In this document: piece by piece, positions 1 through 44,743 of the stretch
How positions within the stretch are numbered: position 1 is the first letter of the stretch
Layout of the letters: every line of letters begins with the position of its first letter
Assembly: GCA_016125975.1 (NCBI GenBank)
Contig: JAEFCZ010000007.1
Coordinates: forward strand, 1-44,743
DNA length: 44,743 nucleotides
From: Candidatus Nitrosopumilus sp.
GTDB lineage: Archaea > Thermoproteota > Nitrososphaeria > Nitrososphaerales > Nitrosopumilaceae
Direction: 5' to 3'
Notes under the pieces: generated by a model
The model's input: the letters and a program-made list of their open reading frames with translations, nothing else
The model's database searches: none
Told to the model about the DNA's origin: nothing
Translations under genes and position numbers: made by a program

Positions 1-870
1 TGCTTCATTGTTGTATCTATCCACATAACTCTGAGGATCTTTTGATTCATCAACAAATGGTGCAATACCTAACTCTTCAGGCTCTGTATCTTTTGGCTCT
101 GTTTCTTCAGGCTCTGTTTCTTTTGGCTCTGTTTCTTCAGGCTCTGTATCTTTTGGCTCTGTTTCTTCAGGCTCTGTATCTTTTGGCTCTGTTTCTTCAG
201 GTTCAACATATGCTTTCTTTACAGTTATAATTACTTCTTCAGTATCTTCTTGACTTCCTTTTTTAACAATAATGTCAAAACCATAGTGTACATCTTGTAT
301 GCTTCCATGTGATTTTGATGGTGTCCAAACAAATTTTCCAGTCTTTGAATCTATTGTAGCTCCAGATGGTTCATTCTTTAAAGAAAACACTGGATCTTTG
401 ATTGAATCATCAACAAGCTTTACCGTAAATGTAATTGTCTTTTCTACTTCAACTTCTTTATTATCAATAGTTTTTAGTTTTAGTATGACATCTGGAGCTT
501 GGAACACTTTATCGCCATCAAATTCTAGCTCTATTGTGACTCCATCACCTTCTTTTTGTTTGTCAGTAAATGCTGTAGCATTATAGGTTCCTTGACTAGC
601 AAAGAAATTTTCTACTGGTCTTGGTATTACTGAAAATTCACCTTGACCTGGTGCTGGATCAGATAACATTCCCTTGAAATTTCCACTTGAATCACGAATT
701 ATGACATATACGATGTCTTTTCCTTCTTGTTTTCCACTAAAACTAAAAGTTTCATCTATTGTGAAAAAACTTTTTTCATGAAGTGAAAATGAAGTAACAT
801 CAGCATAAGATGGTGTCAACATAACCAAAGATAATGAAACTACTGCAAATACTCCTATTTTTGTACTCAC
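1..870 (-). CDS. Secreted repeat protein, C-terminus beyond window edge
   Basis: A continuous reading frame of 290 codons begins at a GTG (870-868) and runs off the left edge, so the C-terminus is missing. The first ~24 residues (VSTKIGVFAVVSLSLVMLTP then SYA) form a clear Sec signal peptide, which is why the GTG start is preferred over internal ATGs. Beta-rich sequence follows, then from about residue 224 a highly acidic four-fold repeat of EETEPKDTEP. The protein is most likely exported and may be surface-attached. The repeat looks like a flexible linker or stalk. No enzymatic motif is visible; the function is unknown. Confidence 0.8.
   Translation of the reverse strand, partial: MSTKIGVFAVVSLSLVMLTPSYADVTSFSLHEKSFFTIDETFSFSGKQEGKDIVYVIIRDSSGNFKGMLSDPAPGQGEFSVIPRPVENFFASQGTYNATAFTDKQKEGDGVTIELEFDGDKVFQAPDVILKLKTIDNKEVEVEKTITFTVKLVDDSIKDPVFSLKNEPSGATIDSKTGKFVWTPSKSHGSIQDVHYGFDIIVKKGSQEDTEEVIITVKKAYVEPEETEPKDTEPEETEPKDTEPEETEPKETEPEETEPKDTEPEELGIAPFVDESKDPQSYVDRYNNEA
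81..200 (-). repeat. Four 30-bp tandem repeats encoding acidic Glu/Pro/Thr units
   Basis: Four nearly identical 30-bp units start at 81, 111, 141 and 171. They differ mainly at one dinucleotide (gtatc versus gtttc). Each encodes the decapeptide EETEPKDTEP or a one-residue variant inside the secreted protein on the minus strand. Near identity at DNA level suggests copy number can change by slippage or unequal recombination. Confidence 0.9.
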
Positions 871-948
871 AAAATTTCTTTGTTTTTGAGACTTTTAAAA
901 AACACGTATAATTTCTTCCTTCTTCTAGCAAAGAATTATTCACAAATA

Positions 949-1365
949 TTATAAATCAAGCAAAAATCTCATGAAAACTTTGTCGTTTTGCTTAATTTCC
1001 ATATCATAAAACGTTGGAGCCTTAATCTCTACTTTGAAATTATGCTTTTTGAAATCTAGAGATTCTCCAAATGCAACAGCCTTTATTTTGTAATCTTCAT
1101 TTTGAATAATTTCAAATTCTATTCTTTTAATTGCAAATCCTTCAGTAATTAACAAAAATGGTATTTCCTCTAACCAACTAAATAACAAATATCTCAAGTC
1201 TTTTCCTTTAGCTAAAAATTTCCTCTGTTCTTTTTCCTCAACTTTGTCTTGATCAAGTGTTAGATTAATTACCGCATCTGCTGTTACTGAAAATGCTTCT
1301 TTAAGATCTTTTGCAGTAACTTCAATTATTGCATCTGTTGCATGATCTAAAAATTTGTAACTCAA
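949..1365 (-). CDS. Archease family protein
   Basis: 138 residues, the usual archease length. The N-terminus MSYKFLDHATDAIIEVTAKD carries the conserved D-H-x-x-D stretch, and the C-terminus ends in F-LLDL as in the family (metal-binding acidic residues and a terminal LLD-type motif). Archease activates the RNA ligase RtcB during tRNA splicing by promoting guanylylation and turnover. RtcB itself is not in the window. The gene lies between the secreted protein and a VOC protein on the same strand, with no sign of close operon coupling. Confidence 0.88.
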   Translation of the reverse strand: MSYKFLDHATDAIIEVTAKDLKEAFSVTADAVINLTLDQDKVEEKEQRKFLAKGKDLRYLLFSWLEEIPFLLITEGFAIKRIEFEIIQNEDYKIKAVAFGESLDFKKHNFKVEIKAPTFYDMEIKQNDKVFMRFLLDL

Positions 1366-1406
1366 TTGTACCTTTTGACTTCATTCTAATTATTAATCTA
1401 GTTGTT

Positions 1407-1775
1407 TTATTCTGCTTTTGTATTCATCTCAATGATTCCAAAAATATTCATTTCTGTATCTGCACATTGTGCAAACCATCCTACTTTGGGAATTACCATT
1501 TTTGGAACAATTAATTGACCTCCTTTTTCAATAATCTTTTTTGAAAACTCATCAATTGATGAAACGGTAATTGTATTTGTTATCCCTATTTGACCTGGAA
1601 TTCTTTTTGATAGCCCACCATTGATGCCAGGTTCTTTATCAGAACCTGTCGTGATTGTCCAATAATCTATTGGTCCATCCCACTTTTTAAACTTCCAATC
1701 AAATACTTCTTTGTAGAATTTTTGAGCTCTTTCTGGATTATCTGATGGAATATCAAAATGTGAAAACCTTGGCAT
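1407..1775 (-). CDS. VOC (glyoxalase/bleomycin-resistance) superfamily protein
   Basis: 122 residues beginning MPRFSHFDIPSDNPERAQKF, typical of one VOC module: a beta-strand with His, then a helix R-A-x-x-F-Y, then the FDWKFKKWDGP turn. The C-terminal half contains GWFAQCADTEMNIFGIIE, the usual second metal-site strand with a terminal Glu. Members bind divalent metals and catalyse varied reactions or act as binding proteins, so the substrate cannot be assigned. The gene is about 40 bases upstream of archease on the same strand. Confidence 0.85.
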   Translation of the reverse strand: MPRFSHFDIPSDNPERAQKFYKEVFDWKFKKWDGPIDYWTITTGSDKEPGINGGLSKRIPGQIGITNTITVSSIDEFSKKIIEKGGQLIVPKMVIPKVGWFAQCADTEMNIFGIIEMNTKAE

Positions 1776-1876
1776 GTTATTTCTCTAAATTTCTTTCAAA
1801 ACTTAGTCATAAAATAATTTCTAATCCTATATTTTACTCGTAAAGTAATTTAATACGATTTAATTTTCAGAATCAA

Positions 1877-2413
1877 ATGGAACCATTTGATTCATTTCTT
1901 GTATTTATTACAGAATTTTTAGGTGATCATCTCTATGAGGGTATATTCTTAGCAGCTTTAGTTGAAACAATTGTTCCTCCAATTCCTACTTTGGCAGTTT
2001 TTCCAACAGCAGGATTTTTGGCATCCCAACAGGGAATTTCACTTGTTGGTGTGATTCCTATGATAATTCTTGGTGCCATAGGTGCTACTATAGGAACTTC
2101 ATCTATTTACTTTATTGCTCTAAAACTTGGTCGAGTAGTATTACTCCGTTATCTAAAACATTTCAAAATATCTGAAAAAAAATTAGAACGTGTTGAAGAT
2201 TGGTTTGAAAAATATGGAGACAAGGCAGTTTTTCTTGGAAGGATGGTTCCAGTTATGCGTGAAATGATTTCAGTTCCTGCAGGTTTACTAAAAATGAAAA
2301 TACCAAAATTTGTTTTGTATACCTTTGCAGGTTCTTGTATTTGGGCAGCTGGTACTATTTTAGCTGGATATTATTTTGGAGAAGCAATGGGGCTTGCTAC
2401 TCTAAATTCATAA
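1877..2413 (+). CDS. DedA/VTT family membrane protein
   Basis: 178 residues with several hydrophobic segments and the DedA signature: an acidic-aromatic N-terminal re-entrant part (LVETIVPPIPTLAVFPTAGF), a G-A-x-x-G-T-S segment, and the late F-L-G-R-x-x-P-x-x-R motif (VFLGRMVPVMREMISVPAGL) followed by a final membrane helix. DedA/VTT proteins are half-transporters or scramblases for lipid carriers such as undecaprenyl or polyprenyl phosphate and phospholipids. A lipid-carrier role would suit the surface-glycan genes elsewhere in the window, but this is inference. Confidence 0.87.
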   Translation: MEPFDSFLVFITEFLGDHLYEGIFLAALVETIVPPIPTLAVFPTAGFLASQQGISLVGVIPMIILGAIGATIGTSSIYFIALKLGRVVLLRYLKHFKISEKKLERVEDWFEKYGDKAVFLGRMVPVMREMISVPAGLLKMKIPKFVLYTFAGSCIWAAGTILAGYYFGEAMGLATLNS

Positions 2414-2421
2414 TTTGATTT

Positions 2422-2583
2422 TTAATCATTGCTCATTTTTTTAGTATGGCTAGAATCTTCTTTTACTGATTCTCGTACTCTACTTTCTAATGACATAATA
2501 TGTGCATCTCTACAGCTATCATGGCAAAATTTTTCATTATTTCCTTCAAATTCTTTGCCACAATGCATACATACTAATTTCAT
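2422..2583 (-). CDS. Small zinc-finger protein (53 aa)
   Basis: A 53-residue reading frame starting MKLVCMHCGKEFEGNNEKFC and continuing HDSCRDAH. The pattern C-x2-C-G-K-x-F-x9-C-H-x2-C is a treble-clef or zinc-ribbon-like site with four Cys. A charged, helical C-terminal tail follows (SLESRVRESVKED). It converges on the dedA gene with about 8 bases between the stops. Function unknown; nucleic-acid binding or metal handling are both possible. Confidence 0.65.
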   Translation of the reverse strand: MKLVCMHCGKEFEGNNEKFCHDSCRDAHIMSLESRVRESVKEDSSHTKKMSND

Positions 2584-2639
2584 GGTTTTTGCTTATGTTT
2601 TCATGATTTTAAGGTAATTGGAATTTCCCATTTTTAGAA

Positions 2640-2735
2640 CTATACTTGCTCTAAATCCCTGTCTAAATTTACTCCAATTAATTCAGCCCACTTGGCTAAT
2701 TTTTCAATAAATTCACTATCTTTTTGTTTAAACAT
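2640..2735 (-). CDS. Possible 31-aa micro-protein
   Basis: A short frame MFKQKDSEFIEKLAKWAELI followed by GVNLDRDLEQV and a stop. It has an amphipathic-helix composition and lies upstream of the small zinc-finger gene on the same strand. No family is recognised and the frame is short, so this is tentative. Confidence 0.3.
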   Translation of the reverse strand: MFKQKDSEFIEKLAKWAELIGVNLDRDLEQV

Positions 2736-2836
2736 GAATTATGGTGGCAAAATTACATAAAAGAAATTACTAATCAATTGTTCATTTTTTATCTTAAAAA
2801 AATTGAAAAATGCCTAGTTTTGCATAGTTATGCGTG

Positions 2837-3013
2837 CTAGCTTTCTTTGATTAGTAATTTGATACTAGAAATGCTTTCTGCATTAAGATCAATTTCTTTG
2901 TGTTCAGCTAAGACATGTTCTGTAACTTTTGCCATCAACTCTTCTTCAGAATCAGCTGATGCTTACCATCCACAATCTTTTCCTGCATCTGAACAACTAA
3001 TGGTTTTTGTCAT
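2837..3013 (-). pseudogene. DUF1059-like small protein with in-frame stop
   Basis: The frame reads MTKTISCSDAGKDCGW, then TAA (2963-2965), then ASADSEEELMAKVTEHVLAE and on to a TAG after 58 codon positions. The layout C-x-D-x-G-x-D-C, an A-D-S-E-E-E-L helix and V-x-x-H is that of DUF1059, small presumed metal-binding proteins. In the family this position is a coding residue; one change (TCA to TAA) would explain the stop. The frame is otherwise clean, so the lesion is recent, or a base-call error. Confidence 0.6.
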
Positions 3014-3096
3014 GGGATTGATAATTTTTAGAGATATTTATCTGATTTTCCAAATAAAGAAATATCTAAATCATAACACTTTATGGAATAATCATT

Positions 3097-4371
3097 ATGG
3101 AACTTCCACGTGGAATGAAAGATTTTGAGGCTATTGAAAACTCAAACATTGAACATATTCGAAACCATTTCAAGAAATTATCTAATTTGTATGGATTTTC
3201 ATTTATGGAACCTTCTGTTTTAGAATCGTTATCTACACTGGAAACCAAATCTGGCCCTGCAATAAGAGATGAAATTTACTATTTTAAAGATAAAGGAGAT
3301 CGAGATGTCGCATTACGTTTTGATTTTACAATGGGTTTGACGAGATATGCTACTGCACAAAAATCAATGAAACTTCCAGCAAAAATTTCTGCATTTGGTG
3401 GTGTGTTTAGATATGATGAACCTCAAAAAGGACGATATCGTTACTTTCACCAATGGGATATCGAAGTTTATGGTAAGAAAACACTAGAATCTGAGGCAGA
3501 AATCATTGAATTAACATCTCGATTGTTTGATTCTTTGTTACTCAAAGATATTGTAATTGACATTAACCATCGTAATTTAGTTGAGTCTTACATTAACAAA
3601 ATTTTTGAAACAACAGACACTACAAAAATAGCAGACATCCTAAGGGCAATTGACAAGATTGCAAAAAAATCAAAAGATGAAATCCTAACTGAATTTACAA
3701 AAAAAGGATATGATACTGCTAAACTTGAGAAAATTCTAGAATTTTCTCAGGTGAAGGGAACAATTACTGAAGTTGAAAAAAACTTTGATACAACACAATT
3801 GGAATCATGGGATGAACTAAAGCAACTCTTTGATTCATTAGAAAATAGAGGTGTCTCAAATGTCCGAATTAATTTTGGTATAGTTCGTGGTTTGGATTAT
3901 TATTCAGGAATGGTTTTTGAAGTATTTGATAAAAATTCAAAACTTGGCGCATTAGCTGGTGGAGGAAGATATGATATATTGACAAAAGCATTTGGACGAG
4001 ATGATCTTGGAGCAACTGGTGTTGCTGGTGGAGTAGAAAGAATTATTCTTACAATGCAAGAACAAAAAATAATTCCTGAAGTTTTACAGAATAGAGTTGC
4101 TGTAGTTTACATTAATGAAGAGATGCAAAAAGTTGCTCACTCTATTACCTCACTATTGAGATTAAACAATATTCCAGCTGATATTGATTTGGCAGGACGT
4201 AATCTAAAAAAACAAATGGATAATGCAGGAAATGCCATATACTCTATAATTGTTGGACCTCAAGAACTTGAAAATGGAAATGTGGTATTGCATGATATGC
4301 GAGATGGAAAAGAGGGAACGATCTCTCTAGAGAAATTAACTGAAGACCCTAACTCGGTTCTAAGTTTATGA
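3097..4371 (+). CDS. hisS: Histidyl-tRNA synthetase
   Basis: 424 residues, normal for a class II HisRS. Motif 2 is the FRYDEPQKGRYRYFHQWDIE segment, the histidine-binding HisA loop is VRGLDYYSGMVFEVF, and motif 3 lies in GGGRYDILTKAFG through GVAGGVERIIL. A C-terminal anticodon-binding domain follows from about residue 335. The ATG (MELPRGMKDF) suits the family. An AT-rich TATA-like stretch lies about 30 bases upstream, consistent with a leaderless transcript. Charges tRNA-His with histidine in the cytoplasm. Confidence 0.96.
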   Translation: MELPRGMKDFEAIENSNIEHIRNHFKKLSNLYGFSFMEPSVLESLSTLETKSGPAIRDEIYYFKDKGDRDVALRFDFTMGLTRYATAQKSMKLPAKISAFGGVFRYDEPQKGRYRYFHQWDIEVYGKKTLESEAEIIELTSRLFDSLLLKDIVIDINHRNLVESYINKIFETTDTTKIADILRAIDKIAKKSKDEILTEFTKKGYDTAKLEKILEFSQVKGTITEVEKNFDTTQLESWDELKQLFDSLENRGVSNVRINFGIVRGLDYYSGMVFEVFDKNSKLGALAGGGRYDILTKAFGRDDLGATGVAGGVERIILTMQEQKIIPEVLQNRVAVVYINEEMQKVAHSITSLLRLNNIPADIDLAGRNLKKQMDNAGNAIYSIIVGPQELENGNVVLHDMRDGKEGTISLEKLTEDPNSVLSL

Positions 4372-4416
4372 TCATCATTATATAATTTAGATTTACTACA
4401 ATTCTATTGAAAAGAT

Positions 4417-6846
4417 ATTAAGATATTTGCTCTAGTCTTATCTACAATCCTGCTTTCTCAAGTTTTTACTTTTGGTTCATATTCCTTTGCAGAATCCTCC
4501 ATTGGAGTCAAGGAAAAATCAATCACACTACAACCAAATGGTGATCCGAATACTGTTTATGATTTAGTTATGCATTGGAATTTACAAAAAGATGGTAAAC
4601 CGTATGTAACCAATAACTATGTCAATATTTTTGGAGATGATGGAACCCAGACATTTATCATTATTGGAGAACAAGTTGACTCTAATGGAAATCTAGATGT
4701 TACTGTTCCAGGATATGGAGAATCTTTTGAATATCTTGAAATCTTTTTGCAAACATGGGATGGACAAACAGAGCAATACGTTACAAATTCTGATCTAATC
4801 TTTTATGTTTCTGAGTGTATTGGAATTGAATTTTGTATTTCGGAAACATACAATCTACCAAAGGATAACTGCACAAATGATCCTTTACAGTATGGAGAGA
4901 TTCAAGTAATTGATCAGTGGGGATATTACGAACATCTTCCAGATTCTGATTCTTACATACTTCACTTTGGTTGGCAAGTACAAGGATTACCTCATTATCT
5001 AACTGGAGTATCTCCTAGTGTTGCAGGAATAATAATAAACTATAACACTGATGCTCCATTTTGGGGTTCTGGAGATGGATGGGAATATACAAATGAAAAT
5101 GGAAAACTTGAAGAAACATTCTCAGTTGAAAATCCTGAAACATTTCAATTTAGTATTGTAGACTTTTCAACTTTTGGTGCATATTGTGGAGATGGACACA
5201 CAATAACAGTTGGTCTTGATGGAGAATCTGAAGATGATTATACAACTACTATTGGTGTTGAAGATGACTCTACAACAATAATTGAAGATGATAATGTAAT
5301 TGATGATCTTCAAACTGATCATACAAAAGCTGATCTTGACATTACTCTTGTAACCCGAAATAATCCTCCAGATGAAATTAAAGGAGGTGATAGGTTTCAC
5401 TATATTCTAACAATTAAAAACAATGGACCAAATACTGCTCGAAATGTCAAACTAACAGGTACTGTATATGATGAGATAATTCTTGCAGGTGTCTACAAAG
5501 GAGCTGAGAATATTGGATGTCTTAAACTCAAACCTATTGATTGCTTTTTAAATAATATTTCTGCTGGTGAAAGTGTTATACTGGAAGTCACATCCGATAC
5601 AAAGCAAGTTTCAAAGAAAACGCCAACTATAGCATCATTTTCTGTATCGAGTGATACTCCTGATGAAAAATTATCCAACAACAAAATTTCATTTGAAAAA
5701 CCAATTTTAAGATCTGAAACAGCTGATTTACTAGTAGACTTTGATGAACCATATAATACGCTTCCACGTCCGCCTCCAAACAAAGTGTCTCTTGGAGAAG
5801 TCTTTACTCATACCATATTTTTCTATAACCAAGGCCCAGATACTGCAAAAGACGTAGTAGTAAGAGATGTTCTTCCTTCTGAAGTAGAATTTGTAAAGGT
5901 TAGATCACCACTTGCTGGTCAATGCACTGGTGGGGGCATAGTCCAATGTAATTTTGGAACAGTCAAACACAATGAATTAATTTTTGTTGAAATTACAGTT
6001 AAAGTAAAAAATGTCAAAACCAACACGTATATTTTAAACTCAGCAACAATTACTAGTTCAACAATAGATCCTATTGAAAATAACAATTCAATTACAATTG
6101 AAATTCCTAGAATAGAAGTTAATACAGAAGCTGACTTGGCTATTCAATTTTTTAGAACAACAACTTCTAATGATTTCCACTACGATCAAATTACTGATAT
6201 TAAACCTGGCCAAAATGCCTCTATAGTGATATTTTTTGAAAATTATGGTTTTTCTGAAGCAAAAGATGTAACTATTACTGTAAATACTCCTGATGGATTT
6301 ATTGTTGAAAATGCAAAAATAAATTCTAGTGAATGTTCAGGTAAACAACAAATTATTTGTAAATATCCAAAGATGCATCCGCCAAATTCTTTAAAACAAA
6401 AACAACAACTTACAACGCATGATATTTTTGGCTCTAATGTAAAAATTTCTGGAAAATTCTCTGATGCTTTATCTGGAGATGAAGAACTAAAAGTTACTGC
6501 ATCAATTTCTAGTTCTTTACCTGATCCTGATATGACTAACAACAAAAAAGAATATGTCATTAAAATTCCATCTACATCTGAAGACGAAGACTTGCCTGGA
6601 ATGGATGATGATTCGACAGAAGAATTTTCTCAAGATTCACAACCAATAAAAATTTCAAAAGATGAATCAGCAATACCCATAAAGACTGATCTAAAATCCT
6701 TAAAAAGAGGAACCCCTGTATCCATCAAAATTATCAAACCAGACGGCACATCTGAAACAAAGGGAATAATTCCAACAACCACTAACTTTGAGTATCGCTT
6801 TAATTTAGATCCAAATGCAGCTCCTGGCAAGATCAAGTTGAGGTAA
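4417..6846 (+). CDS. Secreted DUF11-type repeat protein, N-terminal part
   Basis: The first ATG is at 4570 (MHWNLQKDG), but in-frame codons upstream spell a complete signal peptide beginning at an ATT codon (4417): IKIFALVLSTILLSQVFTFG then SYSFAES. An in-frame TGA at 4408-4410 closes the frame, so either a rare ATT start is used or an ATG was mutated. The mature part holds at least three DUF11-like beta modules (ADLDITLVTRNNPP, ADLLVDFDEP, ADLAIQFFRTTT), each with a NNGPNTA-like or NQGPDTA-like core. DUF11 modules are typical of surface proteins. The frame ends at 6846 after a probable one-base deletion near 6829; the gene continues in the next entry. Confidence 0.75.
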   Translation: MKIFALVLSTILLSQVFTFGSYSFAESSIGVKEKSITLQPNGDPNTVYDLVMHWNLQKDGKPYVTNNYVNIFGDDGTQTFIIIGEQVDSNGNLDVTVPGYGESFEYLEIFLQTWDGQTEQYVTNSDLIFYVSECIGIEFCISETYNLPKDNCTNDPLQYGEIQVIDQWGYYEHLPDSDSYILHFGWQVQGLPHYLTGVSPSVAGIIINYNTDAPFWGSGDGWEYTNENGKLEETFSVENPETFQFSIVDFSTFGAYCGDGHTITVGLDGESEDDYTTTIGVEDDSTTIIEDDNVIDDLQTDHTKADLDITLVTRNNPPDEIKGGDRFHYILTIKNNGPNTARNVKLTGTVYDEIILAGVYKGAENIGCLKLKPIDCFLNNISAGESVILEVTSDTKQVSKKTPTIASFSVSSDTPDEKLSNNKISFEKPILRSETADLLVDFDEPYNTLPRPPPNKVSLGEVFTHTIFFYNQGPDTAKDVVVRDVLPSEVEFVKVRSPLAGQCTGGGIVQCNFGTVKHNELIFVEITVKVKNVKTNTYILNSATITSSTIDPIENNNSITIEIPRIEVNTEADLAIQFFRTTTSNDFHYDQITDIKPGQNASIVIFFENYGFSEAKDVTITVNTPDGFIVENAKINSSECSGKQQIICKYPKMHPPNSLKQKQQLTTHDIFGSNVKISGKFSDALSGDEELKVTASISSSLPDPDMTNNKKEYVIKIPSTSEDEDLPGMDDDSTEEFSQDSQPIKISKDESAIPIKTDLKSLKRGTPVSIKIIKPDGTSETKGIIPTTTNFEYRFNLDPNAAPGKIKLR

Positions 6847-6860
6847 AATACGGTGATCAA

Positions 6861-7784
6861 ATGTTAAATGACTTTGTCATAGATTTAGTTTCTGAAAACA
6901 TCCCCGTATGGGTAAAAAATAATGCAAAATGGTGGTCAGAGAATATGATAGATGACTCTTCTTTTATTGGAGGTTTGGAATATTTGATCAAAGAAAATAT
7001 TTTGATTGTTCCACAAACTATTCCACAACCTACTACTAGCTCAACTGGAATTCCAGACTGGATTAAGACAAATGCTGGATGGTGGGCAAATGATCAAATT
7101 CCAGAAAGTGATTTCTTACGTGGAATTCAATACCTGATAGAAAATGGAATTCTAAGAATTAATTTGATTGATGATATTGTATCTAATACTGTCTTAAAAC
7201 ATGATGATTGTGTATCTGAAAATAAAATAAATCTTGGAGAATCTTGTAAGCAAATCCTCTCTACATCTGTAGGTGGAGATGGTGCTGATGATTGTATCAA
7301 AGGAGCTTTTTGTTCATCTGGTACATGTGTGACCATGTGTGATACTGTAACATGTACTGATAGTGACATTAACATCACTCCATTTGATGATTGCATAGAT
7401 TCACAAAATAGTTGTTCAGAACGATGTTTTGCAGTTTACAATTATCTGCAAAAAAACTCTGATGATGAAATTGAAGATGAGGATTTACCTGGATTAGATG
7501 ATGAAGTTGATGACTCTTACTATATAGATTCTGATGATGATGGAATTGAAGATGCAATTGATACAAAACCATTTGAGTTCTCAAATGAATTCTACGACAA
7601 AGATGCAAATATATCTGGTAAAATTGTTGATAGATCAAATCACGAAGTCAAAATTTATCGTTCAGATGGAACTGTTGAAGTCTCAGTTGGAATAGAAGGT
7701 GGAGACAAACCTGTAACAATGGAAGCTCTAGGAGTTGAACTTGAATTAATTCCTGGTACTATTTTGGATATGAGCTTTGGATAA
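6861..7784 (+). CDS. C-terminal part of the same secreted protein (out of frame)
   Basis: In this frame the codons just upstream of the ATG read D-Q-V-E-V-K-Y-G-D-Q (6831-6860), the natural continuation of the preceding frame after PGK. One missing base near 6829-6831 therefore separates one gene into two. Contents: two tryptophan-rich repeats (IPVWVKNNAKWWSENMI and IPDWIKTNAGWWANDQI), common in thaumarchaeal exported proteins; a Cys-rich module with about ten Cys; and an Asp-rich calcium-type stretch DSDDDGIEDAIDTKPFE. On its own it lacks a signal peptide, so it is probably not functional unless frameshifting occurs. It ends exactly where the convergent aIF6 gene ends. Confidence 0.75.
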   Translation: MLNDFVIDLVSENIPVWVKNNAKWWSENMIDDSSFIGGLEYLIKENILIVPQTIPQPTTSSTGIPDWIKTNAGWWANDQIPESDFLRGIQYLIENGILRINLIDDIVSNTVLKHDDCVSENKINLGESCKQILSTSVGGDGADDCIKGAFCSSGTCVTMCDTVTCTDSDINITPFDDCIDSQNSCSERCFAVYNYLQKNSDDEIEDEDLPGLDDEVDDSYYIDSDDDGIEDAIDTKPFEFSNEFYDKDANISGKIVDRSNHEVKIYRSDGTVEVSVGIEGGDKPVTMEALGVELELIPGTILDMSFG

Positions 7785-8459
7785 TTAATTCAAAAATGCT
7801 CTAGTTAACATCATAATTTCTGGACCCGTTGTTAGTGATCCTACAACAATACAATTGTTATTTGCCAAAATCCCTGATGAAACGTATGGAATTCCATTAT
7901 TAATGGAACTTTGTTCTATTTTTACGCCTAATAAATTGGAAAATATCTTCATATCTTCTTCATCTGCTTCAGGATGAATCGCAGCTCCCGAATTATTTGC
8001 TACCATTACCACTCCTGTTTGATTAAACCCTGAAATTTTTTTCTGAATTGTTTCAACACCTAGAACATCTGAAATAGTTTGACAATCTTCTTTTGATAGC
8101 CAAGGAGATACGACAGCTCCTTTATCATTTGCACAAATCACATTTCCCAAAGCTGTCAATTTTGAATCTAATACCCCTATTTCTAAATCCATCTCTTTTT
8201 TGAGAAAATCATATTCATTTTGATATGCAGTTTTTGGCAAAAGAATTCCTTTGTTATTCATTATACATAATGCTCCAATTAATCTAGTATTTGCAATTGA
8301 TGTGTAAATGTAATCTACTCCTAGATATTTTGATAATTTCTCTGCTTTAGTTTTTGCAAATCCCATTGGAAGTAAAACTGTATTATCGTTGACACTAATG
8401 TAAACTCCAATGTTTGGCCCACGATATACATCAAATTTGATAATATCCATATCCACCAA
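7785..8459 (-). CDS. eif6: Translation initiation factor 6 (aIF6)
   Basis: 224 residues matching aIF6 in length and in its pseudo-fivefold repeat (pentein) pattern: DVYRGPNIGVYISVNDNTVL, then IANTRLIGALCIMNNKGILL, LTALGNVICANDKGAVVSPW, and NQTGVVMVANNSGAAIHPEA. aIF6 binds the large ribosomal subunit and blocks premature joining with the 30S. The ATG at 8459 gives MVDMDIIKF; the second Met at codon 4 is an equally plausible start. It is divergent from the ferredoxin gene. Confidence 0.93.
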   Translation of the reverse strand: MVDMDIIKFDVYRGPNIGVYISVNDNTVLLPMGFAKTKAEKLSKYLGVDYIYTSIANTRLIGALCIMNNKGILLPKTAYQNEYDFLKKEMDLEIGVLDSKLTALGNVICANDKGAVVSPWLSKEDCQTISDVLGVETIQKKISGFNQTGVVMVANNSGAAIHPEADEEDMKIFSNLLGVKIEQSSINNGIPYVSSGILANNNCIVVGSLTTGPEIMMLTRAFLN

Positions 8460-8524
8460 CTTGATCGTACAACGTTATGAACGTAAGGGATCTATTCCTG
8501 ACTGGAATTACAGAATTATGTTAG

Positions 8525-9051
<527 letters not shown>

Positions 9052-9053
9052 AA

Positions 9054-9071
9054 TCTAAAAATATTTTTAGA
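9054..9071 (+). terminator. Perfect 18-bp palindrome after ferredoxin 1
   Basis: TCTAAAAATATTTTTAGA is a perfect palindrome starting three bases after the stop codon of the first ferredoxin. It is followed by T-rich sequence (AAATTTTTATTTTTG). Probably a transcription terminator or an mRNA 3' end structure. Confidence 0.5.
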
Positions 9072-9129
9072 AATTTTTATTTTTGTTGATTTTGCCCGAT
9101 CTACTCTAGTTTAGTCACGACTAATTTTA

Positions 9130-9145
9130 TCTAGCTTTAAATAAT
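9130..9145 (+). promoter_or_regulatory. TATA promoter of second ferredoxin
   Basis: TCTAGCTTTAAATAAT, identical over 16 bases to the promoter of paralogue 1. TTTAAAT begins 30 bases before the ATG at 9166, so the transcript is probably leaderless. Confidence 0.75.
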
Positions 9146-9165
9146 ATTTTAAAATAAAATATTTC

Positions 9166-9702
9166 ATGCCAATAGATGAGAAATTTGTTGAAAATCTAGA
9201 AATTGTTGGAAAGACAAGCCACAGTGACGGTGAAAATAAACACTTCATCTGGGGTAAAGGCAGAACTGATGGTGAGGCATTTTCAAATGATGATGTCAAA
9301 GCAGCATATGAAGCAAGAGGTGAAGAACAAGTCCCTCTTGGAATTCACGGTACAACTGTAGCAGTTGACTGGGACTCTTGTGTTGCAGCAGGTTCTTGTA
9401 TGAGTGTCTGTCCTGTCCAAACATTCCAGTGGTATAGAACTGAAAAAGATATCCCAGCAGCAGAATGCTTGGATGCAACTTTTGACGGAACTGGTTTGAC
9501 TGAACAAGATGAACGTCTAGATTATACAGATAAATCACAACCAATCAGAGAACATGATTGTACACAATGTATGGCTTGCCAAGAAGCATGCCCAACACAC
9601 GCAATCTTGATTGAACCATCTTACCAAGAGTATCACGAAAAAGCTGATGGCTCTTATGTAAAAATGGAATCAAGCTCTGTAAATCCACACGCACACGATT
9701 AA
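9166..9702 (+). CDS. Zinc-type dicluster ferredoxin, paralogue 2
   Basis: 178 residues, a tandem paralogue of the preceding gene. Cluster motifs are CVAAGSCMSVCP and CTQCMACQEACP. The Asp that sits in the first motif of paralogue 1 (CVADGAC) is Ala here, so the first cluster cannot use that residue as a ligand. The C-terminus is extended by about 15 residues ending NPHAHD, His-rich. DNA identity with paralogue 1 is very high over 9291-9388. Own promoter and terminator. Likely an electron carrier with a shifted potential or partner. Confidence 0.9.
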   Translation: MPIDEKFVENLEIVGKTSHSDGENKHFIWGKGRTDGEAFSNDDVKAAYEARGEEQVPLGIHGTTVAVDWDSCVAAGSCMSVCPVQTFQWYRTEKDIPAAECLDATFDGTGLTEQDERLDYTDKSQPIREHDCTQCMACQEACPTHAILIEPSYQEYHEKADGSYVKMESSSVNPHAHD

Positions 9703-9705
9703 AGA

Positions 9706-9730
9706 ATTTTTTTCTTTTTTCTTATTTTTA
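9706..9730 (+). terminator. Poly-T terminator after ferredoxin 2
   Basis: Two runs of T separated by single Cs (ATTTTTTTCTTTTTTCTTATTTTT) begin a few bases past the stop, the usual archaeal oligo-T termination signal without a hairpin. Confidence 0.55.
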
Positions 9731-9783
9731 CAAATTCAATTCTATCCTCAACAAATTTTAATGTCTATAATCCATAATTTTTT

Positions 9784-9867
9784 GCAGAGGTCGCCTAGCT
9801 CGGTAGGGCGCGGGCCTTGAGAGCCTGTGTGCGCAAGCATACGGGGGTTCAAATCCCTCTCTCTGCG
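9784..9867 (+). tRNA. tRNA-Ser (anticodon TGA)
   Basis: 84 bases. The acceptor GCAGAGG pairs with TCTCTGC (one G-T), and the discriminator is G at 9867. The anticodon stem CGGGC/GCCTG encloses loop CTTGAGA, placing TGA at 9818-9820. A long variable arm (TGTGC-GCAA-GCATA) identifies a class II tRNA, and the T arm is GGGGG-TTCAAAT-CCCTC. CCA is not encoded. An integrase remnant lies just downstream, and the last bases of this tRNA recur at 17131-17141, so it may be the attachment site of an integrated element. Confidence 0.93.
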
Positions 9868-9869
9868 TT
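9859..9869 (+). repeat. Candidate attL: 3' end of tRNA-Ser
   Basis: CTCTCTGCGTT covers the last acceptor-strand bases, the discriminator and two flanking bases. It is repeated exactly at 17131-17141. Confidence 0.4.
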
Positions 9870-10025
9870 AGTCTTCTTTATGATATCCCACAATGAACAA
9901 AATTTGACATGTTTAAATCAGAATCAATCTCTGATAGATATGACAAAAAATAATCAAACAAAAAACCTCAGTATCAGACGCCAGATAACTGAGAAAGATT
10001 GGAACGAAATTGGATGTGTATTCGC

Positions 10026-10163
10026 ATGAAAAATGAGATAGATGTTGAATTTGATTTAGATGAACAATTCACTCTCTGGGAAATGCGAGAATTAATTGAG
10101 AAAAACTACAACATTTACGCCACTGAAGAAGGAATAAAAGTTCCAATACAGGGAATCGTCTAA
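10026..10163 (+). CDS. Possible 45-aa protein upstream of integrase
   Basis: Frame MKNEIDVEFDLDEQFTLWEM, then RELIEKNYNIYATEEGIK, ending PIQGIV. Acidic and helical with a clean stop, and located between the tRNA and the integrase remnant. No family recognised. A longer overlapping frame that starts inside the tRNA is not believed. Confidence 0.35.
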   Translation: MKNEIDVEFDLDEQFTLWEMRELIEKNYNIYATEEGIKVPIQGIV

Positions 10164-10225
10164 TTTGATTTCGAAGCTAGAACAAAAGTAATCCGATTGA
10201 AACCTGTGGAAATAGAAAAAACTAC

Positions 10226-11480
10226 ATGACAAAACCTCTAAAGATAGACATCCATAACCAAAAGAAAAAGGTTGAAAACATAAAGAGAAATTTATACAAA
10301 AAATTCTCTAAAGAAAATGCTGATGTAGCTTGCAAATTTCTTGACCGCCTGAGACTTGAGAACAAGTCTCATGGTCGGATTGCAAACTATGGTGACTGCA
10401 TACGAAGAATTCTGGAGATTAAAGATGACATAAAAATCCAAGAATGGTCAAGATCAGAAATTGAGCATATTTACAAAGTGCTTGCAGCTCTGATTATGAG
10501 AACTCTGTGAAAAAGGATACCCTTTCTGCACTAAAGCGATTGTACCATTATTCGGTACATGATGAGATTGCAGACAAGTCAAAAGGAAAAGAATATGATC
10601 CTGTAGTATCTTGGATTACTCCTGGCTCCTTTGTAGATAAATACGAAAAGATACAGGCAAAGGATCTGCTCACCGATGATGAAACCTTGCGTCTGATTAG
10701 GGCAATAAAAGAAATTGGTGGAAGGTATGTCAAACGAAACATTGCATTGGTGTTTACAATGTTTGAAGGAGCATATCGCCCAGGTGAATTATTTAGAATA
10801 ACTATTGGTGGATTGGAAATTGAGGATGATTTTATCCGAATCCATACAACTGGCAAGACTGGACCAAAATCATTGATATTGGTTTCAAGCTTTGGACCAA
10901 TTCGGAACTGGCTTTCAGAACATCCATACAGTGATGATCCAAACGCATTCTTGTTTTATCACAACAACGATGATGGCTTGATTACATATCAGGCATTTTC
11001 AAATATGATAAAAAAAGCCCACAAAATTGCAGGACTAAAAAAACGAGTATGGGGATACTTGTTCAGACACACTGCACTTACTGAGTACGCAAAAAGATTG
11101 GAAATGTTGCAAAAATCTATGGAAACTGGTCCAAAGGGTCTAACATGCTTGCACACTATGAACATCTGGCAAATTCAGATCAGGAGGATGCAGTGTTAAA
11201 ACTACATAATCTCAAAAAAGACGAACCGCAGGAATCCATACTGTTTTCCAAAATCTGCACTTCTTGCAAATCCAGGAATACTAGTGATCAATCTTACTGC
11301 ATGAAATGTGGCAATGTGTTGTCAAAACAACTAGCAAAGATCAGGGAAGCAAGGAAAGAATCCAGAAATTCTGATGTAAAAAAACTGGAACAAAAAGTAT
11401 CTAGAAAAATCAACAATATAGAATCGCTTCTTGCCGAACAACAAAAACTGATACGGGAATTAGTAGATGAGAGAAAGTAA
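10226..11480 (+). pseudogene. Tyrosine integrase (XerC/D-like), two frameshifts
   Basis: Three overlapping frames make one integrase. Part 1 (from 10226) is the N-terminal SAM-like DNA-binding domain. Near 10490 the frame shifts so that D-Y-E-N-S-V joins KKDTLSALKRLYHYSVHDEI (10507 on). The catalytic core shows the first Arg in FEGAYRPGELFRI and the H-x-x-R-type box in YLFRHTALTEYAKRL. Near 11100 a lost G (TTGGGAAA to TTGGAAA) shifts the frame; the true continuation is GNVAKIYGNWSKGSNMLAHY with the nucleophilic Tyr. A C-terminal zinc ribbon (CTSCKSRNTSDQSYCMKCG) and a coiled coil end the protein. Both lesions must be repaired for activity. Confidence 0.85.
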
Positions 11481-11541
11481 TGAGATGAATAAATAAAACA
11501 GAAACACTTAGAATTTATTTTATTGATATAATTCTATTTTT

Positions 11542-11637
11542 TCATTTCTTTAGGATTTTCTTGATGGATTTTATCTCTTTTTCTATTGCCTTTTGATTCT
11601 GTTGAATTTTTTCTTGTATTGTATATTGATTATTCAT
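11542..11637 (-). CDS. Possible 31-aa coiled-coil micro-protein
   Basis: MNNQYTIQEKIQQNQKAIEK then EIKSIKKILKK and a stop. It starts 8 bases after the stop of the 314-aa unknown gene on the same strand, as in an operon. Strong helical, coiled-coil composition. Function unknown. Confidence 0.4.
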   Translation of the reverse strand: MNNQYTIQEKIQQNQKAIEKEIKSIKKILKK

Positions 11638-11644
11638 AATTTTA

Positions 11645-12589
11645 TTATGGTAAATTAGAATTAAACTGATCAAAAACAGATTTTGCTTTTGTACATGATG
11701 ACACTTCTATTTTGCATCCTACTATATTGAGAATATGAATTTCATTATAGTATTTATAACGCCGTTTCTTTCCGTTCTTTAATTTTTTGTAACCATAAGC
11801 TAATTTTAGTTTGATTTGAATTCCACATTTTTGGCATCTTGAAATATTGCTAACTTTTTTAGTTCGCAATGCTAACTTTTCTGGTTCGCATGATTTCAAG
11901 CCTTGTTTCCATTCTTTGTATCCTTTGATGTAATGTTTCTGATATGTTGTATAAGAAATATTTTCATCTTCAGACTTTTGATGAATCTGTAAATGATGTT
12001 GTCTGTGACTCTTTTCATTAAATTTACCGTGTTTCATACATGATAATTTCTTTAGTCCTGCAAATAATTCTCTGTAACTTCCACGTTTTGTTCCTGATTT
12101 AATTCCGTTTTTACTGTGCCTGGGATTGTTATGCAGTTGTATTGCATCTGCTTTTATGTTGATACCATAACATGGATTTTTGAAACAAAATTCTACAATT
12201 GTTTTCTTTATGATATTGTCAAGTGAAAAATATCTAATCTTATTTTCTATTCTGTTCCCAACTTTTCTACTAACCTTTATTTCCTCTATTCCTTCTCCTG
12301 CATTCTTTTTACCATTCACAAATGACATGATATCTTTTTTTATTTCATCTTCTAAAATCATATTCAGATTCTGGAATTGACTATTTGATTTTATGAAAAA
12401 TTTCAATCTCTCTAATGCATAATTCACATATTTGTTTCCAGGTATTTTCACTGCATGATTTTTGGTATATCTTTTAAGATCTGGATTGGCTGTTTCATTA
12501 ACATCTGTTCCAAGTATGATGATGCTGAATTGAAAAAAATAAGCAAGGTCAAGGAACAGGTCCATGACTTTGCAAGCTGGGAATAGCAA
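11645..12589 (-). CDS. Unknown basic protein with C-terminal Cys pairs
   Basis: Up to 314 residues, very rich in Lys, Asn and His. The visible motif is a CQKCG pair near residue 245 followed about 40 residues later by C-x5-C (GCKIEVSSC), possibly a zinc finger. The N-terminal ~35 residues overlap the end of the actin-like pseudogene and a coding-like fragment on the other strand, so the true start may be later or the gene may be an insertion that fused to foreign sequence. No transposase catalytic motif can be placed. Lies within the candidate element; function unknown. Confidence 0.5.
   Translation of the reverse strand: MLFPACKVMDLFLDLAYFFQFSIIILGTDVNETANPDLKRYTKNHAVKIPGNKYVNYALERLKFFIKSNSQFQNLNMILEDEIKKDIMSFVNGKKNAGEGIEEIKVSRKVGNRIENKIRYFSLDNIIKKTIVEFCFKNPCYGINIKADAIQLHNNPRHSKNGIKSGTKRGSYRELFAGLKKLSCMKHGKFNEKSHRQHHLQIHQKSEDENISYTTYQKHYIKGYKEWKQGLKSCEPEKLALRTKKVSNISRCQKCGIQIKLKLAYGYKKLKNGKKRRYKYYNEIHILNIVGCKIEVSSCTKAKSVFDQFNSNLP
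12487..12586 (+). pseudogene. Coding-like C-terminal fragment on plus strand
   Basis: Reading the plus strand gives SKYDDAELKKISKVKEQVHD then FASWE and TAG (12584-12586). It has the composition of a real coiled-coil C-terminus and ends just where the actin-like gene (minus) should end, so the two may have been convergent neighbours. Its 5' part is missing; sequence to the left belongs to the 314-aa gene. May be the stump of a gene cut by an insertion. Tentative. Confidence 0.3.
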
Positions 12590-13391
12590 TCATAGAATAT
12601 TCCAACATGCCTAACGCATTTGCAAACACTGGTTTTTCTACTGTTTGTAGTTTGATTTGGCATTTCTTTTCTAGTACCTGTAACATTTTTGGTAACAGTA
12701 CTCCGCCACCAGATACAATTACGTCATATTCTTTTTTGCCTGTAAGATCTGCTCTAAATGATGCAAGGCTTTCTGATATAATGTCAGCCAGCATCTCAAC
12801 TTTTTGGTTCTGTTTTTGCCTTGTCTTGATGCAGATAATCGAGTTCCATCCCATCCATGTATACAAAATCACAAGCTTGCGGTATGGATCTTCCTATTGT
12901 TGGCTTCATGTTATCAAATACAACAAGCTCTGTTGTCCCTTGTCCAATTGCTAATACAATACCGTCTTGTTTTCTAGCTGAGATCAAAGTTCCTATGGCT
13001 TGTGGAACAACAACGACTTTCTTGCAGCCTGTTATTTTTTCAACAAACTCATTGAACTTTCCAGCTTGGTTTGCTGCATGATATGGTAACCCAATTACAA
13101 TAATTGTGTTTGTGGCATCTTCTATTCCAAGCTGTGTAATTGCTTCATTTACAACAGAGATGAATGCTTTTTTGTTTGAGGGAACACCTTCTCTTAAGGT
13201 CTCATCACTACGGATTTTGGATATTCTGATATCTTGACTGCGTCAATACCTGTACCTTCAATTCGTTCCTTTTGATCTTCCCATTCTCCAGCTTCTCTGT
13301 ATGCATAGAGTGCTGGAAATTGTACTTTTTTTATATCAGAGCAGGCCTTTACAAAACCTGTTCCGATATCTAGAGAAATTACTTTTGTCAT
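12549..13391 (-). pseudogene. Actin-like ATPase (ParM/Ta0583-like), two frameshifts
   Basis: The start MTKVISLDIGTGFVKACSDI is an actin-fold phosphate-1 loop (D-x-G-x-x-x-K). The frame breaks at 13215-13218, where a TTTT run (AAAA in the coding sense) lacks one base, then continues RSDETLREGVPSNKKAF, IIVIGLPYHAANQAG and the phosphate-2 loop LAIGQGTTELVVFD. A second shift at 12801-12805 (TTTTT with one extra base) restores the original frame: VEMLADIISESLASFRADLT and the adenosine motif IVSGGGVLLP. Such proteins segregate plasmids by polymerising. The two opposite shifts leave about 135 residues in the wrong frame, so it is inactive as read. Confidence 0.8.
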
Positions 13392-13441
13392 GGTTCTATA
13401 AGTCTGGTTTTAATTTAAAGTAGAAACAGCATATTCTTTAT

Positions 13442-13461
13442 AAGTAAGAAATTTCTTACTT
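13442..13461 (+). promoter_or_regulatory. 20-bp palindromic operator of the toxin-antitoxin pair
   Basis: AAGTAAGAAATTTCTTACTT is a perfect 20-bp palindrome that begins at the end of a TTTATAAG TATA-like box (13437-13444) and ends five bases before the antitoxin ATG. Position and symmetry fit autorepression by the AbrB-type antitoxin dimer. Confidence 0.7.
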
Positions 13462-13466
13462 TATGT

Positions 13467-13733
13467 ATGACTGAATCAACTTTGAAGACTGTCAGCGTAT
13501 CTGAAAAAGGACAGATTGCAATCCCTACAGAAATCCAGAAACTATTGGGAATAAAAAAAGGAGACAGGCTGGTACTTACCACTAAAGACGAGAAACTCTT
13601 GATTCAAAAGGCAGCAAACCTGGAAAAACATATGGAAGATGATTTTAGTGATCTTTTAATCCATTCTGAGTCTACATTGAAAAAACTCTGGTTAAACAAA
13701 GAAGATGACATTTGGGATAAATACATGCAATGA
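13467..13733 (+). CDS. AbrB/SpoVT-type antitoxin
   Basis: 88 residues. The N-terminal ~45 residues TVSVSEKGQIAIPTEIQKLL GIKKGDRL are a swapped-hairpin AbrB DNA-binding domain (V-S-x-K-G-Q-I-x-I-P). The C-terminal part is charged and helical, suited to wrapping the toxin. It overlaps the next gene by four bases (ATGA), so the two are translationally coupled. It should repress its own promoter through the palindrome at 13442-13461. Intact, unlike most neighbouring genes. Confidence 0.88.
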   Translation: MTESTLKTVSVSEKGQIAIPTEIQKLLGIKKGDRLVLTTKDEKLLIQKAANLEKHMEDDFSDLLIHSESTLKKLWLNKEDDIWDKYMQ

Positions 13734-14065
13734 CTGTGCAACGGGACATTGTTTTGCTGCCATTTCCATTCTCTGATCTAAAGCAATCCAAAGTAAGACC
13801 TGTAATTGTTTTGTCAAATGACAAATACAACAAAAAATACAGTGACATAGTAGTTGTACCGTTAACGTCCAATCTTCAAAAGACTGACTATGACATGTTG
13901 ATCACAAACAAGAATTTGGAGAAAGGAAATCTTATTGCAGACAGCAGAGTCAAAGTTGACAGGATTTTTAGTGTGGAGAAAAAACTCATTAAAATGAATA
14001 TTGGAAAGATAGACAAACAAACATTCTCTAAGATCAGGACACTTTTTTCCAGTCTTGTTAGCTGA
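13730..14065 (+). CDS. MazF/PemK-like toxin
   Basis: 111 residues with the MazF/PemK fold pattern: RDIVLLPFPFSDLKQSKVRP at the start (the R-G-D-I-x-x-x-x-F-x-P strand and K-x-R-P active-site Arg), then VIVLSNDKYN, VVVPLTSN, and the late strand DSRVKVDRIF. Family members are mRNA endoribonucleases inhibited by the AbrB/MazE-type partner encoded just upstream. Its 3' end overlaps the convergent 206-aa gene by eight bases. Target sequence unknown. Confidence 0.88.
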   Translation: MTVQRDIVLLPFPFSDLKQSKVRPVIVLSNDKYNKKYSDIVVVPLTSNLQKTDYDMLITNKNLEKGNLIADSRVKVDRIFSVEKKLIKMNIGKIDKQTFSKIRTLFSSLVS

Positions 14066-14678
14066 TAACAAACGTCTTTACTTTGTATTTTATCTCATGT
14101 TCATCAATCATTTCTTTTATCTCGTTTATCTTTTTGTTTTTCGACCATACGTGGCACTCTGCAAATCCTAACTCCTTCCACTTTGTCATGTTGAGCAATA
14201 CGTGGTTGAAATGGCTTACAACCTCGTTGTGTGATTCTATTTCCACTGAAATTGCAGATTTTTCTTCATAGTTGTAAGCTACAAGATCCGTTCTGTACTT
14301 TCCCTTTTGTATGTCCTGGTTTGCAACGGCAATGAAATATCCAAGTTCTCTGTAGTGTTTTATTGCTTTTTGTGTAACATATGATATGTCTTCTGCTGTC
14401 CCAATCTGTGAGCAATCAATATCAAAATAGTCTTTTTCTGCCTTGTCTGTTGTCTTAAACTTTGTAATGAGTACGGTTCCCTGTTTTATTCTGTCAGTTA
14501 CTTCTAACAATTCCTTATTTTTCATGTCATACAAAATACATGAGATGACATCACGGTGCTCCAAAAACTTGCATTCTTTTATCACTGCCATTAATGTCAA
14601 TGGCTTGTCACTGTTATGAAATGCATTTAGAATCTGCCATTCTATTTTGCTTCTATGTTCTACTCCTAACTGTGACAT
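14058..14678 (-). CDS. Winged-helix plus PD-(D/E)XK nuclease-like protein
   Basis: 206 residues. The first ~75 residues (KIEWQILNAFHNSDKPLTLM through ISCILYDMKNKELLEV) look like a winged helix. The C-terminal part has YRTDLVAYNYEEKSAISVEI followed by ES-H: a D then E-x-E spacing resembling the PD-(D/E)XK core, with a later HVWSKNK strand. It could be a nuclease or a DNA-binding protein of the element. Convergent with, and overlapping, the toxin gene. Substrate unknown. Confidence 0.55.
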   Translation of the reverse strand: MSQLGVEHRSKIEWQILNAFHNSDKPLTLMAVIKECKFLEHRDVISCILYDMKNKELLEVTDRIKQGTVLITKFKTTDKAEKDYFDIDCSQIGTAEDISYVTQKAIKHYRELGYFIAVANQDIQKGKYRTDLVAYNYEEKSAISVEIESHNEVVSHFNHVLLNMTKWKELGFAECHVWSKNKKINEIKEMIDEHEIKYKVKTFVIS

Positions 14679-14795
14679 CCATTTTGTCTTTTCTTGCTCC
14701 TCTTTGATGATTCATTGTACATGAAAGTCGAATGGAGATACTAATCTCTCTTTTTTTCTTTTTAATGCTTATATTTTTAAAAATCAAAAAACATC

Positions 14796-15107
14796 ATGAC
14801 TACAAAAATTATGTTACTTGGCACAGTCTTGGCTGTATCTGCACTGTCTTTACCATTTATCATAACAGAATTTTCACCTAAACCAGACTTGCCACCAATT
14901 CTCAATCATGATCTAATTGATGAAGCAGTAAAGCTTGGATGTAATGAACCATCTCTTAACCATCTAATTCAATACTCTAATTTATTACATGATTCCTTTG
15001 ATGGAAATTACATTATTGCTACAATAGGACTACCAGATGGTTTATCTCAAAATGAATTAGATGAATGTGTACAAATTATACTTGAAAAACATGATTCCTT
15101 AGACTAA
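14796..15107 (+). CDS. Small exported or membrane-anchored protein
   Basis: 103 residues. MTTKIMLLGTVLAVSALSLP followed by FIITEF forms a signal peptide or N-terminal anchor. The rest is acidic, with two Cys (LGCNEP and DECVQI) that may form a disulfide outside the cell. A TATA-like TTATATTTTTAAAA (14768-14781) precedes the ATG. No family recognised. Confidence 0.6.
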   Translation: MTTKIMLLGTVLAVSALSLPFIITEFSPKPDLPPILNHDLIDEAVKLGCNEPSLNHLIQYSNLLHDSFDGNYIIATIGLPDGLSQNELDECVQIILEKHDSLD

Positions 15108-15477
15108 CTTATGTCCCACTATCACAACACGCCCTTATTCAACATAATTTTCAATGTCCCGACCCAAAAAACAGGCATAATTATGTCCCACTGATACACC
15201 ACGACCATTTCAAGATTCTAATCATATGAAATTTTAAGGTTTTTAGGGTTTTTAGATCCAATAAACAGAAAAAACAACCTGATATTAAGGACACATGATA
15301 CAACTATATGCAGAATCACACTTGCAAGAAAAAAAATGAACAATAAGTTTAACCAAAACCTTACATCTGTTTGTGATTTTGCAGGATGACACTCACCATA
15401 TAGGTAGTATCTATGTAGATAGTATGCGATCGAGTAGTACCCATATACGGAGCGCGGCTTAATAGATCCTTCCAACA
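15108..15477. other. Non-coding stretch with repeated ATGTCCCACT motifs
   Basis: No convincing gene. TTATGTCCCACT begins two imperfect direct repeats at 15109-15134 and 15181-15206 (both continuing with A/C-rich ...ACACCACG-like sequence), and AATGTCCCG lies between them at 15151-15159. GTCCCACT occurs again at 16928-16935. A TATCTA-TG-TAGATA inverted repeat sits near 15408-15421. Could be iteron-like sites or regulatory repeats of the element. Confidence 0.35.
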
Positions 15478-16179
15478 TTGGAAATGACAATGACTAACAA
15501 AAACAACAAAATGACTTCAAAACTTTTAGCAATTCCAGTCATGGCAGTTTTACTGACTATGACAATAGCTACAGTTGCACCAGATGCATTTGCACATTCA
15601 TGTAATGTTTCAGGTCAGCACTGCTATGCCAACTATAAGAAAGATGTTGACAATAGAGGTGGCTATGGTACAATTGATATAAATTCAGGCAATTCAGTAG
15701 AAACTGGCGGTGCAATAGTAAATGCAGTTTGGATAAAATTCAGTAATAATGAATGGATTGAAGGGGGCTGACAAAAAGGCAGTCCTATGAGTCCATGCAG
15801 TGATACTGATGCTAATTTCTATTGGTATGAAACTGTTGGAAATACCAGTTCACAATGTATTGGAGATGTTAATGGATCAACTGTATTTGTAAAAATTACA
15901 GATAGTGATACTAACGACACTTACAAATTCTATGTGGATGGTGTTTATGAAGGAGCAGTTACTGATACAAGAGATGCAAAAGATATGCATGTTGGTGGTG
16001 AATCCACAGATGAGGATAATTCCTTAGATGGTGGTGAAGTTACCGGAATTGTATACTATGGCACAAATGGAACACCATATTGGTGGGGTTCTTCTAACCT
16101 AAGCTACTCTAATCACTTGCATAACTATGACTACGATGATTCATCTCCATACAACGACTTTCAATACTGGGGGCCATAA
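15478..16179 (+). pseudogene. Secreted protein interrupted by in-frame TGA
   Basis: One frame of 234 codons broken only by TGA at 15769-15771 (EGG-stop-QKGSP). A TGG to TGA change is the simplest explanation. The N-terminus has a signal peptide (LLAIPVMAVLLTMTIATVAP then DAFAHS). Four Cys and many Asp, Asn, Tyr and Trp follow, as in extracellular beta proteins. The second half could restart at ATG 15787 but would then lack export signals. Two bases separate its stop from the TTG start of the next gene. Function unknown. Confidence 0.65.
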
Positions 16180-16181
16180 TC

Positions 16182-16868
16182 TTGAATAAAAAACAATATT
16201 CAATTATCTTTGGATTATCCCTAGCGATTGCAGCCGTTTCCATCGTATCAATGCAAAACACACAGTCTGAAGTATTAGCTATAGGATTGATTTATCCAAG
16301 TGAATCTGCTAGACCTACACCCCCATCTATTACTTTAGGAGAACATGGAGCAATTAGCTCAAAAACTCCTCAAAGTTTAGAATTCTCTGATATTAGGATG
16401 AATGGTAAGGAAATTTCATATCTTGAATCAAGAGAAAGTGGTACCACTACATATCAATACTTTGGTACTGATTTCCCAATAAATTCAAAAACAAAACTGA
16501 CTGAATTTATGGAATCTGGTGGTATTGTCGTAGAAACTAGAGAATTACGAAATCCTGAAGTATCTTATACAACACTTGCAAACGCACCTGACACTAAAAA
16601 TGAGTGGTTTGTAGCTAACGGTATTCTTGCTTTTGGTTATGAGGCACATGCAGGAATAGTTCCAACAACTTTGAATCTCTATACAGATGATGGCAAAGTT
16701 GTTAGTGTTTGGGCTTATGCAACAGTAGAGGATACTATCAAAATTGCAGACAAGTTAGGACTAACAAGTGGATTAATTGATCTAAATGATTACGTTGATC
16801 CAAAATGGACAGATGGACCTGAAATTGATACTAGAGAAGCAGTACCAATTCCAGAACCAGAATCCTAA
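16182..16868 (+). CDS. Secreted protein with TTG start
   Basis: 228 residues starting at TTG two bases after the preceding stop, so it is probably co-transcribed with the interrupted secreted gene. MNKKQYSIIFGLSLAIAAVS then IVSMQ gives a signal peptide. The mature part is soluble and mixed alpha/beta, ending in an acidic Pro-rich tail (AVPIPEPES). No family recognised. Likely a partner of the upstream secreted protein. Confidence 0.65.
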   Translation: MNKKQYSIIFGLSLAIAAVSIVSMQNTQSEVLAIGLIYPSESARPTPPSITLGEHGAISSKTPQSLEFSDIRMNGKEISYLESRESGTTTYQYFGTDFPINSKTKLTEFMESGGIVVETRELRNPEVSYTTLANAPDTKNEWFVANGILAFGYEAHAGIVPTTLNLYTDDGKVVSVWAYATVEDTIKIADKLGLTSGLIDLNDYVDPKWTDGPEIDTREAVPIPEPES

Positions 16869-16891
16869 TTTTTTTCTTTTTTTATTATAAA
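16865..16891 (+). terminator. T-run terminator shared with the protease gene end
   Basis: CTAATTTTTTTCTTTTTTT followed by ATTATAAAAA begins at the stop codon. Nearly the same sequence spans the stop of the secreted protease at 43777-43803. Archaeal oligo-T termination signal. Confidence 0.5.
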
Positions 16892-17130
16892 AATAAAAAT
16901 TGTTTTATCCCTACATGTAGAATGGAAGTCCCACTTATTGCACTATATTTCATGAGAGGATATGATGTATAAACTCATTTACAGTGTTGAAATTTTAGTT
17001 TAATACTTTCTTAAGGAGGATTTTTTAATGGATTAAGATCCACATGTTCAATTCCCTAAGTACATCTAATTTTTGTGTCTAAATTAGCACATTTTCTATT
17101 CATTGTGCTTTGCCAAAATGCTTTTATGCA
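16892..17130. other. Intergenic stretch without a gene
   Basis: No supported gene. It holds a strong Shine-Dalgarno-like TTAAGGAGGA (17012-17021) seven bases before ATG GAT TAA, a two-codon frame, which may be the remnant of a gene start near the right end of the candidate element. Confidence 0.3.
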
Positions 17131-17141
17131 CTCTCTGCGTT
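17131..17141 (+). repeat. Candidate attR: copy of tRNA-Ser 3' end
   Basis: CTCTCTGCGTT repeats 9859-9869 exactly and in the same orientation, ending one base before the rfcS stop codon. Short, so tentative. Confidence 0.35.
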
Positions 17142-18092
17142 TTAATTTTCTATTTTTGCAAGTTCTGCAAGCATTGCAGATAGTTGAATTTCTGAATTAG
17201 AACCAACTAAAATTCTATAATCATATTTTGCAATTACCTCTAAAATATCTGCTAGTTTATCATGTTTTGATTTGAATACTGCAGAATTCAAATATTTCAA
17301 AAAGTCTGATTCTGACATTCCATAAACCTTGATTAATTCAATCATCTTTTCTCTTGCTTCTGGAACTTTTCCAGATAATGCAATTTTTAGAACTTCATCT
17401 ACATCTGTAGTTTTTGTTAATCCTGCAGATGCCTTTACATTTTCTTCAGAAACTGCACCTAAACTTGCAGTAGCTTGCATTAAATTAATTGCATGTCTAA
17501 GATCTCCTTCAGAATAATCATAAATTGCCTTTAGTCCTTTTTTGTCTGCCTTTACTTTTTCTTTTTTTGCAATTTCTTCTAGTCTTTTTATGACATCTTC
17601 TTCTGGAACTGATGTAAACTTGAAAGTTGCACATCTGCTTTGAATAGGATCGATAATCTTTGAGATATTATTTGCAATTAGGATGAATCTACAAATTTTT
17701 GCAGTATCTTCTATGATTCTTCTAAGTGCTGTTTGAGCATCAGAAGTCATTTCGTCTGCTTCATCTAAAATAATAATCTTGAATGGAACATCTGCCATTC
17801 CTGCATATCTTGAAAACTTTTTTACTTTTTCTCTAACCATTCCAATTCCTCTTTCATCTGAGGCATTCAATTCTAAGGTGTAGTCTTTAGCATAGTCTCC
17901 TAAAATTTGTCTTGAAATACATAGTGCGGTAGTTGTCTTTCCAACTCCAGCTGATCCTGAAAACAACAAATGTGGCATATCTGTAGGATCTTTGATTAAT
18001 GCTTCTAAACTTCCAATAATTTCTGTTTGATTAACTACTTCAGAAAGTTTCATTGGACGATATTTTTCTACCCACATGCCAGTTGCAGTCAT
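17142..18092 (-). CDS. rfcS: Replication factor C small subunit (clamp loader)
   Basis: 316 residues from ATG 18092 (MTATGMWVEKYRP). A TTG at 18110 adds six residues, but a TATA-like ATTTATTAG about 25 bases upstream of 18092 favours the ATG and a leaderless transcript. Walker A GSAGVGKTT, Walker B IILDEADEM, sensor IANNISKI, and the clamp-loader QSRC Arg finger are present, followed by the lid and C-terminal collar domain. RfcS forms the ATPase ring that loads PCNA with RfcL. It is divergent from the GINS-mcm-hel308 operon. Confidence 0.95.
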   Translation of the reverse strand: MTATGMWVEKYRPMKLSEVVNQTEIIGSLEALIKDPTDMPHLLFSGSAGVGKTTTALCISRQILGDYAKDYTLELNASDERGIGMVREKVKKFSRYAGMADVPFKIIILDEADEMTSDAQTALRRIIEDTAKICRFILIANNISKIIDPIQSRCATFKFTSVPEEDVIKRLEEIAKKEKVKADKKGLKAIYDYSEGDLRHAINLMQATASLGAVSEENVKASAGLTKTTDVDEVLKIALSGKVPEAREKMIELIKVYGMSESDFLKYLNSAVFKSKHDKLADILEVIAKYDYRILVGSNSEIQLSAMLAELAKIEN

Positions 18093-18185
18093 ATGAGTAC
18101 ATGGGAGCAATTCCCACTAATAAATCCGAATTGGTTATTGTCACATACGTCAAATTAAAATCTCTTTGAGCATAATATAATGAGC

Positions 18186-18282
18186 GATCAGCCTGAAATT
18201 AATTAGGATCAATTGATCTCACTAAATTGTTAACAGAATTGATCGATCCGATACTTGAGGATCTAAAATACAAAAAGTGATC
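18186..18282. promoter_or_regulatory. Cluster of seven GATC sites between rfcS and GINS-mcm
   Basis: GATC begins at 18186, 18207, 18215, 18241, 18245, 18260 and 18279. Two of them form the perfect palindrome GATCAATTGATC (18207-18218), and TGATCTCA is repeated (18214 and 18278). The last sites overlap the CTAAAATAC TATA-like box and the transcript start of GINS. Density is far above chance, so a regulatory or origin-like role is possible. Confidence 0.5.
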
Positions 18283-18286
18283 TCAT

Positions 18287-18805
18287 ATGGAAATAGACAA
18301 AATACAAAAAGTACACTCAATTGGATACCGCCTAAAGGATGCTAAAGTCACTGTAAATCAGGACTACAAGTTCAATGTAGCAGGTCTAAAGACTGAAGGC
18401 AAGCAAGGTGAAGTAAATAACATGCCTCAATGGGTAGGCAAAATTCTTGCAGATAATAACTTGGGAACTCTTGATGCTCCTGATATGATTACTGAACTTA
18501 AACAAGCATTATCAAAAGAAAAAATGGTTGGAGAATATCAAATTTCTACTCTTGAATCTCATTTTTACATTAAACTAAAAGAATCTATGAAAGAATTGAA
18601 TCGAGATGATTTTGATAAAGTTGAAAGTATGATGTTAGAATTATTTAGAATGAGAAGAGGAAAACTAGTAAAATTAGCTGACTCCATCAAACTAAACTCT
18701 GATTTGTACAATAAACTAACTGTTGAAGAAGTGATTTTCTACAAAACTATCTATGAAAACAGTATAGAGTTTGAAAATCAAATAAAAGGTGATACTGATG
18801 AGTAG
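18287..18805 (+). CDS. GINS complex subunit (Gins51-like)
   Basis: 172 residues. An N-terminal small beta domain (VTVNQDYKFNVAGLKT) and then a long helical A-domain with LSKEKMVGEYQISTLESHFY and FRMRRGKLVKLA, the conserved M-R-R-x-K-L helix of GINS proteins. GINS activates the MCM helicase at the fork. Immediate linkage to mcm, with an eight-base overlap, matches other archaea and supports the call. Leaderless start is likely (TATA-like box about 25 bases upstream). Confidence 0.88.
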   Translation: MEIDKIQKVHSIGYRLKDAKVTVNQDYKFNVAGLKTEGKQGEVNNMPQWVGKILADNNLGTLDAPDMITELKQALSKEKMVGEYQISTLESHFYIKLKESMKELNRDDFDKVESMMLELFRMRRGKLVKLADSIKLNSDLYNKLTVEEVIFYKTIYENSIEFENQIKGDTDE

Positions 18806-20885
18806 TGCACAAACCAGTACCTTTACTGATTCTGCACTTTCTGATAAAGTAAAAGAATTCTTAACTAGATTCAAAGACAATAACGGTGAGTACAAGTATG
18901 TACAGGCAATCGACGAAATGATGCCTAAGAATTCTAAATTCATTATTGTTGATTACAATGATTTGATTATTGAACCTGAAATCATATCAATTTTTTCGGA
19001 AAACCCTGATAGAATATTTGATGCCTTTTCAAGAGCAATCAAAGAAGCATTACAAACAAGATTTCCTGATTATGCAGAAAAAATAAAAGATGAAGTCCGT
19101 GTAAGATTAATCAATTATCCTTCTGAGCGAAGTCTCAGACAAATTAATGCTGAAACTATTGGAAACATTACTAGTGTTTCGGGAATGGTAGTAAGAGCTT
19201 CTGAAGTTAAACCTCTTGCAAAAGAATTGATCTTTGTTTGTCCTGACGAGCATCAAACTAAAGTAATTCAGATTAAAGGAATGGATGTTAAAGTTCCAGT
19301 TGTATGTGATAATCCAAATTGCAAACATCGAGAATTTGATCTAAAACCTGAGGCAAGTAAATTCATTGACTTTCAAATCCTAAGATTACAAGAACTTCCT
19401 GAAGATTTGCCACCTGGGCAACTTCCTCACTATATTGACGTCACAATTAGGCAGGATTTAGTAGATAATGCTAGGCCTGGAGACCGAATTGTACTTACTG
19501 GAGTAGTTCGTGTAGAGCAAGAATCTGTCACTGGCGTTACACGTGGACATAGTGGGTTGTACCGGCTAAGAATTGAAGGAAATAATATTGAATTTTTAGG
19601 CGGACGTGGTTCTAAGACTTCTAGAAAAATTGAAAGAGAAGAAATCTCTCCTGAAGAAGAAAAAATGATCAAAGCTCTATCTGCAAGTCCTGATGTTTAC
19701 CAAAGACTAATTGATTCATTTGCTCCACACATTCAAGGACAATCTTTAATCAAAGAAGCAATTTTGTTACTAATTGTAGGTTCCAATCAAAGATCATTAG
19801 GTGATGGTAGTAAAATTAGAGGAGACATTAACGTATTTCTTGTCGGTGATCCTGGTACTGCAAAAAGTGAGATGTTAAAATTCTGTTCTAGAATTGCACC
19901 ACGTGGTTTGTATACCTCTGGTAGGGGTTCAACTGCTGCAGGACTTACAGCTGCTGTTGTAAGAGACAAAACAGGAATTATGATGTTAGAAGCTGGTGCA
20001 GTTGTACTTGGTGATCAAGGTCTTGTAAGTATAGACGAATTTGATAAGATGAAACCTGAAGATAGAAGTGCTTTGCACGAAGTTATGGAACAACAATCAG
20101 CAAGTATTGCAAAAGGTGGTATTGTTGCAACTCTAAATGCCAGAACCTCAATTTTAGCTGCAGCAAACCCTATGTATGGAAAATATGATCCATTCAAAAA
20201 TATTACAGAAAATGTTAACTTGCCAATTCCTCTTTTAACAAGATTTGACTTGATCTTTGTTGTTAGAGATATCCCTACTAAAGAAAAAGATGAAAAAATT
20301 GCAAGACACATTATAGAATTACACACTCCTCAAGGAACAGACAAAAAATCTGTAGTTGATGTTGATTTGCTTACAAAATACCTTTCATATGCTAAACGTG
20401 GAACTCCTGATCTAACGAAGGAAGCAGAACAAAAAATTCTTGATTATTATCTCCAAATGAGAAATGTTGAATCCGAAGAAATGATTACAGTCACACCTAG
20501 ACAACTTGAAGGTATTATCCGACTCTCTACTGCTAGGGCAAGATTACTCATGAAAGATAAGGTTGAAGAAGAAGATGCTGAGCGCGCAATATTTCTAATT
20601 CAAAGCATGCTTCAAGACGCTGGTGTTGATGTTAATACTGGAAAGGTTGATCTTGGGGTATTACAAGGAAAACCTCGAAGCGAGGTTTCAAAAATGCAGT
20701 TATTCATGGATGTGCTAAAAGGTCTTGAAGGTGACAACAAGATCCCTGTTGAAGAAAAGGCATTTGTCAAAGAGCTAGAAAAGAGTGAAAAATTCACAGA
20801 AGAAGAAGCAAGAAATTACATTAGAAGAATGCTTAGAGAAGCATCTATTTATGAATCAAAACCCGGTCATTATAACCGAGTATGA
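18798..20885 (+). CDS. mcm: MCM replicative helicase
   Basis: 695 residues from ATG 18798 (MSSAQTSTF). N-terminal domain with OB fold and zinc site (CPDEH near residue 145 and CDNPNC near 171). AAA+ core: Walker A GDPGTAKSEM near residue 350, Walker B SIDEFDKM near 410, Arg finger LTRFDL near 479. A C-terminal winged helix ends in HYNRV. Homohexameric 3'-5' DNA helicase. Overlaps GINS upstream by 8 bases and hel308 downstream by 4 (ATGA), so the three are translationally coupled. Confidence 0.97.
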   Translation: MSSAQTSTFTDSALSDKVKEFLTRFKDNNGEYKYVQAIDEMMPKNSKFIIVDYNDLIIEPEIISIFSENPDRIFDAFSRAIKEALQTRFPDYAEKIKDEVRVRLINYPSERSLRQINAETIGNITSVSGMVVRASEVKPLAKELIFVCPDEHQTKVIQIKGMDVKVPVVCDNPNCKHREFDLKPEASKFIDFQILRLQELPEDLPPGQLPHYIDVTIRQDLVDNARPGDRIVLTGVVRVEQESVTGVTRGHSGLYRLRIEGNNIEFLGGRGSKTSRKIEREEISPEEEKMIKALSASPDVYQRLIDSFAPHIQGQSLIKEAILLLIVGSNQRSLGDGSKIRGDINVFLVGDPGTAKSEMLKFCSRIAPRGLYTSGRGSTAAGLTAAVVRDKTGIMMLEAGAVVLGDQGLVSIDEFDKMKPEDRSALHEVMEQQSASIAKGGIVATLNARTSILAAANPMYGKYDPFKNITENVNLPIPLLTRFDLIFVVRDIPTKEKDEKIARHIIELHTPQGTDKKSVVDVDLLTKYLSYAKRGTPDLTKEAEQKILDYYLQMRNVESEEMITVTPRQLEGIIRLSTARARLLMKDKVEEEDAERAIFLIQSMLQDAGVDVNTGKVDLGVLQGKPRSEVSKMQLFMDVLKGLEGDNKIPVEEKAFVKELEKSEKFTEEEARNYIRRMLREASIYESKPGHYNRV

Positions 20886-23011
20886 AAATAGAAAAATTAA
20901 AACTTCCAGAATCTGCAATTGAATTTTTAAAATCACAAGGTTTTGAAAAATTATATCCTCCACAAGCAGATAGTGTAAAATCAGGATTACTTGATGGCAA
21001 AAGTGTTCTAGTTTCTGCTCCCACTGCAAGTGGAAAAACACTGATTGCAATGCTTGGGATGATGAGTTATCTTTCAAAAAACAAAGGTAAAGTAATCTAT
21101 CTTAGTCCTTTGAGAGCATTAACTGCTGAAAAATTTTCTGAATTTAAAAAATTAGAAAAAGTTGCATTGGGGAACAAAGTTAAAGTTGGAATTTCTACTG
21201 GTGATTTTGAAAATATTGAAAAGAATCTAGAAAAAAATAACATTTTAGTATTAACTAATGAAAAAATGGATTCCATAATAAGACATGGTGCTGAATGGAT
21301 TGATGAAATTGGGTTAGTGATTGCTGATGAGGTTCATCTAATTGGTGATGAGAGTAGAGGGCCTACATTAGAAATGATCTTAACCCAACTAAAACTCTTA
21401 GAATCAAAACCTCAGATTGTTGGTCTTAGTGCAACTATAACAAATTCTGATGAAATTGCAGATTGGCTTGAATGTACTCTAGTAAAAAATGATTGGAGAC
21501 CTGTTCCTCTATCTGAGGGCGTTTGTGATGCCGGAGAAGTTACTATGGCTGATGGAACAACATTTGAAGTTGAGCGTAGTATTTGTGGAACTCCGATTGA
21601 TTTAGGCGTGCAATCTGTAAAAGATGGAGGACAATCACTAGTTTTTGCTGAAACTAGAACTCGCTCAAAATCTCTTGCAACAAAGGCATCTGATGCAATT
21701 TCTCAAATTTTAGAGAAAAAAGAAATGAACCAATTAGAAAAAACATCAAAGAAAATCCTATCTGAAAATGAACATACGGAGCTAGTGAAAACATTAGCAC
21801 TTTTAGTAAAAAAAGGAGTTGCATTTCATCATGCAGGATTAAATCAAAAATGTAGAGAAACAATTGAGACAGAATTTAGAAATGGAACCATCAAACTGTT
21901 ATCTTCAACTCCAACTTTGGCTGCAGGTGTTAATCTACCTGCAAGAAGAGTTGTAATTTCTAATGTAAATAGATACAATGCAAAAGTAGGTGCAAATAGA
22001 CCAATTAGCATACTTGAATACAAACAACTTTGTGGTCGAGCTGGAAGACCTCAGTATGATGATTATGGAGAATCAATTATTGTTGGAAATGGCAATACTG
22101 AAGATCTAATTGATTATTACATTAATGGTGAACCTGAACCTATTGAATCAAAAATTACTGATGATAAATCTTTGAGAACTCATATACTCAGTGTTATTGT
22201 AACTCATCCTGGAATCAAAAAAGAAGAAATTTTGGAATTCTTTTTACAAACACTTGGTGGTATACAATCTCGTAAACCCACTGTAAAGTTTGCAATTGAT
22301 ATTTCATTACGTTTTCTTTCTAGTCAATATCTAATTGTAAAAAAAGGTGAAAGATATGCTGCAACTGAATTTGGGAAAAAGACATCTATGCTTTACATCG
22401 ATCCACTTACTGCAACTTACTTTAGAGATGCACTTGAAAATGTCTCTCAAGAAAGAAAACATACATTTGGATTTTTACATTTGATTTCAAATTGTGAAGA
22501 ATTTTTCCCAAAATTTTCACTTCGGCAAAAAGACTATGAATCTGCAAGTCTTATGATAGAAAATAACTCTTCAGAACTCTTAGAACAAATTTCTGAATAT
22601 GATTGCTCAAGAAGCCTTTTGGCCCTTCAATCTTGGATTACTGAGTCTACAGAACTTAGTCTTTCAGATAGCCTCGGAATTGAGTCTGGTGATATGCATA
22701 GGATGACTGAGAATGGAAATTGGCTTTGTTACTGCCTAAGAGAGATCGCAAAACATGTGGAAAGGGCAGATTTGCTTGAAGAATTAGGTGATTTAGGCAG
22801 AAGAATCTCTTATGGAATTAGAGAAGAATTACTTGAACTAGTCAGGATTAAAGGAATCGGTAGAGTTAGAGCAAGAATTCTATTCAAACATGGAATCAAA
22901 AATCTTGATGACTTGGCAAAGATTCCTGTAAATAAATTAGCAGAAATAGATAAAATTGGTTCAACCATTGCGGATAACATTAAGGCAGAATTACGAAGAG
23001 TTAGATATTGA
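20882..23011 (+). CDS. hel308: Hel308 superfamily 2 DNA helicase
   Basis: 709 residues. Motif I APTASGKT near residue 45, motif II DEVH near 149, motif III LSATI, the TLAAGVNLPARRVV motif, motif VI QLCGRAGRPQYD near 381, a winged helix and ratchet helical domain, and C-terminal helix-hairpin-helix pairs (IKGIGRVRARILFKHGI). Hel308 unwinds lagging strands at stalled forks and functions in recombination repair. It starts inside the mcm stop (ATGA), a direct operon link between replication and fork repair. The next gene overlaps its stop in turn. Confidence 0.96.
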   Translation: MKIEKLKLPESAIEFLKSQGFEKLYPPQADSVKSGLLDGKSVLVSAPTASGKTLIAMLGMMSYLSKNKGKVIYLSPLRALTAEKFSEFKKLEKVALGNKVKVGISTGDFENIEKNLEKNNILVLTNEKMDSIIRHGAEWIDEIGLVIADEVHLIGDESRGPTLEMILTQLKLLESKPQIVGLSATITNSDEIADWLECTLVKNDWRPVPLSEGVCDAGEVTMADGTTFEVERSICGTPIDLGVQSVKDGGQSLVFAETRTRSKSLATKASDAISQILEKKEMNQLEKTSKKILSENEHTELVKTLALLVKKGVAFHHAGLNQKCRETIETEFRNGTIKLLSSTPTLAAGVNLPARRVVISNVNRYNAKVGANRPISILEYKQLCGRAGRPQYDDYGESIIVGNGNTEDLIDYYINGEPEPIESKITDDKSLRTHILSVIVTHPGIKKEEILEFFLQTLGGIQSRKPTVKFAIDISLRFLSSQYLIVKKGERYAATEFGKKTSMLYIDPLTATYFRDALENVSQERKHTFGFLHLISNCEEFFPKFSLRQKDYESASLMIENNSSELLEQISEYDCSRSLLALQSWITESTELSLSDSLGIESGDMHRMTENGNWLCYCLREIAKHVERADLLEELGDLGRRISYGIREELLELVRIKGIGRVRARILFKHGIKNLDDLAKIPVNKLAEIDKIGSTIADNIKAELRRVRY

Positions 23012-24000
23012 TTGATTTAGTGATTCCCGCATTTGTTTCATGTATAATTGCATTTTTTGTTGTTTTTGTAACAATACCCCCATTAATCAAATTCCTAGAG
23101 AAAAGAAATATGGCTGTAAAAGACATGAACAAAAAAGAAGACATTATGGTTGTAAGACCTGGTGGTCCTTCAATTATTTTAGGAATTATTGTTTCAGAAA
23201 TTGTTTTATATGCATTTTTACAATTAAATGAAATTATTGCAATAATTATTACAACTACTGCTGCATTTGCAATAGGATATGTTGATGATAGAAAAGTTAT
23301 GGGTGGGTGGTTCAAACCCGTAGCTCTTGCAATCGCTGCAATTCCAATAATTGCATTTGGTGTATATGATACTAATTTAGCATTCCCCTTATTTGGTGAA
23401 GTACAAATTCCTGCACTTTATCTTGGATTAATTATATTGATGATTCCAATTACTGGAAACACAATCAACTCTATTGATGTTTTAAATGGTGTTGCAAGTG
23501 GATTTATGGTTATTACAAGTTTTTCATTATCAATTTGTTTGTTTATTGTACAAAACTATGAAATTGCAATTGTAAGTTTACCTCTAGCATTTGTTTCATT
23601 AGCATTTTACAAATACCACAAAATCCCCAGTAAAATTTTTCCAGGCGACTCAGGAGCTTTAACTCTAGGTGCTATGTATGGTTCTATTGCAATTGTTGGT
23701 GGTGTAGAAATCATTGCAGCCGTTGCATTACTTCCCGCTGTAATTAACTCATTTTTGTTCTTATCAAGCGTAAAAAGAATAGTTGAACACAGACAAATCA
23801 AAGGAAAACCCGTAGATCATACTGATGATTTTAAACTAAAGGCAACTGATGATAAAACAGCTCCTGTTACTTTGGTAAGATTACTTCTTGCTGGAGGACC
23901 GTTGTCAGAAAAACAAGTTGGATTTACAATATTCAAATTAGCAATATTTTCAGGAATTCTGGCAGTGATTACCGCATTTATGATGGGGGTGTCCATTTGA
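23008..24000 (+). CDS. GT4-type polyprenyl-phosphate sugar-1-phosphate transferase
   Basis: 330 residues starting at TTG (overlap TTGA with hel308); a GTG at 23020 is an alternative. About ten membrane helices. Family motifs: FAIGYVDDRK (Asp pair), the NTINSIDVLNG segment (equivalent of N-x-x-N-x-x-D-G), FPGDSGAL, and a cytoplasmic KPVDHTDDFK loop. Members such as WecA, MraY and archaeal AglH transfer GlcNAc-1-P or a related sugar to dolichol or polyprenyl phosphate, starting N-glycan or surface-glycan assembly. Fits the glycan genes downstream. Confidence 0.9.
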   Translation: MIDLVIPAFVSCIIAFFVVFVTIPPLIKFLEKRNMAVKDMNKKEDIMVVRPGGPSIILGIIVSEIVLYAFLQLNEIIAIIITTTAAFAIGYVDDRKVMGGWFKPVALAIAAIPIIAFGVYDTNLAFPLFGEVQIPALYLGLIILMIPITGNTINSIDVLNGVASGFMVITSFSLSICLFIVQNYEIAIVSLPLAFVSLAFYKYHKIPSKIFPGDSGALTLGAMYGSIAIVGGVEIIAAVALLPAVINSFLFLSSVKRIVEHRQIKGKPVDHTDDFKLKATDDKTAPVTLVRLLLAGGPLSEKQVGFTIFKLAIFSGILAVITAFMMGVSI

Positions 24001-24227
24001 AGGCTGGAATTTATGGATTTTTGTTTGCAATGTGGATTTTGATTCTTATTGGTGGAGGAATTGTAGTTACTTTATTGGGTCCAATAACCATTACTGGTTA
24101 TGGTGATATGAACTGGTTTATCGGATCTGTGATCAAAGCAGTTATTGCAATCATTCTTGTTGTAATTTGGATTCTAATTCTATCTAAGATAAAAAACTGG
24201 ATCTTTAAAAAAGAGATTAAATCTTAA
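23997..24227 (+). CDS. Small two-helix membrane protein
   Basis: 76 residues from TTG 23997, overlapping the GT4 stop by four bases. Two hydrophobic helices (GFLFAMWILILIGGGIVVTL and VIKAVIAIILVVIWILILS) end in a basic tail KIKNWIFKKEIKS. Probably made together with the glycosyltransferase; may be a partner or stabiliser. No family recognised. Its stop overlaps the convergent acetyltransferase stop. Confidence 0.65.
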   Translation: MKAGIYGFLFAMWILILIGGGIVVTLLGPITITGYGDMNWFIGSVIKAVIAIILVVIWILILSKIKNWIFKKEIKS

Positions 24228-24700
24228 CTTTCTAACCATTCTTTTTGTTTTTTATCATACTCTTCTCTAGTTTTCCTAATTGTTGCTGGTGAACCCATTA
24301 CAACCACGTTTTCAGGAACATCTCTAGTTACAACTGCCCCCATTGCGACAACACTATTTTCCCCAATAGTTACTCCTGCTTTAATTACTGCACGTGCTCC
24401 AATAACTGCATTATCTTCAATTTTTACCCCCACCATTTTATCACACATTGGATAAGGATCATTTGTCAAAACTGCAGCTGGACCTATGAAAACATTTTTC
24501 CCAATTCTTGAAAGTGGTGGAATATATGCTGAACCTTCTATCTTTGTGTTTTTTCCAATCTTTACATTATAATCAATGTGAACAAGTGAACCAATTTTTG
24601 TATCATCTCCAATCTCTACATCATCCCCAACATAGGTAAAATGCCAAATTGATACATTCTGACCAATTTTTGCTTTATCTGAAATGAAATTAGTTACCAT
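24224..24700 (-). CDS. Hexapeptide-repeat N-acetyltransferase (WlbB/WbpD-like)
   Basis: 158 residues dominated by left-handed beta-helix hexapeptide repeats ([LIV]-G-x-x-x-x: IGQNVSIWHFTYVGDDVEIG and on to AVIGARAVIKAGVTIG), with an ENVVVMGSPA capping region. It resembles acetyltransferases that modify the 3-amino group of UDP-2-acetamido-3-amino-glucuronate. The dehydrogenase two genes upstream is the matching family for the preceding step, which supports a role in a surface-glycan sugar. Confidence 0.85.
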   Translation of the reverse strand: MVTNFISDKAKIGQNVSIWHFTYVGDDVEIGDDTKIGSLVHIDYNVKIGKNTKIEGSAYIPPLSRIGKNVFIGPAAVLTNDPYPMCDKMVGVKIEDNAVIGARAVIKAGVTIGENSVVAMGAVVTRDVPENVVVMGSPATIRKTREEYDKKQKEWLES

Positions 24701-24703
24701 TTT

Positions 24704-24973
24704 CTACAAATGCCATGGGTTTGCCTTTGTAATAATTTTTTCAGGCAATCTATCTTTGAAATTCTCTAAAAACTCTATCTCTTGTTTTTTATCCCTTAGT
24801 TCATCAGGTAGCATAATTGGAATTTCTTCAATTATTGGATAAAATCTAGAACATTTTGAACAAAATAATACTCCTTCTGAAACTAAATTGTCTTTTTCTT
24901 TTATCTCAAATAATTCCAAAGGATGATTTTTATCAATTGGACATGCTAAAATATCCATCATAGTTTTGTTCAT
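24704..24973 (-). CDS. Trm112-like zinc protein
   Basis: 89 residues. MMDILACPIDKNHPLELFEI then FCSKCSRFYPIIEEIPIMLP: the Trm112/UPF0434 pattern, with Cys at LACP and a C-x-x-C pair before a Y-P-I strand and E-x-I-P. Trm112 proteins bind and activate SAM methyltransferases acting on tRNA, rRNA or release factor. It overlaps the dehydrogenase by four bases (ATGA), so it sits inside a sugar operon, which is unusual for an RNA-modification partner. Confidence 0.82.
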   Translation of the reverse strand: MNKTMMDILACPIDKNHPLELFEIKEKDNLVSEGVLFCSKCSRFYPIIEEIPIMLPDELRDKKQEIEFLENFKDRLPEKIITKANPWHL

Positions 24974-25905
24974 TTTAGATCTAAGTATATTGGAACTCCT
25001 TTCTGACTAGATAAAAGTGCAGCTTCAGCAATTTTTGAAACATTAACTGCTTGTTGTGCTTTTACAATATGTTCATTTTTACCTTCAATTGCATCAAGAA
25101 AACTTTGAATTTCTATTAACAAAGGTTCTTGTTTTTCATTGTCTATATTTTCAGTTCCTTCTAATTTTTCCACTTTGATTTCTTGTGTGATGAAGTCTGA
25201 TGAAATTCTTGCATCGTTACATGTGGCATAAAATTTTCTGATCCTTTTTGGTGTAACCCAATTTGATGTAATAATTGCAACTTTGTTATCTTTATATCCA
25301 AGCATGATTGTTGCAAAATCTTCGTATTCATGTTTTATTTGACCTGATCTTGCAAATACTACATTTGGCATTTCATCAAATAACCAATTTGCAGTATCAA
25401 TATCATGAACTGAAGTGTCATGTATTATTCCTACATCTTTGATATGAAGTGGCATTCTATTTTCACGGTGAAATTCAAGCATAATCAAATCCCCATATTT
25501 TTTTTCTTTAACAAGATTTTTTATAATGCCAACTGCAGGATTAAACCTCTCAATGTATCCACAAGTTAGAATTACTTTGTTTTTTTCTGCAAGTTTTGCA
25601 AGTTCTTCGCCATCTTCTGTTTTGTATGTAAGAGGTTTTTCAACAAACACATGTTTTTTCATCCCAAGTAATTTTTTTGCAATATCTGCATGAGTAGACG
25701 TTGGTGTTACAATAAATGCCCCATCAAATTCTTCTGATGATATTAAATCATCTAGTGATTCATAATAATTAACAGAATATTTTTCCCCAAATTCTTTACT
25801 ACGTTGAGAATCAGTGTCACAAATTGCACAAAGAACCCCTAATTCTGATAAAACTCTGGTATGATTCTTCCCCCATCCACCTGTACCAATTTGCACAATT
25901 TTCAT
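24970..25905 (-). CDS. Gfo/Idh/MocA family sugar dehydrogenase
   Basis: 311 residues. The N-terminal Rossmann motif is IGTGGWGKNH (residues 5-14), then the FVEKPLT signature near residue 90 containing the catalytic Lys, and a later HDTSVHDIDTANWL region with His and Asp. Family members such as WlbA oxidise UDP-GlcNAcA at C3 with NAD. Gene order with the hexapeptide acetyltransferase supports a di-N-acetyl sugar-acid pathway; a dedicated aminotransferase is not obvious. Confidence 0.88.
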   Translation of the reverse strand: MKIVQIGTGGWGKNHTRVLSELGVLCAICDTDSQRSKEFGEKYSVNYYESLDDLISSEEFDGAFIVTPTSTHADIAKKLLGMKKHVFVEKPLTYKTEDGEELAKLAEKNKVILTCGYIERFNPAVGIIKNLVKEKKYGDLIMLEFHRENRMPLHIKDVGIIHDTSVHDIDTANWLFDEMPNVVFARSGQIKHEYEDFATIMLGYKDNKVAIITSNWVTPKRIRKFYATCNDARISSDFITQEIKVEKLEGTENIDNEKQEPLLIEIQSFLDAIEGKNEHIVKAQQAVNVSKIAEAALLSSQKGVPIYLDLK

Positions 25906-26823
25906 CTAATACACCGCAGTTAACCAATGAGTATAGTAATTATTTTTGTTCATTACTATGTCTGTATACTCTTCCATCATTTTCTTTGTAATGTCTCCTG
26001 GTTTACCATTGTTTATTTTCTTTCCATCAAGTGAAATTATAGGTGTAATCTCTGCTGCAGTCCCTGTCAAAAATATCTCATCAGACATTGCAAGTTCACT
26101 TCTTGTAATGTCTCTTTCAACCACATCAATATCCAAATCCCTTGCAATTTTGATTACTGCATCACGAGTAATACCTTCCAGTGCTGCTGATGCTAGTGAT
26201 GGAGTTGCAAGTTGACCTTCTCTTACGATGAAAATATTCTCACCTGGTGCTTCACTAACATTGCTATTATGATCTAGTAAGATTGCTTCATCTACACCAT
26301 TTCTTTTTGCTTCTTGTGTTGCAATGATAGAATTTAGATAATTTCCACCCATTTTTGCTTGAGGTGGGGTTGACATGTCTGAGAATTTTCTCCAAGAAAC
26401 AATTCCTGCTGATATTCCATTCTTGTTAAATAAATCCCCAAAAGGAAATGTAAAAATTGCAACACTTGTTGGAGCTTTTTCTGTAACATGGAGATTAATC
26501 CCATAATCCCCTACAAAATAAAATGGTCTAATGTAGCATGATTTTTTGAGTTTATTTTTTTTACATATTCCAATTATTGCATTAGTAATTTCTTTATCTG
26601 AAAAATTCAATGAGATATTGTAAAACTGTCCTGATTTTCTGAATCTTTTTACATGTTCATCTAATCTAAACACATGAAGATTTTTTCCATTCCAATATGC
26701 TCTAATTCCTTCAAAGATTGATGTTCCGTAGTGTATTGCATGTGTAGTAATTGGTACTTGTGCTTTTTCAGTTAGAACGTATTTTCCATCAAACCAAACA
26801 TATTTTGAAAGTGGAAGTTTCAT
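25906..26823 (-). CDS. ilvE: Branched-chain amino acid aminotransferase (fold IV PLP)
   Basis: 305 residues. Fold-type IV hallmarks: THAIHYGTSIFEGIRAYW near residue 28, the PLP Lys in QAKMGGNYLNS near residue 157, EAILLDHNSNVSEAPGENIF, and a C-terminal TGTAAEITPI loop. Converts branched-chain keto acids to Val, Leu and Ile with glutamate. Directly abuts the dehydrogenase on the same strand, so it is in the same transcript. Confidence 0.92.
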   Translation of the reverse strand: MKLPLSKYVWFDGKYVLTEKAQVPITTHAIHYGTSIFEGIRAYWNGKNLHVFRLDEHVKRFRKSGQFYNISLNFSDKEITNAIIGICKKNKLKKSCYIRPFYFVGDYGINLHVTEKAPTSVAIFTFPFGDLFNKNGISAGIVSWRKFSDMSTPPQAKMGGNYLNSIIATQEAKRNGVDEAILLDHNSNVSEAPGENIFIVREGQLATPSLASAALEGITRDAVIKIARDLDIDVVERDITRSELAMSDEIFLTGTAAEITPIISLDGKKINNGKPGDITKKMMEEYTDIVMNKNNYYTHWLTAVY

Positions 26824-26857
26824 AGAAAATTTTTACATATAGTGTATTAATCTCTAT

Positions 26858-27460
26858 TTATTTTGACCAGCCTTCTTTTGGAAATTTCATTCCAGCAACT
26901 CTTGTAGTCCTATCTTCTAATTCTGCAAATTTTTCAACTGTTTTCCAATCTTCTTCTATTACTTTGGTAATTTTTTCAGGAACATCTTCTTTCCATGATG
27001 ATTTTTTTCCAAGTGCTGCATCATACAGTTTTTCTTTTACTGATGCTGCAGAAAGTGATTTTCTTTCCCCAATCTTTGGTTTTAATCTATAAATTTTCAA
27101 CATGTATCCTTCTGCTTTGTCTCCTGTGTATGAGAAATATTCTCCTTCAACTCCACGTAGAATTTGTTTTCTTAATTGCCATGATTTTGGTGAAAGTAAT
27201 GGTGGCATATACTTCTTAAACGGAGCAAAGAATGCATAATCATCAGTAATTTGAATAGAATCTCCAAAGACTGATTCTAACATCTTTTTTCTAACTTCAA
27301 AATTAAATGGAAAGCTTTTACTGTTGATTTCCTTTTCATCATCTTTGAAAACAACAGGCATTATCTTAACAACATCTGCATCTTTTTTTAACTCCTCAAT
27401 AATTTCTACATGAGCTTTTGTTACTGGATTTAGATGTGCAAGATATAGTGCAGTAATCAA
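26858..27460 (-). CDS. Nucleotidyltransferase-like protein (HxGH family)
   Basis: 200 residues from TTG 27460; a stop lies two codons upstream, so no earlier start exists. The N-terminus ITALYLAHLNPVTKAHVEII is the T/H-x-x-H nucleotide-binding motif of cytidylyl/adenylyl transferases (like NMN or FMN adenylyltransferases). A later RKSLSAASVKEKLYDAAL resembles the I-S-S-T-x-x-R signature. Substrate unassigned; cofactor synthesis is a reasonable guess. Confidence 0.7.
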   Translation of the reverse strand: MITALYLAHLNPVTKAHVEIIEELKKDADVVKIMPVVFKDDEKEINSKSFPFNFEVRKKMLESVFGDSIQITDDYAFFAPFKKYMPPLLSPKSWQLRKQILRGVEGEYFSYTGDKAEGYMLKIYRLKPKIGERKSLSAASVKEKLYDAALGKKSSWKEDVPEKITKVIEEDWKTVEKFAELEDRTTRVAGMKFPKEGWSK

Positions 27461-27512
27461 TTGGATTCACTAAACAAATCTCATATTTCAATGATTGATT
27501 TTTAAAAAAATT

Positions 27513-28358
27513 CTATCCGTATGATTCGTATTTGACTTCAAAACTTCCATCTTCACGTTTATCATGTTCAGTAACAAAGCCTTTTGGTTTTAAGAAGTCC
27601 ATTACACCATCAATGGTACCTTGCCATCCACAAACATAGAACATCGTATTTTCTTTAGTAATTTTATCTCCGATTAATTCTTCTACTGGAGACATTCCGT
27701 TATCTCTTGGCCTTAGGAATGTTTCAACTCTTCCAATTTGTCCTGCCCATGATCTGTTAAACCATTCTTGAGGCCTACTGATTGCTGCTCTATACTTAAA
27801 GTTCCATTCATCCTTACCTCTTTTAATACTTTCATTTTCTAATTCAGTTAGCAAATCTTTGTAGCTTAACTCATCAACATAACTGGCACCATGTAATACA
27901 ACAATTTCTCGTTTGTCTCCTGAATCATGTAGGTGTTGTGCAAAACTGACAAAAGGCGCAAGGCCTGTTCCTCCCCCAATACAGATAATTCTTCTGTTGT
28001 CTTTTTCTCTATTTGGAAGTTCTTCATTGATTAGTAATGCTCTTCCAGTTGGTTTTAACCAAAGAATTTCATCACCTTCTTTTGCATTAAACAATTGTGT
28101 AGTTAATCTTCCTGGAAGTGGTTTTCTAACCCATCTAATTACAAGCTCGATATATTCTCTATTTTCTGGATGTGATGCAATTGAGTATGCTCTTCTAACA
28201 ATTTTTCCTCCTTCAACAGGATTTGGCAATCCTAATGTGATGAATTGACCAGCTTTGTACTCTGGAACTGGACCTTCTTTTGGAACTAATCTGATAATTA
28301 CAAGATCTTCTTTTAATAACTGAACATATGTGATAGTTGCTTTGTTATCTACTACCAT
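27513..28358 (-). CDS. Ferredoxin-NADP reductase family flavoprotein
   Basis: 281 residues. FAD-binding RRAYSIASHPENR (R-x-Y-S) near residue 60, NAD(P)-binding CIGGGTGLAPFVSFAQHL near residue 125, and the C-terminal YVCGWQGTIDGVMDFL motif followed by an aromatic end (VKYESYG). It transfers electrons between ferredoxin and NADP(H). The two ferredoxins at 8560 and 9166 are candidate partners. Own promoter; divergent from tRNA-Ala. Confidence 0.9.
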   Translation of the reverse strand: MVVDNKATITYVQLLKEDLVIIRLVPKEGPVPEYKAGQFITLGLPNPVEGGKIVRRAYSIASHPENREYIELVIRWVRKPLPGRLTTQLFNAKEGDEILWLKPTGRALLINEELPNREKDNRRIICIGGGTGLAPFVSFAQHLHDSGDKREIVVLHGASYVDELSYKDLLTELENESIKRGKDEWNFKYRAAISRPQEWFNRSWAGQIGRVETFLRPRDNGMSPVEELIGDKITKENTMFYVCGWQGTIDGVMDFLKPKGFVTEHDKREDGSFEVKYESYG

Positions 28359-28482
28359 AACGATTCAATCATAATATTGACGGTTAAATATATTGTGTTA
28401 ATTTCATACATCGATTTTCTGTTTGACCGCTAAACGTTAATAACCAATTTGAAAAATATTATTGATTCAGAATTCTGAATAT

Positions 28483-28556
28483 GGGCCGGTCGTCTAGTCT
28501 GGTAGGATAGGTGCATGGCATGCATCGGATCAAGGGTTCAAATCCCTTCCGGTCCA
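28483..28556 (+). tRNA. tRNA-Ala (anticodon GGC)
   Basis: 74 bases. The acceptor GGGCCGG pairs with CCGGTCC, giving the alanine identity pair G3-U70, and the discriminator is A. The anticodon arm GGTGC-ATGGCAT-GCATC places GGC in the loop, and the T arm is AAGGG-TTCAAAT-CCCTT. No encoded CCA. The stop codon of the convergent HEAT-repeat gene begins at the very next base. Confidence 0.95.
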
Positions 28557-29096
28557 CTATTTCTTTTTTAATTTTGAAAGCATTTTTAATAATTCTGGAT
28601 CTGCATCATTAGAAATTTCTTTAATTCTTTCTTCAGAAATTGAAAATTTCAGATCAATTATTGCTTGTATGGCACTTTTTCTTACTTCTACATTAGTATC
28701 TAAGACTGAATCTAGAAAAACATCTTTAGCTTCTTTAGCTTTTAGATGACCTAGTGCTCCAATTGCACATGATCTTACCATGGAACGTTCATCTTTTGCA
28801 AGCTTTACTATCTTAGAGATTGCATCTATTTCATTTCGATTTGCTAATGCTAGTGCTGCAAAACCCCTAATATTTTTGCTAGTGGAATTCAAATTTTGAG
28901 TCAAAAAATTTGAAATTTTATTTTTGTTTAATACAAGTGAACTAAATGCCTCTCCTCTTACTTTGATATCATCATCGTCTAATTTTGAAATAATTTTTTG
29001 TAAAATTTCAGGATCGTCTGTTTTATCAAGAGTTTCCAAAATTTTGATTTTTTCTTCACTACTTCCAGTTTCTAAAACTTTTACAATATTTTTCAA
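28557..29096 (-). CDS. HEAT-repeat protein
   Basis: 179 residues made of about five HEAT-type helical pairs, for example LDKTDDPEILQKIISKLDDD, KNIRGFAALALANRNEIDAI, MVRSCAIGALGHLKAKEAKD and VEVRKSAIQAIIDLKFSISE. HEAT arrays are protein-protein scaffolds; some act with phycobilin lyases or in repair, but no specific role can be read here. Ends exactly at the tRNA-Ala boundary. Confidence 0.85.
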   Translation of the reverse strand: MKNIVKVLETGSSEEKIKILETLDKTDDPEILQKIISKLDDDDIKVRGEAFSSLVLNKNKISNFLTQNLNSTSKNIRGFAALALANRNEIDAISKIVKLAKDERSMVRSCAIGALGHLKAKEAKDVFLDSVLDTNVEVRKSAIQAIIDLKFSISEERIKEISNDADPELLKMLSKLKKK

Positions 29097-29178
29097 ATTC
29101 TAAATAAAATCTTGATTTCTAGTTAATAATAGTTCAAATCTTTCAAAAAAATTTCCTCATACTAGAAAAAACACTTTT

Positions 29179-29190
29179 AGCTTTAAATTA
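29179..29190 (+). promoter_or_regulatory. TATA promoter of Alba gene
   Basis: TAGCTTTAAATT, with the TTTAAAT core 30 bases before the Alba ATG. It is the same element and spacing as before the two ferredoxin genes, consistent with strong leaderless transcription. Confidence 0.6.
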
Positions 29191-29211
29191 TCCTTAAATA
29201 CCAAATTTTGT

Positions 29212-29499
29212 ATGTCGACCGAATTAAGAGACACCATATTCATTGGTAAGAAACCATTGATGGCATATGTTACATCAACGCTAATTCAATTGGCAAATTT
29301 ACCATCCGTCAACATCAAAGCTAGAGGACTCAGCATTGGACGTGCTGTAGATGTAGCTCAAATCATTGCACGAAAAACAGAAAATGCAGGATACTCTATC
29401 GGAGAAATCAAGATAGGCTCAGAATCTTTAGAGTCGCAAGACGGTAGAACAAGAAACGTTTCAACAATAGAAATTGAAGTAAAGAGAAATCAGGCATAA
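29212..29499 (+). CDS. albA: Chromatin protein Alba
   Basis: 95 residues, standard for Alba. IFIGKKPLMAYVTSTLIQLA contains the conserved K-x-x-M-x-Y-V and the acetylatable Lys region (KK at residues 13-14). INIKARGLSIGRAVDVAQII-like sequence carries the DNA-binding R-G-x-x-I-x-x-A-V-D. Dimeric protein binding DNA and RNA, a main nucleoid component beside histones. Confidence 0.95.
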   Translation: MSTELRDTIFIGKKPLMAYVTSTLIQLANLPSVNIKARGLSIGRAVDVAQIIARKTENAGYSIGEIKIGSESLESQDGRTRNVSTIEIEVKRNQA

Positions 29500-29524
29500 C
29501 TGACTTTACTTGTAATTTTTTATT

Positions 29525-30391
29525 TTATTCTCTTTTTGAAAATCCGTACTTCTTTTCCATCTTTCTAAACTTTGAAAGTTCTACAAGATCATTGAACTGA
29601 TCAAAATTTACTACTTTGTTTTTGTATTTTGAAGTTGTTCCTGTCTCCTTTAATTCCTGAAGTATATTCATTGTAGCAAAAGTATTTGCAAACAATACTG
29701 ATAGTGGATACAAAATTATCTTAAATCCCATTTTGTGTAATTCTTGTGCTGAACTAATTGGAGTTGCACCTCCTTCAATCATGTTTGCAACAAGTGGTGC
29801 CTTTATTGATTTTCCAATCTGTTTCATTTCTTCAATAGATCTTGGTGCTTCAACAAATATTGCATCTGCTCCTATTTTTTTATTTTGTAATCCTCTTTCA
29901 ATTGCTGCATCTAGTCCTTCTGTTGCTCGTGCATCTGTTCTTGCAACAATTATGAAATCTTTACTCTCCCTTGCATCAATTGCTGCACCGAGTTTTTCTG
30001 CGTATTCTTCTTGTGAAACAACTTCTTTTCCTTGCATGTGTCCACATCTCTTTGGCCATCTTTGATCTTCTAGAAAAATCCCTGATGCTCCTGCAGATTC
30101 TAATTCCTTTACTAACTTCCAAACACTAAGCGCATTACCATAACCTGTATCTGAATCCACAATTACTGGAACCTTAACTGCCCTGCAAATTCTTCTTGCA
30201 TTATCTACAGTTTCAGTTGCCCCTATGAATCCATAATCTGGCATTCCAAAAAGAGTAGCTGATGTACCATATCCTGTTTGAAACATTGCATCAAATCCTA
30301 CTTTCTCTGCAATTTTTGCTCCGATTGCATCATAAACGCCAGGAATAACTAACGGTTTGTTAGATTTTAGCATACTAAGTAAATTTTTCAT
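29525..30391 (-). CDS. Isocitrate lyase/PEP mutase superfamily enzyme
   Basis: 288 residues. PGVYDAIGAKIAEKVGFDAM at the start, the metal-binding VDSDTGYGNA near residue 78, the family signature FLEDQRWPKRCGHM near 105 (K-x-C-G-H), and VARTDAR near 148. This set fits methylisocitrate lyase, oxaloacetate decarboxylase or related C-C lyases acting on 2-oxo or hydroxy acids. The exact substrate cannot be told. No neighbouring prpC or prpD. Confidence 0.87.
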   Translation of the reverse strand: MKNLLSMLKSNKPLVIPGVYDAIGAKIAEKVGFDAMFQTGYGTSATLFGMPDYGFIGATETVDNARRICRAVKVPVIVDSDTGYGNALSVWKLVKELESAGASGIFLEDQRWPKRCGHMQGKEVVSQEEYAEKLGAAIDARESKDFIIVARTDARATEGLDAAIERGLQNKKIGADAIFVEAPRSIEEMKQIGKSIKAPLVANMIEGGATPISSAQELHKMGFKIILYPLSVLFANTFATMNILQELKETGTTSKYKNKVVNFDQFNDLVELSKFRKMEKKYGFSKRE

Positions 30392-30565
30392 AAAATCACT
30401 TTTTTTCTGAATTATTTATGACTTTAAACAATATTTTATTTTTCATTATTCTACTCTTTCATAATGCTATTTTGATTGCAATGTCATATTTCCATACCTT
30501 TTTTTGAAATAATTGATCGCTATCATATTGATTCTATAATTTACCTAACTTTGTAATTCTAAGAT

Positions 30566-31075
30566 TTAGTCTATTTTGATTTCTTTACCATTTTTTTCAA
30601 CATCTTTTGAATCAATCTTCTTCAGTTCTTCTTGAAGAAATTTTCTATATTTTTCAGTTTCTCCACTAGTCATATTTGCAACATTTGAACTCAAAATTGT
30701 ACCCATTGAAGAAATTTTTTCAAGCAAATCCATTGCTACAAATCTTCCGACATTACCTAATCTAAAAAGAACATCTAATTGCTTTTTTACAATGTCGTTG
30801 ACCTTATCTACATCTTGTGCAGTTTCTGCGCCTTTTTCTGTTAATTGATATTTCCCACCTTTTGTTTCTTGAATTAATCCTTCATCTAACAGTCTACCTA
30901 ACAAGGGATAGATCAAACCTGGTGATGGTTTCCAAATTCCATTGCTTTGTTCTACTGCATAATCGATGATCTCTTTTCCTGTGTGTTCTTTTTTCTTCAA
31001 TAATTCTAAGATGAAATATCTTGAAAATCCTCTAGGGACTGAGCTTCCTACTCTCTGAAACCATTCAGAAATCAT
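30566..31075 (-). CDS. PadR-family transcriptional regulator
   Basis: 169 residues from ATG 31075 (MISEWFQRVG); GTG codons at 31078 and 31090 are less likely because TATATAT lies about 25 bases upstream of 31075. PadR winged helix: RYFILELLKKKEHTGKEIID and SPGLIYPLLGRLLDEGLIQE, wing TKGGKYQLTEKG, then a C-terminal dimerisation helix. Two perfect palindromes overlap its own transcript start, indicating autorepression. Divergent from sdhA; may also affect that operon. Confidence 0.88.
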   Translation of the reverse strand: MISEWFQRVGSSVPRGFSRYFILELLKKKEHTGKEIIDYAVEQSNGIWKPSPGLIYPLLGRLLDEGLIQETKGGKYQLTEKGAETAQDVDKVNDIVKKQLDVLFRLGNVGRFVAMDLLEKISSMGTILSSNVANMTSGETEKYRKFLQEELKKIDSKDVEKNGKEIKID

Positions 31076-31097
31076 CACTAGTGATATCACTAGTGAT
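31074..31097. promoter_or_regulatory. Tandem palindromic operator ATCACTAGTGAT x2
   Basis: Two perfect 12-bp palindromes stand back to back (31074-31085 and 31086-31097), between the TATATAT box and the padR start codon; the first covers part of the ATG. Two dimers could bind side by side and block transcription of padR. Confidence 0.75.
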
Positions 31098-31169
31098 ATA
31101 TATGAATATTTTGGATCATGCCTGACAATTACTACATATTTATCCCGCCCTAAGCAAGTTTGTCTTAAA

Positions 31170-32882
31170 ATGGTCGATTCAATTGAGTTTGATTTGATAA
31201 TTTGTGGTTCTGGATTAGCTGGCCTTAGAGCAGCAATTGCAGCTGCAAAAAAGGGACCTCATCTGAAAATCGGCATTGTTTCAAAATTACAAGTAATGCG
31301 TTCTCATTCTGTTTCCGCAGAAGGTGGAACTGCTGCAGTAATTCAAGAAGATGCTGGAGATACAATTGAATCTCATGTTTATGATACTGTAAAGGGTAGT
31401 GACTTTCTTGCAGACCAAGATGTTGCAGAAAGACTTTGTGTTGAAATGCCACAAGAAATCCATCAGTTAGATCATTGGGGAATGCCCTGGTCTAGAAAAG
31501 AAGATGGAAGAATTGATCAAAGAAACTTTGGTGGTTATAGTTTCCCTAGAGCAACTTATGCATCAGATAAAGTTGGTTTCTTTGAAATGCAAACATTGTA
31601 TGATACATGTCAAAAACATGAGAATATAGAATATCTTAATGAATGGTTTGCAACATCAATTATTCATGACGGAAAAAAATTCATGGGTCTTACTGCAATC
31701 GAATTAGGTTCTGGTACATTTTACACAATCAAAGGAAAATCTCTCATTATTGCTACTGGTGGGGCTGGAAGATTATACAGTTTTTCAACTTATGCTTTAT
31801 CATCAACTCCTGATGGTTTGGATATGGGGTTACGTGCTGGTATGGCACTCAAAGATATGGAATTTGTACAATTTCATCCAACAGGAATTTTACCATCTGG
31901 CATTTTGATCACTGAAGGTGCAAGAGGAGAAGGTGGTTATCTTCTTAACAACAAAGGTGAACGTTTTATGAAAACTTATGCAGCTGGAAAAATGGAATTA
32001 GCTCCCCGTGATATTGTATCAAGATCAATTATGACAGAAATTCAAGAAGGTCGTGGATTTAAACATGAAACAGGTGTTGATTGTATGAAACTTGATTTGA
32101 GACATATCGGTGATGAAAAGATAAAAGAAAAGTTAGGTGGAATTAGAGAAATTTCTATTAAATTTTCAGGAATTGATCCAGCTCAAGAATTACTTGAGAT
32201 TAGACCTGTTTGTCATTACATGATGGGTGGACTTCATACTGATATTGATGGTGCAACAGAAATCCAAGGTGTTTGGGCTGCAGGTGAGGCTGCATGTAAT
32301 AGCGTTCATGGTTCTAACAGATTAGGTGCAAATTCTACTTCTGAATGTATAGTTTGGGGTAAAATTACAGGTGAATTAGCAGCTGAATATGCAATGAATA
32401 ACACCACTGCAGATCAATGGCCTCATCATTTAGTTGCAGCAGAAGAGAAGAGAATCTATGATGGAATCTTTAGAGGAAACGGTGATGCAAATCCCTATGA
32501 AATTAGACAAGAATTAACTGATACTATGAATGAGAAAGCATACGTTTACAGAAATGAAACTGATCTTGTAGCTGGCCTTAAACGAATTCGAGAACTAAAA
32601 GCACAAACTTGGAAACATGTTGATGATAAAGCAAAAGAGTACAATACCAACTTTTCAAATGTTATGGAACTTGATTCTATGTTCCGAGTGGCTGAAATTG
32701 TACTGATTGGTGCAATTAATAGAAAAGAATCTCGTGGTGCACATGCAAGAACTGATTATACTAAAAGAGATGATGCAAACTTTTTGCATCACACACTCGC
32801 ATACTATGATCCAAATGAGCCAATCATGAAGACACATCCAGTAACAATCACTAAGTATCAGCCTGTGGAGAGGAAATACTAG
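31170..32882 (+). CDS. sdhA: Succinate dehydrogenase flavoprotein subunit
   Basis: 570 residues. FAD motif GSGLAGLRAAIAAAKKG near residue 11, the HSVSAEGGTAAV segment whose His carries covalent FAD, the substrate-site QFHPTG and EGARGEGG, and GAACNSVHGSNRLGANS-like AGEAACNSVHGSNRLGANST. The C-terminal arginine-rich helical region (SRGAHARTDYTKRDD) is typical. Oxidises succinate to fumarate, feeding electrons to SdhB. First gene of sdhACDB; a TATA-like CATATTTAT lies about 30 bases upstream. Confidence 0.96.
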   Translation: MVDSIEFDLIICGSGLAGLRAAIAAAKKGPHLKIGIVSKLQVMRSHSVSAEGGTAAVIQEDAGDTIESHVYDTVKGSDFLADQDVAERLCVEMPQEIHQLDHWGMPWSRKEDGRIDQRNFGGYSFPRATYASDKVGFFEMQTLYDTCQKHENIEYLNEWFATSIIHDGKKFMGLTAIELGSGTFYTIKGKSLIIATGGAGRLYSFSTYALSSTPDGLDMGLRAGMALKDMEFVQFHPTGILPSGILITEGARGEGGYLLNNKGERFMKTYAAGKMELAPRDIVSRSIMTEIQEGRGFKHETGVDCMKLDLRHIGDEKIKEKLGGIREISIKFSGIDPAQELLEIRPVCHYMMGGLHTDIDGATEIQGVWAAGEAACNSVHGSNRLGANSTSECIVWGKITGELAAEYAMNNTTADQWPHHLVAAEEKRIYDGIFRGNGDANPYEIRQELTDTMNEKAYVYRNETDLVAGLKRIRELKAQTWKHVDDKAKEYNTNFSNVMELDSMFRVAEIVLIGAINRKESRGAHARTDYTKRDDANFLHHTLAYYDPNEPIMKTHPVTITKYQPVERKY

Positions 32883-33314
32883 ATGACTCAAGACGAACAC
32901 AAAGAAGGCATCAAAGGAATGGTTAATCCAAGTCGTTACGGAATTGAAAGAGTAGCTTATTGGTTAATGAGATTAAGCGGATTAGGATTATTAGCATATT
33001 TTATCGGTCACATTTATGAAACTAGTAATATTTTACGAGGACGTGTAGGATGGAACGAGTTTTTAGAATTAACTCAAACTACTGAAGGACATATTTTGTT
33101 AGCAATTGTAATTGCGATGTGTGTGTTCCATACTGTTAATGGAATTAGGGTAATGTTGGGACATGGTGGAGTTGGTGTTGGAAAACCTGCAAGACCTGAT
33201 TATCCATATGATCCAGCATCTCAAAACTACAGACACAAGATAGGAATCTATTCTGCGATTATTCTTGCTGCAATTGCTATGATGTACGGATTAGCCGTAA
33301 TGTTTGGTGAGTAA
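32883..33314 (+). CDS. sdhC: Succinate dehydrogenase membrane subunit C-like
   Basis: 143 residues starting immediately after the sdhA stop. About three helices: LMRLSGLGLLAYFIGHIYET, ILLAIVIAMCVFHTVNGIRV and AIILAAIAMMYGLAVMF. GLGLLAYFIGHIYETS and VFHTVNGIRVM carry His residues in positions suited to heme and quinone. Anchors SdhAB to the membrane. Gene position between A and B supports the call. Confidence 0.85.
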   Translation: MTQDEHKEGIKGMVNPSRYGIERVAYWLMRLSGLGLLAYFIGHIYETSNILRGRVGWNEFLELTQTTEGHILLAIVIAMCVFHTVNGIRVMLGHGGVGVGKPARPDYPYDPASQNYRHKIGIYSAIILAAIAMMYGLAVMFGE

Positions 33315-33315
33315 A

Positions 33316-33660
33316 ATGAGAGAAAGCACAATAATGAAAATCCATTATGGCACTGCTTTAGCAGCAGTTGCTCTAGTTGCAGTTCATATATTGATGCGTA
33401 TGACTATGAATTTCGCTGACTCTTTAGAATATGAAACCGTTCTTGCAAACTACAAATTCATTCCTTATGCAATAATGTTGGAATTAATCTTAGTTTTGCT
33501 TTCAGTTCATGGATTTAATGGATTAAGAGTAATCTTATTGGAACTCAAACAAGGACGTTTGTATGAAAAAGCAGTTTCTTATGGATGTCTTGCAGCAATG
33601 TTTGGATTAATTGCATATGGTTCACGAACAATTATTATGACTAACATGGGGATGGTATAG
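33316..33660 (+). CDS. sdhD: Succinate dehydrogenase membrane subunit D-like
   Basis: 114 residues from ATG 33316, one base after the sdhC stop; a TTG four codons upstream inside sdhC is less likely. Three helices with His in HYGTALAAVALVAVHILMRM and in SVHGFNGLRVILLE, mirroring the H-x-x-x-G-x-R pattern of its partner. Second half of the quinone/heme-binding anchor. Confidence 0.85.
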   Translation: MRESTIMKIHYGTALAAVALVAVHILMRMTMNFADSLEYETVLANYKFIPYAIMLELILVLLSVHGFNGLRVILLELKQGRLYEKAVSYGCLAAMFGLIAYGSRTIIMTNMGMV

Positions 33661-33662
33661 AG

Positions 33663-34412
33663 ATGGCACAAGTTTCTAGTATTGCAGATGAACAATCATC
33701 TCAGTCTATTACTCTTAGAATTGCAAGATACAATCCTGAAAAAGATAATGAAAGACGATTCATGGAATTTAATGTTCCATACGAAAAATGGACTACAGTA
33801 CTTGAAGCAATTCTTGACGTAAAGAAACATTTTGATCATTCAGTGGCTGTACGTTATTCATGTCGACAAGCAACATGTGGCTCATGTGGAATGATAATTA
33901 ATGGAAAACCACGACTTGCATGCTTTACAAAAATTAGTGAACTTGATTCAAATGTTGTAACTGTAGAACCAATGAATAACTTCCCAATCATTCGTGACTT
34001 AGCTGTAAAGTTTGAAAGATTATTTGACACTCATCATAAAATCAAACCTTACCTTGATAGAGATGATACTGAATTAACATCTGATGCAAAGGAATTCATG
34101 CAATCTCCAGAAGAACTTGAACAATACATCCAATTTGCAAATTGTATCAAATGTGGATTATGTAATTCAGCATGTCCTACTATGGCTACTGATTCTTCAT
34201 TTGTTGGACCACAAGCTCTTGCTCAGGCATATCGTTATGTTGCAGATAGTAGAGATAAAGGAAAAGATTCTAGACTAAAAATTATTGATGACTCCCATGG
34301 TATTTGGAGATGTCATTTTGCTGGCTCTTGTAGCCAGGTATGTCCAAAAGGTGTTGACCCTGCAATGGGAATTCAACTTCTAAGAGGATATATGCTTGGT
34401 TTTAGAAGTTAA
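33663..34412 (+). CDS. sdhB: Succinate dehydrogenase iron-sulfur subunit
   Basis: 249 residues. 2Fe-2S ligands in SCRQATCGSCGMIINGKPRL-AC, 4Fe-4S motif CIKCGLCNSACP, and 3Fe-4S motif CHFAGSCSQVCPKGV. Passes electrons from SdhA to the membrane quinone site. Last gene of the operon. The end overlaps the convergent DUF59 gene by four bases. Confidence 0.96.
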   Translation: MAQVSSIADEQSSQSITLRIARYNPEKDNERRFMEFNVPYEKWTTVLEAILDVKKHFDHSVAVRYSCRQATCGSCGMIINGKPRLACFTKISELDSNVVTVEPMNNFPIIRDLAVKFERLFDTHHKIKPYLDRDDTELTSDAKEFMQSPEELEQYIQFANCIKCGLCNSACPTMATDSSFVGPQALAQAYRYVADSRDKGKDSRLKIIDDSHGIWRCHFAGSCSQVCPKGVDPAMGIQLLRGYMLGFRS

Positions 34413-34732
34413 CCAAGTTTTTTTGGATTTGGGCTATTGTTAACTTGATTGTTAATCTGTTCTGCCATAAAGTGATTTGAGACATTTACTTTAACGTCAT
34501 CAACTCCATCCACTTTCAAAAGATTGTCATGTATGTCTTGACAAATTTTAAAACCAAACACTGCTGGACAGAATGGACTTGTTAAATGTAAATCAACTTT
34601 AACATTGCTATCATTGATATCAACCTCATCAATTAATTCTAATTCTACAATTGATGTGTTAATTTCTGGATCTACAATCTTTGATAACTCATCGAAGAGC
34701 TTTACCCGAAGTTGTTTGATATCTTGACTCAT
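34409..34732 (-). CDS. DUF59/MIP18-type Fe-S assembly protein
   Basis: 107 residues from ATG 34732 (MSQDIKQLRV). A longer frame to 34765 is rejected because the TATA box lies inside it. DUF59 features: ELSKIVDPEINTSIVELELI at the start, the reactive Cys in LTSPFCPAVF, and VKVNVSNHF at the end. MIP18/SufT-like proteins help mature Fe-S clusters; placement beside sdhB, a three-cluster protein, is suggestive. It shares a symmetric TATA with argH. Confidence 0.88.
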   Translation of the reverse strand: MSQDIKQLRVKLFDELSKIVDPEINTSIVELELIDEVDINDSNVKVDLHLTSPFCPAVFGFKICQDIHDNLLKVDGVDDVKVNVSNHFMAEQINNQVNNSPNPKKLG

Positions 34733-34752
34733 GTGGGCAAAAGCGTCGATGC

Positions 34753-34760
34753 TATATATA
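34753..34760. promoter_or_regulatory. Symmetric TATATATA shared by two divergent genes
   Basis: The palindromic TATATATA is centred at 34756.5, about 25 bases from the ATG of argH (34782) on one side and of the DUF59 gene (34732) on the other. At this spacing both transcripts would be leaderless, from one TBP site used in both directions. Confidence 0.7.
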
Positions 34761-34781
34761 ACCATTCTAGAACCTTAGGTA

Positions 34782-36239
34782 ATGTATCGTTCACGTCTTG
34801 GAAATGATTTGAGTGATATCACTTTAGATTATGTATCCTCCATTGATGATGATTCTGCAATTGCTTTTTATGATATTCTTGGAAGTCAAGCTCATGTATT
34901 GATGTTATACCAACAAAATATCATAACAAAAAACGATGCAAAAAAAATACTCTCCTCTTTAGAGAGTTTGAAAGATGAAACGTTTGATTCATCCTCTGGT
35001 GCTGAAGATATTCATGAACTAATTGAGGCACTAGTAATCAAACGAGCTGGAATGACAAGTGGAGGAAAAATGCATACTGCTCGTTCAAGAAATGATCAAG
35101 TTGTTTTAGATATTCGTATGAAGATTAGAGATGATATCAACATTATCTGTAATTGTCTTTTAGATGCTATAGAGGCTCTTGTTTCTGTGGCTAAAAATCA
35201 TCAAAAAACAATCATGCCACTTTATACTCATCTTCAACAAGCTCAAGCAGGTTTATTCTCTCATTATCTTCTTGCACATGCAGATGTTTTATCCAGAGAT
35301 TTCCAAAGACTTTATGGTACTTTTGAAAGAATAAACCAGAGTCCACTTGGAGCAGGACCTGTTGGTGGAACAAGTATTCCAATTGACAGACATAGTACTG
35401 CAAAGATGTTGGGATTTGATGATGTGGTTGAAAATTCAATTGATGCAACAAGCACACGCGATTTTGTAGCAGAATACGTTTCCATGATTTCAATTTTAAT
35501 GACTAATCTAAGCAAAATTGCTGAAGATTTTGTAATTTGGTCTACATCTGAATTTTCTTTTATTGAATTATCTGATGAATTTACATCACCATCAAGTGTA
35601 ATGCCACAAAAGAAAAATCCTGATATTTTAGAATTGACTCGTGGAAAAACATCTGAAGTAATTGGAAATCTTACTGCAATTTTATCTACCATCAAAGGAT
35701 TGGCATCTGGGTATGGACGTGATTTACAACAGATAAAATCCTCAATATGGTCAACTTCCAAAATTTCAATTAGTGCACTCTTAATTTTGAAATCAATGCT
35801 TCTTACTTTGAAAGTAAATGAAAAACAAATGAAAAGAGTAACTGAATCAAGTAATCTTATTGCTTTAGATATTGCAGAAAAATTAGTTCAAGAAGGAATT
35901 CCATTCCGTGTAACACACAAAATTGCTGGTTCATTGGTTCAATTGGCACATCTGTCAAAAAAACCAATTTCAAAATTAACTCCTTCTGATATCAAAAAAT
36001 CTGTAGCTGGGACAAAAACAGATCCTAAATTAGTTTCAAAAATTATCTCTTCTACAACTGTTGTATCTTCACTAAAAGAACGAAAATCTTATGGGTCTTC
36101 AGGATATGATGAACAAAAACGAATGATTTCAGATAGAATTAAAAAAATTAATGATTTTAGAACTGATATTACTCATAGAGAAAATAAAATCAATTCTTCT
36201 CTTGAAGATTTGAAAACACAAATCAATGAAATAATTTAA
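34782..36239 (+). CDS. argH: Argininosuccinate lyase
   Basis: 485 residues. Fumarase/aspartase superfamily: MHTARSRNDQVVLDIRM near residue 100, HLQQAQAG near 150, and the signature SSVMPQKKNPDILE near residue 275 with the catalytic Ser. Splits argininosuccinate to arginine and fumarate, the last step of arginine synthesis. The fumarate links to the neighbouring succinate dehydrogenase. Other arg genes are absent here. Confidence 0.96.
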   Translation: MYRSRLGNDLSDITLDYVSSIDDDSAIAFYDILGSQAHVLMLYQQNIITKNDAKKILSSLESLKDETFDSSSGAEDIHELIEALVIKRAGMTSGGKMHTARSRNDQVVLDIRMKIRDDINIICNCLLDAIEALVSVAKNHQKTIMPLYTHLQQAQAGLFSHYLLAHADVLSRDFQRLYGTFERINQSPLGAGPVGGTSIPIDRHSTAKMLGFDDVVENSIDATSTRDFVAEYVSMISILMTNLSKIAEDFVIWSTSEFSFIELSDEFTSPSSVMPQKKNPDILELTRGKTSEVIGNLTAILSTIKGLASGYGRDLQQIKSSIWSTSKISISALLILKSMLLTLKVNEKQMKRVTESSNLIALDIAEKLVQEGIPFRVTHKIAGSLVQLAHLSKKPISKLTPSDIKKSVAGTKTDPKLVSKIISSTTVVSSLKERKSYGSSGYDEQKRMISDRIKKINDFRTDITHRENKINSSLEDLKTQINEII

Positions 36240-36300
36240 TGAAAAAAGAAAAGTAGCGGGTCTAAAGGAACATCCTTACCTGTACATACTATTCCTGGAC

Positions 36301-36341
36301 TCAAGAAACTATTTTCTTGAATCATGCCATGATTATGGCAT
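36301..36341 (+). terminator. Two adjacent perfect stem-loops after argH
   Basis: TCAAGAAA-CTAT-TTTCTTGA (36301-36320, 8-bp stem) is followed after three bases by ATGCCAT-GATT-ATGGCAT (36324-36341, 7-bp stem). They lie about 60 bases after the argH stop. Could be a termination/processing structure or part of a small RNA. The rest of 36240-36493 holds no gene that I can support. Confidence 0.4.
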
Positions 36342-36493
36342 TAGTGTTAGTTATCTCTTTCCAATTCATAATTCTCCCATCGGGTTTTTTGTCAGATCAG
36401 TTCAACACTCCCTACTTTTGTTATGGTATTTTGAGCACATTTTGTAAAATCAGTTTAACGGTCCACATACTCATAAAATGTAATGTGGATTGA

Positions 36494-36649
36494 TTATTCT
36501 TGATAATGAACCAATAATGTTTTTTCCATAACCGGATGAACTGCTATAATTTTTTCATTTTTTTCTGCTAAAAAATCATTTACAACATCCTGAAGAAAAA
36601 CCCCTGGCTTTAATTCATTAGTGTCAAAATATTTTATTTTGTGAACCAT
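36494..36649 (-). CDS. 51-aa unknown small protein
   Basis: MVHKIKYFDTNELKPGVFLQ then DVVNDFLAEKNEKIIAVHPV and MEKTLLVHYQE. Balanced alpha/beta composition with a clean start and stop, so a real small protein is likely. A TATA-like GTTATATCC lies about 30 bases upstream. No family recognised. Confidence 0.55.
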   Translation of the reverse strand: MVHKIKYFDTNELKPGVFLQDVVNDFLAEKNEKIIAVHPVMEKTLLVHYQE

Positions 36650-36701
36650 GTATAAAATAAAGTAATGTAGGGATATAACATTTTTTTAGAAGAGTAGTGG
36701 G

Positions 36702-36803
36702 TTACTTTTCTTTAAAGGTCCATCCACAATGACTGCATAATTCATTTTCTTGAGAATATGACAAACCACAATTTGAACAAATAATAGAATCTCCCATATT
36801 CAT
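36702..36803 (-). CDS. 33-aa zinc-ribbon protein
   Basis: MNMGDSIICSNCGLSYSQEN then ELCSHCGWTFKEK: two C-x2-C-G knuckles 12 residues apart, a complete zinc ribbon and nothing else. Its ATG overlaps the stop of the gene before it (ATGA), so the two are co-translated. Confidence 0.65.
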   Translation of the reverse strand: MNMGDSIICSNCGLSYSQENELCSHCGWTFKEK

Positions 36804-36958
36804 ACACTTAGTTTTGTAATATTTTTATGAATACCCCATTTGAGGTGATATTCTTTCTCCGAAATTTGGATTCTAGATTTACATTTTAAGCATCTGCGGA
36901 TCTTAGTATGTTTGGAATATCTCCAAACATGTGCTTCACTAATTTTATGACAGTTCAT
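36800..36958 (-). CDS. 52-aa Cys/His micro-protein
   Basis: MNCHKISEAHVWRYSKHTKI then RRCLKCKSRIQISEKEYHLK and WGIHKNITKLSV. N-terminal C-H and a later C-x2-C suggest a zinc finger; very basic. First gene of a two-gene unit with the zinc ribbon. Immediately upstream is a perfect inverted repeat that probably regulates it. Confidence 0.6.
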   Translation of the reverse strand: MNCHKISEAHVWRYSKHTKIRRCLKCKSRIQISEKEYHLKWGIHKNITKLSV

Positions 36959-36979
36959 ACTAGTGTCTGTTACACTAGT
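36959..36979. promoter_or_regulatory. Inverted repeat ACTAGTGT-N5-ACACTAGT
   Basis: Perfect 8-bp arms around CTGTT, directly before the ATG at 36958 and after a GTAAATAC TATA-like box on the minus strand, so it sits where a repressor would act. The half-site TTACACTAGTA recurs inverted at 38721-38731. The CACTAGTG-like core resembles the padR operator. Confidence 0.6.
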
Positions 36980-37030
36980 ATTTACGAAAACATCGTTTTT
37001 TTGTGATTCATTTCTATACTTACATATTCT

Positions 37031-37213
37031 TCATGATGTAGTTTTGTTACAATATTTACATGTGCCAAAGTTCTCTTTTCTTGCTTGATCAAGCGTATCC
37101 GGAACAAAATATAGTCTATTTTCTTTTTTTACATGATAAATTCTACAATCTGATGACATTGCTGCTAAGTGATGTACAATCATAGTTGCTTTATCACCCA
37201 TGTATCCTACCAT
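37031..37213 (-). CDS. 60-aa protein with C-terminal Cys pair
   Basis: MVGYMGDKATMIVHHLAAMS then SDCRIYHVKKENRLYFVPDT, ending GTCKYCNKTTS. The terminal C-x2-C plus the internal Cys and His pair may bind a metal. Five bases after the methyltransferase stop on the same strand, so likely co-transcribed. Function unknown. Confidence 0.55.
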   Translation of the reverse strand: MVGYMGDKATMIVHHLAAMSSDCRIYHVKKENRLYFVPDTLDQARKENFGTCKYCNKTTS

Positions 37214-37217
37214 GATC

Positions 37218-38003
37218 TTATTTGCTGATTTCTATGAGAATATTCTCATCTTGCCATTGGATATTTTCCAAATCATCAAAATTATCAATAATGTTTTGTT
37301 TGAATATGTCTAATGATTTTTTAAATTCTGACTCACTATACAAATCAAATGTAGAATAATGGTTGTTTTTTGCTTTGTCTACAAGATCATCCAAATTGGA
37401 TGTTCTATTGTGACCAAATATATTGGTGTGAACAATTCTCATGTCTGCTTTTTTAATGGCATACTGTAATTCATCAAATTCATACAAACGATCTTCCATT
37501 TCAGAAAATAATGGAAAATATTGCCCCCAAATATTTCTTGAATTTTGATTTCGTAAACGTGTGTAAATGAATGCACGGCCATCATCTTTAAGACATTCAT
37601 AGACTTCTGCCAGAAATTTCTGAATATCAAAATGGTGTATGGCATTAAATGTGACAATGTAATCCATTGTTTCACTTTCTAAGGGCAATTTACTGGCATC
37701 TCCTGGTGCCGCACAAAAATTAAAGATACCTTGATCCATTAAATGCGATTTTAGATATTTGATCATATTTTCATTGAAATCTATACAGTGAAGATAGCAA
37801 TCTTCCCCTAAACATTTTAAAAGTTCTAATGAATATCGTCCATCACCACAACCGATATCTGCCATAACTATTTGGGATTTTTTAGATAATTGATTTTTTA
37901 TATATTGTATATGATCAGTGTCAGTGGTTCTCAAATTTTTGTATTTTGAAGCAATCTTTGAAAAATGACTATCTGTTTTTCGTTGACTAATAATTCTATT
38001 CAA
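37218..38003 (-). CDS. Class I SAM-dependent methyltransferase
   Basis: 261 residues. Motif I MADIGCGDGRYSLELL near residue 46, acidic motif II LHCIDFNENMIKYL, then GDASKLPLESETMDYIVTFN and AIHHF (motif IV, methyltransf_11 type), followed by a LKDDGRAFIYTR strand. Substrate unknown; the family covers lipids, quinones and small molecules. It lies next to the candidate attachment fragment at 38117 and may be outside the element. Confidence 0.85.
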   Translation of the reverse strand: MNRIISQRKTDSHFSKIASKYKNLRTTDTDHIQYIKNQLSKKSQIVMADIGCGDGRYSLELLKCLGEDCYLHCIDFNENMIKYLKSHLMDQGIFNFCAAPGDASKLPLESETMDYIVTFNAIHHFDIQKFLAEVYECLKDDGRAFIYTRLRNQNSRNIWGQYFPLFSEMEDRLYEFDELQYAIKKADMRIVHTNIFGHNRTSNLDDLVDKAKNNHYSTFDLYSESEFKKSLDIFKQNIIDNFDDLENIQWQDENILIEISK

Positions 38004-38116
38004 AATACTTCTCCTGCTTGTATATTGTAATGAAACAAATTTGTGAAAGAATAAAATTTTCCTGTAAAATATTGTCGTAATTAAAATAATTAAAACACAA
38101 TAATTTATTCATTAAT

Positions 38117-38136
38117 TGGGCCCAGAGGGACTTGAA
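38117..38136 (-). repeat. Orphan tRNA 3' end, candidate attachment site
   Basis: On the minus strand the bases read TTCAAGTCCCTCTGGGCCCA: T loop, T-stem 3' strand, 7-base acceptor strand and an A discriminator, in perfect register. Upstream bases do not form the 5' half of the T stem, and no tRNA body is present. This is the expected scar of tRNA-targeted integration; the intact tRNA (acceptor GGGCCCA) would lie beyond the right edge, on the minus strand. The rest of 38004-38348 has no supported gene. Confidence 0.55.
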
Positions 38137-38348
38137 TCGAGGGACTCTAAATTGAACAGGGTTCCAAAAAATCATTCTATTTTATGATGTCATCTTAGCT
38201 ATAAACTGGTTTGCTTTAACTATATAGAAAATACTCACAAATATCAATTTGAAGAGGATAATGTATACAATAATAGAACCTCTATAGAAAATTAGGCATA
38301 AAATTTGTCAAATACGCCAGTATATACCACTAAGAATCCAAACAAAGT

Positions 38349-38462
38349 ATGTTTAAAAAAATAATTGAAAAACTAAGATTTGGTTCTTGTAAAACCAAAA
38401 CTACCGATGACGTAAATGCATTCAAAGAATCCGAAAAGAAACAAGAGGATAAAACAAAATAA
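38349..38462 (+). CDS. 37-aa basic micro-protein
   Basis: MFKKIIEKLRFGSCKTKTTD then DVNAFKESEKKQEDKTK. Highly charged, one Cys. The next gene starts one base after its stop, so an operon of tiny genes is likely. No family recognised. Confidence 0.45.
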   Translation: MFKKIIEKLRFGSCKTKTTDDVNAFKESEKKQEDKTK

Positions 38463-38463
38463 A

Positions 38464-38565
38464 ATGAAATACCATTGTAGAAATTGTAAATTCAAGTGGG
38501 AGGGAAATTCCGATACTTTTGATAAAGTACTCATCCATGAAAAAACCCACAAAAGTGGTTCTTAA
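38464..38565 (+). CDS. 33-aa single C2H2-type zinc finger
   Basis: MKYHCRNCKFKWEGNSDTFD then KVLIHEKTHKSGS. C-x2-C-x-F-x-W and a helix ending H-x4-H make one complete C2H2-like finger as a stand-alone protein. One base before and after separate it from its neighbours. Confidence 0.65.
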   Translation: MKYHCRNCKFKWEGNSDTFDKVLIHEKTHKSGS

Positions 38566-38566
38566 A

Positions 38567-38662
38567 ATGGTAATTTGTAACAAATGCTATAATGAGCACC
38601 ATGATCAATGTATGGGAAAAGCTGACATGTTTGATTGCACGTGTAAGCATTGTAAAAAATAA
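38567..38662 (+). CDS. 31-aa Cys/His-rich micro-protein
   Basis: MVICNKCYNEHHDQCMGKAD then MFDCTCKHCKK. C-x2-C-x3-H-H-x2-C and a terminal C-x-C-x2-C give enough ligands for two metal sites in 31 residues. Third gene of a tight micro-gene series. Confidence 0.6.
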   Translation: MVICNKCYNEHHDQCMGKADMFDCTCKHCKK

Positions 38663-38735
38663 TATCAAGTCATAGATTGTCTCTATTTTTTCCAATTACG
38701 CTAGTTTTTTAACCTGTTTGTACTAGTGTAATCCT

Positions 38736-38921
38736 TTGTCAAACATTAGTATTAATGATTTAAGAGATGAACAAATGGAAACTGAACAAAAAATCTGGAA
38801 GAAGATATGGGCTGTTATTGACGCTAATGATAATGTGAAAATTTTACAATCTGAAATTCAAAATTTAATGTTACATAGAAAAGAAGTATTAAAAGAACTA
38901 AATGATATAGATTCCGCATAA
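38736..38921 (+). CDS. 61-aa coiled-coil protein, TTG start
   Basis: MSNISINDLRDEQMETEQKI then WKKIWAVIDANDNVKILQSE and a helical end. Predicted two helices, acidic. The TTG start is five bases after an ACTAGTGTAA half-site shared with 36970-36980. No family recognised. Confidence 0.5.
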   Translation: MSNISINDLRDEQMETEQKIWKKIWAVIDANDNVKILQSEIQNLMLHRKEVLKELNDIDSA

Positions 38922-39022
38922 ATAGAATTTTTCAAAATTTCATTTTAGATTATATCCGCTTAGATTGGACTTCATTAAGATGAGATTAGATACGCTTAAG
39001 TGCACAACATATAGGAAAACCC

Positions 39023-39151
39023 ATGTCAATAAATGCATCTGAGTCTTGTCTTGATTGTGGTACTCCATTAGAAATGACTCTTGCAGGTCAGAAGAAAAAA
39101 CCTTGTCCTAAATGTGGTGCATATAGGCGAAAAAGAGAATACTCTGAATAA
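39023..39151 (+). CDS. 42-aa zinc-ribbon protein
   Basis: MSINASESCLDCGTPLEMTL then AGQKKKPCPKCGAYRRKREY-SE. Two C-x2-C-G knuckles with a basic loop and basic tail suggest nucleic-acid binding. A gagcatt/aatgctc inverted repeat follows the stop at about 39162-39188. Confidence 0.65.
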   Translation: MSINASESCLDCGTPLEMTLAGQKKKPCPKCGAYRRKREYSE

Positions 39152-39196
39152 TTCTCTTAAGGAGCATTATCGTTTTGGTTCAATGCTCTAAAATTG

Positions 39197-39237
39197 AATC
39201 CAATAAGACACGTTCCTTTACAGATGCTTTTTTAAGA
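39197..39237. repeat. Copy 1 of a 41-bp dispersed repeat
   Basis: AATCCAATAAGAC followed by 28 less conserved bases ending GCTTTTTTAAGA. Matches 42319-42359 at about 31 of 41 positions without gaps. Each copy lies downstream of a minus-strand zinc micro-gene. Confidence 0.5.
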
Positions 39238-39267
39238 TTCCTTTTTGTTGTAGATTAAAACTGCTGT

Positions 39268-39390
39268 TTATTTGATAAAATTCCCTTCCTTGTGGATTGA
39301 ACATTCTTTAACTAATTCTCCATTATGATCCTTTATTTTACATCCACAGGAAAAAATTATGTGCATTCTGACTTGATTCTGTAAATCCAT
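39268..39390 (-). CDS. 40-aa Cys/His micro-protein
   Basis: MDLQNQVRMHIIFSCGCKIK then DHNGELVKECSIHKEGNFIK. C-x-C-x4-H and C-x2-H could form one zinc site. The stop lies about 30 bases from a dispersed repeat copy. Function unknown. Confidence 0.5.
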   Translation of the reverse strand: MDLQNQVRMHIIFSCGCKIKDHNGELVKECSIHKEGNFIK

Positions 39391-39530
39391 GATAAAAGAT
39401 TCTTCATAATGAAATACAATGTCCTATTGAAAATATTTTATTTTTGATTTCTATATAGACTATAAAATTTTTGTAGATTATCAAAAATCATTACAATTTT
39501 GTTTTATTTCATTTTGTTATACTATGATTA

Positions 39531-39692
39531 ATGCCTGCTACAACCTTCCTTGAGCATGACAATTACTCCTTTTCAAAAATTTTATTGTCAAAAGAGGTAG
39601 CAGACATCATAAAACAGGTTGTTCAGGAAACTAACACAATTCATCCAAATTGCAATGATGGGGATAATTTCAAAGGAAAAAACTATGTCTAA
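39531..39692 (+). CDS. 53-aa unknown protein
   Basis: MPATTFLEHDNYSFSKILLS then KEVADIIKQVVQETNTIHPN and CNDGDNFKGKNYV. The middle is an amphipathic helix. The next tiny frame overlaps its end. No family recognised. Confidence 0.45.
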   Translation: MPATTFLEHDNYSFSKILLSKEVADIIKQVVQETNTIHPNCNDGDNFKGKNYV

Positions 39693-39765
39693 TGTTGTAA
39701 AATTACCATGTAGTCCAAACTGTTGGTGTAAAAAAGAAAAATCTGATGAATATCTTTATTCATAA
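39685..39765 (+). CDS. Possible 26-aa Cys-rich micro-protein
   Basis: MSNVVKLPCSPNCWCKKEKS then DEYLYS; C-x3-C-x-C is a compact metal-binding pattern. Overlaps the preceding gene by eight bases, as in coupled pairs. Very short, tentative. From its stop to 39983 I see no gene. Confidence 0.3.
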   Translation: MSNVVKLPCSPNCWCKKEKSDEYLYS

Positions 39766-39983
39766 ATTCATGTTTTATTGGAGTGATTCTAACAAATTGT
39801 TCTCATAGATTTAGAATTCTTTCAAGAGAAATTTGTCACTTTGGCTCATTTTCTAAATGCATTTTTAATAAAATAGATGCAAAAGTGTATTAGTTTGTTG
39901 ACAAGTATGCTATTACTCTAAAAAAGTTGCTTTCTTTGAGAATTTGGATAGTCGGTTATATGTTATGACAGCTATCGTACATT

Positions 39984-40400
39984 ATGAGTAAGGATTCAAA
40001 AGATAACAATGAAAAACTCTCCATTTGTGATGTATTCAAAGAAGATACTTCAGAAGTAATTAAAAAATTAGAATCCCAAACCCCCTTGCTGTTTCAAAAT
40101 TATTCCAATCTATACACGGCATATCTTCACATGTGGGACGATCTTTTTGGTACTTGCTATATCTCAGAAAAAGAGTTTTTTGACAAACTCAACATAGACC
40201 AATCTATACTAAAACAAATTAAATCAAACTCTGAAACAATAAAGAAAGTATATTTGGAAAACATAGAGAAAAACACAAAAATCCTTGATGACTACACAAA
40301 GATGAGAATTTCTGCAATCAAATCCTTTGACAATTACGTTCATGTCATGATGGAGTCATATGCCAAATATCTCTCAGAATTCAACAAATCCAAAAATTAA
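39984..40400 (+). CDS. Helical protein of unknown function
   Basis: 138 residues, nearly all helical, with heptad-like spacing in SILKQIKSNSETIKKVYLEN and RISAIKSFDNYVHVMMESYA. No signal peptide or motif. Its size and amphipathic long helices resemble granule-associated phasins, but that is only a resemblance. About 25 bases before the next small gene. Confidence 0.6.
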   Translation: MSKDSKDNNEKLSICDVFKEDTSEVIKKLESQTPLLFQNYSNLYTAYLHMWDDLFGTCYISEKEFFDKLNIDQSILKQIKSNSETIKKVYLENIEKNTKILDDYTKMRISAIKSFDNYVHVMMESYAKYLSEFNKSKN

Positions 40401-40424
40401 TTTACTTGTGTTCCAAGCAAATGC

Positions 40425-40613
40425 ATGGCAAGTTACACTGCACAGGTAAATACAATACATAAAAAATTCACTGCCGCATTAAAGAAAGCAAAAACAAAAC
40501 AAGCAATCAACAAAGTATACAGTGCTCACAGAAAAGATCATGAGAGATTGCTCAAAAAACATCTGGCTGAAGAAATGAGACAGATAAAAAAAGCCAAAGC
40601 ACAACTAGATTAA
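40425..40613 (+). CDS. 62-aa basic helical protein
   Basis: MASYTAQVNTIHKKFTAALK then KAKTKQAINKVYSAHRKDHE and a KKAKAQLD end. Lys-rich, two-helix composition without Cys. A poly-T terminator (about 40621-40638) follows. Likely co-transcribed with the 138-aa helical protein. Function unknown; nucleic-acid contact is possible. Confidence 0.55.
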   Translation: MASYTAQVNTIHKKFTAALKKAKTKQAINKVYSAHRKDHERLLKKHLAEEMRQIKKAKAQLD

Positions 40614-40667
40614 TCAAAAATTTTTTTTCCTTTTTTTCCAATCGACAGATATTATCTAGTATGCACA

Positions 40668-41472
40668 CTATCTTCTCTTCAAGTAACTGCTCAGAATCTT
40701 GTCTGCCATCTCTGTTACTTCCAAATCGTTTTTTACAGCCAGACTGCGCAGTTTTCTTGCATTGCCTTTGTTTAGCTCAAGGGTGACTCTCTGTTGGAGC
40801 AATCCTGCCTTTGCTTTTTTGAGCAGTTTGATGTGTGATGACTTTGGACTTTTTGCTAGGTGATACAGGTATTTTTTGCGCAGTTTCTGGTCTAGTAGAA
40901 TAATTTTCTCTGCAATCTTTACAGCCTTTGGCACACTTGGAATACATTGGTATAGTTTGGTTGCATCATCACGGGATAATTCCTTTGGAACGTATTGTTT
41001 TAGCTTGTCAGGTACTGCTGCAAATCCTAGGTATTTTTTGAGGGTTTGCTGAGACATTCCAAGTGATTTTGCAGCCTTTGCTTTTCCCACTGATTCAGAT
41101 AAAAAGACGCATGCTGCAGTCATGTCTTTTGTATTCATCTTGTTTCTGTGTAAATTCTCAACTACTGATGCTGCCTTTGCATTATCCAGATCATATTTTG
41201 TGGAATTTGTAAGCAATAGTACAGGTATCTTCTTGGCCCAGTCGTTTCAGTGCTGCAAGTCTTCTCTGACCTGACATTAGCAAGTAGGAATTTTTTCCAT
41301 CCTTTTGCACCATTGGGGGATTCTGCAGCCCCTCGTTTTTGATGGAATGTGCAAGCTCTGAAATTCCTTCGCGGTCTAGCTTTCTTGCCTGTGCATCACG
41401 CCACACCTTGATCTGTTTTACTGGAATCTCTCTTAGACGATATGATATTGGTGAATTGTAGCGTTTTGCCAC
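40668..41472 (-). pseudogene. ParB-like partition protein, frameshifted
   Basis: Two overlapping frames make one ParB. N-terminal part (from 41472): the ParB nuclease-like domain, with AHSIKNEGLQNPPMVQK and the SGQRRLAALKRLG box. It shifts near 41222-41232 (GAAGATACCTGTA), after which the right continuation is PVLLLTNSTKYDLDN AKAAS. Then come a helix-turn-helix (AAKSLGMSQQTLKKYLGF) and a basic C-terminus. Such proteins bind centromere-like sites or act as regulators in plasmids and integrated elements. As read, the domains are separated. Confidence 0.8.
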
Positions 41473-41552
41473 ACATGCAAATGGTGATGATACATGTTAA
41501 GAGATAGAGTAATGTACAATTGACCAGTCATCAAAAAAATTCGTTCTTGGAA

Positions 41553-42113
41553 CTAGTCATATATCATCAGTTTTTTCTCTTCAAGCAAAACATGCAACGA
41601 GTTTACTGCACGATACACGTCATCTGCAGTTTTTCCACCAGTACATACCAATTTCCCTGATGCAAAAATCAAAATTACAACTTTAGGATCAATCATTCTG
41701 TGAATTAATCCTGGAAACTGTTCTGGCTCATACATGCTTCTAGGTACAGTTCTTGCAGCAACCTCTAGATGAACTTGTCCTCCAAGATTTATTGATGAGA
41801 CTATGTTTTGTATAGTCACAGTTGCATCTTTTTTGATTTTGATTTTCTTTTCTCGTAGTTTCTCTACTACCATTTTTACTGCCTTTCTTGCCATCTCTTC
41901 TGATTTTGAACCAGTACAGACCATTTTTCCCGTACGAAAAAGTAGTGTTGCAGTTTTTGGTGTCTTGACACGAAAAACAGCACCCGGAAACTGCTCTGGA
42001 TTGTACTCTACATCGGGAAACTTTTCTTTAATTTTAAAAAGATCTAAACTTTGGTCTATTGTAGCTGATGCTACTACATTTACAATTTCAACTACAGGCT
42101 TTGTCTGTGGCAT
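41553..42113 (-). CDS. tbp: TATA-box-binding protein
   Basis: 186 residues, the normal archaeal TBP length, with two direct repeats of the saddle: QFPGAVFRVKTPKTATLLFR-TGKMVCTG and QFPGLIHRMIDPKVVILIFA-SGKLVCTG, each containing the DNA-intercalating Phe and the G-K-x-V-C-T-G strand. Recruits TFB and RNA polymerase to promoters. A perfect 20-bp inverted repeat lies 75 bases upstream. Placement among accessory genes is notable; it may be an extra copy. Confidence 0.95.
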   Translation of the reverse strand: MPQTKPVVEIVNVVASATIDQSLDLFKIKEKFPDVEYNPEQFPGAVFRVKTPKTATLLFRTGKMVCTGSKSEEMARKAVKMVVEKLREKKIKIKKDATVTIQNIVSSINLGGQVHLEVAARTVPRSMYEPEQFPGLIHRMIDPKVVILIFASGKLVCTGGKTADDVYRAVNSLHVLLEEKKLMIYD

Positions 42114-42187
42114 GAATAATCACGCTTTGGATTATTTGGCTTTATTTAGGAATTATTACAATTTCAGATCCTCAGAATGACATTATT

Positions 42188-42207
42188 GTTTGTTCATTTG
42201 AACAAAC
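42188..42207. promoter_or_regulatory. Inverted repeat GTTTGTTCA-TT-TGAACAAAC upstream of tbp
   Basis: Perfect 9-bp arms around TT, about 75 bases before the tbp start and upstream of a CTAAATAAA TATA-like box on the minus strand. It is a likely binding site of a dimeric regulator. Confidence 0.6.
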
Positions 42208-42318
42208 ATTTCATATTATAAATTTGAAAAGGAATACTTTTCACCGCATTTTTTACATCTGATCATAAACTCTCTGTTTTGGAAGATCCATGGGAATTCA
42301 AAATTTCTGTTTAATTTC

Positions 42319-42359
42319 AATCCAATAAGACGGACTACTTTGTAGGTGCTTTTTTGAGA
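42319..42359. repeat. Copy 2 of the 41-bp dispersed repeat
   Basis: AATCCAATAAGAC then a diverged middle and GCTTTTTTGAGA; about 31 of 41 bases match 39197-39237. It directly follows the stop of the minus-strand zinc micro-gene at 42360. Confidence 0.5.
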
Positions 42360-42521
42360 CTAAATTTTCAATATTTCATTTCTAATTCTTTTAACATCAT
42401 CTCTAAGATGCTCTGAAAATTGTATTAGATTTACAGTAATTCCACATAATGGGCAATCCATCTTGAACTGTTCTAATTCTGTATATGTTAGATAACGTCC
42501 GGGTAATTCCTGTTCTGGCAT
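42360..42521 (-). CDS. 53-aa zinc-finger micro-protein
   Basis: MPEQELPGRYLTYTELEQFK then MDCPLCGITVNLIQFSEHLR and a charged helix. C-x2-C-G plus a later His (and possibly another ligand) gives a finger of C2H-type. Related in style, not clearly in sequence, to the micro-proteins at 36702-39390. Confidence 0.6.
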   Translation of the reverse strand: MPEQELPGRYLTYTELEQFKMDCPLCGITVNLIQFSEHLRDDVKRIRNEILKI

Positions 42522-42586
42522 ATGCTTAATCTTTTTTCTATATGTTTCATATGCAACAATATTAGAGTATGAATATATAACTTAGC

Positions 42587-42600
42587 TCAATCTGGATTGA
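42587..42600. promoter_or_regulatory. Dyad TCAATC-TG-GATTGA upstream of the protease
   Basis: 6-bp arms; TCAAT-N4-ATTGA followed by ACTA. The same dyad with 15 of 18 matching bases occurs at 44471-44488 near the other secreted gene. It lies just upstream of the core promoter of the protease, as an activator site would. Confidence 0.5.
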
Positions 42601-42639
42601 ACTATTTTTTATTAATACCTTATCTTTAATCGTTCTTTA

Positions 42640-43780
42640 ATGACGACAAAAAACTTCAAAATTTCGTTGTTTGCAGTTTTGACTGTTGCAATAATGATTG
42701 CCTCCCCAATAGCAATTAATGCACAATCACAAACTGAACCAATAACGAGATTTATTGATGAAGATGAATTCAAAAGTACAGTAGGAGAAATTCACGCCAT
42801 GAGAGCAGAGCAAAGTAGACTCAATGACCAAATGGAAATTGAAGAAATTGATAATTCTGCAAGAATTTCTGAATTAGATTTAGAAATAGAAAAACTCATG
42901 CCTATCTTAGAGAAACACCAAGAACAAAACTATGCAAAACATTACATCGAACCAACTAGAAAACAATACTTAGAATCAGTTGAAAGTGATCTAAGATCTG
43001 ATGTTTATGATGCATTAATTGGTAAAGTCAATTATTTTGGTGTAAATCTCAACACAGAAAATAAAATAATAGAAATTATTCTTGATGATGAAAGTCAAGT
43101 AAAAACTATTGAATCTCTCTTGAAAAATCAACAACTGATATTGAATATACTATATCTGTAGAACAATATCAAGATGCAGCTTGTGCTAATACCACTGATG
43201 ACTGTGATCAATTGTTGGAGGAATTGAAATTGAAGGAGATTGTTCTATCGGATTACCCGTTAGAACAGGTTCATGGCCTTTCTATTCTTACCACTTTGTA
43301 ACAGCAGGACATTGTATTAGTGATAATGCAGATATGAATCAACCAAATGCTTCCTCTGGGAAAATTGCTGATTCTACTGATAGTAGATACGAATCAACTT
43401 GTGATTGTGCAATAAGTGATAAAACTGCTTGGGAAACATCTAATTCAAAAGTATGGAGAATCTCCAACAACTATCTGACAATAACTTCAGAGTCAACTAG
43501 CAGACTAGCATCAGGAACAGACGTAGCAATCTTTGCTAAAGTCACTGGCTTTGCTCAAGGCGAAGTAGATAATCCAAATCACACATTCACCTTTAATGGT
43601 GTTGATTGGGATCTTGTAAAAATTGACTATGAAATATCTGGTGGAGATTCAGGTGGAGCTGTAACTAATGCAGCTGGTAGTCAAATCTTTGGAATACTGA
43701 AAGGATTTGGTACAGGTTATTCAGATTACAGTCCTTGGGATCAAGTTGAAGCAAAATTCGGTGGATTACAACTCCACTAA
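42640..43780 (+). pseudogene. Secreted trypsin-like serine protease, two frameshifts
   Basis: With two single-base deletions repaired, 380 residues result. Signal peptide LFAVLTVAIMIASPIAINAQ, a helical pro-region to about residue 160 (GKVNYFGVNLNTENKIIEII is like the pro-domains of S1E proteases), then the catalytic domain: His in FVTAGHCI, a candidate Asp in CDCAISD, and Ser in SGGDSGGAV. The first shift is in the AAAAA run near 43124; the second is near 43215 (CAATTGTTGG), after which VGGIEIEGDCSIGLPV follows. As read, the pro-region and catalytic domain are separated. A shared T-run terminator follows. Confidence 0.8.
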
Positions 43781-43803
43781 TTTTTTCTTTTTTTATTATA
43801 AAA
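43777..43803 (+). terminator. T-run terminator of the protease gene
   Basis: CTAATTTTTTCTTTTTTTATTATAAAA, beginning at the stop codon; almost the same as 16865-16891. On the other strand it would encode the basic tail of the regulator if that gene's frameshift were repaired. Confidence 0.45.
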
Positions 43804-43862
43804 TATTAAAAATAGACCTAAACCAATTATTATTAATACGATAGGAACTGATGATAATGGAT

Positions 43863-44381
43863 CTAGGTATAGGATTTCTGTAATCGACGTAACTTGACTA
43901 GCATCTGAAAACCCCCTGGTGAATCATTTTCAATTGTTTTAATAACTTCAATTTTATGTGATTTGTAAATTATAAAAGATGAAGTAGCAGCAACACCAAT
44001 TGCTAAAAATTTTATGCCTTCTTTGAAAATTTTCTTTAAAAATCCGTCTTCTTTAATTCCTCCTTTTGGTTGAGATGGTGTAATGAAAATATTTGGAATC
44101 ATTTTATAAAATTTATGTTTATTGCCTTTTTTAACAATCTGTTTTTCTGAAATTTCTAACAATCCCAAACTTTCCATCTTCTTTAAATGATGAATGATAA
44201 GATTAACTCGTAAATCTAATTTTTCGGCTATTTCATTTGTATACATTTCTTTATCGATTAATAATTTTAGGATATCTCTACTGGATTGATTACTTAATAG
44301 TTCTCCAAGTTTTTTTAACTTTTCATCATCTGAAGAAAATACTTTGATCTTTTCAAAATTTTTCTCCTCATTACCTTCCAA
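43863..44381 (-). CDS. Membrane-tethered winged-helix regulator, C-terminus frameshifted
   Basis: 172 residues as read. An ArsR-like winged helix occupies residues ~25-95 (SSRDILKLLIDKEMYTNEIA, then LRVNLIIHHLKKMESLGLLE). A membrane helix FLAIGVAATSSFIIYKS follows near 130. At the GGGGG run (minus sense, about 43912-43916) one more G would give SDASQVTSITEILYLDPLSS followed by a second membrane helix VPIVLIIIGLGLFLIFYN and a KKRKN tail, ending at 43777. So the gene probably once had an extracytoplasmic loop between two helices, suggesting signal sensing across the membrane. Confidence 0.8.
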   Translation of the reverse strand: MEGNEEKNFEKIKVFSSDDEKLKKLGELLSNQSSRDILKLLIDKEMYTNEIAEKLDLRVNLIIHHLKKMESLGLLEISEKQIVKKGNKHKFYKMIPNIFITPSQPKGGIKEDGFLKKIFKEGIKFLAIGVAATSSFIIYKSHKIEVIKTIENDSPGGFQMLVKLRRLQKSYT

Positions 44382-44470
44382 TAAGTACTAGAAAATTAAT
44401 GAACTAATAAAATTATTTAGTAATCTATATTTTTTATTTAAGCATATGTTCATATTATTATAATATTATT

Positions 44471-44484
44471 TCAATTCAGATTGA
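44471..44484. promoter_or_regulatory. Dyad TCAAT-TCAG-ATTGA between regulator and secreted gene
   Basis: Matches the dyad at 42587-42600, including the trailing ACTA. It lies between the divergent regulator gene and the secreted gene starting at 44510. Candidate site of the membrane winged-helix regulator. Confidence 0.5.
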
Positions 44485-44509
44485 ACTAATCCATATAAAT
44501 TCATATGTT

Positions 44510-44743
44510 ATGAAAATAGTAATAACAACAACGACAAAAGTAATTCTGTTTGCTTCTTTGATTGCAGCATTAATTGTACCTACAATTATGAGTCAATCAA
44601 TTTATGCAGCAGATTGTACTGGAACTGGATTTTACGAAGAAGATCGTTGCTATGCTGTTAAGGAATTTTATCTAGATGTTGAACCTCTAAATGTCAACGT
44701 AGATTTAATTGCTGATGATACAGCATTAGGCTTTGGTGATGGT
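44510..44743 (+). CDS. Secreted protein, cut by right window edge
   Basis: 78 codons are visible. MKIVITTTTKVILFASLIAA then LIVPTIMSQSIYA is a signal peptide with cleavage near A-D. The mature part starts DCTGTGFYEEDRCYAVKEFY with two Cys. An extracellular protein, probably regulated together with the protease. Family not recognisable from this part. Confidence 0.75.
   Translation, partial: MKIVITTTTKVILFASLIAALIVPTIMSQSIYAADCTGTGFYEEDRCYAVKEFYLDVEPLNVNVDLIADDTALGFGDG

Follow-up and report, generated by a model that had tools for sequence, protein, structure and literature searches.

Seven clustered GATC sites as a conserved, possibly methylation-responsive control element upstream of the GINS-MCM-Hel308 operon in Nitrosopumilaceae

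The cluster of seven GATC sites between rfcS and the GINS-MCM-Hel308 operon of a Candidatus Nitrosopumilus genome is real and not a product of chance. Comparison with relatives gives good support to a conserved, operator-like DNA element in front of the operon. With a confidence close to even, we propose that the cluster is a promoter-proximal control element in which the GATC sites are marked by a methyltransferase, protein binding responds to their methylation, and the helicase operon is thereby expressed in step with replication. A sequence-specific protein would bind the two GATC dyads, three helical turns apart, together with the GTTAA box between them, and the same protein would bind a related GATC-flanked TGTTAACA site by cdc6 and the origin. 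The Dam-class methyltransferase of the family would modify the GATC adenines of the element. The methylation state, either full or hemimethylated after the passage of a replication fork, would alter the binding of this protein and would thereby tie expression of the operon to the passage of replication. What we infer is that the enzyme acts on these sites, that a protein binds the element, that methylation is sensed, and in which direction the effect runs. Nitrosopumilaceae are among the most abundant microbes of the ocean, and the regulation of their single origin and of their helicase is poorly known.

The window, i.e., the whole stretch of 44,743 nucleotides that was analysed, is an archaeal contig of genome G000 with 33% GC; judging by its gene content and the amo locus, the genome belongs to Nitrosopumilus (Nitrosopumilaceae). 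GATC starts at positions 18186, 18207, 18215, 18241, 18245, 18260 and 18279. The original prediction of seven sites in 97 bp, with less than one expected by chance, was borne out: at the density of the window, 0.34 GATC would fall in 97 bp. The palindrome GATCAATTGATC and the GATCGATC pair that it had pointed out are present as well. The window as a whole is not enriched, with 155 GATC against 170 expected by shuffling, and 18186-18282 is its sole 97-bp stretch with seven. None of 200 dinucleotide shuffles of the entire window gave seven GATC in 97 bp, and one gave six. Likewise, shuffling the 176-bp intergenic region 2000 times never gave seven (mean 1.46, maximum 5). Outside the cluster, the top-listed 100-bp stretches of the window that start with GATC hold at most three. 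The complete relative G007 agrees with this: over a 400-kb sample, GATC is nowhere denser than in the orthologous cluster, with 6 in 100 bp and 4 in the runner-up. The features of the locus are as follows.

17142..18092, minus strand: rfcS, small subunit of RFC, the divergent neighbour
18115..18126, minus strand: putative TATA-like box of rfcS, GATTTATTAGTG on this strand, conserved in the alignment
18126..18141, no strand: CCGAATTGGTTATTGT box upstream of rfcS, a conserved block
18155..18161, plus strand: TTAAAAT, possible alternative TATA box of GINS, kept by almost every sequence of the Nitrosopumilus alignment
18186..18189, no strand: outer GATC within GCGATCAGCCTG, conserved at genus level in the alignment and absent from some species
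18206..18249, no strand: core GGATCAATTGATC-N18-AATTGATCGATCC with four GATC words; spacing exact in relatives, core inverted in G210
18207..18218, no strand: dyad P1, GATCAATTGATC, with GATC arms and an AAWT centre, essentially single copy per genome
18228..18235, no strand: TGTTAACA box within the 18-bp spacer, common to the cdc6 region (composite pattern search)
18237..18248, no strand: dyad P3, AATTGATCGATC, its centre 32 bp (about three helical turns) from the centre of P1
18250..18263, no strand: GATACTTGAGGATC flank carrying the sixth GATC (alignment); may overlap the TATA/BRE region of GINS
18277..18282, plus strand: GTGATC with the seventh GATC, probable Shine-Dalgarno sequence
18287..18805, plus strand: GINS (Gins23), first gene of the operon (NCBIfam model match)
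18798..20885, plus strand: MCM replicative helicase (NCBIfam model match, score below the curated cut-off)
20882..23011, plus strand: Hel308 helicase (NCBIfam model match, score below the curated cut-off)

The GATC sites are conserved in relatives and rank with the best-conserved non-coding positions of this region. A lack of such conservation would have refuted the original prediction, and the comparison did not show one. GINS loci were taken from 30 genomes labelled as the same genus. Over 29 Nitrosopumilus sequences, the 62-nt block 18201-18262 has a majority identity of 96.7%, compared to 69% at the strict four-fold sites of GINS and 91% in the best 62-nt coding stretch. AAGTGATCT is near-invariant across the Nitrosopumilus alignment, and one GATC of the second dyad is lost at two of the 30 loci (L006 and L011). 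In Nitrosopumilus, the CCGAATTGGTTATTGT box of the rfcS side reaches roughly the conservation of the GATC core; most compact genera lack it.

Beyond the genus, a model built on sequence only matched 186 of 200 family genomes and 19 of 22 genera at E values up to 1, many of these matches being weak. Among 151 genomes of the order, strong matches are confined to Nitrosopumilaceae; weak ones in other families (E about 0.003-0.01) were taken as chance. The pattern GATCAAWTGATC-N18-AATTGATCGATC, with a spacing of exactly 18, is found in representatives of 17 groups (16 genera). In these 17 representatives, which were picked for having the core, every one of the 16 GATC letters is the same throughout, whereas only 10 of the 26 other core letters are. 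The TGTTAACA box of the spacer is degenerate (GTKAA) in several genera. The element is absent from lineages g22, g27, g31 and g35 and from five genomes labelled as the same genus, and the core is rearranged in G210, G166 and G240.

The number of GATC words is conserved along with the core. Nearly all core-bearing genomes have 4-8 GATC in the 120 bp upstream of GINS, where 0.6-2.2 are expected; at L072 and L080, which are degenerate, the counts are 3 and 2. The compact genera g39, g37, g26 and g28 have zero or one GATC outside the core, which counts against a methylation-responsive element; elsewhere, the extra words sit at genus-specific places. G210 and G166 keep 8 GATC despite the broken order of the core. 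The words outside the core and the 8 GATC kept after rearrangement suggest selection on GATC itself, and the invariant letters and the density of the word likewise favour selection on GATC as such. The same pattern would, however, result from a protein that recognises GATC.

The original prediction had placed the cluster exactly between divergent replication genes. The gene layout agrees with this, rfcS and GINS-MCM-Hel308 being divergent, and the position stands. The significance given to it does not, as the central location is incidental. In g1, g24, g29 and g33, extra DNA lies between rfcS and the core, which is still close to GINS; the element thus tracks GINS. In g39, g37, g28 and g41, a TATA-like CCATTAAATCC directly follows the second dyad, so the core would be just upstream of the GINS promoter. 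It is from this position of CCATTAAATCC in compact genera that the GATACTTGAGGATC flank may be given a promoter role. GTGATC just before the start codon recurs in Nitrosopumilus and several other genera. It is complementary to the 3' end of archaeal 16S rRNA and is probably a Shine-Dalgarno sequence, which would explain the seventh GATC.

The promoter layout also bears on whether the block works as DNA or as RNA. In Nitrosopumilus, the TTAAAAT farther upstream could serve as a second TATA-like box, and part of the block may then be transcribed. The block could accordingly act as a structured leader at the 5' end of the GINS mRNA, hiding the Shine-Dalgarno-like GTGATC by GATC-GATC pairing, and the consensus folding by RNAalifold does pair GGATCA with TGATCT. 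However, none of the 15 pairs in this folding covaries, since no pair changed on both sides. Folding of the single sequence was no better than that of shuffles (z-score -0.78), neither strand gave an RNA structure, a search of the element against Rfam matched no family, and in the compact genera the TATA-like CCATTAAATCC lies downstream of the core. Moreover, the core of G210 is inverted relative to its flanks: the alignment score is 43 inverted and 27 forward, and 0 of 2000 shuffles gave such a result. Between G210 and G166, one half of the core is flipped, and G240 resembles G166. This tolerance of inversion points to a DNA element. The RNA leader is therefore unlikely, and we give it a small probability. 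The region can also be read in Nitrosopumilus as a short upstream ORF, LTKLLTELIDPILEDLK..K, with a leader-peptide role. Here, the probability is next to nil: the frame is broken by TAG TGA in g34 and by TAA in L002, L025 and g39, it shifts in one clade, there is no common start codon, and its silent positions are invariant. The peptide LTKLLTELIDPILEDLK was rejected as a general explanation on account of the in-frame stops and frame shifts.

A DNA element among replication genes could serve as a replication origin or belong to one, as the original prediction had suggested among other readings. Both TGTTAACA and GATC words recur in the cdc6 region, and, as a point in common with archaeal ORB/mini-ORB origin elements, GTTAAC boxes occur at both the element and the cdc6 side. 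Yet the distance from the element to cdc6 is about 180-300 kb in all 18 complete genomes checked. ORB-like repeats sit beside cdc6 (upstream of it, with the exact pattern in G007 and G199, next to GTTAAC repeats). In the element, by contrast, no ORB-like repeat was seen. In N. maritimus, a single origin has been mapped (PMC4010727, PMC5333045). Coarse sampling of GC skew in one genome, which was noisy, gave no skew signal. The origin reading did not hold; it is unlikely, with a very small probability. The cdc6 region of G007 (end of L183, start of L108) itself has an origin-like intergenic stretch: it contains GTTAAC repeats and two ORB-like repeats, and the divergent winged-helix-like gene there is conserved throughout the order.

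The original prediction had also considered a replication-linked regulator site, and this part is supported: the element tracks GINS-MCM-Hel308 and has a composite motif in common with the cdc6 region. On the cdc6 side, a GATC-flanked TGTTAACA site immediately precedes a divergent gene whose product is a winged-helix-like protein of 128 aa. The composite pattern GGATC-N(5-30)-TGTTAAC-N(2-14)-GATC was searched in 30 genomes, 20 of them Nitrosopumilus. In these 20, it matches almost only the GINS site and the cdc6-side site, and in G000 the latter was verified to lie between the winged-helix gene and cdc6. Among the 30 genomes, matches recognisably elsewhere are G006:252043 and G118:119062, and several more lie on unplaced contigs and were incompletely traced; a backward control pattern gave 0-2 matches per genome. 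Both copies are more degenerate outside Nitrosopumilus. These searches support a motif common to the element and the cdc6 region in Nitrosopumilus. The winged-helix-like protein matches PF03965 at E=9e-4, which is below the cut-off. Of 40 genomes of the order, 38 encode this protein, which is thus a candidate reader that is not specific to the element. A genome-wide regulon of the full element was rejected, as GATCAAWTGATC and AATTGATCGATC are each nearly single copy genome-wide.

As for the methyltransferase, PF02086 (D12-class adenine methyltransferase) was found in 51 of 51 different family genomes searched (25/25 and 27/27, with G000 in both sets), the match being weak in G109 and broken in G072, and in 4 of 23 genomes of other families. 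The gene of G000 is the following.

4424-5287 of locus L174 (G000, contig C17): Dam-class methyltransferase gene, 287 aa, next to amoA

The protein matches PF02086 at E=3e-67. Its closest solved protein is the GATC-specific M.DpnII (2dpm, E=7e-67), followed by E. coli Dam, and it reaches 303.9 bits with the NCBIfam Dam model TIGR00571, well above the curated cut-off of 114.85. Unlike M.DpnII and E. coli Dam, the family enzyme usually adjoins amoA. In all seven loci read, it is next to amo genes, and no restriction enzyme was recognised by eye among its neighbours in these seven genomes. AmoA lies within the fetched flank at 20 of 26 family methyltransferase loci, including those of most genomes that lack the element. 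It is missing from the flank in G080, G069, G210, G073, G075 and G066, in at least some cases because a contig ends within the locus. Two further observations concern these genes. In G072 (L173, G072:C4:76030-76772), the methyltransferase is apparently broken, with two partial matches and stops, and the element is kept; a sequencing error may be involved. A 642-aa open frame of G000 (G000:C83:9118-10917) has two PF02086 matches and is possibly a fused double adenine methyltransferase.

Methylation of GATC in this group is well founded. In Ca. Nitrosoarchaeum BD3 from Lake Biwa, m6A was reported at 9446 of 9618 GATC (98.2%), together with a matching methyltransferase without a restriction partner, and the same motifs were noted in Ca. 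Nitrosomarinus catalina (PMC6329791). The family enzyme is predicted to mark GATC, and it would methylate the seven sites of the cluster as well. Family members that lack the element carry the gene too, and its distribution, being broader than that of the element, weakens an argument from co-evolution. Its presence was rejected as a marker of the element, as no correlation between them is seen among family members.

The main alternative to a methylation-responsive element is an operator that is indifferent to methylation. A transcription factor on the two dyads and the GTTAA box would control GINS-MCM-Hel308, and the cdc6-side gene with it, and GATC would merely be part of its recognition sequence. 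We regard this as quite possible, if short of probable. The exact N18 spacing and the 32-bp distance between the dyads fit an ordinary operator equally well; about three helical turns would be expected for a cooperative pair of proteins. The site is essentially single copy, its motif is common to the cdc6 region, and the conserved winged-helix-like gene next to the cdc6-side copy could encode an autoregulated factor. Points against an indifferent operator are the additional GATC words beyond the core, whose places differ between genera, the 8 GATC retained after rearrangement of the core, and the D12-class enzyme in every family genome searched. Sensing of methylation seems somewhat more likely than indifference to it, and binding of the operator factor probably responds to GATC methylation. 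The idea of a methylation-sensed control region, part of the original prediction, is thus partly upheld, by the circumstantial evidence of a family-wide Dam-class enzyme and the GATC methylome of a relative; sensing at this locus goes a step further. Taken as a whole, the first interpretation stands for the replication-linked regulator, stands in part for methylation sensing and falls for the origin.

Several known systems resemble the proposed methylation-responsive element. In the Dam/SeqA system of gammaproteobacteria (oriC, dnaA), a GATC cluster likewise lies at a replication-gene promoter and near an initiator gene, and a Dam-class methyltransferase is present in the same genomes. As in that system, the cluster described here is significant, lies in the control region of replication genes, and its sites are conserved in relatives. 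In contrast to Dam/SeqA, the element has an archaeal promoter and a helicase operon, and its geometry is fixed and operator-like, whereas the GATC spacing of Dam/SeqA is loose. The methylation state may also report fork passage in the CcrM/GANTC-CtrA system of alphaproteobacteria, which differs in its motif (GANTC), its enzyme class and its regulators. Compared to archaeal ORB/mini-ORB elements, the element is unlinked to cdc6. No description of methylation-timed control of archaeal replication genes was found in the open-access literature. The element may be an archaeal counterpart of the bacterial control of DNA replication by methylation timing. A more specific version is an independently evolved archaeal Dam-dependent switch, in which hemimethylation left by the fork at the GATC clusters of cdc6 and GINS-MCM-Hel308 would time the supply of helicase through a reader unrelated to SeqA; we consider it possible and rather doubtful. 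If true, it would be a separately evolved archaeal analogue of the Dam/SeqA logic. If methylation is irrelevant, the element would still be a candidate operator that the helicase operon has in common with the cdc6 region, and a lead to a replication regulator.

Second copies of the element away from GINS were seen in seven genomes: L061/L081 (G013), L062/L082 (G128), L066/L083 (G162), L067/L084 (G150), L069/L085 (G074), L071/L087 (G062) and L077/L086 (G122). They keep the 18-bp spacing and lie mostly a short distance upstream of small ORFs, some of them by integrase- or transposase-like genes. The second copy of G162 includes the start of rfcS, and that of G150 is near the amo locus. In G128, the ORF after the second copy (L082:9237-9545, reverse-complement coordinates) encodes a stand-alone protein of 102 aa that resembles the winged helix at the C terminus of MCM (30% over 71 aa, E=2e-8).
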